A DNA stretch of 47,002 nucleotides from Acidobacteriota bacterium. GTDB lineage: Bacteria > Acidobacteriota > Terriglobia > Terriglobales > Acidobacteriaceae. The stretch is taken from contig JAJZVZ010000017.1 of the NCBI GenBank assembly GCA_021846945.1, forward strand, positions 1 through 47,002. The letters run 5' to 3'. The position numbers were made by a program, and so were the translations under genes. This document shows positions 1 through 47,002 of this stretch, in pieces (positions within the stretch are counted from its first letter, which is position 1; every line of letters starts with the position of its first letter). Under the pieces are notes generated by a model. It worked only from the letters and a program-made list of their open reading frames with translations, was not told the origin of the DNA and did not search any database.

Positions 1-426
1 CTTGCTCATTGTCATTTTGGTCCGGCCCAGGTCCTTTGTATTGTCATAGCCCAGGCCCCACTCGCCCGTCGCTTTACTGACGATGAATTCCCACTGGTCC
101 GGGTTGGCGATGTCGACGAAGAGCGTATATGTCCCGGCCGGGACGTTCAGATCTCCGATGGTCAGGTTCGCGTCGGTGTGCAGCGTGGTGGCGGCGTTGG
201 CTCCGGCACGCCACACAGGGTAATGCACATCGTGGCTGATGAGGCCATCCTTGGTGAAGATGTGTCCTTCGCGGCCTTTCACCCGGGGCGAGCTGTAGTT
301 GATGGTAATGGTCTTGCCGTTGATGGTCACCGAGGCTTTTTCGGGCGGACTGGCCGGCGGCTTCTTCTGGGCAGACAAGGTGGCGGCGAAGGCGAGAAGG
401 CATATGCAGACGAAAAGTCGCTTCAT
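1..426 (-). CDS. DUF2911 family secreted protein (3' end outside window)
   Basis: Reads from an ATG at 426 down to the window edge as 142 codons with no stop, so the C-terminus is missing. The N-terminus MKRLFVCICLLAFAATLSAQ is a signal peptide ending in an SAQ-type cleavage site. The mature part begins with KASVTINGKTITINYSSPR and contains AGTYTLFVDIANPDQWEFI, the pattern I know from DUF2911 proteins, small periplasmic beta-sandwich proteins common in Acidobacteriota and Bacteroidota with no known function. It lies downstream of, and on the same strand as, the rhamnosidase gene, 126 bases away, so it may be the last gene of that block or a separate unit. Confidence 0.8.
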   Translation of the reverse strand, partial: MKRLFVCICLLAFAATLSAQKKPPASPPEKASVTINGKTITINYSSPRVKGREGHIFTKDGLISHDVHYPVWRAGANAATTLHTDANLTIGDLNVPAGTYTLFVDIANPDQWEFIVSKATGEWGLGYDNTKDLGRTKMTMSK

Positions 427-552
427 GATCATGTTTCTCCTTCGGACAGAATTCCTGCGTTGACGAATCAAGCCTGACCGGACGATTGTCGCACTACCTG
501 CCCTGCATCGAAAAGCAATATTGCATCCTCTCGCGTGACTGTGCCGCAAATC

Positions 553-3363
553 TTACCGGGAGCTTGGCCTGGGATTGGCGGCGACGATCCGGTAACTACC
601 CGAGCCGAGGACAAGCTCCAGTCCATCAGCGGTGGCCTTGGACGACTGCACACCGGTCGCCTGAGCAGGGGAGAGGCCGCCAATCTTCACGCTTTCAGGA
701 GCGGCTGTGGGCACTTCTACGGTTACCGTGGCGTTGGCGGGAATGATCAGGCTATAAGCGGTCTGGGCCGGGCCGCGCCGCCAGTTGCTTTGAATCAGGC
801 CCAGCGCAGAGCGATAGCTGCAACGGACCCAGGCGATCCGCGCGGGAACGTAGGGATTCAGCACAATCTGCCGCGGCGGAGCGGCGGAGAGATTCACGTT
901 GATGCCGCCCAGGCCGCGATAAAACCATTCCTCCGCATGACCCAGCATCAGGTGATCCTGCGAGCTGCGGGGATCCGCGTCCCAGGCTTCGGTGAGCGAG
1001 GTGGCTCCCTGAGCCAACTGGTCGCCATAGCTCGGCGCGTCGGTCCGTTCAAGCATGTCGAGGAGCACGTCGGAACGGCCTCCCTCGATCAGCGCATCCA
1101 CCACGTAACGAAAGCCGACATCGCCAGCGGTCACGTGGTTGTTGTGGGCACGAATGTCATCGACCAGCGCCTGAAGCACATGGGCGCGCTCGTGCTCCGG
1201 AACCATGCCGAGCGCCAGCGGCATGGCCTGCGCGGTCTGGCTGCCTTTGTCGTAGCGATGGTGCTCAGTATCGAAGAAGCGCGCATTGAAGGCGGCGCGC
1301 TCCTGCTCCGCCAATTGCTGAAAGTGCCGGCTCTCTTCGTCGAGACCCAGCAGAGCTGTGGCCCTTTCCATGACGCGCAGGTCCTGGTAATAGGTGGCCG
1401 TGCCGGTGACACCCGGCGTGGTCAGCTTGGAGATGCCGGGCTCGCCGGGACCGATGTCGTACCAGTCGCCGAGGCCGTACGAGATGATGCCGTTGTGCGC
1501 GCGCGTGCCGAGATAGGCGGTGTAGGCGCCCATCACGCCGAGTTGCGCCGCCAGGAAGCGGCGGTCGCCGGTGCGCTGGAAGACGTACCACGGAGCCAGC
1601 ACCGCGGCGCTGCCCCACTCTGGCGAGTCGTCGAAGACGCCGTTGTCTACCTTGAAGACGACGTATTGCGGCGCGATCTCAGGAACGAGGCCGGCTTTGG
1701 CGCCGCTCTGCGTCTGCGCGTCGGCGATGTTGCGGGCCGTGGCCGCGTACAGTCCGGCAAAATTGAAGTCGTAGAGCATCGAAGGCGCCATCAGGTGCGT
1801 CTCTTCAAGCCAGCCCAGCTTTTCGCGGTGAGGGCAGTCGGTGAAGATGCTCACGGCGTTGTTCTCAATGGCGCGCAGAATCAGCGTGTGGATGCGATTG
1901 AGCAACTGATCCGACGACGCAAAGCTGCCAACGGGAGCAGAAGACGTATGCACGGCCTCGCCGCGCAGGGCCAGCAGCCGCGGTTTGCCCGCTGCGCCGG
2001 CTGCGGAGCCAGTGACCGCGCCCTCCACCTGCACATAACGAAACCCATAGTAGCTGAAGCGCGGATGCCAGTGTTCGATGCCACCGCCCTTCAGCGTGTA
2101 CGTGAACCACTCAGGACGTCCCGAGCTGCGCTGCGAAACCGTGCCGTCCTTGTTGAGAAGCTCGCCGGGAATGAGCTTGACCGTGGCGCCTGCCGGGCCG
2201 CGAACCGCGATTGCCGGCCAGCCGGCAAAGTTCTGGCCGAGATCGTAGACGAACACGCCGGGCCGGGGCTGCGTGATTTTGACGGGCGTATAAACGTGCA
2301 TCACGCGAATGGGAGGCGCCAACTCAGGCCGCAGCGTTCCGCCCGGGCTGGTGGTCACCAGCGCATGAGTCCAGCGGGCGTCGTCGTAGCCGGATTGGTC
2401 CCAGTGCGCGGGCTCGCGGCGGGCATCGTAGTCTTCGCCTCCGTAGGTGGAGGAAAAGTTGATGGGGCCGGGCGCGGTCTTCCATGAGCCATCGCTCGCG
2501 ATGTTGACCGTCTCGCCATTTGCCAGATCAACTGTGAGCTGCACGATGCACTTCGGCGGGCCGAAGCTGCCAGTGAATTTGGTGTAGCGGCCCGGCGTCT
2601 TCAGCACACGGTACATGCCGTTGCCCAGCATTACGCCGATTGCGTTGCCGCCTGCGTGCAGCAGCGCGGTGACGTCGTAGCTGTCGTAGAAGACTGTCTT
2701 CCGGTAGTCGCTCCAGCCGGGAGTCAGCACGTCACTGCTGACCTTGCGGCCGTTGATACGCAGTTCATCCTGCCCCATGCCGGAGGCATAGAGCATGGCG
2801 CGCGTCACCGGCGCGGGCAGCGTAAAGCTCTTGCGGAAGAGCGGCATCGGCTGCTCGTCGGCCTCCGCATCCGTGGCGGCCGCGGCGATCCATTCGGCGT
2901 CGATCTTCGGGGCTTGCGTCCAGTGCGCTGGCTGGCTCCAGGCGGTGGAGTGGCCGTCTTCGTCCCAAACCCGCACCTGCCAGGTGTATGCGTGGCCGGC
3001 TTCGAGCGTCAGCCCGCGATACACGACTCCGAGGGTCTGGCTGCTCTCAATCTTGCCGGTGTCCCACAGGAACGGCTGGCCGATCGCGCCCGCCGCGGTG
3101 ACGCGCACCTGGTAGGCCGACTGCCGAACGCCGCGCAGAGCGGTAGAAGAAGCATCGTCAGTCCAGGAGAACTCGGGACTCTGGTCCGCTACGGCCAACG
3201 GCTCTGCCTGCCCATCGCAGCGCAATCCAGAAGGCGGAGCCAGATGCGAGGACAGTGGAGCGGCAAAGACGGCCGACGCAAAAAACAGAATTGCCCAGGC
3301 CATGACCACACTCTTGCATCGCGTGAGAAGAATGCCGGCGAATGTCAACATGGAAAGATGCAT
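553..3363 (-). CDS. alpha-L-rhamnosidase, GH78 family
   Basis: A 936-residue exported glycoside hydrolase expected to release terminal alpha-L-rhamnose from plant or microbial glycans. After a signal segment (residues 21-35, AWAILFFASAVFAAP) comes a fibronectin-like region (about 40-150), the bacterial rhamnosidase N-terminal beta domains (about 155-345), the concanavalin-like domain (about 350-470) and the (alpha/alpha)6 barrel (about 475-850). The family block DCPHREKLGW is at 509-518; by comparison with characterised GH78 enzymes, E514 is the candidate general acid with D509 and W518 in the pocket. The late block SQDHLMLGHAEEWFYRGLGGI fits the barrel end. The start could instead be M21 (position 3303), which gives a cleaner signal peptide. 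It follows the sulfatase gene by 51 bases, so co-transcription is likely. Confidence 0.92.
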   Translation of the reverse strand: MHLSMLTFAGILLTRCKSVVMAWAILFFASAVFAAPLSSHLAPPSGLRCDGQAEPLAVADQSPEFSWTDDASSTALRGVRQSAYQVRVTAAGAIGQPFLWDTGKIESSQTLGVVYRGLTLEAGHAYTWQVRVWDEDGHSTAWSQPAHWTQAPKIDAEWIAAAATDAEADEQPMPLFRKSFTLPAPVTRAMLYASGMGQDELRINGRKVSSDVLTPGWSDYRKTVFYDSYDVTALLHAGGNAIGVMLGNGMYRVLKTPGRYTKFTGSFGPPKCIVQLTVDLANGETVNIASDGSWKTAPGPINFSSTYGGEDYDARREPAHWDQSGYDDARWTHALVTTSPGGTLRPELAPPIRVMHVYTPVKITQPRPGVFVYDLGQNFAGWPAIAVRGPAGATVKLIPGELLNKDGTVSQRSSGRPEWFTYTLKGGGIEHWHPRFSYYGFRYVQVEGAVTGSAAGAAGKPRLLALRGEAVHTSSAPVGSFASSDQLLNRIHTLILRAIENNAVSIFTDCPHREKLGWLEETHLMAPSMLYDFNFAGLYAATARNIADAQTQSGAKAGLVPEIAPQYVVFKVDNGVFDDSPEWGSAAVLAPWYVFQRTGDRRFLAAQLGVMGAYTAYLGTRAHNGIISYGLGDWYDIGPGEPGISKLTTPGVTGTATYYQDLRVMERATALLGLDEESRHFQQLAEQERAAFNARFFDTEHHRYDKGSQTAQAMPLALGMVPEHERAHVLQALVDDIRAHNNHVTAGDVGFRYVVDALIEGGRSDVLLDMLERTDAPSYGDQLAQGATSLTEAWDADPRSSQDHLMLGHAEEWFYRGLGGINVNLSAAPPRQIVLNPYVPARIAWVRCSYRSALGLIQSNWRRGPAQTAYSLIIPANATVTVEVPTAAPESVKIGGLSPAQATGVQSSKATADGLELVLGSGSYRIVAANPRPSSR

Positions 3364-3414
3364 CCAGTCGTCATAATTCCGTTTCTTTGCTCCAGAGATA
3401 TCTTTGCGGAAGCA

Positions 3415-5028
3415 CTATGCACCACGCACGACCCGCTTCAGCGTCGCCTCTGCCGGAGCGTAGCCGGGAAAGTTGGGCGAGAGCATCATGCCTTGCGGTC
3501 TCGGCACCAGCTTTCCGTCCCTCACCCACTCGGGGCCGCGCTCTTCGAGATGCGCCACGAGTCTTTCGCGCCACAGCTTTAACTGCGGACCGTATTCCGC
3601 CGAGCCGGAGAGATCCTTCAGCTCATGCGGATCGGTCTCCAGGTGAAACAACTGCTCCTTTCCGTGCTGGGCATGGTAGAGATACTTCCACCTGCCGTCG
3701 GTCATTCCGTTCCAGTGATTTGAGGGGCTGTAGCAGATGTTGTGCTCCAGGTCGATGTACTCGCGCCAGCCTTTGCCGCCGCTCCGCACCAGTTCCAGCA
3801 GGCTTCGGCCCTCGACCGCTTCCGGAATCGGTGCGCCGGCGGCGTCCAGCGCTGTGGGCACAATGTCGCGCAGTTCCACGGGGTTATCCATGACCCGTCC
3901 GGCAGCGTTCATGTTCATGCTCGCGGGCGGGCGCATCAACATGGGAACGTGCGCCGACTGCTCGTATCCGTAAGACTTTCGCCACAGATTCTGATCACCC
4001 AGCATGTCGCCGTGATCGGAGATGAAGAGAACGAGCGTCTCTTCGAGCAGCTTGCGCTGTTCGAGCACGTCGAGGATGCGCCCGATCTGCTCATCGACAA
4101 AGCTGACCGACCCGTAGTAGCCCTGGCGCGAGTGGCGAATCACCGCCGGCGACAGCTTGCCGTGCCAGATCTCGTTGTCGGGTCCACTGCGCGGCTCGTA
4201 GATCTTTGCCCAATCCGCCACGTGCGCTTCAGGCAGCGGGCTGTTCTCGTACATGTTGAAGCAGCGCTCGGGCGGGTCGTAGGGGCTGTGCGGGCGGATG
4301 AAGGATACCTTGAGAAAGAATGGCTCCGCGCGCTCGTAGCCTTTCAGGAAGTTGACCGCGGTCTGACCGGTCCAGTGGGTGTCGTGCATCTCTTCCGGAT
4401 AGACAAACGGCCGGGCGCGGTAGTCGTTCCAGGTCAAGCCGGTGGCATGAGGATCCTTATCGGGCAGATGCGACCAGAACCATGCTTCGTAGTCACAGCG
4501 CTCCTCCCAGGAAGCTTCAGTCTGCGGACCCTGCTTATGGAACCAGTAAGAGCAGTGCTCATCAGACACCAACTGGTGATAGCCGTGCGCATTGCGAATC
4601 GGACTGTAGTGATTCTTGCCGATGGAGGTGGTGTAGTAGCCGGCCTCCGCCATCGCCCGGCCCTTCTCGACGGGATACGGGTTGGTGGCCATGTGCGTAT
4701 AGCCCAGCATTCCGTTGCGCCAGGGCCCCATGCCGGTGAGCAGCGCGCTGCGCGCCGGCGTGCAGGTGGGCGTGGTGGAGTAGGCCGCGCTGAAGCGGAC
4801 GCCTTCGCGGGCGATGCGGTCGAGGTTCGGCGTGCGAATCACCGGGTTTCCGTAAGCTCCCACGCAGTCGAAGCGCAGCTGATCGGCCATCAGCAGCAGG
4901 ACGTTGGGCCGGTCGCGCTTCACTGTGTTGGCGCTATATGCCGGGGATTCGCCTTTCTGCGCAGGCGTCCGAAGGCCTCCGGCGAGAATCGCCGCCCCTG
5001 CGCCGCCGACAAAGTTTCGTCTGTTCAT
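3415..5028 (-). CDS. Tat-exported sulfatase (type I, Cys-type)
   Basis: A 537-residue arylsulfatase-family enzyme that hydrolyses sulfate esters. The N-terminus MNRRNFVGGAGAAILAGG is a twin-arginine signal, so it is probably folded before export. The metal-binding start NVLLLMADQLRFD is at 42-54, and the sulfatase signature CTPARSALLTG begins at C89, the residue converted to formylglycine by FGE or anSME, neither of which is in this window. Further family landmarks are GKNHYS and VLFISDHGDMLGD. The start has a good ribosome-binding site (GAGGAG). It lies between an SGNH hydrolase (17 bases upstream) and the GH78 rhamnosidase, which suggests removal of sulfate from a rhamnose-containing glycan. 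The actual substrate cannot be read from sequence. Confidence 0.93.
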   Translation of the reverse strand: MNRRNFVGGAGAAILAGGLRTPAQKGESPAYSANTVKRDRPNVLLLMADQLRFDCVGAYGNPVIRTPNLDRIAREGVRFSAAYSTTPTCTPARSALLTGMGPWRNGMLGYTHMATNPYPVEKGRAMAEAGYYTTSIGKNHYSPIRNAHGYHQLVSDEHCSYWFHKQGPQTEASWEERCDYEAWFWSHLPDKDPHATGLTWNDYRARPFVYPEEMHDTHWTGQTAVNFLKGYERAEPFFLKVSFIRPHSPYDPPERCFNMYENSPLPEAHVADWAKIYEPRSGPDNEIWHGKLSPAVIRHSRQGYYGSVSFVDEQIGRILDVLEQRKLLEETLVLFISDHGDMLGDQNLWRKSYGYEQSAHVPMLMRPPASMNMNAAGRVMDNPVELRDIVPTALDAAGAPIPEAVEGRSLLELVRSGGKGWREYIDLEHNICYSPSNHWNGMTDGRWKYLYHAQHGKEQLFHLETDPHELKDLSGSAEYGPQLKLWRERLVAHLEERGPEWVRDGKLVPRPQGMMLSPNFPGYAPAEATLKRVVRGA

Positions 5029-5045
5029 CTCCGCTCCTCGCGTGT

Positions 5046-5717
5046 CTATCTTTCGGCCAGTGCCTTGCGAATCGTCGCGGCCGCCTGCTGGGCCTGCACC
5101 GCGTACCCCGCAGGCGTAAAGTGAACGTCGCCGCTGTGCAGGTCCTGGTGCTTGAGCATCAGCGCATGCTGATCGTCGGTGGGGATGCCGTCGCGGCGCA
5201 TAACGGCCGCGGCCAGGCGGTTGCGCTCATTGATGCGCGCATTGGTTGCCTCGTTGCCGGTTGCATCGTGCAGCACGGGCGTCGTGCTGGCCCAGATCAG
5301 CTTTGCATCCGGCGCTCCGCGGCGCAGGGCTGCGATCATGTCCGGCAACCCCGATGCATACTGCTGCTCGGTGTAGCCCCAGCCGTGCATGCCGTTGTTG
5401 AAGTGGACCACTGCGAAGTGAACGCCCATCATGCGGAAGTAGTCGTGCAACTGGCCTGGCAGCCTTGGGTCGCCGCTGGCGCACGAAGTGGCAAAGAGAT
5501 AGACATTCGCAACCCCACTCAGGTCTTTTGCGACTTGAGGATAATAGCCGCGCGTAATAGAGTCGCCGACCAGCAGGACGTTGGGCAGGTTGGTGGTGGG
5601 AGTCTCGGGCCGGTCCGTCCATGTCCACTCAATCTTTTCGGTGATGGGGAGATGCGCCTGTGCCATCGCACCCAGGGCACAGAGCCATATCGTGGCCAAA
5701 AGGGTGATTCGCCGCAT
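5046..5717 (-). CDS. SGNH/GDSL-type esterase, secreted
   Basis: A 223-residue hydrolase with a signal peptide (residues 1-20, cleavage near AMAQA). The SGNH block I motif LLVGDSITRG places the nucleophile at S53, HFNNGMHGW around N108-N109 corresponds to the oxyanion Asn block, and SGDVHFTPAGY gives the catalytic His as H199 with D197 close by; the family more often has DxxH, so the exact Asp is uncertain. Such enzymes commonly remove acetyl or other esters from glycans. Its stop is 17 bases before the sulfatase start on the same strand, so the two are probably co-translated in one mRNA. No clear Shine-Dalgarno sequence precedes the ATG. Confidence 0.85.
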   Translation of the reverse strand: MRRITLLATIWLCALGAMAQAHLPITEKIEWTWTDRPETPTTNLPNVLLVGDSITRGYYPQVAKDLSGVANVYLFATSCASGDPRLPGQLHDYFRMMGVHFAVVHFNNGMHGWGYTEQQYASGLPDMIAALRRGAPDAKLIWASTTPVLHDATGNEATNARINERNRLAAAVMRRDGIPTDDQHALMLKHQDLHSGDVHFTPAGYAVQAQQAAATIRKALAER

Positions 5718-5914
5718 GTCGAACAGGGTATATCAGCGCCGGTGGACTTTACTATCCACACTGCCATAAACGAATGCGCATGTTTGCATTTCACGAGGGC
5801 TAAAAACCGCCGTCCTTGTGAGCTTTTGGGGCACGACGAAAGAGATGCTCTGTTGCGATGCAAGGTCAGATCATTTGCAATGGTTTATGTAGCCCAGTTG
5901 ATTTGAAAGATTGG

Positions 5915-6130
5915 CTACGGTTTTTCTCGCCGTCTCTGCCCGCGGTGTCCAAATGGCACCAGAAACATTCCGATAAGCAGCAGCACAAATCCCCATACGA
6001 GATTAGCGTTGATGCCGAGGCATGGGGCGTAAAGGTGCGCATCTGCATTGGTCGTCATGCCGAAGAGCGAGAGGGTTGCGCCAATCATGATGAAGGTCCA
6101 TCCCAGGGGTGTACGCGGATCGAGATCCAT
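5915..6130 (-). CDS. small two-helix membrane protein
   Basis: A 71-residue protein with two hydrophobic segments (about 12-26 and 43-61) and a basic tail (HRGQRRREKP). I do not recognise a named family. Its ATG is 15 bases after the stop of the Na+/sugar symporter gene on the same strand and it has GGAG-like bases in front (GAGAAAGGACAACT), so it is very likely translated as part of that operon. It could be an accessory or stabilising subunit of the symporter, but that is only inferred from position. Confidence 0.6.
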   Translation of the reverse strand: MDLDPRTPLGWTFIMIGATLSLFGMTTNADAHLYAPCLGINANLVWGFVLLLIGMFLVPFGHRGQRRREKP

Positions 6131-6145
6131 AGTTGTCCTTTCTCC

Positions 6146-7960
6146 TCAGGCAAAGATGAAACTGAGCACGACGGCAGCCACGAGAATGACAGCCGCCAAT
6201 CGTTCGGGCTGCTTCCACCACGCCGCCTTGATGCGTTTGGGGCCGGGGGTGAGTGAGTGAACCAGCCCCACCAATTCCGCGTCGGGCCTGGCTTCCGTCA
6301 TCAGACTCACCGCACCCGTTATCGCCAGACAGACACAGAAGGCGAAGATCGCCGTCCAGAAGCTTTGCGCCATGCCATTCGGGTAGCGATGCAGCACTGC
6401 GATCCACCCGCCGTGGATGCCGCGTTGAGCATCCAGCGGCAGCGTCAGCCCGTGATGCAGCACGGCGACAGCGATACCGGATGCCAGCCCGGCGAAGGCA
6501 CCGTGGCCGGTGGCCCGCTTCCAGAACATGGCGAGCAGGACGGTGGCCAGCAGCGGCGCATTCAAGAGAGCGAAGATGAGCACCAGCGTTTCCAGAATGT
6601 TGTGGAGCGAGAAGGCCGCATAGGCGAGCCCGACCGAGAGCAGAATTCCGCCCAGTGTGGCCCATCGGCCTGCCCAGAGATAGTGCCGGTCGCTGGCGCC
6701 TTTGTGGATGTAAGGCTGGTAAAGGTCGCAGGTGAAGATGGCGTTGAAGGCGGTTGCGTTGGCGGCCATGCCGGCCATCAGGCTGGCCAGCAGCGCTGCC
6801 AGCCCCAGTCCCAGCAGTCCCGTGGGCAGAACGTTCAGCAGCAGCTGCGGCGTGGCCATGTCGTAATTGAGTTGAGTCTGGCCGTTTACCTGGATCGGCT
6901 TGCTCCCTGCAGGATCCATCAGCGCCGGAACCAGGCCGCGGCCTTCTTCAGCTTCTCTGGGAACAACTGTAATCTCGTGATAAATGGCCCCATTTTCATC
7001 GCGGGTCATGGTGGTTGTTTGCGGCGTGGGCAGTCCGATGGCCACCAGTCCCGGCAGAATCAAAAGAAAAGGCAGAAACAGCCGGATGAATGCGGCTATC
7101 AGCGGCGCCCTTCGGGCAGAGTTCTGATTTTCAGCGGCCATGGCGGCCTGGAGCACGCGGAAGTCCGTACACCAGTAGCCGCTGCCGAGTACGATGCCGA
7201 GCACGAGGCCCATGCCGGTGGTACCCATGCTCCACACGTCCGCGTGGCCCACGCCCGGCGTCGCGTGCAGGTAAGCCGCCGGAACCGCCTTCATCAGACC
7301 GCTCCATCCCCCGATCTTGTACACCCCTAAAAGGACAATGGGCAAAAAGCCGGCGGCAAAGATGAAGAACTGCAAGACCTGGTTGTAGATGGAACCCATC
7401 AGTCCGCTGAGAAAAACATAGAGAAGCACGACGGTCGCCGAGATGGCAATCGTCAGCGTAAAACTCCACCGCCCCGGCAAGCCCACGAAGAGGAAGATGG
7501 CGTCGAAGACGTGCAGCGCTTGAAGCAGTCGGGCCGTCGCGTACATCACGACGGCCAGGCCCAGAACCGCCGAGGCCGCAAAGAAGATAGCGTTCAGCGC
7601 GCGGGTCTTCTCATCGAAGCGCAGACGCAGAAATTCCGGCACCGTGCGCGCCTTCGAGCCGTAGTAGAGCGGCATCATGAAAACGCCCAGGAAGAGCATG
7701 GCAGGGATGGCGCCCATGATGTAAAACTGCGCGCTCCTGAGGCCGTACCTGGCGCCCGCCGCGCCCATGGCGATCACCTCCTGCGCTCCCAGCCCGGCGG
7801 CGAGAAAGGCCAGTCCGCTCACCCAGGCGGGCATGGCGCGCCCGGCCTGAAAGAAATCCCCGGCCGTCTTGATGCCGTGCCTGAGAGTGAAGCCGATGCC
7901 TGCGGCGAGAAAGAAGCAGATCAGCAGGATCAGCCAATCGACAATATTGAGGTCGGGCAC
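6146..7960 (-). CDS. sodium:solute symporter (SSS/SGLT family)
   Basis: An inner-membrane Na+-coupled transporter of about 604 residues with roughly 14 hydrophobic helices, beginning at NIVDWLILLICFFLAAGIG. The segment SGYWCTDFRVLQAAMAAEN closely resembles the YWCTDQ signature of the SGLT sugar symporters, which suggests a monosaccharide or sugar-acid substrate. I chose the GTG at 7960 because AAGGAG lies seven bases before it; a longer in-frame start at 8014 has no such site and would add 18 non-hydrophobic residues. A loop of about 60 residues (around 300-360) carries charged sequence as in longer SGLT-like proteins. It sits between a FucP-like permease and glycan hydrolases, so importing a released sugar is the likely job. 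Confidence 0.88.
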   Translation of the reverse strand: MPDLNIVDWLILLICFFLAAGIGFTLRHGIKTAGDFFQAGRAMPAWVSGLAFLAAGLGAQEVIAMGAAGARYGLRSAQFYIMGAIPAMLFLGVFMMPLYYGSKARTVPEFLRLRFDEKTRALNAIFFAASAVLGLAVVMYATARLLQALHVFDAIFLFVGLPGRWSFTLTIAISATVVLLYVFLSGLMGSIYNQVLQFFIFAAGFLPIVLLGVYKIGGWSGLMKAVPAAYLHATPGVGHADVWSMGTTGMGLVLGIVLGSGYWCTDFRVLQAAMAAENQNSARRAPLIAAFIRLFLPFLLILPGLVAIGLPTPQTTTMTRDENGAIYHEITVVPREAEEGRGLVPALMDPAGSKPIQVNGQTQLNYDMATPQLLLNVLPTGLLGLGLAALLASLMAGMAANATAFNAIFTCDLYQPYIHKGASDRHYLWAGRWATLGGILLSVGLAYAAFSLHNILETLVLIFALLNAPLLATVLLAMFWKRATGHGAFAGLASGIAVAVLHHGLTLPLDAQRGIHGGWIAVLHRYPNGMAQSFWTAIFAFCVCLAITGAVSLMTEARPDAELVGLVHSLTPGPKRIKAAWWKQPERLAAVILVAAVVLSFIFA

Positions 7961-8083
7961 AGAACAACTCCTTGCACAACGATTCGCTACAAAATCCACT
8001 CTACGCAGCGCCACACCGGCGCGTCCACACCGCGCGGCATTCCGGGGAAATATGGAGACCTTTGACCTGCCGGAAATGCCGAA

Positions 8084-8107
8084 GCCCTCCGGCGCAATCC
8101 GGAGGGC
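8084..8107. terminator. GC-rich inverted repeat between the two transporter genes
   Basis: Nine-base arms GCCCTCCGG and CCGGAGGGC are separated by six bases, just downstream of the MFS permease stop on the minus strand. The run that follows on that strand (TTCGGCATTTCC) is only moderately T-rich, so it could be a weak terminator or an mRNA-stabilising hairpin that lets the next gene be made at a different level. Confidence 0.5.
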
Positions 8108-8131
8108 CTCAGAGACAGCGAGCGAGCCGGC

Positions 8132-9379
8132 TTACGCCGCGGCCGGACGAGTGGGCTTGTAGCCCGCGAACCCGTAGTAGGCCACAAAAAGATAGCAGAC
8201 GATGGGGACGATGAAGGCGTGCTGAATCCCAACCTTGTCCGCCAGCGCGCCCATCAGGACAGGAATGACCGCGCCGCCGAAATTGCCCATGGTGATAATG
8301 CCGGAGCCCTTGCTGGTCATCGGGCCCAGTTCGGCAATGCCCAGCGCAAAGATGGTGGGATACATGATGGAGTTGGCTACTCCGCAGAGTACCAGCGACC
8401 AGGCGGCCACGTCGCCGTGCGTGAACATGGCTGCAAAGAGCAGCGCCATACCCAGGAACCCCAGGATGGCGAGCAGGGTATGAGCCTTGATCCACTTCAT
8501 CAGGAGCGTGCCAACGAAGCGGCCGGCGCCGATGAGGAGGTAATAGAGCAGGGCCAGAAAGGCGACCGTATCCTTGTTGTCGATGCCCTGAGTGCGAAAG
8601 AAGCTGATGGCGATGGCGGCCAGCGCGATTTCGATTCCGACGTAGAAGAAGATACCCACCATGCCCAGCACCGTATGCCGGTACTTCCAGATGCTGGGGC
8701 CTGCCGCTGAACCGTCGCCGGCGTGCGAGGGCCGGGCAGAGGTTATGGCGGGCAGGTGCATGAAGATGACGGCAATGCCCAGCACCAGCAGCGCCACGGC
8801 GATGGCGACGTATGGGCCCTGAACCGTCTCGGCAATACTCGCCGGTGTGGCCGTCTTGCTGGGGTTGGTGAGGATGAAATGAACCACCACCAACGGCGCC
8901 AGAGCGGCGCCCAGCGAGTTGAAGGCCTGCGCCAGGGTCAGCCGCGCCGGGGCGCTATGGTCCGGGCCGAGGATGGATACGTAAGGATTCGCGGAGGTCT
9001 GCAATGCCGTTACGCCGGCAGCCAGAACGAAGATCGCGGTCATGAACAGCGCGAAGCTGACCATGCGGGCCGCGGGTACAAACAATAGCGCGCCAAGGGT
9101 CATGATGAAGAGCGAGATGACCATGGTGCGCTTGTAGCCGACGGCTTCGATGAGCCTGGCGCTTGGAACCGAAAAGACCAGATAGGCAAAGAACCATGCC
9201 ACCGTTACCGCCATGGCCGGCCCGTAGCTCAGGTTGAAGATCGACTTCAACTGCGGCATCAGGTTGCTGTTCAGGTTGGTCAGGAACCCGAAGGCGCCGA
9301 ACAGGATGGTGACGGTGATGAACGGCCCAAGATAACTGGGCGCGCTCGCCGTCGCCTGTGGAGTGGATCGCGTGGCCAT
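8132..9379 (-). CDS. sugar MFS permease, FucP/GluP-like
   Basis: A 415-residue major facilitator protein with 12 hydrophobic helices. The blocks LTNLNSNLMPQLKSIF in helix 1-2 and QTSANPYVSILG followed by LTLAQAFNSLGAALAP match the FHS subfamily (fucose, glucose/galactose and related H+ symporters). The likely cargo is a monosaccharide such as fucose, rhamnose or arabinose, but the family does not allow a finer call. The ATG has a strong ribosome-binding site (GGAGGA). It is the first gene of a long minus-strand series running to the left window edge and is divergent from mtnA. Confidence 0.9.
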   Translation of the reverse strand: MATRSTPQATASAPSYLGPFITVTILFGAFGFLTNLNSNLMPQLKSIFNLSYGPAMAVTVAWFFAYLVFSVPSARLIEAVGYKRTMVISLFIMTLGALLFVPAARMVSFALFMTAIFVLAAGVTALQTSANPYVSILGPDHSAPARLTLAQAFNSLGAALAPLVVVHFILTNPSKTATPASIAETVQGPYVAIAVALLVLGIAVIFMHLPAITSARPSHAGDGSAAGPSIWKYRHTVLGMVGIFFYVGIEIALAAIAISFFRTQGIDNKDTVAFLALLYYLLIGAGRFVGTLLMKWIKAHTLLAILGFLGMALLFAAMFTHGDVAAWSLVLCGVANSIMYPTIFALGIAELGPMTSKGSGIITMGNFGGAVIPVLMGALADKVGIQHAFIVPIVCYLFVAYYGFAGYKPTRPAAA

Positions 9380-9421
9380 AAGAGGTCTTCCTCCGATTCC
9401 TAGAATTGCATGGTCGTCAAT

Positions 9422-9475
9422 TATGTGCCCAGGATTTCCTGCCTCATCTATGTGCCCATGATTTCCTGCCTCATC
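9422..9475. repeat. 27-base tandem duplication
   Basis: Two adjacent 27-base units (9422-9448 and 9449-9475), each beginning TATGTGCCCA and ending CCTGCCTCATC, or nearly so, differ at only one base (AGG versus ATG near the middle). The unit length is a multiple of three, so an open frame runs through it, but the frame is not protein-like and lies far upstream of the mtnA start. The repeat sits in the divergent promoter region in front of the MFS permease gene. Confidence 0.85.
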
Positions 9476-9582
9476 GCCTTCCGCATGGGGCGGGCGCCCG
9501 AGGGAATAGAAACTGGAGAAAACTGCCTGGAAAGTACGGGAACAACTCTACGCATTGGAGAGGAGGTGCGTCCAGTGGATTG

Positions 9583-9596
9583 TGAAAATGTTTTCA
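9583..9596. promoter_or_regulatory. candidate LacI-type operator TGAAAATGTTTTCA
   Basis: A 14-base palindrome with perfect six-base arms TGAAAA/TTTTCA around a TG centre. LacI-family operators are typically 14-20 base palindromes of this type, usually with a CG centre. It lies 50 bases upstream of mtnA and about 200 bases upstream of the divergent MFS sugar permease. It differs from the TGTAA-type sites near the lacI-like gene in this window, so a different regulator would be needed. Confidence 0.45.
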
Positions 9597-9646
9597 GGCC
9601 CCTTGAAACCACCCAGCTTTCCTTCCGCAGTTTACACTGTACGTGC

Positions 9647-10696
9647 ATGATTCCTACGCTTACCTGGACTCCCGAAGGCGTTCGCTTCCTCGACCAAACC
9701 AAGCTCCCGCGCGAGGAGAGCTATGTGTTGGCCACCACCTATGAACAGGTGGCAGACGTGATTGTCACCATGGTTGTCCGCGGCGCGCCTGCCATCGGCG
9801 TCTCCGCTGCTTATGGCATTGCCCTGGGAGCAACGAATTCCCAGGCCGCCACGCCGGAGGAATTCGCCCCGGAGTTTGAAACGATCTGCGCCCGGCTGGC
9901 CGCGACGCGTCCCACGGCCGTGAACCTCTTCTGGGCGATCGACCGCATGAAGATTCTCTTTGCTAATCTGCGGGCAGGCGGCGTAACCCTGGAGAAGATC
10001 AAGAGCAGACTGCTGGCCGAGGCGCATGCGATGTATGAGGAAGACATCGCCGCGTGCAAGGCTATGGGCGCTTTCGGCGGCGCTCTGCTGCCTGACGAGG
10101 GTGGAGTGCTCACCCACTGCAACGCCGGCGCTCTGGCCACCTGTGGCTACGGAACGGCGCTCGGTGTCATTCGATCCGCTGTCGAGCAGGGCAAGCGCAT
10201 CCATGTCTACGCCGACGAGACCCGTCCCTTCCTGCAGGGCGCGCGTCTCACCGCCTGGGAACTGATGGCCGACCATATTCCGACCACGGTGATCTGCGAC
10301 AACATGGCAGCCAGCCTTATGCGCCAGAAGCGTATCCAGGCGGTGGTTGTCGGCGCTGACCGCATCGCCGCCAACGGCGACACCGCCAACAAGATCGGCA
10401 CCTACAACGTGGCGATCCTGGCGCGCGAGCACGGCATCCCATTCTACGTAGCCGCGCCGTGGTCCACGATCGACCTTGCCACCGCGACCGGCGAAGCCAT
10501 CCCGATCGAGGAGCGTCCGCATGTGGAGGTGACGCACCACGCCGGCAAGCAACTCACGCCGGAGGGTGTCGGCATCTGCAATCCGGCCTTCGACGTAACC
10601 CCGGCCAAATACATCTCGGCCATCATCACCGAGCGCGGCGTGGTGCGCGCGCCATACACCGAATCGCTGAAAGGGATGGAACTGGTGGCAAGTTAG
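9647..10696 (+). CDS. mtnA: methylthioribose-1-phosphate isomerase
   Basis: A cytosolic enzyme of methionine salvage, converting 5-methylthioribose-1-phosphate to methylthioribulose-1-phosphate. The 349-residue product begins [18 protein letters not shown] as in other MtnA proteins; an open frame extends upstream to 9410 but that part contains a tandem repeat and nothing family-like. The active-site segments are [13 protein letters not shown] (residues 45-57), [11 protein letters not shown] with catalytic C158, and [10 protein letters not shown] with catalytic D238. Full length is normal for the family. There is no Shine-Dalgarno sequence before the ATG; a -10-like TACACT ends nine bases before it, so the mRNA may be nearly leaderless. 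No other salvage genes are adjacent. Confidence 0.95.
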
Positions 10697-10723
10697 CTTC
10701 AATCCTCCTAAACTAAGGGAGCG

Positions 10724-11017
10724 GTGCTTCCCCCCCCGTCCATCTTCCGTATTCGGAAGCCGTCGCTCACGCGCGGGACTCTGCTTGCTCTTGGAGCGCT
10801 GGCCGCCAGCCTCTATCTCGCCGGCTTCCCCAATACGACCGCCCTGCACGGCTCGCGCTGGCATCTCCTTGCTGTGCCCGCTGTCTGCTGGGCGATGGTC
10901 GAAACCGGCCGTTGCATTGGCCCCAAAAGAAATCTCTATTACGCCGGCGTCCTGATTCTGCTCTATTCCGAATTGATGATCCTGGCGCTGGTGGTATTTT
11001 TCTCGGTCTATCTTTAG
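10724..11017 (+). CDS. small integral membrane protein
   Basis: A 97-residue protein with a GTG start and three hydrophobic segments (about 18-34, 45-57 and 71-95). The N-terminal leader is basic and proline-rich. I do not recognise a family. It follows mtnA by 27 bases on the same strand, so it may be co-transcribed. The start is uncertain because the purine-rich GGGAG is only two bases from the GTG. A moderately confident call, based on its hydrophobic periodicity and the lack of any competing gene. Confidence 0.5.
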   Translation: MLPPPSIFRIRKPSLTRGTLLALGALAASLYLAGFPNTTALHGSRWHLLAVPAVCWAMVETGRCIGPKRNLYYAGVLILLYSELMILALVVFFSVYL

Positions 11018-11064
11018 CTGCGGCCTTCGCGCCTCCGTCCGCGACATCCTGCAGCAACTCTTTG

Positions 11065-11093
11065 TTTACCTGCAGGATGGGCCGGGGTACAAT
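11065..11093 (+). promoter_or_regulatory. sigma-70-type promoter of mscL
   Basis: TTTACC (11065-11070) and TACAAT (11088-11093) are separated by exactly 17 bases, close to the TTGACA-17-TATAAT consensus. Transcription would begin near 11100, about 50 bases before the mscL start. Confidence 0.65.
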
Positions 11094-11150
11094 GCGGCAT
11101 GACCTGCAATCACTGAGGGCAAGCGTAGACCGCACAGGAGGACAGGAACC

Positions 11151-11555
11151 ATGCTCAAGGGATTTCGCGATTTCATTCTCCGCGGAAACGTGGTCGATCT
11201 GGCAGTCGCCTTCATCATGGGCGCCGCTTTCAACGGCATCGTCACCTCGCTGGTTGGCGATGTGCTGAATCCGCTCATTGCCGCCACTCTCGGCAAGCCC
11301 GACTTCAGCGGCGTGGTCCTGCACGTTGGCGGAGGCCAGATCAAGGTGGGCAGTTTCTTCAACGCGGTGGTCTCGTTCCTGATCGTCGCCGCTGTGATTT
11401 ACTTTGCCATCGTCACGCCTATGAACGCGCTGCAGGCACGGCTGAAGAAGCCGACGGCGCCGGCCGCGCCCACGACCAAACCGTGTCCCGAGTGTCTCAG
11501 CGAGATTCCGCTGGCCGCCCGGCGTTGCGCCCATTGTAGCCAGCCGGTGGCCTAA
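11151..11555 (+). CDS. mscL: large-conductance mechanosensitive channel with C-terminal zinc ribbon
   Basis: A 134-residue homopentameric inner-membrane channel that opens under hypo-osmotic shock. The start MLKGFRDFILRGNVVDLAVAF and the second helix VGSFFNAVVSFLIVAAVIYF (about 67-86) are typical MscL; the ribosome-binding site is AGGAGG. After the usual basic NALQARLKK there is an added Pro/Ala/Thr linker and a four-cysteine knuckle, C112-x2-C115 and C126-x2-C129, in place of the ordinary cytoplasmic helix bundle end. The cysteines suggest a bound zinc ion in the cytoplasm. Similar tails occur in some other MscL proteins as far as I recall; their function is not known to me. Confidence 0.95.
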   Translation: MLKGFRDFILRGNVVDLAVAFIMGAAFNGIVTSLVGDVLNPLIAATLGKPDFSGVVLHVGGGQIKVGSFFNAVVSFLIVAAVIYFAIVTPMNALQARLKKPTAPAAPTTKPCPECLSEIPLAARRCAHCSQPVA

Positions 11556-11677
11556 GCCGCCGCCAACCGGCAGGGGCTTTCAATGGAGATTGAGCGCAGC
11601 ATCAACCTGCGCATCAGGTATGGTCCGCCACGATTCGCTTGCCGAGCGCCTCCCTTCGCGGAGTTGTAGGATGGACT

Positions 11678-13792
11678 GTGCGGAATCTTCTTGCTTTCTC
11701 AATTCTTTTTCTGTTCCTGCCCGTTTCGGCGCCGTCGCAATCGGCAGGGAACGCCTCCGCCTTTGGCTATGCCAATTTCAGCGCGCAGTCCAAAATCGAG
11801 ACGCAATTCCTCGCTGTGCCGAGCGCCCGGCTGGCTGGCGAGGAACTGAAGTCGCTCACCGCCCAGCCCCACATGGCTGCTACGCCCGAAGATCACAGGA
11901 CCGCCAACTACGTGGCGAAGAGGTTTCGCGCTGCCGGTCTTGAGACCGAAATCGTCCCCTACCGCGTTCTGCTCAACTGGCCCAAAGTGGTGCGCGTGGA
12001 GGCATACGACCCCGCCGGGCATCTGCTGATGACCGGCCCCACCCGCGAGCATGTGCACGGCGATCCCTATCAGAACAATCCCCACGTCGTGATGCCCTTC
12101 AACGGTTCCTCGGGTTCCGGTGACGTCACCGCCGAGGTGGTTTACGCCAACTATGGCCGGCTGCAGGACTTCAACAAGCTGGCCGACCTGCACATCGATC
12201 TTCACGGCAAGATTGTGATCTGCCGCTACGGCTCCAACTTCCGCGGCGTCAAGGTCTACCTTGCCGAGCAGCGCGGAGCCGTCGGCGTGTTGCTTTACTC
12301 CGATCCACGGGACGATGGCTACTACAAGGGCGATCCATGGCCGCTCGGACCCTGGCGGCCGGCGACGGGCGTGCAGCGCGGCTCGGTTCAGTACCTTTTC
12401 AAATACCCCGGAGATCCGGAGACGCCCGGCGTGGCTTCGACGCTGAACCTGCCCGTCTCCAACCGCGTCTCGCCGTACGGAAGCCAGCCGCACATCATCT
12501 CGATTCCGCTCAGCTATCACGATGCGGCGCCCATTCTGGAGGCACTGAGGGGCCCCGGAGTGCCGCAAGGCTGGCAGGGCGCGCTGCCTTTCCGCTATCA
12601 CGTCGGGCCAGGCGGCGTGCGGGTCCATCTCGTCTCGCGGCAGGATTACCAGCGGCGCATCATCTGGGACGTCATCGGCACGGTCCCGGGCACGCAGTAC
12701 CCGAATGACTGGGTGATCGTCGGCAATCACCGCGACGCATGGGTGTATGGCGCAGTGGATCCCTCCAGCGGCACCGCCGCCCTGCTTGAAGCTGCTCACG
12801 GCATTGGCGCGCTGCTGCGCTCAGGCTGGCGCCCCAAGCGCACCATCCTCTTTTGCAGTTGGGATGCCGAAGAGGAGGGATTGATCGGCTCGACCGAATG
12901 GGTGGAACAGCACGCCAAAGCCCTCGATCATGCTGTTGCCTACTTCAATGTGGATGTAGCCGTTTCCGGCCCGGATTTCTCCGCCTCTGCCGTGCCTTCG
13001 CTCAAGGGGTTCATCCGCGGCATCGCCAGTTCTGTCTCCAGCCCACTGGGCGGGACGGTCTATCAGCAATGGCGAAACAGCCAGATCCATCGCAATGAGC
13101 AGAAGACGCCCAATATACCGCCGGCAGGCGCTGATCAGATTCGCGTCGGCGGCCTCGGCTCGGGTTCCGATTTCACGCCTTTCCTCCAGCACGTCGGCGT
13201 GCCTTCTACCGACATCGGGTCCGAGGGCCCTTACGGCGTCTATCACTCCGTCTTTGACAATTTTGCCTGGTATACGCAGAATGCCGATCCCCACTTCCTT
13301 TATCTGCAGGAGATGGCGCGGATTCTGGGCCTCGAAGCTCTGCGCATGGCCGATGCTGACGTGCTGCCCTATGATTACGCGGCCTATGCTCACGAGATCG
13401 GCGCTTACATTGAAGCGGCAAAGTCCAAGGCCACGCAGGCAGGACTCAAGTCGCTCAATTTTGCGCCCGCTGCAGCCGCCGCCGCGCGCATGGCCACCGC
13501 GGGGGAAAAGGTGCGTGATCGCGAAATGGCGGCATCCGGAGACCTCGTCGGCTTGAACCAGGCTCTTCGCCGGACCGAGGAGGCGTTTATCTCTCCGGCT
13601 GGTCTGCCCGGCCGTCCCTGGTACCGGCACGTGATCTATGCTCCCGGCGAGTTCACCGGTTATTCCGCCGTTGACATTCCCGGCGTTAATGAAGCCATCG
13701 ACGCGAAAAACGCAAGCCTGGCTGCGCAGCAGTTGGACGTGCTCACCCAGTCTCTGGATCGCGCCACAAATGCCCTGGATTCAGCCCGCTGA
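11678..13792 (+). CDS. M28 family metallopeptidase (glutamate carboxypeptidase II-like), secreted
   Basis: An exported zinc peptidase of about 704 residues with the layout of the glutamate carboxypeptidase II/transferrin receptor group: a PA domain insert (about 150-270), the M28 catalytic domain (about 325-555) and a C-terminal helical dimerisation domain. Visible zinc ligands and catalytic residues, numbered from the GTG at 11678, are H351 and D361 in GNHRDAWVYGAVDPSSG, the Glu pair at 398-399 in SWDAEEEGL, D426 in FNVDV, and the His of YGVYHSVFDNF. I chose the GTG at 11678 because AGGA precedes it and the signal peptide RNLLAFSILFLFLPVSA starts there; a TTG at 11639 is possible. It stands alone between mscL and the ccm operon. 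Confidence 0.9.
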   Translation: MRNLLAFSILFLFLPVSAPSQSAGNASAFGYANFSAQSKIETQFLAVPSARLAGEELKSLTAQPHMAATPEDHRTANYVAKRFRAAGLETEIVPYRVLLNWPKVVRVEAYDPAGHLLMTGPTREHVHGDPYQNNPHVVMPFNGSSGSGDVTAEVVYANYGRLQDFNKLADLHIDLHGKIVICRYGSNFRGVKVYLAEQRGAVGVLLYSDPRDDGYYKGDPWPLGPWRPATGVQRGSVQYLFKYPGDPETPGVASTLNLPVSNRVSPYGSQPHIISIPLSYHDAAPILEALRGPGVPQGWQGALPFRYHVGPGGVRVHLVSRQDYQRRIIWDVIGTVPGTQYPNDWVIVGNHRDAWVYGAVDPSSGTAALLEAAHGIGALLRSGWRPKRTILFCSWDAEEEGLIGSTEWVEQHAKALDHAVAYFNVDVAVSGPDFSASAVPSLKGFIRGIASSVSSPLGGTVYQQWRNSQIHRNEQKTPNIPPAGADQIRVGGLGSGSDFTPFLQHVGVPSTDIGSEGPYGVYHSVFDNFAWYTQNADPHFLYLQEMARILGLEALRMADADVLPYDYAAYAHEIGAYIEAAKSKATQAGLKSLNFAPAAAAAARMATAGEKVRDREMAASGDLVGLNQALRRTEEAFISPAGLPGRPWYRHVIYAPGEFTGYSAVDIPGVNEAIDAKNASLAAQQLDVLTQSLDRATNALDSAR

Positions 13793-13873
13793 CTGTGGCC
13801 CGACGCAGGCGGGAAGGGCTGCCGGGGCGGCTCGTGGAATGGTGGCCGTTCCCGGTCCTCTCTACGGGAATGG

Positions 13874-13902
13874 TTGACCCCCGCCGCTGAGCCTCGTATC
13901 GT
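13874..13902 (+). promoter_or_regulatory. promoter of the ccm operon
   Basis: TTGACC (13874-13879), a 17-base spacer and TATCGT (13897-13902). The ccmE start codon follows only 11 bases after the -10 element and has no Shine-Dalgarno sequence, so the transcript would have a very short leader. Confidence 0.55.
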
Positions 13903-13913
13903 TAAAACTAAGT

Positions 13914-14435
13914 ATGAAAAATTCCGGCAACACCTTGCGGATCGGGATTGCGGTTGCCATTATCCTGGGCACGATCGGCTGGCTTGCTTACACAGGCTAC
14001 GGGTCAAGCAAGAGTTACTACGTGACCATTCCCGAACTCGGGCACATGGGCGCCGCGGCCTATCACAGCCAGTTGCGTGTCGAGGGCTTCGTGAAGCCCG
14101 GGTCCATCGTGCAGGACGGCCCGCACGTTTCCTTCGTGCTCAATCAGTTTGAGAGCCACTCACCCAAGGCGGCGACGGGACACGAGCTCAAGGTCACCTA
14201 CAACGGCTCCGAGCCGCCCCCGGACACCTTCAAGGACGACGCCCAGGCCCTGGCCGAAGGCACCTACGGGCGCGACGGCGTCTTCCATGCCACCATGCTC
14301 CAGGCCAAGTGCGCCAGCAAGTATGCTCCCGCGGCGCCGAACTCCAAATCATCCGGCGCTGCTTCGCCCAGGGCTTCCACAGCGCCGATGGCCTCACCTG
14401 CGGTCGCTGCCGCCACCCCGTCCGGCGCCAACTGA
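13914..14435 (+). CDS. ccmE: cytochrome c maturation heme chaperone CcmE, Cys type
   Basis: A 173-residue membrane-anchored periplasmic heme chaperone that receives heme from the CcmABCD complex and passes it to apocytochrome c. One N-terminal transmembrane helix (about 9-27) precedes the OB-fold domain (about 33-128, with LRVEGFVKPGSI and VTYNGSEPPPDTFKD). The heme-attachment site of most bacteria, HXXXY, is here CXXXY (C133-ASK-Y137 in AKCASKYAP), the variant described for Desulfovibrio and archaeal CcmE. A Ser/Ala/Pro-rich tail of about 35 residues follows. It is the first gene of the ccm operon; ccmA begins four bases after its stop. Confidence 0.9.
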   Translation: MKNSGNTLRIGIAVAIILGTIGWLAYTGYGSSKSYYVTIPELGHMGAAAYHSQLRVEGFVKPGSIVQDGPHVSFVLNQFESHSPKAATGHELKVTYNGSEPPPDTFKDDAQALAEGTYGRDGVFHATMLQAKCASKYAPAAPNSKSSGAASPRASTAPMASPAVAAATPSGAN

Positions 14436-14439
14436 TCGC

Positions 14440-15120
14440 ATGACCGCGCACGCATCCGAGGCCGCCGCCACGACCCCTTGTGTCCGGCTCCATCAAGTTT
14501 CCAAGCTCTTCGGCTCTTTTGCAGCGCTCCGCCAGGTTTCCGTCGATCTGGAGCCCGGCCGGTGCTACGTCCTGCTCGGCGAGAATGGCGCGGGCAAATC
14601 CACTCTGCTACGCATTCTGGCGGGGTTGCTGCGCCCCAGCCTCGGCACGATCAAGGTCTTCGGCGATTACGAACCGCATGACGCGCGTGCACGCATCGGC
14701 TACATGAGCCACGCACCCATGCTCTACGACGAGCTGACCGCGCAGGAGAACCTGCGCTACTTTGCTACGCTCTATAGCGGCCGTGTATGCCTGGAACCGG
14801 CCGAGGCGCTGCGCCAGGTCGGCCTCGACCCCAATCTCCTCCGGACGGTCGGCCAATACTCGCAGGGCATGCGTCAGCGCACCTCGCTGGCTCGTGTATT
14901 GCTCTCTGTTCCCGAGCTGCTTTTGCTCGACGAGCCCTTTTCGAACATGGATGTGGAGAGCGCGCGCCAGATGGTCGAGCTGCTCTCCGGATTCCGACAG
15001 AGCAATCGCACCATTGTTCTCACCACTCACCAGCGCGAATTGGCCGCTCCCATCGCTGACTGGGTGCTGACGCTGCACGCTGGCCGCGTGGCCTCGTTTG
15101 AGCCGGGGACTCCGCGATGA
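14440..15120 (+). CDS. ccmA: heme-handling ABC transporter ATPase CcmA
   Basis: A 226-residue ATPase of the CcmABCD complex, which releases holo-CcmE from the membrane complex by ATP hydrolysis. It has Walker A GENGAGKST, the signature YSQGMRQRTSLARVLL in place of LSGGQ, Walker B LLLLDEP and the H-loop TTHQ. The QGMRQR form is common in CcmA and related export ATPases. The ATG at 14440 is four bases after the ccmE stop; an upstream open frame overlapping ccmE is not protein-like. Its TGA overlaps the ATG of ybaK (ATGA), pointing to coupled translation. Confidence 0.92.
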   Translation: MTAHASEAAATTPCVRLHQVSKLFGSFAALRQVSVDLEPGRCYVLLGENGAGKSTLLRILAGLLRPSLGTIKVFGDYEPHDARARIGYMSHAPMLYDELTAQENLRYFATLYSGRVCLEPAEALRQVGLDPNLLRTVGQYSQGMRQRTSLARVLLSVPELLLLDEPFSNMDVESARQMVELLSGFRQSNRTIVLTTHQRELAAPIADWVLTLHAGRVASFEPGTPR

Positions 15121-15611
15121 AGACTAACGGCGCGCGCTTTCTTCAATCGCTCGGCATCGCCTTCGAACTGCGCGAGTACGAGGTAGATCCCAACGACCTG
15201 ACCGCGATTGCCGTCGCCGCTAAGATTGGTATGCCGCCGGAGCAGGTCTTCAAGACTCTGCTGACAATGGGCGGCCCGGGCGCATACGTCTTCGCGGTCA
15301 TCCCCGGCAACGCGGAGCTGGACCTGAAGAAGCTGGCCCACGCCGCCGGGTTGCGCAAATCAGAGATAGTGCCGCTCAAAGACGTGCAGCCTCTGACCGG
15401 ATACATCCGTGGCGGTGTTACTGTTTTTGGCGCGCGGAAGGCCTACCCGGTTTTCGTCGATGAAACAGTGATTCTGTTTGACCGGATCAGCGTTTCGGCA
15501 GGGACGCGGGGAACGCAGATGATTCTCAGCCCGGACGACTATCTGCGCGCCGCCCAGGCCCAAACCGCCGATCTGACCAAGGCTGTTGCCGCACCCGAGG
15601 ACCACGCCTGA
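15117..15611 (+). CDS. ybaK: Cys-tRNA(Pro)/Cys-tRNA(Cys) deacylase, YbaK/EbsC family
   Basis: A 164-residue trans-editing enzyme that hydrolyses mischarged Cys-tRNA(Pro). The fold markers are VFKTLLTMGG with the key Lys of the family near residue 46, the segment VIPGNAELDLKKLAHAAG, and GGVTVFGARKAYPVFVDET. Length matches the family (about 155-165). It is embedded in the ccm operon: its ATG overlaps the ccmA stop by four bases and its TGA overlaps the ccmB ATG by one base. This tight coupling is unusual for a tRNA-editing gene and may tie cysteine quality control to the making of CXXCH cytochromes, but that is only inference. Confidence 0.92.
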   Translation: MKTNGARFLQSLGIAFELREYEVDPNDLTAIAVAAKIGMPPEQVFKTLLTMGGPGAYVFAVIPGNAELDLKKLAHAAGLRKSEIVPLKDVQPLTGYIRGGVTVFGARKAYPVFVDETVILFDRISVSAGTRGTQMILSPDDYLRAAQAQTADLTKAVAAPEDHA

Positions 15612-16279
15612 TGTTTCGCGCTCTTTGGACCCATCTCGTCAAGGATCTGCGTATCGAGTGGCGCTCGCTCGACGCCATTATCTCCATGCTGTTTTTCTCC
15701 GGGCTGGTGGTTGTGCTGTTCTCCATTGCCTTCGATCCGAGCGGTGTGTTTTCGCAGCGCATTGCCGGCGGCGTGCTTTGTGTGGCTACCATGTTCGCCT
15801 CAGTGAGCGCGCTCAACCAGGCCTGGGCGCGCGAGATCCGCCACCAGGTCCTCGATGCGCAGCGCATGGTTCCGGCGCCCGGCGCGGAGCTTTACCTGGC
15901 CAAGGCGATTGCGAATTTTCTCTTCGTCACCATTGTCCAGGTGATTCTGGCGCCGTTCTTCTTCATCTTTTACAACCTCCACGTCGCCGGCCAGGGCTGG
16001 CTGCTGGCGCTCGTGCTTCCGCTCGGCACGTGGGCGCTGGTTGGCAACGGCATCTTCTTTGCCGCGCTTTCGATCCGCAGCCGCAACCGCGAGCTGCTGC
16101 TCTCGCTTATCCTCTTTCCCATCTTCATCCCGGCGCTGCTGGCCATGGTGCAGGCCACCACAAACATCCTCACCGGCGAAAGCGATCCCACGCTGTGGAT
16201 CAAGATGCTGGCGGGCTACGACATCATCTTTACCACCGCCAGCCTGCTGCTCTTTGATGTGATCTTCCACGCGGAGTAA
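15611..16279 (+). CDS. ccmB: heme exporter protein CcmB
   Basis: A 222-residue inner-membrane permease subunit of the CcmABCD complex, with six hydrophobic helices starting around residue 20 (IISMLFFSGLVVVLFSIAF). Conserved CcmB features include WAREIRHQVLDAQRMVPAPG after helix 2, and the FPIFIPALLAM segment in a later helix. The length agrees with E. coli CcmB (220 residues). It is translationally coupled to ybaK by a TGATG overlap and is followed after 76 bases by ccmC. Confidence 0.92.
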   Translation: MFRALWTHLVKDLRIEWRSLDAIISMLFFSGLVVVLFSIAFDPSGVFSQRIAGGVLCVATMFASVSALNQAWAREIRHQVLDAQRMVPAPGAELYLAKAIANFLFVTIVQVILAPFFFIFYNLHVAGQGWLLALVLPLGTWALVGNGIFFAALSIRSRNRELLLSLILFPIFIPALLAMVQATTNILTGESDPTLWIKMLAGYDIIFTTASLLLFDVIFHAE

Positions 16280-16355
16280 ACTTCTGCCCTCCGACGGAGA
16301 CCGGGATTTCGGCGCCGTCGTACACTAAAAGAGGGTCAGTTCCCAAGGTTCCACC

Positions 16356-17069
16356 ATGAAAAAGCTTGCCATCGGCCTCTATGCCATCCTCACCGTCGCC
16401 CTGATGATCTGGGCCTGGTATCAGGCCATATATGTTGCGCCGAACGACGCGATGCAGGGCGAAATCTTTCGCATCATTTACTACCACGTGCCTTCGGCCA
16501 TGGTGGCCTTCCTGTTTTTCGCGATCAGCCTTGTGGGTTCCATCGGCTACCTTGCCAGCCGGCGCAACCTGCCGGAGCGAGCGCAGATCTTCGACGCATG
16601 GGCGCTGGCCGGTGCTGAGGTTGGTGTTGTCTTCTGCACGGTAGTGCTGACTACCGGGCCCATCTGGGGGCGGCGCGCCTGGGGCATTTGGTGGACATGG
16701 GATGCGCGCCTGACCACGACGCTGGTCCTCTGGCTGATCTATGTGAGTTACCTGCTGCTGCGGCGGTTTGCCTCCGGCCCACAGATGCAGACGCTGGCCG
16801 CCGTTCTGGGCATCTTCGGCGCGCTCGACGTGCCCATTGTTTATATGTCGAACCGCTGGTGGCGCACGCAGCATCCCGCGCCGGTCTTCGGCGGTGGGCC
16901 CGGCTCCGGCATGGCTAGTTCCATGCTGCCCGCTTTTGGCTGGAATGTACTGGGGTGGATGGCTTGGGGAATCTTCATCCTCATCCTGCGCTACAACGTC
17001 GAGCGCAAAAGCCAAGAGATCGCAGCCCAGGAAGCCGAGGCGGCTCTTCACGGCGTCTCTAGCATGTAA
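16356..17069 (+). CDS. ccmC: heme exporter protein CcmC
   Basis: A 237-residue inner-membrane protein that presents heme to CcmE. It has six hydrophobic helices and the tryptophan-rich periplasmic heme-handling loop WGIWWTWDARLT (residues 109-120). Two histidines in the expected flanking loops, H44 in YYHVPSA and H173 in RTQHP, are the candidate axial heme ligands. The ribosome-binding site AAGG is seven bases before the ATG, and a -10-like TACACT lies further upstream, so an internal promoter is possible. It is followed 41 bases later by ccmD. No ccmF, ccmG or ccmH follows. Confidence 0.94.
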   Translation: MKKLAIGLYAILTVALMIWAWYQAIYVAPNDAMQGEIFRIIYYHVPSAMVAFLFFAISLVGSIGYLASRRNLPERAQIFDAWALAGAEVGVVFCTVVLTTGPIWGRRAWGIWWTWDARLTTTLVLWLIYVSYLLLRRFASGPQMQTLAAVLGIFGALDVPIVYMSNRWWRTQHPAPVFGGGPGSGMASSMLPAFGWNVLGWMAWGIFILILRYNVERKSQEIAAQEAEAALHGVSSM

Positions 17070-17110
17070 TTGGCGATGGAAAGCCCATTCGGAGAGAAGG
17101 GAAAAGAGTA

Positions 17111-17260
17111 ATGGATCAGCGTGCCATCCTTGACCACGAATTCCTGATTGCCGCGTATGTGGTGACGTGGACGATTCAACTGAGCTACCTGGCCTGGCTT
17201 GGCCTGAAATGGCGGGCGCAAAAGCGCCGCGAAGCGCGCATGAGCCGCAGCTCGCGCTGA
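17111..17260 (+). CDS. ccmD: CcmD-like small membrane protein
   Basis: A 49-residue protein starting MDQRAILDHEFLIAAYVVTW, with one helix (about 12-33), followed by a strongly basic cytoplasmic end (KWRAQKRREARMSRSSR). This size, topology and place directly after ccmC match CcmD, which stabilises the CcmABC-CcmE complex. The purine-rich GAAGGGAAAAGAG precedes its start. Sequence conservation in CcmD is low, so the name depends largely on context. Confidence 0.8.
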   Translation: MDQRAILDHEFLIAAYVVTWTIQLSYLAWLGLKWRAQKRREARMSRSSR

Positions 17261-17317
17261 CCTTCTCTGACTGGGCGAAATCGTGCTTTCGGGTTTAGCG
17301 ATTCCCAGGTCTCTCCG

Positions 17318-17346
17318 CCCCGCCACGGCGGGCAAGCGCGGCGGAC
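17318..17346. repeat. REP-like GC palindrome, copy 1
   Basis: CCCGCC-AC-GGCGGG followed by CAAGCGCGGCGGAC, located between the convergent ccmD and sulfatase genes. It resembles the elements near 27158 and 34449, with the same order of a GC hairpin, a short A-rich link and a second GC stretch ending GCGGAC. It may also end transcription from both sides. Confidence 0.6.
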
Positions 17347-17398
17347 GGAACCCGGGGCACCCGCGTTTTCGTGATCACTGCGGATTCCCGTTCCCACT

Positions 17399-19102
17399 TC
17401 AATCCGGCAGCGCGAAGAGCTGCATGTCGCCTGTGGTTTTGGGCAGGTCCTGGGCGCGGGCGATGCGGAACTCGGCCCAGTAGCCCACCCAGCGCGGGTC
17501 AGACTGCAGCGCCGCGCCCAGGTGCTGGATCATCTCCTTGCGCAACGCCGCGTATTCCGGCTTGTCGATTAAATTGACTGCATCGTTGCTGTCCAGGTCA
17601 AACAGCTCGTCGACCGGCGAGGTGCAGTTGTAGGAGTAGAGATAGCGGTGGCCGTCGGCGGCGCGCTTCTGGATGCCGCAATCAAAGTTGACGCCCACGT
17701 GCCAGCCGCCGAAGAACAGCAGTGTGCGCTCCTCTTCGCCCTGGCCGGTCTCCAGCGCCTTCCGCAGCGAGATGCCGTCAAACTTGGCCTCGGGCTGGAT
17801 GCCGGCATAGTCCAGAATCGTCTGCGACAGATCCAGCAGCGATGCCGGCGCGCTCACCGTGGCGTGCTGGCGCGACGCGTTGCCCGGCAGCTTCATCACC
17901 ATCGGCACGCGCACGATGTCCGGATAAAGGTAGACCCCCTTGTCCACGATGGCGCGCCGCCCGTCCATCTCGCCGTGGTCGGAGATGAAGGCGACGAGCG
18001 TGTTGTCGTACAGGCCCAGCTCCTTGAGCCGCGCCAGCACCATGCCGATGACATGATCGACCAGCTCCATCTGCAGAATGTAGGCGATGCGATAGTCGAT
18101 CAGCGTCTTGGGATCGTAAATGCCCCAGTAGCGGCGATAGATGTCGATGATCTCCGGCTCGTCCGGCGCGCGCTCGAAGTTGCGCTGCTCGGCCGTATGC
18201 CAGGACTCCGGTACGGTCATGATCCTGCGCAGTTCGCGTTCGCGCTCCTCAAACCCGGCCGGAATCGAAAACGGCTGGTGCGGATCGAAAAAGTCCAGTT
18301 GCAGATACATCGGATGGTGCTCGATCGACCCGTTGCTCAGCAGGCTTTCGATTGTTGCAATGGCCTTCTTGCCCAGGTAGTAGCTGTATTGTGCCTCCAT
18401 GGGGAAGGGCTTGCCGTCCTGCTGCACGACCCATCCGCCGACCGAGTTGCCCGGCGTCCTGCGGTCCTGCATGCGGAAGACGATCTCGCGCGAGTACTTC
18501 TGCGGCTTGACGCCGAGGCTGCGCTGGTAGGCGAGAAAGTCGTCGTCGTCGAAGACCGGCGGCGACCAGCGATTCCACGCCTGGTCGTTGTCGCCAAAGG
18601 CGTCAATGAACTTCGCCTCGCCCACGTGGCACTTGCCCACCTGGCGGGCGACGTAGCCGCACGCCTTCAGGTATTCCGGAAAAATGGTGTCGTTAGGCCG
18701 AAGCTCGGTTTCGAGGCCGAGCGGCGCGCGCTCGCCGTTGCCCTGCACGTAGCTGTAGCGGCCGGTCAGATACGAGGCCCGCGAAGGCGAACAGAGCGGC
18801 ACCGTGCAGAAGGCGTTCGCGAAGAAGGTGCCGTCTTGCATCAGCGAGCGGATGGCGGGCAACTGGACGTGCCGGGAGAGCGGGCGCGTGGGGTGGTAGA
18901 GGTCGGGCCCGACCATGTCGGCGCTGATCAGCAGAATGTGCGGCTGCCGGCCCTGACCGGAAGCGTGAAACGGGCCGGCGCCGGTTTGTGTCTGGGTAAA
19001 GTGCAGCTGGGCAGTGCTCTCGTCGGCAGAGGAATTGACCGCCGTCAGCCCGCTGCCGAACAGCGCGCCCGCGGTAAGACTACAGAAGGTTCGCCGGTCC
19101 AT
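17399..19102 (-). CDS. Tat-exported sulfatase (type I, Cys-type), second copy
   Basis: A 567-residue sulfatase with a twin-arginine-type leader MDRRTFCSLTAGALFGSG. The start at 19102 is preceded by AAGGA at seven bases, better than an in-frame ATG at 19138. The sulfatase signature CSPSRASYLTG starts at C104, the formylglycine precursor; the metal-site start is ILLISADMVGPDL and the later VAFISDHGEMDG block is clear. It is longer than and diverged from the other sulfatase in the window, so it probably belongs to a different sulfatase subfamily. It is divergent from the LacI-type regulator gene, and a TTGTAA-N4-TTACAA palindrome overlaps its promoter, so repression by that regulator is likely. 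Confidence 0.93.
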   Translation of the reverse strand: MDRRTFCSLTAGALFGSGLTAVNSSADESTAQLHFTQTQTGAGPFHASGQGRQPHILLISADMVGPDLYHPTRPLSRHVQLPAIRSLMQDGTFFANAFCTVPLCSPSRASYLTGRYSYVQGNGERAPLGLETELRPNDTIFPEYLKACGYVARQVGKCHVGEAKFIDAFGDNDQAWNRWSPPVFDDDDFLAYQRSLGVKPQKYSREIVFRMQDRRTPGNSVGGWVVQQDGKPFPMEAQYSYYLGKKAIATIESLLSNGSIEHHPMYLQLDFFDPHQPFSIPAGFEERERELRRIMTVPESWHTAEQRNFERAPDEPEIIDIYRRYWGIYDPKTLIDYRIAYILQMELVDHVIGMVLARLKELGLYDNTLVAFISDHGEMDGRRAIVDKGVYLYPDIVRVPMVMKLPGNASRQHATVSAPASLLDLSQTILDYAGIQPEAKFDGISLRKALETGQGEEERTLLFFGGWHVGVNFDCGIQKRAADGHRYLYSYNCTSPVDELFDLDSNDAVNLIDKPEYAALRKEMIQHLGAALQSDPRWVGYWAEFRIARAQDLPKTTGDMQLFALPD

Positions 19103-19144
19103 GAGAAAGTCCTTGCGCAGGGATAAGGAATAGCGCAAAGAAAG

Positions 19145-19172
19145 ATTACAACACCCAGATACGAATTGTAAA
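19145..19172 (-). promoter_or_regulatory. sulfatase promoter overlapped by operator
   Basis: On the minus strand, TTTACA (19172-19167), a 16-base spacer and TGTAAT (19150-19145, five of six matches to TATAAT). The -35 lies inside the palindrome at 19165-19182. The -10 falls in a second TTGTAATC-like half-site (19151-19141) 30 bases away, about three helical turns. Confidence 0.6.
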
Positions 19173-19182
19173 GGATTACAAT
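19165..19182. promoter_or_regulatory. LacI-type operator upstream of sulfatase
   Basis: ATTGTAA-AGGA-TTACAAT: perfect seven-base arms around a four-base centre. It overlaps the -35 of the sulfatase gene and lies in the intergenic region shared with the LacI-type gene. The core TGTAA-AGNA-TTACA recurs upstream of the TonB-dependent receptor gene at 20603-20616. Confidence 0.7.
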
Positions 19183-19519
19183 GGCTTTCCAGCCCCGGAG
19201 GAGGACGGTTGCGCGCGGGCTTCCGGCCGGCAAGCAGAGCCGCGTGCCCGGGCGCTGCCGCAGCCTGCCGGGCCGGGCTTTGACGTAACTGGAGCAGCGA
19301 TGATACAACGATTCAGATTGATCCGGTGACTCGGCAAAGCGGCAAAACTGCGCCGCGGCTGGCGATCGTGCCCCGGCTGTCGCTCAGAGTGTGGTCCCCA
19401 AGCCGAGTCTGGCTGCGATCGCGATTGCGGCAAACCGCGATCAAGCTGTCCGCTCGCTGGGGCGGCACGATTCCGCCGGAGCGGCGCAAAGTATTGCTGG
19501 AAAGGTTGCACCTCGTCGC

Positions 19520-20527
19520 ATGGATATTCTGCAAGTTGCCAAGCGCGCCAATGTCTCTACGGCCACGGTTTCGCGTGTAATCAATGGCTTTCCGGGTGTG
19601 CGCGAGAAGACGGTCGCGCGCGTGCGCCGCGCCATCGCTGAAACCAATTACGTTCCCAACCCGAATGCGCGCAGCCTGCGCATGGGCCGCACGCGGCTCT
19701 TCGGGCTGATCATTTCCGATGTGAATAATCCCTTCTTTCCCGAGCTCATCGACGCCTTCGAGGCGTTGGCGTCGGCCGAGGGCATTGAGGTCATCTTTAC
19801 CCACACCAACTACGATCCTCAGCGGCTGCATAACTGCATTCGCCGCATGATCGAGCGCAGCGTCGACGCAATTGCCGTCATGACCTCCGAAGTGGAAGAG
19901 GAGTCGTTGCGGCAGGCGGTCAAGGCCAATGTCCCGCTGGTTCTGATGAATCAGCGCAAACTGGCGGCCAAATATCCGAACGTCTCGGTCGAATACGCCA
20001 CCGGATTTGGCGAAGCGCTGGATCACCTGCTGGCTCTCGGCCATCGCGATATCGGTTTTATTGCCGGTCCGCCATTACTCAGTTCCGCGCAGGGGCGGAA
20101 AGAGGCTTTTAAGAAAGCCTTGAAGGCGCATGGCCTGCAATTGCGCCCGGAGTGGATTGCCACCGGAGACATGCGCGTGGAGGGCGGGCGGACAGCGATG
20201 GCCAAACTGCTGGCGTGCGATCCCCGGCCGACCGCCGTGCTGGCTACCAACGACCTGATGGCGGTGGGCGCGCTACAGGCTGCCCATGCCGCCCATATCC
20301 GCGTGCCGAAGGATATATCGATCATCGGTTTCGATGATCTCCCGATCGTCAGCATGGTGCAACCGCCGCTGACTACGATCCGCCACCCCCGCCGCGAGGT
20401 GGCCGAGCAGGCCTTCGACTGCCTCCAGCAGGCCCTGCAGGGAAAGAAGAACAAGACCAGCGCCACGCTGCACCCCCACCTCGTGCTTCGCAATTCCACC
20501 GCTCCGGTGGGGCTGCGGCGCCGCTGA
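19520..20527 (+). CDS. LacI-family transcriptional regulator
   Basis: A 335-residue repressor-type protein. The N-terminal helix-turn-helix and hinge read MDILQVAKRANVSTATVSRV, then INGFPGVREKT and NARSLRMGRT; the periplasmic-binding-like effector domain begins at LFGLIISDVNNPFFPEL and includes VLATNDLMAVGAL and ISIIGFDDLP. I chose the ATG at 19520 because the helix-turn-helix normally starts right at the N-terminus; an upstream GTG at 19391 would add 43 unrelated residues. The likely effector is a sugar from the neighbouring glycan genes. The paired palindromes at the sulfatase and TonB receptor promoters, on either side of this gene, are its probable sites. Confidence 0.93.
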   Translation: MDILQVAKRANVSTATVSRVINGFPGVREKTVARVRRAIAETNYVPNPNARSLRMGRTRLFGLIISDVNNPFFPELIDAFEALASAEGIEVIFTHTNYDPQRLHNCIRRMIERSVDAIAVMTSEVEEESLRQAVKANVPLVLMNQRKLAAKYPNVSVEYATGFGEALDHLLALGHRDIGFIAGPPLLSSAQGRKEAFKKALKAHGLQLRPEWIATGDMRVEGGRTAMAKLLACDPRPTAVLATNDLMAVGALQAAHAAHIRVPKDISIIGFDDLPIVSMVQPPLTTIRHPRREVAEQAFDCLQQALQGKKNKTSATLHPHLVLRNSTAPVGLRRR

Positions 20528-20560
20528 GCAGGCGGCATTCTGGCGCAGCGCAAAAATATC

Positions 20561-20591
20561 TTGACAAGCGCGCCGGGCCGGAACTACATTA
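20561..20591 (+). promoter_or_regulatory. TonB receptor promoter
   Basis: A perfect -35 TTGACA (20561-20566) and a -10-like TACATT (20586-20591) with a long 19-base spacer. The start point would be near 20598, placing the palindrome at 20603-20616 just downstream of it, a usual repressor position. The long spacer leaves the exact -10 open. Confidence 0.5.
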
Positions 20592-20602
20592 ATCTCTGCG
20601 CT

Positions 20603-20616
20603 GTAAAGCATTACAT
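20603..20616. promoter_or_regulatory. LacI-type operator upstream of TonB receptor
   Basis: TGTAA-AGCA-TTACA, sharing 13 of 14 bases with the core of the sulfatase operator (TGTAA-AGGA-TTACA). It lies 76 bases after the end of the lacI-like gene and at about +5 to +18 of the predicted receptor transcript. Confidence 0.7.
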
Positions 20617-20638
20617 CGGAAATTTTCGAGGCGCTTCT

Positions 20639-20670
20639 GGCGCTGTTCGTGGCGTTGGACGAACAGCGCC
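20639..20670 (+). terminator. attenuator-like hairpin in receptor leader
   Basis: Twelve-base perfect arms GGCGCTGTTCGT and ACGAACAGCGCC with an eight-base loop, followed by TGATTATTTGTTG. The T-content after the stem is modest, so it may be a terminator of the lacI-like gene, an attenuator of the receptor gene, or both. Confidence 0.55.
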
Positions 20671-20935
20671 TGATTATTTGTTGACGCAAATGGCGCCCAC
20701 AGTCCGGGAGCGTGGATTCGGCGGGCATTGTCGTATGGCAGGGTAATCAAACCATAAAAAGATCGGGGCGCCGGCACGATTGGGCGCGGGTAGACTTGTT
20801 CCTCATCTGCTGAGGATGACGCCCAAATATTTGATCGGGCGCAACCCACTTCTATTCGTGCAAGGCAGATCTACAGTGCTGGGCTCCTGAACGTAGTAAG
20901 CAAACCCTTGAATGTAGTCATGGAGGCTTAAAAAA

Positions 20936-23900
20936 ATGAAATTTTGCGCGCGTGCATTTGCGGCGCTCGTCGGAATTCTGCTGCTTCTTGCAATGGCAGG
21001 TGTTGCCGGAGCGCAAAGCGTTAACTCTTCAATCCAGGGAACGGTGACCGACTCTACCGGCGCGCTCATTCCCGGCGCGCAGATTACTCTCGCCAATGTG
21101 CGTACGGGCGTGCAGCTCAAGACGCAATCCGACCAGGCGGGAAACTACTCCTTCCCTTCGATTTTGCCCGGCATGTACTCGCTGGGAGTTTCTAAGCCAG
21201 GATTTGCAACGTACAACCTCACGCATTTTAATGTGATCGTCGGCCAGCACGCGACCGAGAACGCAGCGCTGAGTATTTCTTCGACGGCGCAGTCGGTTAC
21301 GGTACAGGCGAACGGACTCGCCAACCTCCTGGACACCCATTCCAATGACCTGGGCAACGTCATCGGCCCGCAAAGCGTGCAGCAGCTTCCCCTGAATGGC
21401 AGAAACTTCCTGCAGTTAGGATTGCTTTCCGGCGCCACGCAATCGAATGCGGGAGCGGCCGGCAGCTCAATCGGACAGACCGGCCATCCCGGCATGTCCA
21501 TCAATATCGCCGGCAACGAGCCCGACTACACCATGTATCTGGTGAACGGCATTCAGACCTTTGGCAGCCGCTCGGGAAACACCTCTCTGAATCTCTCGAT
21601 GGATGCGATTGACCAATTCGAAGTTCACTACGGCTTCTTTATGCCTGACATGGGCTCGAATCCTGGCATTGTGGACGTGGTCACGAAGGGCGGCACAAAT
21701 AACATCCACGGTGACCTCTACGAATATGTGCGCACCAATCAGATGGAGGCGCGCGATTACTTCAGTCCGATACCTCCGGGTCCGTATCACCAGAATCAGT
21801 TTGGCTTCAGCTTAGGTGGGCCTATCCTGCATAACAAGCTTTTCTACTTCTGGAATTACGAAGGATACCGCCAGAACCAGTCTGCGTTTGTAGGTGCGTA
21901 TACCCCGACGCAGGCAATGTTCAGCGGCGATTTCTCAGGGCTTTCGACTCCCATTTACGATCCCGCAACTTACAATCCGACGACCGGGCAGCGCCAGCAG
22001 TTCCCAGGCAACAAGATTCCTGCCAGCCGGATCAACAGCACCGCGAAGCAACTGCTGGCCTTCTATCTGCCGGGTTCGAGTTTGGAGGCGAAGCCGAACA
22101 ACGTCGGCGGTACCCCGGCCACGACGCTTGATTCGGATCAAATCACGGGCCGTATTGATTATGACCTGAATGACAGCAATCAGTTCTTTGCACAGGGATC
22201 ATGGGTGAACGCCCCTGCGAACAATCCAGGGCTTTTCCCCGGGCAAGGCACCGCTTTCCCTCTTGATACCGAGCTTGTCGCGCTCGGGTGGACCTCCACG
22301 TTAAGTCCAACCAAGGTCAACGAGCTTCGCCTCGGTGTGGTCCGCGATTCGGTCTACGATCAGGGCCTCTCTGTAAACGGCCTTCAGAGCAAGATCGGAA
22401 TTACGGGCACGGCGGATCCGAACGGCGTCCCGGCCATTAACGTTGTGGGCTATTCGGGATTCGGCACTGCGGTCGGTCTGCTCGGCGACGTTGATAATGT
22501 CTATCAGCTTCACGATAGCTTCAACTGGCTGCGCGGGAATCACCAGATCAAATTCGGCGGCGACCTGGCTTATACGCGCGCCGTCGAGTCCAGCGCCAAT
22601 GCGAACGCCCGCGGCGTCTTTGGCTTCAACGATATTTACACCGCGCAAACGCAACTGGAGACGGGCGGAGCGGTCAAACAGGTTGCCGGGACAGGTAGCG
22701 CATTTGCGGATTTTCTGCTCGGGGATCTCGCCCACGCGCAATCCATTGGAATGCCGCGCACCCACTTCCGCTGGACGACGTTTGAACCGTACATCCAGGA
22801 CACCTGGAAGCTGAACCGGGATCTTACCGCGAACCTGGCGTTGGCGTGGTATGGGACCACGCCGCCGAACCCGCCGGACAAAACCAATCGCGACCTGATT
22901 CACGGCTTCGATTTCAATACGGGACTGGAGACCTTTGCCGCGCTGGGAACCGCAAACCCGGAAGTGTTCAACATGACCATGGATGATTTTGCGCCGCGCG
23001 TCGGGCTTGCGTGGCAGCCGTGGTTCGCCAAGAATACGGTCGTCCGCGCCGGCTGGGGCCTCTATTACACCACGCAGATGGATCTGAACGCGCAGTACGC
23101 CGTAGTGTCGCAGTACATTACGGTGAACAACGCCATCAACAATCCCACCAATGCGCCCAGTCCGACTTATGTGCTTGGCAACAACACAATGCCTCCGGTG
23201 ACAGTCGGAGAGATCTCGGCGGCTCAGGTGCCAACGATCAAGGGCGCTATCCAGTACCTGGCGTCGAATCAAGTTTCTCCGATGATCTCGCAATGGAATC
23301 TTGACATCCAGCACACGTTTGGCAAGTCCTACATGCTCGACGTAGCCTACATCGGAAACGAAGCTCATCATCTGGCCAGAAATTGGGACCCGTGGGATTG
23401 CTCATCGCCGGGATCACAAGTCTGCGATCCTGCCAAAAATAATCCCTACTATCCCAAGTACGTTTACATGCAGGAAGTCAACAGCATCGGAAATGCGAGC
23501 TACAATGCCTTGCTTGTCAAGGTGGAAAGGCAGTTCTCCCATGGCCTGAGTCTGCTGGCAAACTACACATGGTCCAGGGCGCTCTCTGACGCTCAGGAAG
23601 GCAGTATCGGCACATTGAATCAAGACAGGAGCTGCATGCGCTGCGATTGGGGCATGACCACCTCGAATGTGCCGCAGGCGCTGATCGTGAGCGCGGTGTG
23701 GGAGCTTCCGTTCGGCCGTGGAAAGTACTTCGGATCGAACATGAACCGCATTCTCGATGGTGCAATCGGCGGGTGGAGTGTGGACGCGATTACCACCATG
23801 CAGAAGGGAAACCCATTCACCGTCACCGCTCCCAACAATACTCCGTGGTCGCCTGCGCAGATCAGGGCAGACCGCTATTGCAATGGAAGAAGCGAGCTTC

Positions 23901-24247
23901 AGAACAAGAGTCTCAGATCAAACGGCCTGCTCTGGATCGATACGTCGTGCTTTGTGAATCCTGCGACCGACCCCCATAACACCAGCGGCACCGCATGGGC
24001 CTTTGGAACATCCGGATTTGATATTCTCACCGGCCCGGGCCTCAATAACTGGGATATGGGCCTGCACAAGGATTTCCCGATCCACGATGCTGTGCAGTTT
24101 ACGCTGCGCGGCGAGTTCTTTAACGCATGGAATCACGCGCAGTTCGCCAACCCCAATAGCGGCGTTGTTGGAGCTACATTCGGCCAGGTTTCGGCTACAC
24201 AACATCCCGCCCGCCAGATTCAGATCGCTGGCACGTTGTCGTTCTGA
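20936..24247 (+). CDS. TonB-dependent receptor, Oar-like, with carboxypeptidase-regulatory domain
   Basis: A 1103-residue outer-membrane protein. After a signal peptide (1-27, ending AGAQS) is a carboxypeptidase-regulatory-like beta-sandwich (about 30-115, GTVTDSTGALIPGAQITLAN), then the plug (about 120-240, with QQLPLNGRNFLQLGLLSG) and a long beta-barrel that ends QIQIAGTLSF, a terminal Phe as in outer-membrane barrels. The family is the Oar/TonB-linked type abundant in Acidobacteriota and probably takes up large oligosaccharides. GGAGG lies nine bases before the ATG. It follows the LacI-type gene, has its own promoter and operator, and is followed by a perfect terminator and then a GH51 gene. 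No SusD-like partner is present. Confidence 0.93.
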   Translation: MKFCARAFAALVGILLLLAMAGVAGAQSVNSSIQGTVTDSTGALIPGAQITLANVRTGVQLKTQSDQAGNYSFPSILPGMYSLGVSKPGFATYNLTHFNVIVGQHATENAALSISSTAQSVTVQANGLANLLDTHSNDLGNVIGPQSVQQLPLNGRNFLQLGLLSGATQSNAGAAGSSIGQTGHPGMSINIAGNEPDYTMYLVNGIQTFGSRSGNTSLNLSMDAIDQFEVHYGFFMPDMGSNPGIVDVVTKGGTNNIHGDLYEYVRTNQMEARDYFSPIPPGPYHQNQFGFSLGGPILHNKLFYFWNYEGYRQNQSAFVGAYTPTQAMFSGDFSGLSTPIYDPATYNPTTGQRQQFPGNKIPASRINSTAKQLLAFYLPGSSLEAKPNNVGGTPATTLDSDQITGRIDYDLNDSNQFFAQGSWVNAPANNPGLFPGQGTAFPLDTELVALGWTSTLSPTKVNELRLGVVRDSVYDQGLSVNGLQSKIGITGTADPNGVPAINVVGYSGFGTAVGLLGDVDNVYQLHDSFNWLRGNHQIKFGGDLAYTRAVESSANANARGVFGFNDIYTAQTQLETGGAVKQVAGTGSAFADFLLGDLAHAQSIGMPRTHFRWTTFEPYIQDTWKLNRDLTANLALAWYGTTPPNPPDKTNRDLIHGFDFNTGLETFAALGTANPEVFNMTMDDFAPRVGLAWQPWFAKNTVVRAGWGLYYTTQMDLNAQYAVVSQYITVNNAINNPTNAPSPTYVLGNNTMPPVTVGEISAAQVPTIKGAIQYLASNQVSPMISQWNLDIQHTFGKSYMLDVAYIGNEAHHLARNWDPWDCSSPGSQVCDPAKNNPYYPKYVYMQEVNSIGNASYNALLVKVERQFSHGLSLLANYTWSRALSDAQEGSIGTLNQDRSCMRCDWGMTTSNVPQALIVSAVWELPFGRGKYFGSNMNRILDGAIGGWSVDAITTMQKGNPFTVTAPNNTPWSPAQIRADRYCNGRSELQNKSLRSNGLLWIDTSCFVNPATDPHNTSGTAWAFGTSGFDILTGPGLNNWDMGLHKDFPIHDAVQFTLRGEFFNAWNHAQFANPNSGVVGATFGQVSATQHPARQIQIAGTLSF

Positions 24248-24292
24248 GAGTGCGGATGGCATCAAAAATCAGAACCCGTAAGACCCCGCAGG

Positions 24293-24340
24293 TGTCTTTG
24301 GAGGCGCGCCGCACAGCCTCCAAAGACATTGTGTTTTTTT
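24293..24340 (+). terminator. rho-independent terminator after the TonB receptor
   Basis: Thirteen-base perfect arms (24293-24305 and 24316-24328, TGTCTTTGGAGGC and its complement) with a ten-base loop, followed by ATTGTG and seven T residues. It separates the receptor from the GH51 gene, although partial read-through would allow a bicistronic mRNA. Confidence 0.9.
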
Positions 24341-24443
24341 GGTCGCTTTCAAACTGCTGGATGAAGCCGGGCAAACATCCTGGCGCCAGCGCGCCGCTCA
24401 ACGCTCACCCGGTTATTCTGGGAATCGATTGGATAGGAAGATA

Positions 24444-26513
24444 ATGAAAAAGACGAAAGTGTGGGAAATAGCGCTTCGTTCCATGGTTACGGCAGCACTC
24501 GTTGCCGCAAGCTGCGCGGCGCAGGCCCAAATCATGCAGGCTCGCCCCATGCCTGCCACTGTAACCGTGCGCGTGAGCAGCAATGGGACGGAGCAAATTC
24601 CAAAGACAATCTTCGGCAGCTTTCTGGAGCCGATCGGCGACTCGATCAACAACGGCATCGTCGCCGAGGTTCTGGTGAATGGCAGTCTTGAAGCCGGGCT
24701 TTGGAATCACACCAATCTTGAGGCGATGTTTCGTGATCAGCCCGAGCTGATTGAGTCAATGAACAGCACCGGCATTCCTTTGCCATGGCAGCCGTTGAAC
24801 GCGGCCGCCGGCAATCGTTACGCACTGCATGTGGGCGACGCGGCCAATAGCTGGCAATCGCTTGAGATCATGGGCCTGCCCAGCGAGCAGGTGGGCATCA
24901 TGCAGAAGGTCTATCTGCCGGTGCCGCGCGAGTTCAGCTACAAGGTTTCGCTTTATGCGAAGCACGTTACCGGCCCCACCGGATTGACGGTGCTCTTCCG
25001 CAATCGGGAAACGGGTAAGACGCTGGCCGAGGCGCACATGGATGCGCCCGCCACGACATGGACCAAGTACGAAACCACGATCGAGATTCCGCGTGGAGCG
25101 GTACGCCGCCTGCAGGCTGTGGACTTCGGCGTCGCGGTCGAGGGCACCGAACGCGTCGATGTGGATGAGCTTTCAGTGATGCCCAAGGACGCTATCGGCA
25201 TCCTCGATCCGGATGCTGTGGCCATGGCGAAAGCCATGCATGTGACGGAGTTGCGATTCGGCGGCAACTTCACGTCCACGTACAACTGGCGAGACGGTAT
25301 CGGCCCCCTGGATAAGCGCGTCACCATGGAAAACATCTCCTGGGGGATCCCGGAATACAACCAGTTCGGCACCGACGAGTTTCTCCAGCTTTGCGATTTG
25401 ATCGGCGCTATTCCGCAGTTTGACCTGAACATGGGCAGCGGCACGCCCGAGGAAGCCGCCGATTGGGTGCGCTATATCCGCGCGCATCACAAGGGCCCGG
25501 CGATCTATGAACTGGGCAATGAGCTTTATGGAAGATGGCAGGTCGGGTATCCGACGATTGACGAGATTGCCGCGCGCACGCTGGCCTTCAGCAAGGCGGT
25601 GCGTGCCGTCGCGCCGGATGCGCAGATCATCGCCACCGGCCTCGGCCCCATCTCCAACGGAAGATGGAATGCGGCGCAACTCACCAATCCCCCCGGCACC
25701 TTCAACGATCTCTCGCTGCACTTCATTATGGGCACCAATCATCCCAGGCTGCAGCCGGCCACGCCGGATTTTGTGGCGGCCGCGGCCTACGCACTGCCCT
25801 ATGCCGTGGGGCCTTACTTCGATAAGGTGCAGGCGCAGGTGGACGAGCATCCTGACCTGCGCGGCAAAGTTCACTTCGCAGTTACCGAGTGGCTCTTTAA
25901 CAGCAAGGGCTATGGCGAGCGGAACTTCACCAACGAAAGCCCGAGCTGGATGAACGAGGGCGGCGCGGTGCTGGCCGGAGGCTTTCTGAATACGCTGTTG
26001 CGCCACACCGGCGATGTGAAGATTGCCGACATGACCGGCATCATGGAGTTTGCCGGCATCTGGGAGCGCCGCGGGCAGGTGTATGCCGCTCCTGCCTATT
26101 ACGTCTTCAAGTTGTATTCGTCAGTGGGCGGCGACACGGTACTGCCGGTCACGACTGACTCCGGGACGTACAACGTTGCTGGAGGAGTGCCGCCGCTGGG
26201 GCATGTCCAGGACATTCCTTACGTTGACGTGGTTGCCGCACGCAGCCCCGATGGCGGAACGGTCACGCTGCTCTGCGTGAACCGCAGCCTGAACGACGAT
26301 GTGCCGACGAGCTTCGACCTGGGCTCATTGCATATCACCGGCGCCATTCACTCGGAGCAGATCAGCGCCGCCGACCGCTACGAGCGCAATGATGAAGTAG
26401 AGCCGCAGCACGTTGTTCCGGCGCCATATACCATTCCTGCTCCGGCCGGCAGTTCCTTCACCGTGACGCTACGGCATGAATCGGTGACGGTGATTCACGT
26501 GAAGGTTCGGTAG
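24444..26513 (+). CDS. alpha-L-arabinofuranosidase, GH51-like, secreted
   Basis: A 689-residue exported enzyme expected to release L-arabinofuranose. The signal peptide ends near CAAQAQ (residue 29). The GH51 opening FGSFLEPIGDSINNGI is at 57-72, followed by an inserted carbohydrate-binding-like domain (about 115-245), then LRFGGNFTSTYNWRDGIGP (270-288), where most relatives have RxPGG. The acid/base Glu is E360 in ELGNELYGRWQ and the nucleophile is E482 in VTEWLF; a C-terminal beta domain ends the protein. AGGAAG precedes the ATG. Its location after the TonB receptor and near the sulfatase suggests one glycan-use unit. Related clan GH-A families are possible, but GH51 is the best fit. Confidence 0.88.
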   Translation: MKKTKVWEIALRSMVTAALVAASCAAQAQIMQARPMPATVTVRVSSNGTEQIPKTIFGSFLEPIGDSINNGIVAEVLVNGSLEAGLWNHTNLEAMFRDQPELIESMNSTGIPLPWQPLNAAAGNRYALHVGDAANSWQSLEIMGLPSEQVGIMQKVYLPVPREFSYKVSLYAKHVTGPTGLTVLFRNRETGKTLAEAHMDAPATTWTKYETTIEIPRGAVRRLQAVDFGVAVEGTERVDVDELSVMPKDAIGILDPDAVAMAKAMHVTELRFGGNFTSTYNWRDGIGPLDKRVTMENISWGIPEYNQFGTDEFLQLCDLIGAIPQFDLNMGSGTPEEAADWVRYIRAHHKGPAIYELGNELYGRWQVGYPTIDEIAARTLAFSKAVRAVAPDAQIIATGLGPISNGRWNAAQLTNPPGTFNDLSLHFIMGTNHPRLQPATPDFVAAAAYALPYAVGPYFDKVQAQVDEHPDLRGKVHFAVTEWLFNSKGYGERNFTNESPSWMNEGGAVLAGGFLNTLLRHTGDVKIADMTGIMEFAGIWERRGQVYAAPAYYVFKLYSSVGGDTVLPVTTDSGTYNVAGGVPPLGHVQDIPYVDVVAARSPDGGTVTLLCVNRSLNDDVPTSFDLGSLHITGAIHSEQISAADRYERNDEVEPQHVVPAPYTIPAPAGSSFTVTLRHESVTVIHVKVR

Positions 26514-26651
26514 GTGGTGGGGCTTTGTCCGCGATGATGCTGCGAGGGAATGCCTTCGTCGCGGACAGGCGTGCTCTTCAGGAAGCGGAGTATCGCGGCA
26601 GAAAACAAAAAACCACCGGCGGCCTCGGCGCGATACCGGGCCGCGAATTTC

Positions 26652-27032
26652 TTACGCTACGCCTACGGGCAACAGCGGTATTGCACCCTGTTCTTTGGCC
26701 TCGGCTACCACCGCGTCCAGGTGCTCCAGCACTTCGTCGACACGCATGGTATAGATTTCGCGGCGTGAGTCGTAGCCCTCTTCAATCAACTGCTTAAGAT
26801 AGCGTCCGGCGATCTGCGCGGCCAGTTGGTCGGTAATGACCTTGCCCGCGCGCTTTTTCTGCTCGACCCAGGCGGTGCAGGGCAGTGCCACCCACATGGG
26901 ACGGCCATTCACGTCAAAGCGCACGTCCACCGCGTCAGCGTGGCGGGTGGCGATGGCCACTATGGTGCCTTTCCAGAAGCAATGCAACTCTTCGCCGGTC
27001 CAGCGATCCGTTACCCGAAAATCCTCATACAT
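26652..27032 (-). CDS. conserved hypothetical protein, 126 residues
   Basis: A compact soluble protein beginning MYEDFRVTDRWTGEELHCFW. It has a beta-rich N-terminal half (TIVAIATRHADAVDVRFDVNG), a basic middle and a helical C-terminal half with repeated acidic and hydrophobic spacing (LEHLDAVVAEAKEQG). No signal peptide or membrane helix is seen. I do not recognise a family. Its composition and lack of stop codons support a real gene, and it stands alone, convergent with the GH51 gene and divergent from the TPR protein gene. Confidence 0.7.
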   Translation of the reverse strand: MYEDFRVTDRWTGEELHCFWKGTIVAIATRHADAVDVRFDVNGRPMWVALPCTAWVEQKKRAGKVITDQLAAQIAGRYLKQLIEEGYDSRREIYTMRVDEVLEHLDAVVAEAKEQGAIPLLPVGVA

Positions 27033-27157
27033 GTCTTTAGCCTACCCGCCTCACCGCTGCGAGAGCAAGCATCCCTGGGTGGACGCTGTTCTCGGCACGC
27101 TGATAGACTAATGGGGTTGCAGTCGAAGTGCGCCCACTGTTCGGACCCGCCTGCAAG

Positions 27158-27190
27158 CCCGCCCTGGCGGGCAAATCCGCTGTAGCGGAC
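27158..27190. repeat. REP-like double palindrome, copy 2
   Basis: The best-formed copy: GCCCGCC-CT-GGCGGGC (27158-27173), an AAA link, then TCCGCT-GT-AGCGGA (27177-27190). It lies between the divergent hypothetical gene and the TPR gene. The first hairpin recurs in similar form at 17318 and 34449. Confidence 0.65.
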
Positions 27191-27222
27191 AAGTCTAACG
27201 ACGAAGGACAAGAAGAAATTCC

Positions 27223-27927
27223 GTGGATACTCGAACTCGTCACGCACTCAAGAAAGACAGCTTTGCCCAGGCTGCGGCCAGCGGTGCCAGTTGGCTCAGT
27301 GGTCACCGTTCCAGTGTTGCCCGTTGGGCGATTAGTGCCGGAGTGGTTCTTGTTCTGGTTGTTGGCTCGCTGATCTTCTGGAGTGTCCGCTCGGCCGCGG
27401 CTGATCGCGCAATCGGCGCGGCCCTGGATACCTACAACGCGCCCCTGGCTGAGCCCGGCGAGCCGCCCGAGGCTGGCGTTTTCGCCACTGCCGCCGAGCG
27501 TGCCAAGCTGGCAAATCAGCAGTTTCTGGCGGTCGCGCAAGAATACGGCTGGCTGCATCAGGCTGCCGAGGCCCGCTATTTCGCCGGTGTTACCTACGTG
27601 GATCTCGGGCAAACCTCCGCGGCGGAGCAGGAATTGAAGCAAGCCGCCTCTTCCTGGAACCGCAATCTGGCGAATCTGGCCAAGCTGGCGCTCGCCGGCC
27701 TGTATCAGCAGTCCGGCCAATCCGATCAGGCTGCCAATCTTTACAACGAGCTGATTGCCAAGCCTTCGGCCACGGTTCCGGCGACCACGGCGCAGCTTGA
27801 TCTGGCCGATCTGTATGCCGCTCAGGGCAAACAGGAACAGGCGCGCGCCCTTTGGGCCAGGATACGGGACACGGATAAGGAAGGCGAGGCCGGCGCCGTA
27901 GCAGCGCAAAGACTCGCCGCTAAATAG
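27223..27927 (+). CDS. TPR membrane protein, YfgM-like
   Basis: A 234-residue protein with a single N-terminal membrane anchor (about 32-54, WAISAGVVLVLVVGSLIFW) and a periplasmic helical domain built of tetratricopeptide-like pairs (LANQQFLAVAQEYGWL, AEARYFAGVTYVDLGQ, LAGLYQQSGQSDQAANLYNEL, DLADLYAAQGKQEQARALW). The architecture matches the YfgM/ancillary SecYEG TPR family, which helps exported proteins leave the translocon. The start is GTG, with AAGAAG in front. A terminator follows the stop. Function is by architecture, not by conserved catalytic residues. Confidence 0.8.
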   Translation: MDTRTRHALKKDSFAQAAASGASWLSGHRSSVARWAISAGVVLVLVVGSLIFWSVRSAAADRAIGAALDTYNAPLAEPGEPPEAGVFATAAERAKLANQQFLAVAQEYGWLHQAAEARYFAGVTYVDLGQTSAAEQELKQAASSWNRNLANLAKLALAGLYQQSGQSDQAANLYNELIAKPSATVPATTAQLDLADLYAAQGKQEQARALWARIRDTDKEGEAGAVAAQRLAAK

Positions 27928-27939
27928 GCGATTGAGGGG

Positions 27940-27976
27940 AAAGGCCGGGCAAATAGCAGGGGAGTGCCGGGCCTTT
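27940..27976 (+). terminator. terminator after the TPR gene
   Basis: Arms AAAGGCCGGGC (27940-27950) and GCCGGGCCTTT (27966-27976) pair with one mismatch around a 15-base loop, 13 bases after the stop. The stem itself ends in TTT. Confidence 0.65.
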
Positions 27977-28095
27977 GAATGCACTTCTTCTTCCTATGCA
28001 GCCCTTGTGATTTCAAAGCAGGGCGGCGCTTCCTTAGGGGAATCGCCGCTTAGGTTTCCGGCATGGGAAAACGGCAAAAGGGGGAAGCGTGATTG

Positions 28096-28132
28096 CCGGA
28101 AGATCCCGGGGAACCTTCGGTCTTCCGGTTCC
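28096..28132 (+). promoter_or_regulatory. overlapping inverted repeats upstream of the ECF sigma gene
   Basis: CCGGAAGA (28096-28103) pairs with TCTTCCGG (28121-28128). GGAACC (28110-28115) pairs with GGTTCC (28127-28132). The second pair uses two bases of the first, so the two hairpins compete. They could form a switch in the sigma-factor leader or be binding sites. Confidence 0.4.
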
Positions 28133-28202
28133 GGCCGTTTCCCGATCTCAGGATGGGTTCTCCCGTCTGAGCATTTTTCTCTCAGTCTGCGTCTGGTGAG
28201 GT

Positions 28203-28796
28203 ATGAGCACCAGCCAGGCAGTTTACGCAGGTTGGATGGAAATTCCAGATAGCGCGGTGACGGGTCAAGCCCGCCGACTGGCGGACGAGGAAGCTCTGGC
28301 GACGCTGGTCATGCGGTATGCCACGACCCTGTACCGGGTAGCTTATTCGGTCTTGCGCAATCCAGCCGATGCGGAAGACGCGGTGCAGGAGGCGTTTCTC
28401 CGCGTCCTGCGTCATCGCGACAACCTCGACGAAGTGCGCGACCATCGCGTCTGGCTCATCCGCATCGTGTGGAATATCGTACTCGACCGCAAGCGCCGCG
28501 CGCGCACGCGGCCGGAGACGGATGATGTGGCGGAACTGGCCCGCGTCCTGCCTTCGAACGGGCTTTCTGCCGAGCAGATCGCCGCCGCCGCGCAGCACCA
28601 TGCGCATGTCCTCTCCTGCGTCGAGCAGCTTCCGCCCAAGGAACGCGAGGTGCTTCACCTCTCGGCCTTCGAGGAGCTTACCAGCGTCGAGATCGCGTCG
28701 ATTCTTGGCATCACGGAGTCCAGCGTCCGCTCCCGTCTGTTTCGTGCTCGCAACCTCATGGCCGAAATGCTCAACCATGCAAGGAGTATGCGATGA
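28203..28796 (+). CDS. ECF-type RNA polymerase sigma factor
   Basis: A 197-residue sigma-70 family protein with only regions 2 and 4. Region 2 includes LVMRYATTLYRVAYSVLRNPADAEDAVQEAFLRV and the -10-reading segment VWLIRIVWNIVLDRKRR; region 4 includes LPPKEREVLHLSAFEELTS and the helix-turn-helix EIASILGITESSVRSRLFRAR. The GAGG before the ATG is close (two bases). Its stop overlaps the ATG of the next gene by four bases (ATGA), as is usual for a sigma factor and its membrane anti-sigma partner. The exact ECF group cannot be assigned by eye. Confidence 0.92.
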   Translation: MSTSQAVYAGWMEIPDSAVTGQARRLADEEALATLVMRYATTLYRVAYSVLRNPADAEDAVQEAFLRVLRHRDNLDEVRDHRVWLIRIVWNIVLDRKRRARTRPETDDVAELARVLPSNGLSAEQIAAAAQHHAHVLSCVEQLPPKEREVLHLSAFEELTSVEIASILGITESSVRSRLFRARNLMAEMLNHARSMR

Positions 28797-29308
28797 ATCC
28801 CAATGCTCACAACCCGTCCACCGGCGGGGCCGAGCCCGGCTCCGCTGAGGAAACATTGCGCCTGATTGCCAGCCTGCCTGCTCCCGAGGGCTTGGAACTT
28901 CGTGTGCGCATGGGATTGTCCACCCACACCCAGCCCGGACGAGTTCTGGCCTGGCCCATGCCCATCCAGCCCGGCGGGAACTGGATGCGCGCCGCTGCCG
29001 CTGCCGCCATTGTTTTTGTTGTTGCGGGTGGCGGATGGGGTGTTTATTCGCGTGTGCAACCCGGGCCATCGGCCAAGATGGTCGTGCTGCCGCCGCGCGC
29101 CCAGGTGCCTGGGGGCTTTTCCAGTGCGGGCGCTATCCGCACGCCGCGCACGTTGAGCGGCCCCGTGCTGAAACAGCCGGCCGGGGTTTCCGCGCCTCAA
29201 GCCAATCTCTTCAGCAAGAAGCCCGCGCAGGCAGCGCGATCCGTGCACCGCTCGCCGGCCGCGCCCGGCAAAGCTGCCAGCCGGAAAGCCGCGCCGCCGG
29301 CGAAGTAG
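28793..29308 (+). CDS. putative membrane anti-sigma partner
   Basis: A 171-residue protein with a soluble N-terminal part (about 1-62), one membrane helix (about 66-84, AAAAAAIVFVVAGGGWGVY) and an extracytoplasmic low-complexity tail rich in Pro, Ala, Lys and Ser. It has no visible zinc-binding HxxxCxxC motif of the classic ZAS anti-sigma factors. The call rests on its ATGA overlap with the ECF sigma gene and its one-helix topology. It could instead be an unrelated membrane protein of that operon. Confidence 0.6.
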   Translation: MNPNAHNPSTGGAEPGSAEETLRLIASLPAPEGLELRVRMGLSTHTQPGRVLAWPMPIQPGGNWMRAAAAAAIVFVVAGGGWGVYSRVQPGPSAKMVVLPPRAQVPGGFSSAGAIRTPRTLSGPVLKQPAGVSAPQANLFSKKPAQAARSVHRSPAAPGKAASRKAAPPAK

Positions 29309-29332
29309 CTTAAGCTAGCTCCGGCAGGCGAT

Positions 29333-29677
29333 TTACGCGCTCTTCGACAACGCGCGGATCAGCATCCCGAGCAGCGCCATGACCACCGCGCCCCAAAACG
29401 CCGGAAATATACCGCGCACGTTGAAGCCGCGCACGATGCTGGAGGCCAGCAGGATCATCAGCCCGTTGATGACGAGCAGGAAAAGACCCAGCGTCAGGAT
29501 GCTCAGCGGAAAGGTGATGATCTTCAGGAAGATACCTAAAGTCGCATTCAGCAGCCCAATCACCAGCGACGCGATCAGGGCCGGCCACAGCCCTTCCACG
29601 TCAAAGCCAGGCACGATTTTAGAAACGATCAGCAGGGCGATCGCGCTCAACAGCCATTGAATCAGGATTCCGGTCAT
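29333..29677 (-). CDS. four-helix phage holin-like membrane protein (YvlD type)
   Basis: A 114-residue protein with four membrane helices (about 4-20, 30-49, 57-79 and 88-106). The text GLWPALIASLVIGLLNATLG and FPLSILTLGLFLLVINGLMI matches the superfamily named mycobacterial four-TMS holins, which in bacterial chromosomes is a general membrane protein with no shown lytic role. AAGGAGG lies eight bases before the ATG. There are no phage genes around it. Confidence 0.85.
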   Translation of the reverse strand: MTGILIQWLLSAIALLIVSKIVPGFDVEGLWPALIASLVIGLLNATLGIFLKIITFPLSILTLGLFLLVINGLMILLASSIVRGFNVRGIFPAFWGAVVMALLGMLIRALSKSA

Positions 29678-29894
29678 TCCATCGTCCTCCTTAAAGCGGC
29701 CGGGAGTTGCGTCTTTCGGTTGGATGCAAACCCTTCAGCCACAGTATGGTTTGCTGTGAAGGAATCAGGGTCTGCTGGCAGCATCTTCCATGCAACCAAT
29801 TGCGGCTTGCCGGGTCCAACAAAGTATAGCTGGGCAAATAGAACCCGGCACCAAAGTGATTGTCCCGTAACGCATTTCAAATGTAGGCGATATC

Positions 29895-30776
29895 ATGCGA
29901 TTTCGAAAAATCTTCGGGTTTCTTGTGCTTACCGCCCTTGCGCTCATGGCGCCGCAGTTCGTACGTGCCGCTCCGGCCGCGACGGCTGAACAGGCAGCCA
30001 ACCAGCCCGTGCCGGACGTTCGCCAGCTCATGATGGAGGTTGAGCAACACCAGAGGCAGCTTGAGAAGGTGCGCGAGAACTACACCTACACCGCCTTGAT
30101 GACGATCCAGGACGTCGACGCCGGCGGCCAGGTCAAAAAGACCGAGTCCGTCGAAAGCGACGACTTCTTCGTCAATGGCCACCTGATTGAGCGCACCGTG
30201 AAAAAGAACGGTCAGCCACTTAGCGGCCATGACCTGGAAAAAGAGAACGCGCGCGTCACCAAGCTGGTGGAGAAAGCCGAGCAGACTCCCTCCAGCCAGA
30301 GGCTCGATCAGCAGACGGTCACCGTCGGCCGCCTGCTGCAGATCATGGATGTCAACAATCCCCGTCGCGAGACCTTCCGCGGGCGGCCGACGATCGTCTT
30401 CGATTTCAGGGGCCGGAAGCACGTCAAGACCCACGGCCTGGCCGAGGACGCTTCGAAGAAGCTACAAGGAACCCTCTGGATCGATGAATCCGACCGTCAG
30501 GTGGCGCATCTGGAGGTGAGTTTTGTGCAGGATTTCCGCATTGGCGCCGGTTTGCTGGCTACCGTCAAGAAAGGCAGTAACTTCAGCTTCGATCAGGCGC
30601 CGGTGAGCAACGGGTTGTGGCTGCCGACAGGCGCCGAAGGAAACATGCAGGCCCGGTTGCTTCTGCTCAAAGGCATCCGCCAGCACTTGGTCGAGCACGA
30701 TTATGGCTTCAAGGTCTTCCAGGTAACAACCCAGCAGGCCAAACATGCTGAGATCGTTCCGCCAGCATCGCAATAG
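29895..30776 (+). CDS. secreted LolA-like protein, acidobacterial type
   Basis: A 293-residue protein with a signal peptide (1-25, MRFRKIFGFLVLTALALMAPQ). The mature part starts with a helix (VRQLMMEVEQHQRQLEKVRENYTYTALM), then a beta-rich domain with FRGRPTIVFDFRGRK, LQGTLWIDESDRQVAHLEV, and a DQAPVSNGLWLPTGAEGNMQAR segment. This sheet layout resembles the half-barrel of LolA/LolB lipoprotein carriers, and similar secreted proteins are common in Acidobacteriota, but the true function is unknown. No adjacent Lol gene. Confidence 0.72.
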   Translation: MRFRKIFGFLVLTALALMAPQFVRAAPAATAEQAANQPVPDVRQLMMEVEQHQRQLEKVRENYTYTALMTIQDVDAGGQVKKTESVESDDFFVNGHLIERTVKKNGQPLSGHDLEKENARVTKLVEKAEQTPSSQRLDQQTVTVGRLLQIMDVNNPRRETFRGRPTIVFDFRGRKHVKTHGLAEDASKKLQGTLWIDESDRQVAHLEVSFVQDFRIGAGLLATVKKGSNFSFDQAPVSNGLWLPTGAEGNMQARLLLLKGIRQHLVEHDYGFKVFQVTTQQAKHAEIVPPASQ

Positions 30777-30819
30777 ACGCCGATCCGTCTGCCCAAATCC
30801 ATTCAAGTAAAGTGGAAGC

Positions 30820-31086
30820 ATGTTCGCGCGCCGTCTTTCCGTCCAGCGGATCGATCCTGCAGGTCTTTGCCATGCCTGCCCCTTGCGCTGGATCGATTCC
30901 TTTGCCATGCGCAACTTCACCAATGACGCGGTCTTTGATGACACTCTGCCCGTTGCCGATGGCCTGCTCGAAGCGGGCCACCGAGTCCCCATCGATCGCT
31001 TGCGGGCGGCCATGGAGGACTGGTTTCGCCGCAAAAGTTACCTGAAGCCGGATGAGCGGCTGGGGATCTCCGAGGCGGAGCGGTAG
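30820..31086 (+). CDS. small hypothetical protein, 88 residues
   Basis: Begins MFARRLSVQRIDPAGLCHAC with a single CxxC, and its second half (DGLLEAGHRVPIDRLRAAMEDWFRRKS) is charged and likely helical. GGAAG is right before the ATG; an inner ATG at 30907 is possible. I do not recognise it. The call rests on its plausible composition and on the absence of another gene in the gap before the lysozyme gene, which points the other way. Confidence 0.4.
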   Translation: MFARRLSVQRIDPAGLCHACPLRWIDSFAMRNFTNDAVFDDTLPVADGLLEAGHRVPIDRLRAAMEDWFRRKSYLKPDERLGISEAER

Positions 31087-31106
31087 GCCGTCGCTGTGTG
31101 CGAAGG

Positions 31107-31589
31107 TTACGCCTGCAGAACAGAGAAGGAGAGCGCGTCGCTCTCGGGGTGAGCGGAGCCGCCGTGCCATAACTGAAATTCAGCTTCGCGGCGGGCCTTC
31201 AGGCCGGCATTCACTGTGGCTCCGGCATGGTCCCAGCGGAGTAGTTGTGTACCGGCGGCCTGGTAGCGCCCGGCATTCAGCTCCTTCAGGAGCGTTGAGC
31301 TGGCCAATTTACCTGCGCCGAGATTGAAGCAGAAGTCCACCAGCGCATCGAACTGGCCCTGCGTCAGGGGGACTTCAACCATGCGCTCAACGGCTTGTTC
31401 GGCCTCCCGGATGTCCGCCGCCAGCAGACCGGCCGCCTGGGCCTCATCGATCCCTGCGGGAAACGACTCCGGATGCATGAGTCGATGGCCGTAGCCGATG
31501 GTCGGCAAACCTTCGGGGTCCAGATAGACGTGGTTGCGAAATCCCTCTGACCTCTTCAGCAGCTTCAGTCCCGCCGCGCTCAACTGCAT
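31107..31589 (-). CDS. GH24 lysozyme (T4/P21-type endolysin fold)
   Basis: A 160-residue muramidase. The T4-lysozyme triad is present with the same spacing: E15 in KRSEGF, D24 in YLDPEG and T30 in LPTIGYGH. The middle TQGQFDALVDFCFNLGAG and the end GLKARREAEFQLW are typical of GH24. No signal peptide or anchor is seen, so release from the cell would need a holin-like route or lysis. AGGAGG lies upstream of the ATG. No other phage genes are in the region; it may be a domesticated endolysin. The nearest neighbour, RlpA, also acts on peptidoglycan. Confidence 0.92.
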   Translation of the reverse strand: MQLSAAGLKLLKRSEGFRNHVYLDPEGLPTIGYGHRLMHPESFPAGIDEAQAAGLLAADIREAEQAVERMVEVPLTQGQFDALVDFCFNLGAGKLASSTLLKELNAGRYQAAGTQLLRWDHAGATVNAGLKARREAEFQLWHGGSAHPESDALSFSVLQA

Positions 31590-31963
31590 GATTTTTCTGC
31601 CTCCTGGTCCATACGGCTTCAGCTTTCACGCTAGCAAGCAGCGGTGAAATTTTGCGCAAATGCGCTCCTGCGACGCCTGTCGGAGGCAGCGGTGAGTAGG
31701 GCGCGGCGATGCAAGATTGACGGTTCGGGCAGGGGCAGAGTCGGCTGCCGGAAGGGTGCCAGTCTGCCGCCCAGGGGCCAAATCCGGCCTCTTAACCGGG
31801 GAGAAAGGTCGATTTTGCACCAATTCTGGTGCAAATGATAAGCCCTATTGAATGAATAGATTACAGGAAATACTCCGCCATGCAGGCCTATTCACGGCGG
31901 AAATCTCGTCTCACCTCCCCGAAAGTGGGATGGAAATGACAGAAACATTAGTAGAATAGGCGG
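31590..31963. other. 374-base intergenic region between lysozyme and rlpA
   Basis: A divergent control region. It holds the palindrome TTTGCGCAAA (31651-31660) near the lysozyme side and a longer inverted repeat at 31814-31835. A TAGAAT hexamer (31952-31957) ends six bases before the rlpA ATG. The stretch about 31680-31800 is GC-rich with no gene I can support. Confidence 0.5.
31814..31835. promoter_or_regulatory. 22-base inverted repeat, candidate operator
   Basis: Arms TTTGCACCA and TGGTGCAAA are perfect nine-base complements around ATTC. There is no T-run after it, so a protein-binding site is more likely than a terminator. It lies 130 bases upstream of rlpA and 225 bases upstream of the lysozyme gene. 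Confidence 0.45.
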
Positions 31964-32515
31964 ATGGTTATAAGACGGATTCTACGCAACTTGAGCGTGA
32001 ATACTTCGCTGCGGTTCTGGCTGCTGGCGGTGGGTTCTTCGGTTGCGCTGGCGGCCGTGGTGGTCACGCTGTGCACGCGAACTGTGCTGGCGGACGCACT
32101 GCTTTCCAGAACCGCCGCGACCAGCCCCTCCGCCAGCCTGGCGGCGAGCGCGACGCCGGCTTCGCTGGCGTCTCAAGCATCTGGCTCCCAACGCTGGGCC
32201 AGTCAACTTCATGGCGTCGCCTCCTGGTATGGGGGTGTGTTCAACGGGCGCCGCACCGCGAGCGGTGAGCTGTTCAACATGTACGCCATGACGGCCTGCC
32301 ATCCTACGCTACCCTTCGGCACGCTGGTTCGGGTGGTCAACCGCGACAACCACCGCTCGGTGGTCGTCCGTATCACCGACCGCGGCGAACTCTTCAAGGG
32401 ACGGATCATTGATCTCTCCTATGGAGCCGCCAAAAAGCTGGCGATGGTCAAGCCGGGATTGGCTCCGGTCGACCTGAAAGTGCTCTCCCTGGGTGGATCT
32501 CAGACCGGGAAATAA
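31964..32515 (+). CDS. rlpA: RlpA-like septal lytic transglycosylase
   Basis: A 183-residue protein with an N-terminal membrane anchor or signal (about 16-40, LRFWLLAVGSSVALAAVVV) and a double-psi beta-barrel domain (about 83-178). The RlpA block is clear: HGVASWYGGVFNGRRTASGE, TACHPTLPFGTLVRVVN, VVVRITDRGELFKGRIIDLS. RlpA enzymes cleave peptidoglycan strands lacking stem peptides, often at the division site. It has neither a lipobox nor a SPOR domain, unlike E. coli RlpA. The ATG has no spaced Shine-Dalgarno sequence. Confidence 0.9.
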   Translation: MVIRRILRNLSVNTSLRFWLLAVGSSVALAAVVVTLCTRTVLADALLSRTAATSPSASLAASATPASLASQASGSQRWASQLHGVASWYGGVFNGRRTASGELFNMYAMTACHPTLPFGTLVRVVNRDNHRSVVVRITDRGELFKGRIIDLSYGAAKKLAMVKPGLAPVDLKVLSLGGSQTGK

Positions 32516-32589
32516 GAAGAAAAGCGTGGGAATTCTGGCTCATCTCGACGGCCAGCCGAAGGGCTTGCCGGCGCATGATTGCGCATGCG

Positions 32590-34401
<1,812 letters not shown>

Positions 34402-34448
34402 GCGTCCTTGGCGAATAAGAAGGAGATTGCAGGTTCTCTCTGCCCACC

Positions 34449-34470
34449 CCGCCGTGGCGGACAGGCGCAG
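34449..34470. repeat. REP-like GC palindrome, copy 3
   Basis: CCGCC-GT-GGCGG followed by ACAGGCGCAGC, in the divergent spacer between lepA and the transglycosylase gene. It shares the hairpin and the purine link with the copies at 17318 and 27158 but its second palindrome is decayed. Confidence 0.5.
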
Positions 34471-34577
34471 CAAACCTCCCTGGCATAGCTTATCATCGGC
34501 ATAGAGTCTTTCGCGGCCTTGCAATTGAGCACATTCCCTCGTGCGCCTTTGATTCGCGAGGGTGCTTGCGTTTTTAC

Positions 34578-36389
34578 ATGCGTATGTTTCGAAATCGTTT
34601 TCTGCTGCCGGGTTGTGCCCTGCTACTTTTTCCCTTGTCAGGGTGCACGCCTTCCCGGCCCACCAGCGCTCCCGTGAGCGCCCAACCTCAGGCCACGGCG
34701 CCTGCTCTGCCTGCGCCCACGCCGCCCCCGGCCGCCGCGCAGGCGGCATCCGCGGCAGCGACAGCCCGGCAGCAGCGCGTGAGCCAGCTCATCGCGCAGG
34801 TGGAGGCAGCCTATGCGCAGGGAGACGCGGATTACAAAAAAGGGCAGCTGCCCGAGGCTAAAGCGGAGTTCGATCGGGCCATCGACATGATGCTGAGCAG
34901 CGGCATCGACATCAAGGGCACGCCCCAGCTTCGAGACGAGTTTGACCGCATCGTGGACCAGGTGAACTCGCTGGAGATGGAGGCGCTCAAACAGGGCAAC
35001 GGCTTTGCGCCGCAAGTGGAACCCACGCCTGCCGATGTGGCCAACGATGTTACGTTCAAGGTGGACCCCAATTTTGTGGCCAAGGCCAGGGCGGAACTGG
35101 CCACCACGAAGTCTGATCTTCCGCTGGTGATGAACGACTACGTGGCCGCCTTCATCAACTTCTTCGCCAATACCCAAAAGGGCCACAACACGCTGCTGCA
35201 CTCTTTTCAGCGCGCCGGTCGGTACAAGGGGATGATTCAGCGCGTGATGGCCGAAGAAGGCGTGCCTCAGGATCTCATCTATCTTGCCGTCGCCGAGTCG
35301 GGCTTTCAACCGCGCGCCGTCAATCCGCGCTCGCGCGCCGGCGGCATGTGGCAATTTATGCCGCGCGGCAACTACGGTCTGACCCGCGACCGTTATGTGG
35401 ATGAGCGCTTCGACCCGGAAAAGTCCACGCTCGCCTACGCGCGTTACATGAAGTTTCTCTACGATCAGCTGGGCGATTGGTATCTTGCCATGGCCGCCTA
35501 TGACTGGGGCGCGGGCAATGTACAGCGCGCTGTCGAAAAGACGGGATACGCCGACTTCTGGCAGCTCTACCAGCGCCACGAACTGCCCGGCGAAACCGAG
35601 AACTACGTGCCGGAAATTCTGGCCGCCATTATCATCGCAAATCACCCCAAGCAGTACGGATTCGACGACATTACGCTCGATCCTCCGGTGCTGACGGATA
35701 CCGTCACCATCAACTATTCCATTGACCTGCGCCTGGTATCGGATCTGGTGGGCGCGCCGGTGGATGAATTGGAGGCGCTTAATCCCAGTCTGCTGCGCAT
35801 GGTGACGCCTCCAGATATATCCTTTGATCTGCATCTGCCCGCCGGCACAGCTTCGCTGTTCGAGCAGCGTGTGGCCGCGATTCCTGAAGATAAGCGCGAC
35901 GCCTGGCGCTATCATCTGGTTACGCCCGGAGACACATTGGCATCGGTCGCGCGCGAATACCACGTACCGGAGGCGGCGCTCGCGGACGCCAATCAGTTGA
36001 GCGAGAGCGGTGGGATTCAAGGTGTCCAGGCGCTGGTGGTGCCGGTGCCGCCCGCTCCTTCCCGCCCGCTGCACACGATGCTCTATCGCGTGCGCAGAGG
36101 CGATACGCTGGTCACCATCGCCGATCGTTTCGGCGTTTCGCTGAGCGAGTTGCGGCGCTGGAATGGGCTCTCCGGCACCAGAGTGCGTCCCGGCCGGCGC
36201 ATTCGCGTCTCCGCGCCGCCGGTCAGACGCTATTCTCGTACCTCTCACCGCCGCTCCACTGCTTCCAGCACGAAGGCACATGGGAAACCCGCATCCCGAA
36301 AGCCGACGGCAAAGGCCTCCAGCACTCCTCGTCACGCCACAAGCGCGTCTTCCAAGAGCAAGAAGACCGTCGCGAAAGAGAAAAATTAG
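34578..36389 (+). CDS. mltD: MltD-like membrane-bound lytic transglycosylase with two LysM repeats
   Basis: A 603-residue lipoprotein that cleaves the glycan strands of peptidoglycan. The lipobox LSGC puts the lipidated Cys at residue 23. After a Pro/Ala-rich linker and a helical region comes the SLT domain (about 215-350), with catalytic E240 in [17 protein letters not shown] and the GMWQFMP and [10 protein letters not shown] motifs. Two LysM repeats follow: [19 protein letters not shown] and [19 protein letters not shown]. The Ser/Lys-rich C-terminus (about 555-603) is low complexity. A TTG at 34566 and an ATG at 34584 are other possible starts. Confidence 0.92.
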
Positions 36390-36533
36390 CTGGCACCACA
36401 TTACGTACTTGTGTTTTGCTAGTGTTTGCGTGCAAGCTATTCCTTAAATGGCTTCCGCAAGCGGAGTACGCGAGTCCGTTGCGCGAAGAGGGAAACAAGA
36501 CACCGGCAGCGGCGAGCCGCTGGAGGCAATCGG

Positions 36534-37136
36534 ATGGACGAAGTATTCAAGATATGCGCGATGAGTGGCGGTGAATCCGGCTCCAATCCGGACAAGCTGT
36601 ATCCCGATCAGGTCGAAGACTTCGAAGACGAAGAAATCGAGACGGCCAGCATTCTCACTTCCTCCGACGACGATGAGGGGGCAGTCGAAGAGACTGTGGT
36701 CGAGGTCGTGGAAATTCCTGAAATGAAACCGGCCGTGAAGGTGGCCGCTGCGAAGAAGGTCCCCCGGAAGAAGGCTGCCAGAAAGGCCGCGGCGAAAAAG
36801 CCTGCGGCAAAAAAGGCGGCAGCGAAAAAGATTGCGGCGAGAAAGGCCGCGAAGAAGTCCGCCGCAAAGAAGAGCACAGCCGGCGCAAAGGGCGGCAAGG
36901 CCAAGGCCAGGAAGGCTGCGGCCGGGAAGCGTGCCGGCAAATCAACCAAGCGAGGTAAAACATTGGCAGTTAAGAAAGCAGCGAAGAAGGCGCCGGCCAA
37001 GAAAGCAGCAGCCAAGAAGGCTCCTGCAAAGAAGGCGGCAAAGAAGGCAGCAGCCCGGAAGGCTCCGGCCAAGAAGGCAGCGAAGAAGGCCCCAGCAAAG
37101 AAAGCGGCCAAGAAGGCTTCTGCAAAGAAGAAGTAA
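36534..37136 (+). CDS. histone H1-like Lys/Ala-rich protein
   Basis: A 200-residue protein with an acidic N-terminal part (about 1-65, rich in Asp and Glu) and a long basic part made of repeated AAKKA, PAKKAA and AARKA units (about 70-200). This composition is like eukaryotic H1 tails and the AlgP/Hc1-type bacterial proteins that bind and compact DNA, which I infer to be its role. TGGAGG is seven bases before the ATG, so this start is preferred to an upstream frame from 36426. Tandem KKA-type codon repeats make it likely to vary in length between strains. A perfect terminator follows. Confidence 0.82.
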   Translation: MDEVFKICAMSGGESGSNPDKLYPDQVEDFEDEEIETASILTSSDDDEGAVEETVVEVVEIPEMKPAVKVAAAKKVPRKKAARKAAAKKPAAKKAAAKKIAARKAAKKSAAKKSTAGAKGGKAKARKAAAGKRAGKSTKRGKTLAVKKAAKKAPAKKAAAKKAPAKKAAKKAAARKAPAKKAAKKAPAKKAAKKASAKKK

Positions 37137-37170
37137 CCAGGTAACCCAGGTAAGAGGCAACACAAGGCAA

Positions 37171-37204
37171 GCAAAAGAGCCCGGCTCGTGCCGGGCTCTT
37201 TTGC
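37171..37204 (+). terminator. rho-independent terminator, possibly bidirectional
   Basis: Fifteen-base perfect arms GCAAAAGAGCCCGGC (37171-37185) and its complement (37190-37204), with a TCGT loop. With A-rich and T-rich ends on the two strands it can serve both the histone-like gene and the convergent peroxiredoxin gene. Confidence 0.92.
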
Positions 37205-37220
37205 GTCTGGGACGTGCTTC

Positions 37221-37757
37221 CTACTCTTTCAATTCCTTCAGCGCCGCCAGCACCTCCGCTGAGTGAACCGCCGGGTCCACCTTTGTCCATACTTTTACGA
37301 TCCTGCCCTGGGGGTCAATGAGAAAGGTGTTGCGGTCGGCGATGCTTACGCTTTTGAAGCTGCCCAGTGAGCCATACTCAGTCACTACCTTGTGCTGCGC
37401 ATCCGACAACAGGTGGAAGGTCAGCCCATCTTTTGCGCAGAACTGCTTATGGCTGTCGACCGAGTCCACGCTCACGCCCAGGATCACGGCATTCAAGGCC
37501 TCGTATTGCTTCAAGTCGCGCTGAAAGTTGTGGGCCTCGATTGTGCAGCCCGTGGTCATGTCGCGCGGGTAGAAATAGAGCACCACCCACTTGCCACGAA
37601 AGCTCTTCAGCGAAATCTGCGCGCCTGTCTGAGATGGCAGCGTGAAAGCGGGTGCAACTTCGCCGACGATGGGCAACATCCCGGCAGCGTGAACCGTTAC
37701 GAGCGACGCCGCGAGCAGGGCAGCCGCGGCAAAGGCCAGTCGAAAGGGCTTTCTCAT
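37221..37757 (-). CDS. secreted peroxiredoxin, Bcp/AhpC-TSA family
   Basis: A 178-residue thiol peroxidase with a signal peptide (1-24, ending VHAAG), so it acts outside the cytoplasm. The active-site block is YFYPRDMTTGCTIEAHNFQ, with peroxidatic C71 and the family P64/T68 pair; the second Cys is C107 in KQFCAKDG, a possible resolving residue. AGGAGG lies five bases before the ATG. It follows lpxI on the same strand after about 100 bases and shares a bidirectional terminator with the histone-like gene. Confidence 0.92.
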   Translation of the reverse strand: MRKPFRLAFAAAALLAASLVTVHAAGMLPIVGEVAPAFTLPSQTGAQISLKSFRGKWVVLYFYPRDMTTGCTIEAHNFQRDLKQYEALNAVILGVSVDSVDSHKQFCAKDGLTFHLLSDAQHKVVTEYGSLGSFKSVSIADRNTFLIDPQGRIVKVWTKVDPAVHSAEVLAALKELKE

Positions 37758-37856
37758 GGAGACCTCCTGAGGATAACAACTTGAAAATAGGGACCAGGCG
37801 ACGAGCGGCAGGGAACAGAAAAACCGGCTCAGCTGCTGCCGGCCTCCCCAATGCCG

Positions 37857-38711
37857 TCAGTATGATCGCGGAGAGGCAACAATGGCAATGCCCGCGTGGT
37901 TGGCGTGCTCCAGAAGCGTCTCACGATCGAAGAGCAAGGTGCGTCCGGCCTCGATGGAAAGGCAACTGGCTCCGGAGCGGATCATCGTTTCGATGGTCGC
38001 CACACCGATGACCGGTACGTCGAAGCGCATGTCCTGGTTGGGCTTGGCAACCTTCACTACGGTCAGCTGCCGTTCCAGGGTCGAGGCGTCGCCCTCCATC
38101 GAGCGCATCAGATGCCCGGCGCGTTCCACGGTTGCGTCCGTGCCCTCCATGGCTTCGACGGCGACGCAGGCCTGCGCGGCCACCACGACCGTCTGGCCGA
38201 TGTCAAAGCCGGCGACGGCGCGCGCCACCTGGAGCCCGTACGCGATATTGCGGCGCTCCTCATCGTCGGGTGCGCGCCTGGTGAGCACGCCCTCCTGGGC
38301 CAGCAACGGCTCCAGGAACGCCGTGGAACTGATCAGCTCGATGCCCTCGTCGCCGAGCACCTTGGCCACCGCGCCCAGCAGCATGTCCGTCGAGCGCGTG
38401 CGCAGGCTTAGGAGCAGCTTGGCCAGACGCCAGTCGGGCCGTATGCTTGAGAAGATCTGCTTGTGCTTCACCTGCCCGGCCATTACAGCTCTTTGCACGC
38501 CTTCTTTGTGGAAGGTTTCGATGAGCCGCGACAGCTCGCCTAGCGAGAGCCAGTGCACGGTGACGCCCGGGTCCGCGGCGGCGCGCCGGTCCATCTCCGG
38601 ATCAGTCTCTTCGCGGATGGCGGCGACCGCAACGGACAAGCCCTGCGCTCTCGCCGCATCGAGAAGCAGAAACGGGAAGCGCCCGTTACCGGCGATGAGG
38701 CCGAGCTTCAT
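37857..38711 (-). CDS. lpxI: UDP-2,3-diacylglucosamine pyrophosphatase LpxI
   Basis: A 284-residue cytosolic enzyme of lipid A synthesis, converting UDP-2,3-diacylglucosamine to lipid X and UMP; it replaces LpxH in many non-gammaproteobacteria. It starts MKLGLIAGNGRFPFLLLDAA and has VMAGQVKHKQIFSSIRPD, QTVVVAAQACVAVEAMEGTD and KPNQDMRFDVPVIGVATIETM, all typical of the family (formerly DUF1009). Full length. It follows lpxA after 106 bases on the same strand. Confidence 0.94.
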   Translation of the reverse strand: MKLGLIAGNGRFPFLLLDAARAQGLSVAVAAIREETDPEMDRRAAADPGVTVHWLSLGELSRLIETFHKEGVQRAVMAGQVKHKQIFSSIRPDWRLAKLLLSLRTRSTDMLLGAVAKVLGDEGIELISSTAFLEPLLAQEGVLTRRAPDDEERRNIAYGLQVARAVAGFDIGQTVVVAAQACVAVEAMEGTDATVERAGHLMRSMEGDASTLERQLTVVKVAKPNQDMRFDVPVIGVATIETMIRSGASCLSIEAGRTLLFDRETLLEHANHAGIAIVASPRSY

Positions 38712-38817
38712 GCGATGCCCCGCTCAACTTCGCCGCGGATTTGCCGGCTCCTCGGTAATGTAAGGCTTCCCCCCGGGAGGAATGGCGGCGCTGAATCTCC
38801 CATCCTCATACGGGCTC

Positions 38818-39588
38818 CTACTTGATTACTCCGCGCTGGCTGCGTTCGAGGAACGACACCAGAACCGCCGCGTCCTCGCCTTCCATGGCGCGTAGTCTCT
38901 CGATGGCCTGCGTGGTGTTCAGCCTGGCCGCCAGCAGCAGCCGAAAGGCCTTTTGCAATTGTCTGATCCGCTCCGGCGTGAAGCCTCTGCGCTCCAGGCC
39001 GATTTTGTTGATCCCGAAAGCCTTGTTTTCCCGTCGCGACGAGGTCAGCGAGAAGGGCAGAACGTCCTGCGTCACGATGGTGCCGCCGCCGACAAAGGCG
39101 TACTGGCCCACGATACAGTGCTGGTGCACCGGGCAGAATGCGCCCAGCGTCACATGATCCTCGATGATGACGTGGCCGGCGAGCGTGGCGGCGTTGGCCA
39201 GGATGCAGTGGTCGCCCACCAGGCTGTCGTGGCCGATGTGCGCGCAGGTCATCAGCAGGCAGTTCGAGCCGATCCGCGTGACTCCGCCACCGCCCACCGT
39301 GCCACGGCTGATGGTCACGCTCTCACGAATGGTGTTGTCGTTACCGATGATCGTTTCGGTCGGTTCGCCCTTGTACTTCAGGTCCTGCGGAGCCACGCCC
39401 ACCGAGCAGAAAGGATAGAAAACATTGCGTGCCCCGATGCGGGTGCGCCCGTCCAGCACCACGTGCGAGATCAGCGCGCAGTTCTCGTCCAGAACCACCT
39501 CGGGTCCGATGGTGCAAAAAGGGCCGATCGAACAGGATGCGGGAACCTGCGCTCCAGGAGCGATCACGGCGCTGGGATGAACGCTCAC
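38818..39588 (-). CDS. lpxA: acyl-ACP:UDP-N-acetylglucosamine O-acyltransferase LpxA
   Basis: A 256-residue cytosolic enzyme that adds the first acyl chain in lipid A synthesis. Many hexapeptide repeats form the left-handed beta-helix (IHPSAVIAPGAQVPASCSIG has the pattern, here beginning VHPSAVIAPG), with HIGHDSLVGDHCILAN and NKIGLERRGFTPE as conserved LpxA blocks; the catalytic His lies in the LMTCAHIGHD region. The start is GTG, overlapping the fabZ stop by four bases (GTGA), so the two are translationally coupled. Confidence 0.95.
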   Translation of the reverse strand: MSVHPSAVIAPGAQVPASCSIGPFCTIGPEVVLDENCALISHVVLDGRTRIGARNVFYPFCSVGVAPQDLKYKGEPTETIIGNDNTIRESVTISRGTVGGGGVTRIGSNCLLMTCAHIGHDSLVGDHCILANAATLAGHVIIEDHVTLGAFCPVHQHCIVGQYAFVGGGTIVTQDVLPFSLTSSRRENKAFGINKIGLERRGFTPERIRQLQKAFRLLLAARLNTTQAIERLRAMEGEDAAVLVSFLERSQRGVIK

Positions 39589-40112
39589 TCCGCCGTCTCC
39601 GCCACAGGAGCGGCGACTGCTTCCTCTGCCTGCGCATCCGGTGCGGAGGACGGATTTCCGTGTGCTCGCCGTTCGCGCTCACGCGTCACCACCTGGCAGG
39701 TGAGCGTGGCTTCGCACGCCAGCTTGCCATCCACGTAGGCGTGACCCTCGATGCGCCCGGCGCGCGTGCGGAACGAAAGCACATCCACCTCGATGCGCAA
39801 TTGATCGCCCGGCGTGACCGGCCGGCGAAACTTGGCGCGCTCGATGCCGGTAAACACGACCAGCTTCTTGTCCCGGTCTGGGATCTCGGCCAGCATGATC
39901 ATGCCGCCGGCCTGAGCCATCGCCTCAACCACAAGCACACCCGGCATGATGGGATAGCCGGGAAAGTGGCCCTGGAAGAACGGCTCGTTGATGGTTACGT
40001 TCTTGATGGCTACCAGTCGCTTCGTGGGCTCGAACTCAATGACCCTGTCGACCAGCAGGAATGGGTAGCGGTGCGGGAGAAAATCCAGGATCGCCTGGAT
40101 ATCAAACGTCAT
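39585..40112 (-). CDS. fabZ: 3-hydroxyacyl-ACP dehydratase FabZ
   Basis: A 175-residue hot-dog fold enzyme that dehydrates 3-hydroxyacyl-ACP, competing with LpxA for the same ACP pool. Catalytic residues are H49 in FQGHFPGYPIMPG and E63 in VVEAMAQAGG; the start DIQAILDFLPHRYPFLLVDRV is typical. A 25-residue acidic/Ala-rich tail (after about 145) is an extra compared with the usual 145-150 residues. GGAG lies eight bases before the ATG. Coupled to lpxA by overlap. Confidence 0.95.
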   Translation of the reverse strand: MTFDIQAILDFLPHRYPFLLVDRVIEFEPTKRLVAIKNVTINEPFFQGHFPGYPIMPGVLVVEAMAQAGGMIMLAEIPDRDKKLVVFTGIERAKFRRPVTPGDQLRIEVDVLSFRTRAGRIEGHAYVDGKLACEATLTCQVVTRERERRAHGNPSSAPDAQAEEAVAAPVAETAE

Positions 40113-40189
40113 GCTCTGGCTCCAAAGAGCGCGTGCGGACGGCGCCGCTCAAGCGCTCCCTTGGATTATAACCAAGCGCGTATCCCGCA

Positions 40190-40990
40190 TTACTTGCCTT
40201 TGATCCGCCGCGCAGTCGCGTCCACATCCCAGAAATCGGCCGGCAGATCCTGGTTGTACTTCGCGCCGGTGATGTAGTACTGCCGCACTGTTTCGCCGTT
40301 CTTCACAAGGCTAAGGGAAAACGGCGTGGGAAATCCGTCGATGGTGTGGTAGTCGTCGTACTCCACAATCTCAGTGTTTTTGTCCTTGTAGACCGGATCG
40401 CGCCATTGAAAGCTGCATTGCAGGGGCAGGTGGGTCTGGGAATCGGTGAGGATGGTGATGGCCTCATTTTGAGCTGAAATCAGAGTCACCTGGTCGGCCA
40501 GATGCCGCTCGGCCAGTTGCTTTCCGTCATACATCAGAATGGTTTTCGGATCTTTCATCCATACCTTCACAGCGGTCTCAATCGAGTGATCACGCCGCCG
40601 CAAAAACTCGTCCACCTGATCCTTCGGCAGCGCCTTTTTGCCGCGGTAGGTTACCTCCCAGCCTTGGCGCCCCACGAAGAACTGCACCACGTCGCGATGC
40701 TTGGTGAATTCGATGCGGTCGCTGTCCGGCCAGGCGTGGTAGTCGAAGTACGTGGTGGTGCCGAGATTGGGATTGCCGTGAAAAAATGCGGCGAACTTCC
40801 CGATCAGCTCCTGGTTCCTGATGTTCAGCCACAAGTCGCCGCCCAGCGCCTGCACCATTTCATCCAACACAGCGCGCGCCTGAGCCGCATTCTTGGCCGC
40901 TGCTTCGTCAACCGCCTGCGCACGGGCCATAATGGGCGCTGCTACCATCAGCACCGCCAGCGCTCCCGGCAAAACTCGCCATATCTTCAT
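40190..40990 (-). CDS. secreted LolA-like protein, second type
   Basis: A 266-residue protein with a signal peptide (1-24, MKIWRVLPGALAVLMVAAPI then MARA). The mature domain opens with a helix AVLDEMVQALGG and has beta segments with YFDYHAWPDSDRIEF, VQFFVGRQGWEVTYRG, THLPLQCSFQWRDPVYK and VEYDDYHTIDGFPTPFSLSL. This pattern resembles the LolA/outer-membrane lipoprotein-sorting fold. Function unknown. AGAGGAAG precedes the ATG. It begins nine bases after the SDR gene stop and is followed by fabZ, so it may belong to the envelope operon. Confidence 0.72.
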   Translation of the reverse strand: MKIWRVLPGALAVLMVAAPIMARAQAVDEAAAKNAAQARAVLDEMVQALGGDLWLNIRNQELIGKFAAFFHGNPNLGTTTYFDYHAWPDSDRIEFTKHRDVVQFFVGRQGWEVTYRGKKALPKDQVDEFLRRRDHSIETAVKVWMKDPKTILMYDGKQLAERHLADQVTLISAQNEAITILTDSQTHLPLQCSFQWRDPVYKDKNTEIVEYDDYHTIDGFPTPFSLSLVKNGETVRQYYITGAKYNQDLPADFWDVDATARRIKGK

Positions 40991-40999
40991 CGCTTCCTC

Positions 41000-41794
41000 T
41001 TATCCCACCAGTACGGACCCACCGTTGACGTTCAGCACTTCGCCGGAGATAAAACCCGCCAGCGGCGTGCACAGAAACAGAATTGGTCCGGCAATTTCCC
41101 GCGGGCTGGCAACACGGCCCAACGGAATTTCAGTTCGAATCTTGGCTCCCAGAGCCGGATCGCCTATCGTAGCCGCCGACATCTCCGTGTCCACCCATCC
41201 GGGCGCCACGCAGTTGACGCGAATCCCCTTGCGCGCCAGCTCGCTCGACAGGCTCTTTGTCAGACTGATCAGCGCGCCTTTGGTCACGGCGTAATCGGCG
41301 TGAAAGGCTTCGCCCCGCTGTCCGGCGGTTGAGCTGATCAGCACAATATGTCCTGCCGCCTGATCCTTCGCGGGTGGCGCCTGCCGCTCCATCTGCGCCA
41401 CGGAGGCCTGCACCAGCCCGAAGACCGAATCCAGGTTGACGTCCAGCGTGCGCCGCCACTGTGCCTCGCCCATTTCCGCGATCGGCATGTCTTCGGGAGG
41501 CCAGATGCCATGGTTCACGACCAGCACGTCCAGCCGCCCGAAGACGGCAATCGCCGCCTCGACCAGCGCGCGGCCCTCCGCCGGCGTGCTCAGTTCCTGT
41601 CGCAGAGCCGCGCACATTCCATACCCGCCGCACTCGGCTGCCAGCACTTCGGCCCGCTCACGGGCCTGGTGGTAGCTGAACGCGACGCGCGCCCCGGCCT
41701 GCGAAAAAAGCCGCACCGTCTCCGCGCCAATCCCGCGCGAACCGCCGGTAATCAGCGCAACCTTGCCCTCCAACGATAAGGAAACACTCGCCAT
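41000..41794 (-). CDS. short-chain dehydrogenase/reductase, FabG-like
   Basis: A 264-residue NAD(P)-dependent oxidoreductase. The Rossmann motif is ITGGSRGIG (15-23), with N120, S154/S155, Y168 and K172 as the catalytic set in LISSTAGQ and ADYAVTKGAL. The usual NNAG is VNHG here. The C-terminal part VNCVAPGWVDTEMS and GEVLNVNGG are like 3-oxoacyl-ACP reductases, so a role in fatty acid synthesis is possible, but many SDRs look alike. The ATG at 41794 is chosen because the Rossmann fold begins right after it. It leads a minus-strand series with fabZ and lpxA. Confidence 0.88.
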   Translation of the reverse strand: MASVSLSLEGKVALITGGSRGIGAETVRLFSQAGARVAFSYHQARERAEVLAAECGGYGMCAALRQELSTPAEGRALVEAAIAVFGRLDVLVVNHGIWPPEDMPIAEMGEAQWRRTLDVNLDSVFGLVQASVAQMERQAPPAKDQAAGHIVLISSTAGQRGEAFHADYAVTKGALISLTKSLSSELARKGIRVNCVAPGWVDTEMSAATIGDPALGAKIRTEIPLGRVASPREIAGPILFLCTPLAGFISGEVLNVNGGSVLVG

Positions 41795-41913
41795 ACGGCC
41801 CACGCTACTGCATTGCCTCGGAGGATGTCGAGAGCGGCAGCATGAGCGGGATTCGGAAGTTTCGATGGCGCGGGTGACATCCAGCGCGGCATGAACTGCG
41901 TCGAATATGCAGA

Positions 41914-41943
41914 CGAGGGGTGGCTCCAGAAGATACCCCCTCG
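41914..41943. other. hairpin upstream of the SDR gene
   Basis: CGAGGGG (41914-41920) pairs with CCCCTCG (41937-41943) around 16 bases, in the 290-base divergent spacer between the SDR gene and the small YqjD-like gene. No promoter of good quality was seen around it. Confidence 0.35.
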
Positions 41944-42084
41944 ATGGTCCGCTGAATCCGAGCCGATCTCGCTGAGTGGCAAGGGGTGGAGAGACCGATC
42001 GGATCACATTGGCATGGGCCACTTGTCAGAGCAAGGGAGTACAAACCGGAGCGACAATCGCTTCAACCGAAGGGGGACAAGCAT

Positions 42085-42354
42085 ATGCCAGCGAACGTGG
42101 TGGAAAAACCGGCAATGGTCGAGGATGCCCTTCGCGAGGTCTCCAGGATCAAGGTGATCGTTACCGAGGCTGTGGAAGACGGTGTCCGATCGGCGATGCA
42201 GACGATGAAACGCGGGCGTTATGCCGCCGAAGACGCAATCGAGGAAGCCAGACACACGGTGAAGCAGAACCCGTTCGAGGCGCTGGGCATAGCCTTTGCC
42301 GCCGGAGTCATGATCGGGGGCCTGTTTGCCTGGGCTGCATGCCGCCGGCGTTAA
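42085..42354 (+). CDS. YqjD/ElaB-like (DUF883-type) membrane-tail protein
   Basis: An 89-residue protein with a charged helical N-terminal part (MVEDALREVSRIKVIVTEAVED through EEARHTVKQNPFEAL) and a C-terminal membrane helix (about 67-84, GIAFAAGVMIGGLFAW) ending in CRRR. The PFEALGIAFAAGVMIGGL motif is like the tail of the ribosome-associated YqjD/ElaB proteins (DUF883). AGGGGG lies eight bases before the ATG. Membrane tethering of ribosomes is the known role in E. coli; here it is only inferred. Confidence 0.7.
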   Translation: MPANVVEKPAMVEDALREVSRIKVIVTEAVEDGVRSAMQTMKRGRYAAEDAIEEARHTVKQNPFEALGIAFAAGVMIGGLFAWAACRRR

Positions 42355-42535
42355 GAGCGAACCCGGGTCATCGGATTGATATCGGGATCCCGTGGTGCCG
42401 ATGCCCGGGGTTGAGTTCCGGAGGAAGAGAAAACGCGCGCGTGCGCGCTCAGGGTAATCCCTATTTATTCTCATTCCTCAATTGCCGCGGTGGAATTTTT
42501 ACGACTCCACGCAAAAAGCGGTGAGAGGCGGCGAC

Positions 42536-42727
42536 TCAGATTGCGCGGATCACTCGCGCCGGCAGCAGGATGACTGCTTTGACCAGTTCCAGCACCCCGC
42601 CGACCGCGACGCCTGCCAGCCGGAAGGGTAGCAGTAGAAGCCAGACCAGCGGATAGAGCAGGAGCGCCAGCAGCGCCAGCGGCCAGCACAATACCAGCAA
42701 GATGCACCACAACAGAAACTTCACCAT
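42536..42727 (-). CDS. very small hydrophobic membrane protein
   Basis: A 63-residue protein, almost wholly hydrophobic (LLWCILLVLCWPLALLALLL and LVWLLLLPFRLAGVAVGG), with a short basic end RVIRAI. One or two membrane passes. No family recognised. GAGG lies before the ATG. It is convergent with the YqjD-like gene. The composition makes it likely real, although small hydrophobic frames can arise by chance. Confidence 0.5.
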   Translation of the reverse strand: MVKFLLWCILLVLCWPLALLALLLYPLVWLLLLPFRLAGVAVGGVLELVKAVILLPARVIRAI

Positions 42728-42849
42728 CGTGAGGCGCCTCGCCGCGCCCGGAGTGGCCCACTCTTCGATACGCCACTGCGCGGGCGGCGGTTCCCTCGCT
42801 CACCGCGGTTTTCTCACACCACGCGCCGCCCCGGCCTTGTTCGGCTGAG

Positions 42850-43260
42850 TCAGTTGTTTTTTCGCTCGCGGATCAACCGGGACCGTTCCCTCTTGGGCAG
42901 GGCCAGCTCCGCTTTGGTATGCCGGGCAAGCCTTTCGTAGATCAGCGCGTGCGCCCGCTTCAGCTCCTCTTCGATCTCGAGTGGCCGCAGCGCGTCCCAC
43001 CGCTCCAGGGCTACCCAGAATGCTCGGGCCAGATGCGGTGCCGGGATGATTCCCTCATTTTCCAGAAGTTCATGGAAGCGCTCTGCCCCGCAGTGAAACC
43101 AGAGCACGCCGGCTCCCACTCCCTCCAGGTCAGTCATCGCGAACATCTTGCCGCCGAGGTCTCGATCGCCGACCCAGTACACCAGGTGATGACCCCAGTT
43201 CAGGGTTTCGGTCACGTGCGGCAATCCCAGGCAAAACTCGCGGATCCGCTCGTTGTCCAT
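42850..43260 (-). CDS. MmcQ/YjbR family protein
   Basis: A 136-residue protein of the YjbR (DUF419) family, a CyaY-like fold that binds DNA or small ligands; function not settled. It begins [20 protein letters not shown] and has [21 protein letters not shown], then [16 protein letters not shown] and [19 protein letters not shown]. The basic tail [15 protein letters not shown] is an extension. The start at 43260 is the first Met that gives the family N-terminus; the frame runs far upstream, antisense to rplA, without meaning. Confidence 0.85.
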
Positions 43261-43380
43261 GCGAAGAGTGTATGCCGGAACGCGCGCCTTCGCGAGAGGC
43301 TCCAAAGCCGGCCGCGGAGGCCGAAGATCGATTCCCCTATTCGAGCAAAGGATGGACCCTGCGAATGCGGTTCGCTGTTC

Positions 43381-43409
43381 TTGCTTTTCCCCCGTGGTTT
43401 GGCTATGAT
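43381..43409 (+). promoter_or_regulatory. promoter of the rplA operon
   Basis: TTGCTT (43381-43386), 17 bases, then TATGAT (43404-43409; five of six matches). Transcription would begin near 43416. Confidence 0.55.
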
Positions 43410-43420
43410 CCATAGATGCG

Positions 43421-43438
43421 TCCAGGGAGATCCCTGGA
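43421..43438. promoter_or_regulatory. palindrome at the start of the rplA leader
   Basis: TCCAGGGA-GA-TCCCTGGA: perfect eight-base arms around two bases, lying at about +6 to +23 of the predicted rplA mRNA. It could be a repressor site or a 5' stem. Feedback by L1 is known for rplKA leaders in general, but I cannot show an L1-like motif here. Confidence 0.45.
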
Positions 43439-43572
43439 TTGTCACGAGTACCACGGCTTTTGGGCCCGTTCGAGTGCGCCGCGCAGGATGTGAAAGATAT
43501 GAATTGCGCGACAGGCGCCTCCGGGTTCCCCGCAACATGGGGCTGGCAAGAGCGGTGGGAGACGAGGATTGA

Positions 43573-44283
43573 ATGCCAAGGAAAATCAGCAAGAATATTG
43601 CGAAGGCGCGCGCCGCTGTCACCAAGCCGGCGTATGCATTGCCCGAGGCCGTCGACCTGCTCAAGCAGGTGAAATACGCCAAGTTCGACGAGACTGTGGA
43701 CCTGACCATGCGGCTGGGTGTGGACACGCGCCATGCCGACCAGATGGTGCGCGGGACCGTGGTTCTGCCTCATGGGCTGGGCAAGACCAAGACAGTGGCC
43801 GTGATTGCCACGGGCGATCGCCAGAAGGAAGCAGCCGAAGCCGGCGCGGACTTTGTGGGCGGCGAGGAAATGGTCGAGAAGATCCAGAAGGAAAATTGGA
43901 CCGACTTCGACGCGCTCATCGCCACGCCCGACATGATGAAGGTTGTGGGTCGCCTGGGCAAGGTGCTCGGCCCCAAGGGTCTGATGCCGAATCCCAAGAC
44001 CGGCACCGTGACCACGGATGTGGCTGCGTCGGTAAAGGAAATCAAGGCCGGCAAGGTGGAATACCGCGCCGACAAGACCAGTCTGGTGCATGTGCCTGTA
44101 GGCAAGTTGAGCTTTGCGCCGGAGAAGCTGATCGAGAATGCATCGACGGTGATTGGCGCGGTGGTGCGGAGCAAGCCGGCGGCGGCTAAGGGCAAGTACA
44201 TCAAGAGCGTCACGTTGAGCTCCACGATGGGCCCGGGCGTTCCGCTGGATGCGGCGATCGTCGAGGCGTCGGGCAAGCACTAA
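43573..44283 (+). CDS. rplA: 50S ribosomal protein L1
   Basis: A 236-residue ribosomal protein of the L1 stalk. It has the start [20 protein letters not shown] and the family signature around [28 protein letters not shown], then [21 protein letters not shown]. Length is normal (about 230). GAGG lies five bases before the ATG. It is the first gene of the plus-strand ribosomal series; the usual upstream partner rplK is absent, and a minus-strand yjbR-like gene lies there instead. Confidence 0.98.
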
Positions 44284-44304
44284 GACAGGGTTCAGGTTTC
44301 ATGG

Positions 44305-44348
44305 GGCAGGGATCAGTTGGTTCCATGGCCCTGCCGGCGTTGTGCCGG
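44305..44348 (+). promoter_or_regulatory. hairpins in the rplA-rplJ spacer
   Basis: GGCAGGG (44305-44311) pairs with CCCTGCC (44329-44335), followed by CCGGC/GCCGG (44334-44348) sharing two bases with it. The position is where L10 leaders regulate rplJ in other bacteria, but I cannot identify the L10 kink-turn motif. Confidence 0.35.
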
Positions 44349-44482
44349 AGCCAGGCGATTTGGGATTGAGATGTGCGCCGGGACGGCGCGGGAAGAGCGA
44401 AGGCGGAGAAGGAGAGGCTTCAGTTTGGGGATTCTGGTCCCTGGACCCGGAACCCTGATCTCTGCCGGGGCGGAGCAAAGAT

Positions 44483-45016
44483 ATGGCAATTTCAAAGGCA
44501 AAGAAGGTAGAGAAGGTTCAGCTGCTGGCCAAGGAGCTGGAAACCTCCACGACGGCGATCATCGGCACCTTTTCAAAGTTGACCGTGGCCAAGGATTATG
44601 AGCTGCGCAAGGTGATTCGCGAAGCTGGCGGCAAGTACCGTGTGGTCAAGAATAAATTGGCCGCGGTCTCCAGCCAGGGCACCCGGGTCGAGGCTGCGTT
44701 GAAAGGGCTGAAGGGCGTCAACTCGGTCGCGTTTACCTCGGGCGATCCGGTGGCGCTGGCGAAGGTCTTCGCCAAGTGGGCCGGCGAAAACGCGGAGTTT
44801 GAGTTCAAGCTCGGCATTGTGGATGGCAAGCTGCTGAGCGTTGACGATGTCAAGGCTCTGGCGACGATGCCGGGCAAGGAGGAGATCTTCTCCAAGTTGC
44901 TGTTCCTCATCAATGCTCCGGCGCAGCGGCTGGCGACGGTTATCAATGCCACGGGCCGCGATCTGGCCGTGGTGCTGGGCCAGGGCGTGGAGAAAGAGAA
45001 GTTTGCCGCGGCGTAG
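44483..45016 (+). CDS. rplJ: 50S ribosomal protein L10
   Basis: A 177-residue protein that anchors the L7/L12 stalk to 23S rRNA. The start MAISKAKKVEKVQLLAKELE and the block YELRKVIREAGGKYRVVKNKL are typical L10, as is the C-terminal helix that binds L7/L12 dimers (LFLINAPAQRLATVINATGRDL). GGAG is seven bases before the ATG. It follows rplA after 199 bases. Confidence 0.98.
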   Translation: MAISKAKKVEKVQLLAKELETSTTAIIGTFSKLTVAKDYELRKVIREAGGKYRVVKNKLAAVSSQGTRVEAALKGLKGVNSVAFTSGDPVALAKVFAKWAGENAEFEFKLGIVDGKLLSVDDVKALATMPGKEEIFSKLLFLINAPAQRLATVINATGRDLAVVLGQGVEKEKFAAA

Positions 45017-45033
45017 CCGCGAGGTTGTCAGTG

Positions 45034-45097
45034 AGCAGTGGCTGGTTGAGGCGGAGAGTCGATCGTGGTGGTTGATAACTGAACACTGACCACTGCT
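45034..45097. repeat. CAGTG-rich inverted repeat between rplJ and rplL
   Basis: AGCAGTGG (45034-45041) pairs with CCACTGCT (45090-45097). The minus strand around the right arm reads AGCAGTGGTCAGTGTTCAG and then TTATCA, a chain of CAGTG-like units of a kind often seen between genes in bacterial genomes. No gene is present in the 202-base spacer. Confidence 0.45.
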
Positions 45098-45218
45098 TTT
45101 CAGGGATTTTGGCTGGGAAACGGGCGGAAAGGGCGCGAGTCTGGGCGCATCGGAAACTTTCAGGTTCTGCGGAACGGCCGGGAAATATCAATTCAAAAGG
45201 TTCTGATTGGAGAGGAAA

Positions 45219-45599
45219 ATGGCGGATCTCGCACAGTTGGAAGAGCAAATTGTATCGTTGAGCCTGCTGGAAGCGGCGGCTCTGGTGAAGAAGCTGGAAG
45301 AGCGGCTGGGTGTTTCGGCGGCCGCTGCGGCCCCGGTGGTCGTGGCAGGCGCCGCAGGCGGCGGCGCGGCGGCTCCTGCAGTTGAGGAGAAGACCGAGTT
45401 CCAGGTGATCCTGAAGGACGCCGGCGCGAACAAGATCAACACAATCAAGGCTGTACGCGAGGTTACCTCGCTGGGCCTGAAGGAAGCCAAGGACCTGGTC
45501 GATGGCGCTCCCAAGCCGATCAAGGAGAACGCCACGAAGGAAGAGGCTGAGGCGATCAAGAAGAAGTTCGAGGGCGTCGCGACGATCGAGGTCAAGTAA
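45219..45599 (+). CDS. rplL: 50S ribosomal protein L7/L12
   Basis: A 126-residue stalk protein that recruits translation factors. The N-terminal dimerisation part [22 protein letters not shown] leads into the Ala/Gly/Pro hinge (about 36-58) and the C-terminal domain [21 protein letters not shown] and [19 protein letters not shown]. The start at 45219 is chosen (GGAGAGG in front); a TTG four codons earlier is less likely. Confidence 0.98.
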
Positions 45600-46379
45600 G
45601 CCGCGAAGCTTGCATTGGCGACCGGGACGCGCTACGATAATGATTGCGCGTCTTTCCGGTCGGTCTCCGTATTTTCCTACGGAGAAGAGCGGATAGGTCG
45701 TTGCCTTAAGATTTGAAGATCGTGGAGTGGCACGCAGGCGTCCGAGGCCGGGGCAAAGCCAAGCCCCTTGGCTGCAGGTTCCGCAAAGAGGTTAAGTGCC
45801 ATAGGGTCAGTGGATTATCTGGCGGTCAGGCGAGAAGTCCATTGACGAGAGTCGAGTGGCTGGCGAGCAGTAGAAGCGAGCTTTGGGATCGGCGAGAGTA
45901 GGGCAGGAGAATTCGGTTTGGGGCACTGGCGATGGGCCGCGCTCGTGAGGAATTGCGTCCTTACGGGCCTTTTGTGTCTCCCGGCGAGGGCGGTTTGAAG
46001 ATTTTGTCCTTATATTCTTGCCTTCCATGCGGCGAGGTCTTGCTTTAGTTCACTCGTTTTGGCGGGTGCGGCTCATGCGCCCGCTTCTCTCCGTTGAGCG
46101 CAGTCTGGCGTACTCATCGGAGAAGGGGCAATGCCGGGGGTGCGCTTTGGGCGCGGCTCTCATGCGTATCATGCCTGACCTGGGTAATTTTCGGCATGCC
46201 TGGGGTTGAGCCCCGGGTCTGGCCGGAAAAGCGAACAGTGGCGGCTGGCCGTAGAGGTCTGCCAGTCCGGATTTATCGATCTTCTTTACCGTAATCAGCC
46301 GGCGCAGCGAGACTCGGGCGCCGGCCCGGCGAAACCACGACGGGTGGCTGAGCCGGATTGACGAGCCTCAGGAGTGAAC
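45600..46379. other. 780-base spacer between rplL and rpoB
   Basis: Unusually long for this pair. Just after the rplL stop is a weak promoter-like pair TTGCAT (45610) and TACGAT (45633), 17 bases apart, then a hairpin at 45664-45685. Further on, GGGGC/GCCCC and GCCAAG/CTTGGC near 45749-45773 could pair. TATATT at 46011 is a possible -10 without a good -35. Short open frames here have no protein-like sequence. No ncRNA family could be recognised. Confidence 0.55.
45664..45685 (+). other. hairpin downstream of rplL
   Basis: TCTCCGTA and TACGGAGA are perfect eight-base arms with a TTTTCC loop. There is no T-run after the stem, so it may be an mRNA-processing or partial attenuation site separating ribosomal protein from polymerase gene expression, as is known for the rplL-rpoB gap in E. 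coli. Confidence 0.5.
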
Positions 46380-47002
46380 ATGCCCAACGAGAAGCGCGCG
46401 ATTCGCAGCCGGCTCGATTTTTCGAAGATTCCCACCGCAACGCAAATCCCCAACCTGATCGAAGTGCAGCGCCGCTCCTATGAGCGCTTCCTGCAGATGG
46501 ATAAGCTGCCCAATGAGCGGGATGACTCTGGATTGCAGTCCGTGTTTGTTTCGGTTTTTCCCATCACCGATTTTCGCGGCATCTCGCAGTTGGATTTCGT
46601 TGACTACTCGATTGGCAATTGGGAGTGCAAGTGCGGCCACCTGAAGGGCCTGCACCACCTGAGAACGGCCTGCGTGCACTGCGGCGCGATGGTGATCACC
46701 GATCCCTTCCTGCCGGGTGACGTGCTGTGCCAGAAGTGCGGCACCTATAACAAGAACACGCCGGATTTCTGCAATAAGTGCGGCGACCCGGTCAGTCTGC
46801 AGTTGAAGTACGACCAGCAGGAGTGCGAAGAGCGGGGCATGACCTTCTCCGCGCCCCTGAAGGTCACAGTGCGCCTGACCATCTACGACCAGGATGCCGA
46901 AACCGGCAACAAGACCATCCGCGACATTAAGGAGCAGGAAGTCTTCTTCGGAGACATTCCGCTGATGACGCCGAATGGCACCTTCATCGTGAACGGAACG
47001 GA
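46380..47002 (+). CDS. rpoB: DNA-directed RNA polymerase subunit beta (N-terminal part)
   Basis: The first 207 codons of rpoB, cut by the window edge. The start [20 protein letters not shown] and the block [16 protein letters not shown] are standard, as is the end [19 protein letters not shown]. Between LDFVDYSIG and [13 protein letters not shown], where E. coli RpoB goes directly from YRLGEPVFD to VQEC, there is an insert of about 57 residues with eight cysteines: C83, C85, C98, C101, C117, C120, C131, C134. They look like two zinc-ribbon knuckles. AGGAG is five bases before the ATG. Confidence 0.97.

Follow-up and report, generated by a model that had tools for sequence, protein, structure and literature searches.

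A cysteine-rich, probably metal-binding insert in the beta1 domain of RNA polymerase beta subunits of Acidobacteriota

The question raised by the locus

The window, meaning the whole 47,002-nucleotide stretch of Acidobacteriota DNA that was analysed, ends inside rpoB, the gene for the beta subunit of RNA polymerase. By frame reading, the ATG at 46380 is the rpoB start and the gene overruns the window end; its remainder lies on contig G000:C260, with an overlap of 50 identical residues. A Pfam profile search places PF04563 at residues 147-200 (E 2.1e-10). Ahead of that domain lie 62 residues with eight cysteines, and the question is what such a segment does in RNA polymerase, and in which bacteria. 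The gap between rplL and rpoB is long (780 nt; window 45600-46379), and a search of 40000-47002 with Rfam returned no family at gathering score.

Position and parts of the insert

An earlier note on this DNA had described residues at 46620-46800 as an insertion without counterpart in E. coli RpoB. That description is borne out, as solved RpoB chains match the flanks alone: none of 46 distinct PDB RpoB sequences has a best stretch covering residues 81-135, and the two alignments shown break at residue 77 or 80 and restart at 142 or 144. The bounds are slightly wider than had been given, at 46617-46802 (residues 80-141, 62 amino acids). The cysteines, counted from the ATG at 46380, stand exactly where the note had put them, at 83, 85, 98, 101, 117, 120, 131 and 134. 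The recognized parts are as follows.

46380-47002, plus strand: 5' part of rpoB, residues 1-207 (PF04563, PDB matches, continuation on G000:C260)
46617-46802, plus strand: the insert, N80-Q141, 62 amino acids (split in RpoB alignments, insert lengths)
46614-46625, plus strand: base strand 1, residues 79-82 (GNWE), a predicted strand (model residues 3-6; W81 in 116/118)
46626-46634, plus strand: cysteine pair 1 (C83, C85), proposed outer metal site (conservation, co-loss with C131)
46635-46664, plus strand: loop and short helix, residues 86-95 (GxLxG[LI]xxLR), candidate contact surface (conservation, pairwise identity)
46671-46682, plus strand: cysteine pair 2 (C98, C101), proposed inner metal site, first knuckle (conservation, model, co-loss with C120 in L065)
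46728-46739, plus strand: cysteine pair 3 (C117, C120), proposed inner metal site, second knuckle (conservation, model)
46770-46781, plus strand: cysteine pair 4 (C131, C134), proposed outer metal site (conservation, co-loss)
46794-46805, plus strand: base strand 2, residues 139-142 (SLQL), a predicted strand (model residues 63-66; L140 in 113/118)
46926-46934, plus strand: IKE motif of beta1, residues 183-185, which we take to be the docking motif for the RID domains of Mfd and CarD (intact in the sequence, adjoins the insert; K184 and E185 invariant in 37 rows)

The insertion point corresponds approximately to E. coli RpoB residue 80, inside the beta1 domain (protrusion). The RpoB of a relative, modelled over residues 1-600 (mean pLDDT 77.6, pTM 0.56, insert blocks at 84-89), matches E. 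coli RpoB with a best Z of 28.4 over the lobe, so the domain is as expected, yet the model is imprecise, with rmsd values of roughly 7-10 A in rows that span residues 25-548. The available text of PMC4593161 treats beta1 as the counterpart of the Rpb2 protrusion and puts it close to the upstream part of the bubble; the corresponding text of PMC7864632 places the docking site of Mfd on the protrusion as well. Because beta1 lies close to upstream DNA, the insert's supposed orientation toward downstream DNA was wrong.

Conservation

All eight cysteines are invariant in 40 aligned inserts, a set whose rows were chosen for intact cysteines. When degenerate inserts are included, each cysteine is present in 112 to 118 of the 118 distinct 62-residue inserts, so conservation among relatives, a point on which the original proposal depended, is confirmed. 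Length is almost fixed. Counted by locus, some loci being duplicates of one genome, 133 rows have 62 residues, three have 64 and one has 63, and a further 20 rows have 1-27. Cysteine conservation and near-constant length together indicate that the insert is not a product of chance.

Other positions are also well kept among the 118 distinct inserts: G90 in 117, W81 in 116, and V138 and L140 in 113 each. Outside the cysteines, residues 80-95 have a mean pairwise identity of 0.585 in 111 rows, close to that of the flanks (0.587 and 0.605), and residues 102-116 drift, with a mean of 0.218 in the same number of rows. L88, G90, [LI]91 and R95 are present in all seven of the degenerate inserts shown. 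The insert carries little net charge (mean +0.7, range -6 to +8) and so gives no hint of strong binding to nucleic acid.

Distribution in Acidobacteriota

A profile of the insert matches 352 of 396 Acidobacteriota genomes at E <= 8.6e-11. The count is 373 at E <= 0.001, from which 21 genomes with best E-values of 1.4e-4 to 9e-4 were subtracted, most of their matches being presumably to RpoC. Among the 44 genomes without an insert call, 12 have an RpoB N-terminus in which 1, 3 or 7 residues, or a remnant of 26-27 residues, replace the insert; in G373 a contig end interrupts the insert, 22 (G035 included) give no match to the RpoB N-terminus, and the remaining nine are unclassified. When the N-terminal 207 residues of RpoB were used as the query, 192 of 199 genomes matched, including G035, whose weak match (E 7.3e-4) is probably not RpoB. 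A match in G176:C55 (E 0.0012) falls in a protein that reads from its sequence as alpha/beta-hydrolase-like, and was rejected as a chance match. Seven genomes that are at least 97% complete lack a match to the RpoB N-terminus (G175, G261, G262, G283, G388, G403 and G019); assembly breaks within rpoB probably explain this, since the G175 contig stops about 1.8 kb short of rpoC.

An RpoB tree was made with the insert removed. After duplicates and sequences of fewer than 300 residues were dropped, 129 rows were left, comprising 112 with an intact insert, seven degenerate, two reduced and eight without it; the root was not inferred. The fewest changes on this tree are three for absence, two for reduction and five for degeneration, four of the last being forced by starred branches. 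The change counts alone fit gain or loss, and the absences and reductions are read here as losses. Intact rows lie on both sides of deep forks, so that the insert looks ancestral to the sampled Acidobacteriota. Because it is absent or shrunken in five lineages, it is dispensable in some backgrounds. A class-wide search of 41 genomes around G003 gave no lineage beyond those already found. The earlier expectation that other Acidobacteriota share the insert therefore holds as to wide occurrence and fails as to universality: three lineages lack it and two have 26-27 residues in its place.

Occurrence outside the phylum

The possibility that most bacterial RpoB proteins carry the same insert was checked with rpoB records from a plasmid collection. 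Among 60 rows of 75 records, 13 were off the site or not ordinary RpoB; in all 47 named rows that span the site (H41-H87), both flanks lie within 348-420 nt, which is too short for the insert to be present. These rows cover 29 genera and five phyla (Pseudomonadota, Bacillota, Bacteroidota, Actinomycetota and Fusobacteriota), with ten rows from Clostridioides, and the phyla nearest to Acidobacteriota fall outside this sample. In a scan of named contigs for the NWECKCG motif, 79 of the best 80 of 578 loci are labelled Acidobacteriota or taxa below it. The eightieth, L188, is labelled Verrucomicrobia; its RpoB shares 86.5% identity over 1389 residues with that of L191, labelled Acidobacteria, and L188 is thus probably mislabelled.

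The window's insert, used alone as a query, gave no plasmid match at E <= 0.01. One relative was found on a plasmid of Streptomyces sp. NBC_01483 (NZ_CP109439.1, L250:1120-2475; match at 1359580-1360038), in a 451-residue protein that does not have the length of RpoB. Its beta1-like stretch is 36% identical over 74 residues to the window's RpoB and is followed, at the same place, by an eight-cysteine insert of similar spacing. The preceding gene encodes a NACHT/AAA-type NTPase. A 210-residue piece of the protein matches solved RpoB weakly (best E 0.013) and has no relative in a second plasmid record, leaving a single case; viral contigs gave no relative of this piece or of the window's insert query. 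A broader reading, which we regard as doubtful, would make the insert a regulatory contact module of the whole phylum, its nested two-metal fold being one not described for RNA polymerase, and the combination of beta1 and metal unit would occur also as a stand-alone protein.

Pairing of the metal sites

The insert probably binds two metal ions, with zinc the likeliest, a view based on the conservation and co-loss of the cysteines. It had been described as two zinc ribbons in a row, in which pair 1 would join pair 2 and pair 3 would join pair 4. The cysteine-rich character stands; the sequential arrangement is not favoured. The seven degenerate inserts in the tree (eight with G098, L237) represent five lineages (f34, f26-g51, f5-g207, f5-g163 and f5-g12). 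C83 and C131 were lost together in four of these, and C85 was also lost in two of the four; one of the four, L091, fits after a one-residue shift of pair 3. In the fifth, L065, C98, C101 and C120 were lost. By these losses the cysteines of the CxC-12-CxxC frame would be split between two sites, with 83/85 accompanying 131 in four lineages and 98/101 accompanying 120 in the fifth.

A nested arrangement (pairs 1 and 4, pairs 2 and 3) fits ligand co-loss in five of five lineages, and the sequential and crossed arrangements fit none of the five. Under a null in which losses are independent and equally likely at each cysteine, the nested result has p = 0.0016 after correction for three patterns, or 0.0037 when two f5 events are merged; the corresponding values under a cruder, pair-level null are 0.012 and 0.037. 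The pairs are therefore probably nested, 83/85 with 131/134 and 98/101 with 117/120, and this co-loss is the reason that sequential ribbons, the first reading, were set aside. Profile evidence for sequential sites nonetheless remains, as ribbon scores over pairs 3 and 4, together with a likeness of pairs 1 and 2 to the beta-prime subunit, would suit them. Zn_Ribbon_1, DUF7577 and DZR all match over pairs 3 and 4. The DZR score is 27.4 for a 65-residue piece, against a curated cut-off of 27.3, and 19.6 for the 207-residue protein; of four other inserts, two pass (28.6 and 27.9) and two fall below the cut-off (22.9 and 21.2). Over pairs 2 and 3, archaeal RNA polymerase subunit P matches at profile positions 16-44 (E 5.4e-4), as does Zn_Ribbon_TF.

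An AlphaFold model of residues 77-144 agrees with nested pairing. Its mean pLDDT is 89.9, with two of the five models of this small piece having means below 70, and predicted strands flank pairs 2 and 3 and occur also at both ends. Predicted residues 92-125 superpose on 2lk0, a RanBP2-type zinc finger (28 residues, 1.3 A, Z 2.1), and residues 94-130 on LysW (37 residues, 2.5 A, Z 2.0). Both ranges contain pairs 2 and 3 and neither pair 1 nor pair 4; other RanBP2-type rows start earlier, and every Z in the VIA-align rows is below 3. A Foldseek search of the PDB with the small model gave no row at E <= 0.001.

Likeness to the beta-prime zinc domain

The first part of the insert resembles the N-terminal zinc-binding domain of the beta-prime subunit, whose four cysteines bind one zinc. 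Searched with a profile of residues 80-109 built from 39 inserts, at least 53 of 60 genomes gave a near-full-length match read, from frame length and position, as RpoC. Forty-seven of those matches are at E <= 0.0044, and the best match to neither RpoB nor RpoC, among the matches listed, is at 0.0048; 18 frames in the loci carry the RpoC motif NADFDGD. In hhalign comparisons, module 1 and the beta-prime domain align with a probability of 96.7% over 27 ungapped columns, compared with 65.0% for module 1 against module 2 and 74.2% for module 2 against the beta-prime domain. Among 60 rows of a 76-row PDB list, those that span at least profile positions 1-24 are RNA polymerase chains of the beta-prime or gamma type, some of which (a few) depositors labelled beta.

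These likenesses raise the possibility that the first part of the insert is a duplicate of the beta-prime zinc domain that moved into beta and whose metal site was later rewired. Column permutations speak to this on both sides. With the cysteines fixed, or the cysteines and the knuckle glycines, none of 150 permutations reaches the observed score, but 8 of 150 do so once W81 is fixed as well (mean probability 90.7%), so that beyond the cysteine frame the likeness rests on few residues. Moreover, the beta-prime rows in the PDB list are weak (best E 0.061), with other zinc proteins ranking above them on partial matches, and ligand co-loss does not pair modules 1 and 2. Foldseek gave only a poor row (E 2.6, rmsd 9.7) for 3dxj_D, a beta-prime chain, and the beta-prime zinc domain is not among the VIA-align rows for the predicted insert. 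We consider such a duplication unlikely; as an account of origin, it would be compatible with a contact role for the insert.

Possible functions

The reading we prefer, one that we would accept about as readily as doubt, is that the insert is an ancestral, rigid knob in beta1 with nested metal sites, on which a conserved loop serves as a contact surface at the upstream edge of the polymerase. An ancestral Acidobacteriota module would have been inserted into the beta1 domain of RNA polymerase beta. The inner pair of knuckles (C98, C101, C117, C120) would form its tip, and the outer site (C83, C85, C131, C134) would staple both ends together at the base, which has predicted strands at residues 79-82 and 139-142. 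Stiffened by the metals, the knob would then present the GxLxG[LI]xxLR loop (residues 86-95) where the polymerase meets upstream DNA and factors. If exposed as proposed, the loop may contact a protein, or DNA, at that edge, and a protein partner may be lineage-specific, as the earlier note had suggested. A contact surface is favoured since inserts that have lost metal ligands still retain part of the loop, although the loop could be structural instead.

Close behind is the view that the insert is a metal-stabilized loop that arose once and is tolerated without a partner, its conservation reflecting folding only. The three absences and two reductions on the tree would be natural in that case, as would the free drift of residues 102-116 and the five lineages that lost metal ligands but kept the insert. 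The nearly fixed length of 62 residues fits less well, as do the persistence of parts of the loop without ligands and the conservation of residues 80-95 at the level of the RpoB flanks. On balance we hold this passive role possible, if somewhat doubtful. The same five lineages, which keep the insert after losing the ligands of one site, also count against a sensor of zinc or redox state acting on polymerase activity. Eight cysteines in probable metal sites might be expected of such a sensor, but no other sensing feature was seen, and we give this idea scarcely any credence.

A more specific proposal is that the insert is a dedicated dock for CarD or Mfd, both of which bind beta1. It shares its domain with the sites for CarD and the Mfd RID (available text of PMC4593161 and PMC7864632), and the IKE motif is intact; however, E. 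coli Mfd binds beta1 (available text of PMC7864632), and E. coli RpoB has no such insert. In a PF02559 search of 38 genomes, 21 carry an intact insert and 8 of these lack a match of CarD size. The genome of the window (G000) is among the eight, its single CarD_TRCF_RID match being in a 1194-residue frame of Mfd size. Matches of both sizes occur in all ten of the insert-less or reduced genomes sampled and in all seven degenerate ones; in G317 the one of Mfd size is partial (18 positions). The eight genomes without a CarD-size match imply that the insert is not solely a CarD dock, and that narrower version is unsupported; a dedicated dock for either protein seems to us highly unlikely. In a RID run on 396 genomes, inspected by eye, two matches occur in 11 of the 12 genomes whose insert is absent or reduced, and one in G080; many insert-bearing genomes have two and many have one, and no association is claimed.

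RNA polymerase is a well-studied enzyme, yet in most of the examined members of a common soil phylum its upstream-facing domain seems to bear an extra part, probably metal-bound, on which our literature search found no study. If the contact surface that we prefer is real, it would constitute a regulatory site that neither E. coli nor Thermus has, and lineages that lost the insert naturally provide ready comparisons for testing its role.

Comparison with known systems

The insert shares with the beta-prime zinc domain its CxC-12-CxxC frame and a WECxCG start, and in most of the 60 genomes searched no match other than RpoB itself ranks above that domain. In contrast, the domain belongs to the other subunit, and in the insert co-loss splits pairs 1 and 2 between two sites. 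We equate it with beta'-bD1 as named in the available text of PMC11515920. The double zinc ribbon is a second relative in appearance: pairs 3 and 4 score at or near the curated cut-offs of DZR (PF12773) and Zn_Ribbon_1 (PF13240), but the score depends on the piece submitted, and the insert's pairing looks nested. RanBP2-type fingers and the LysW knuckle pair resemble predicted residues 92-125 and 94-130 respectively, with Z values of only 2.0-2.1, and the insert differs from them by its second, outer set of cysteines.

A literature search found no description of the insert, the 2010 catalogue of Lane and colleagues being beyond its scope; the insert may equal beta-i1, beta-i2 or beta-i3 of that catalogue. 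In the available text of PMC2939025, beta-i4 and beta-i9 are given for Acidobacteria and beta-i11 for Acidobacteriaceae. In that of PMC11515920, a 2024 survey, beta-uD1 comprises E. coli residues 1-152, 450-577 and 675-714 and no lineage-specific domain is named there; the word "zinc" is absent from its main text, and inserts of fewer than 50 residues without known relatives are excluded. Lineage-specific beta inserts (beta-i4, beta-i9, beta-i11 and others, and the BEAN domains) are likewise extra domains in a bacterial group, and the present insert, judged by the profile search of 396 genomes and the tree, occupies one site in one lineage. It differs from them in its cysteine richness, in its probable metal binding and in its site, at about E. 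coli residue 80 in the 1-152 part of beta-uD1, unlike the BEAN domains of beta-uD2 and beta-uD3.
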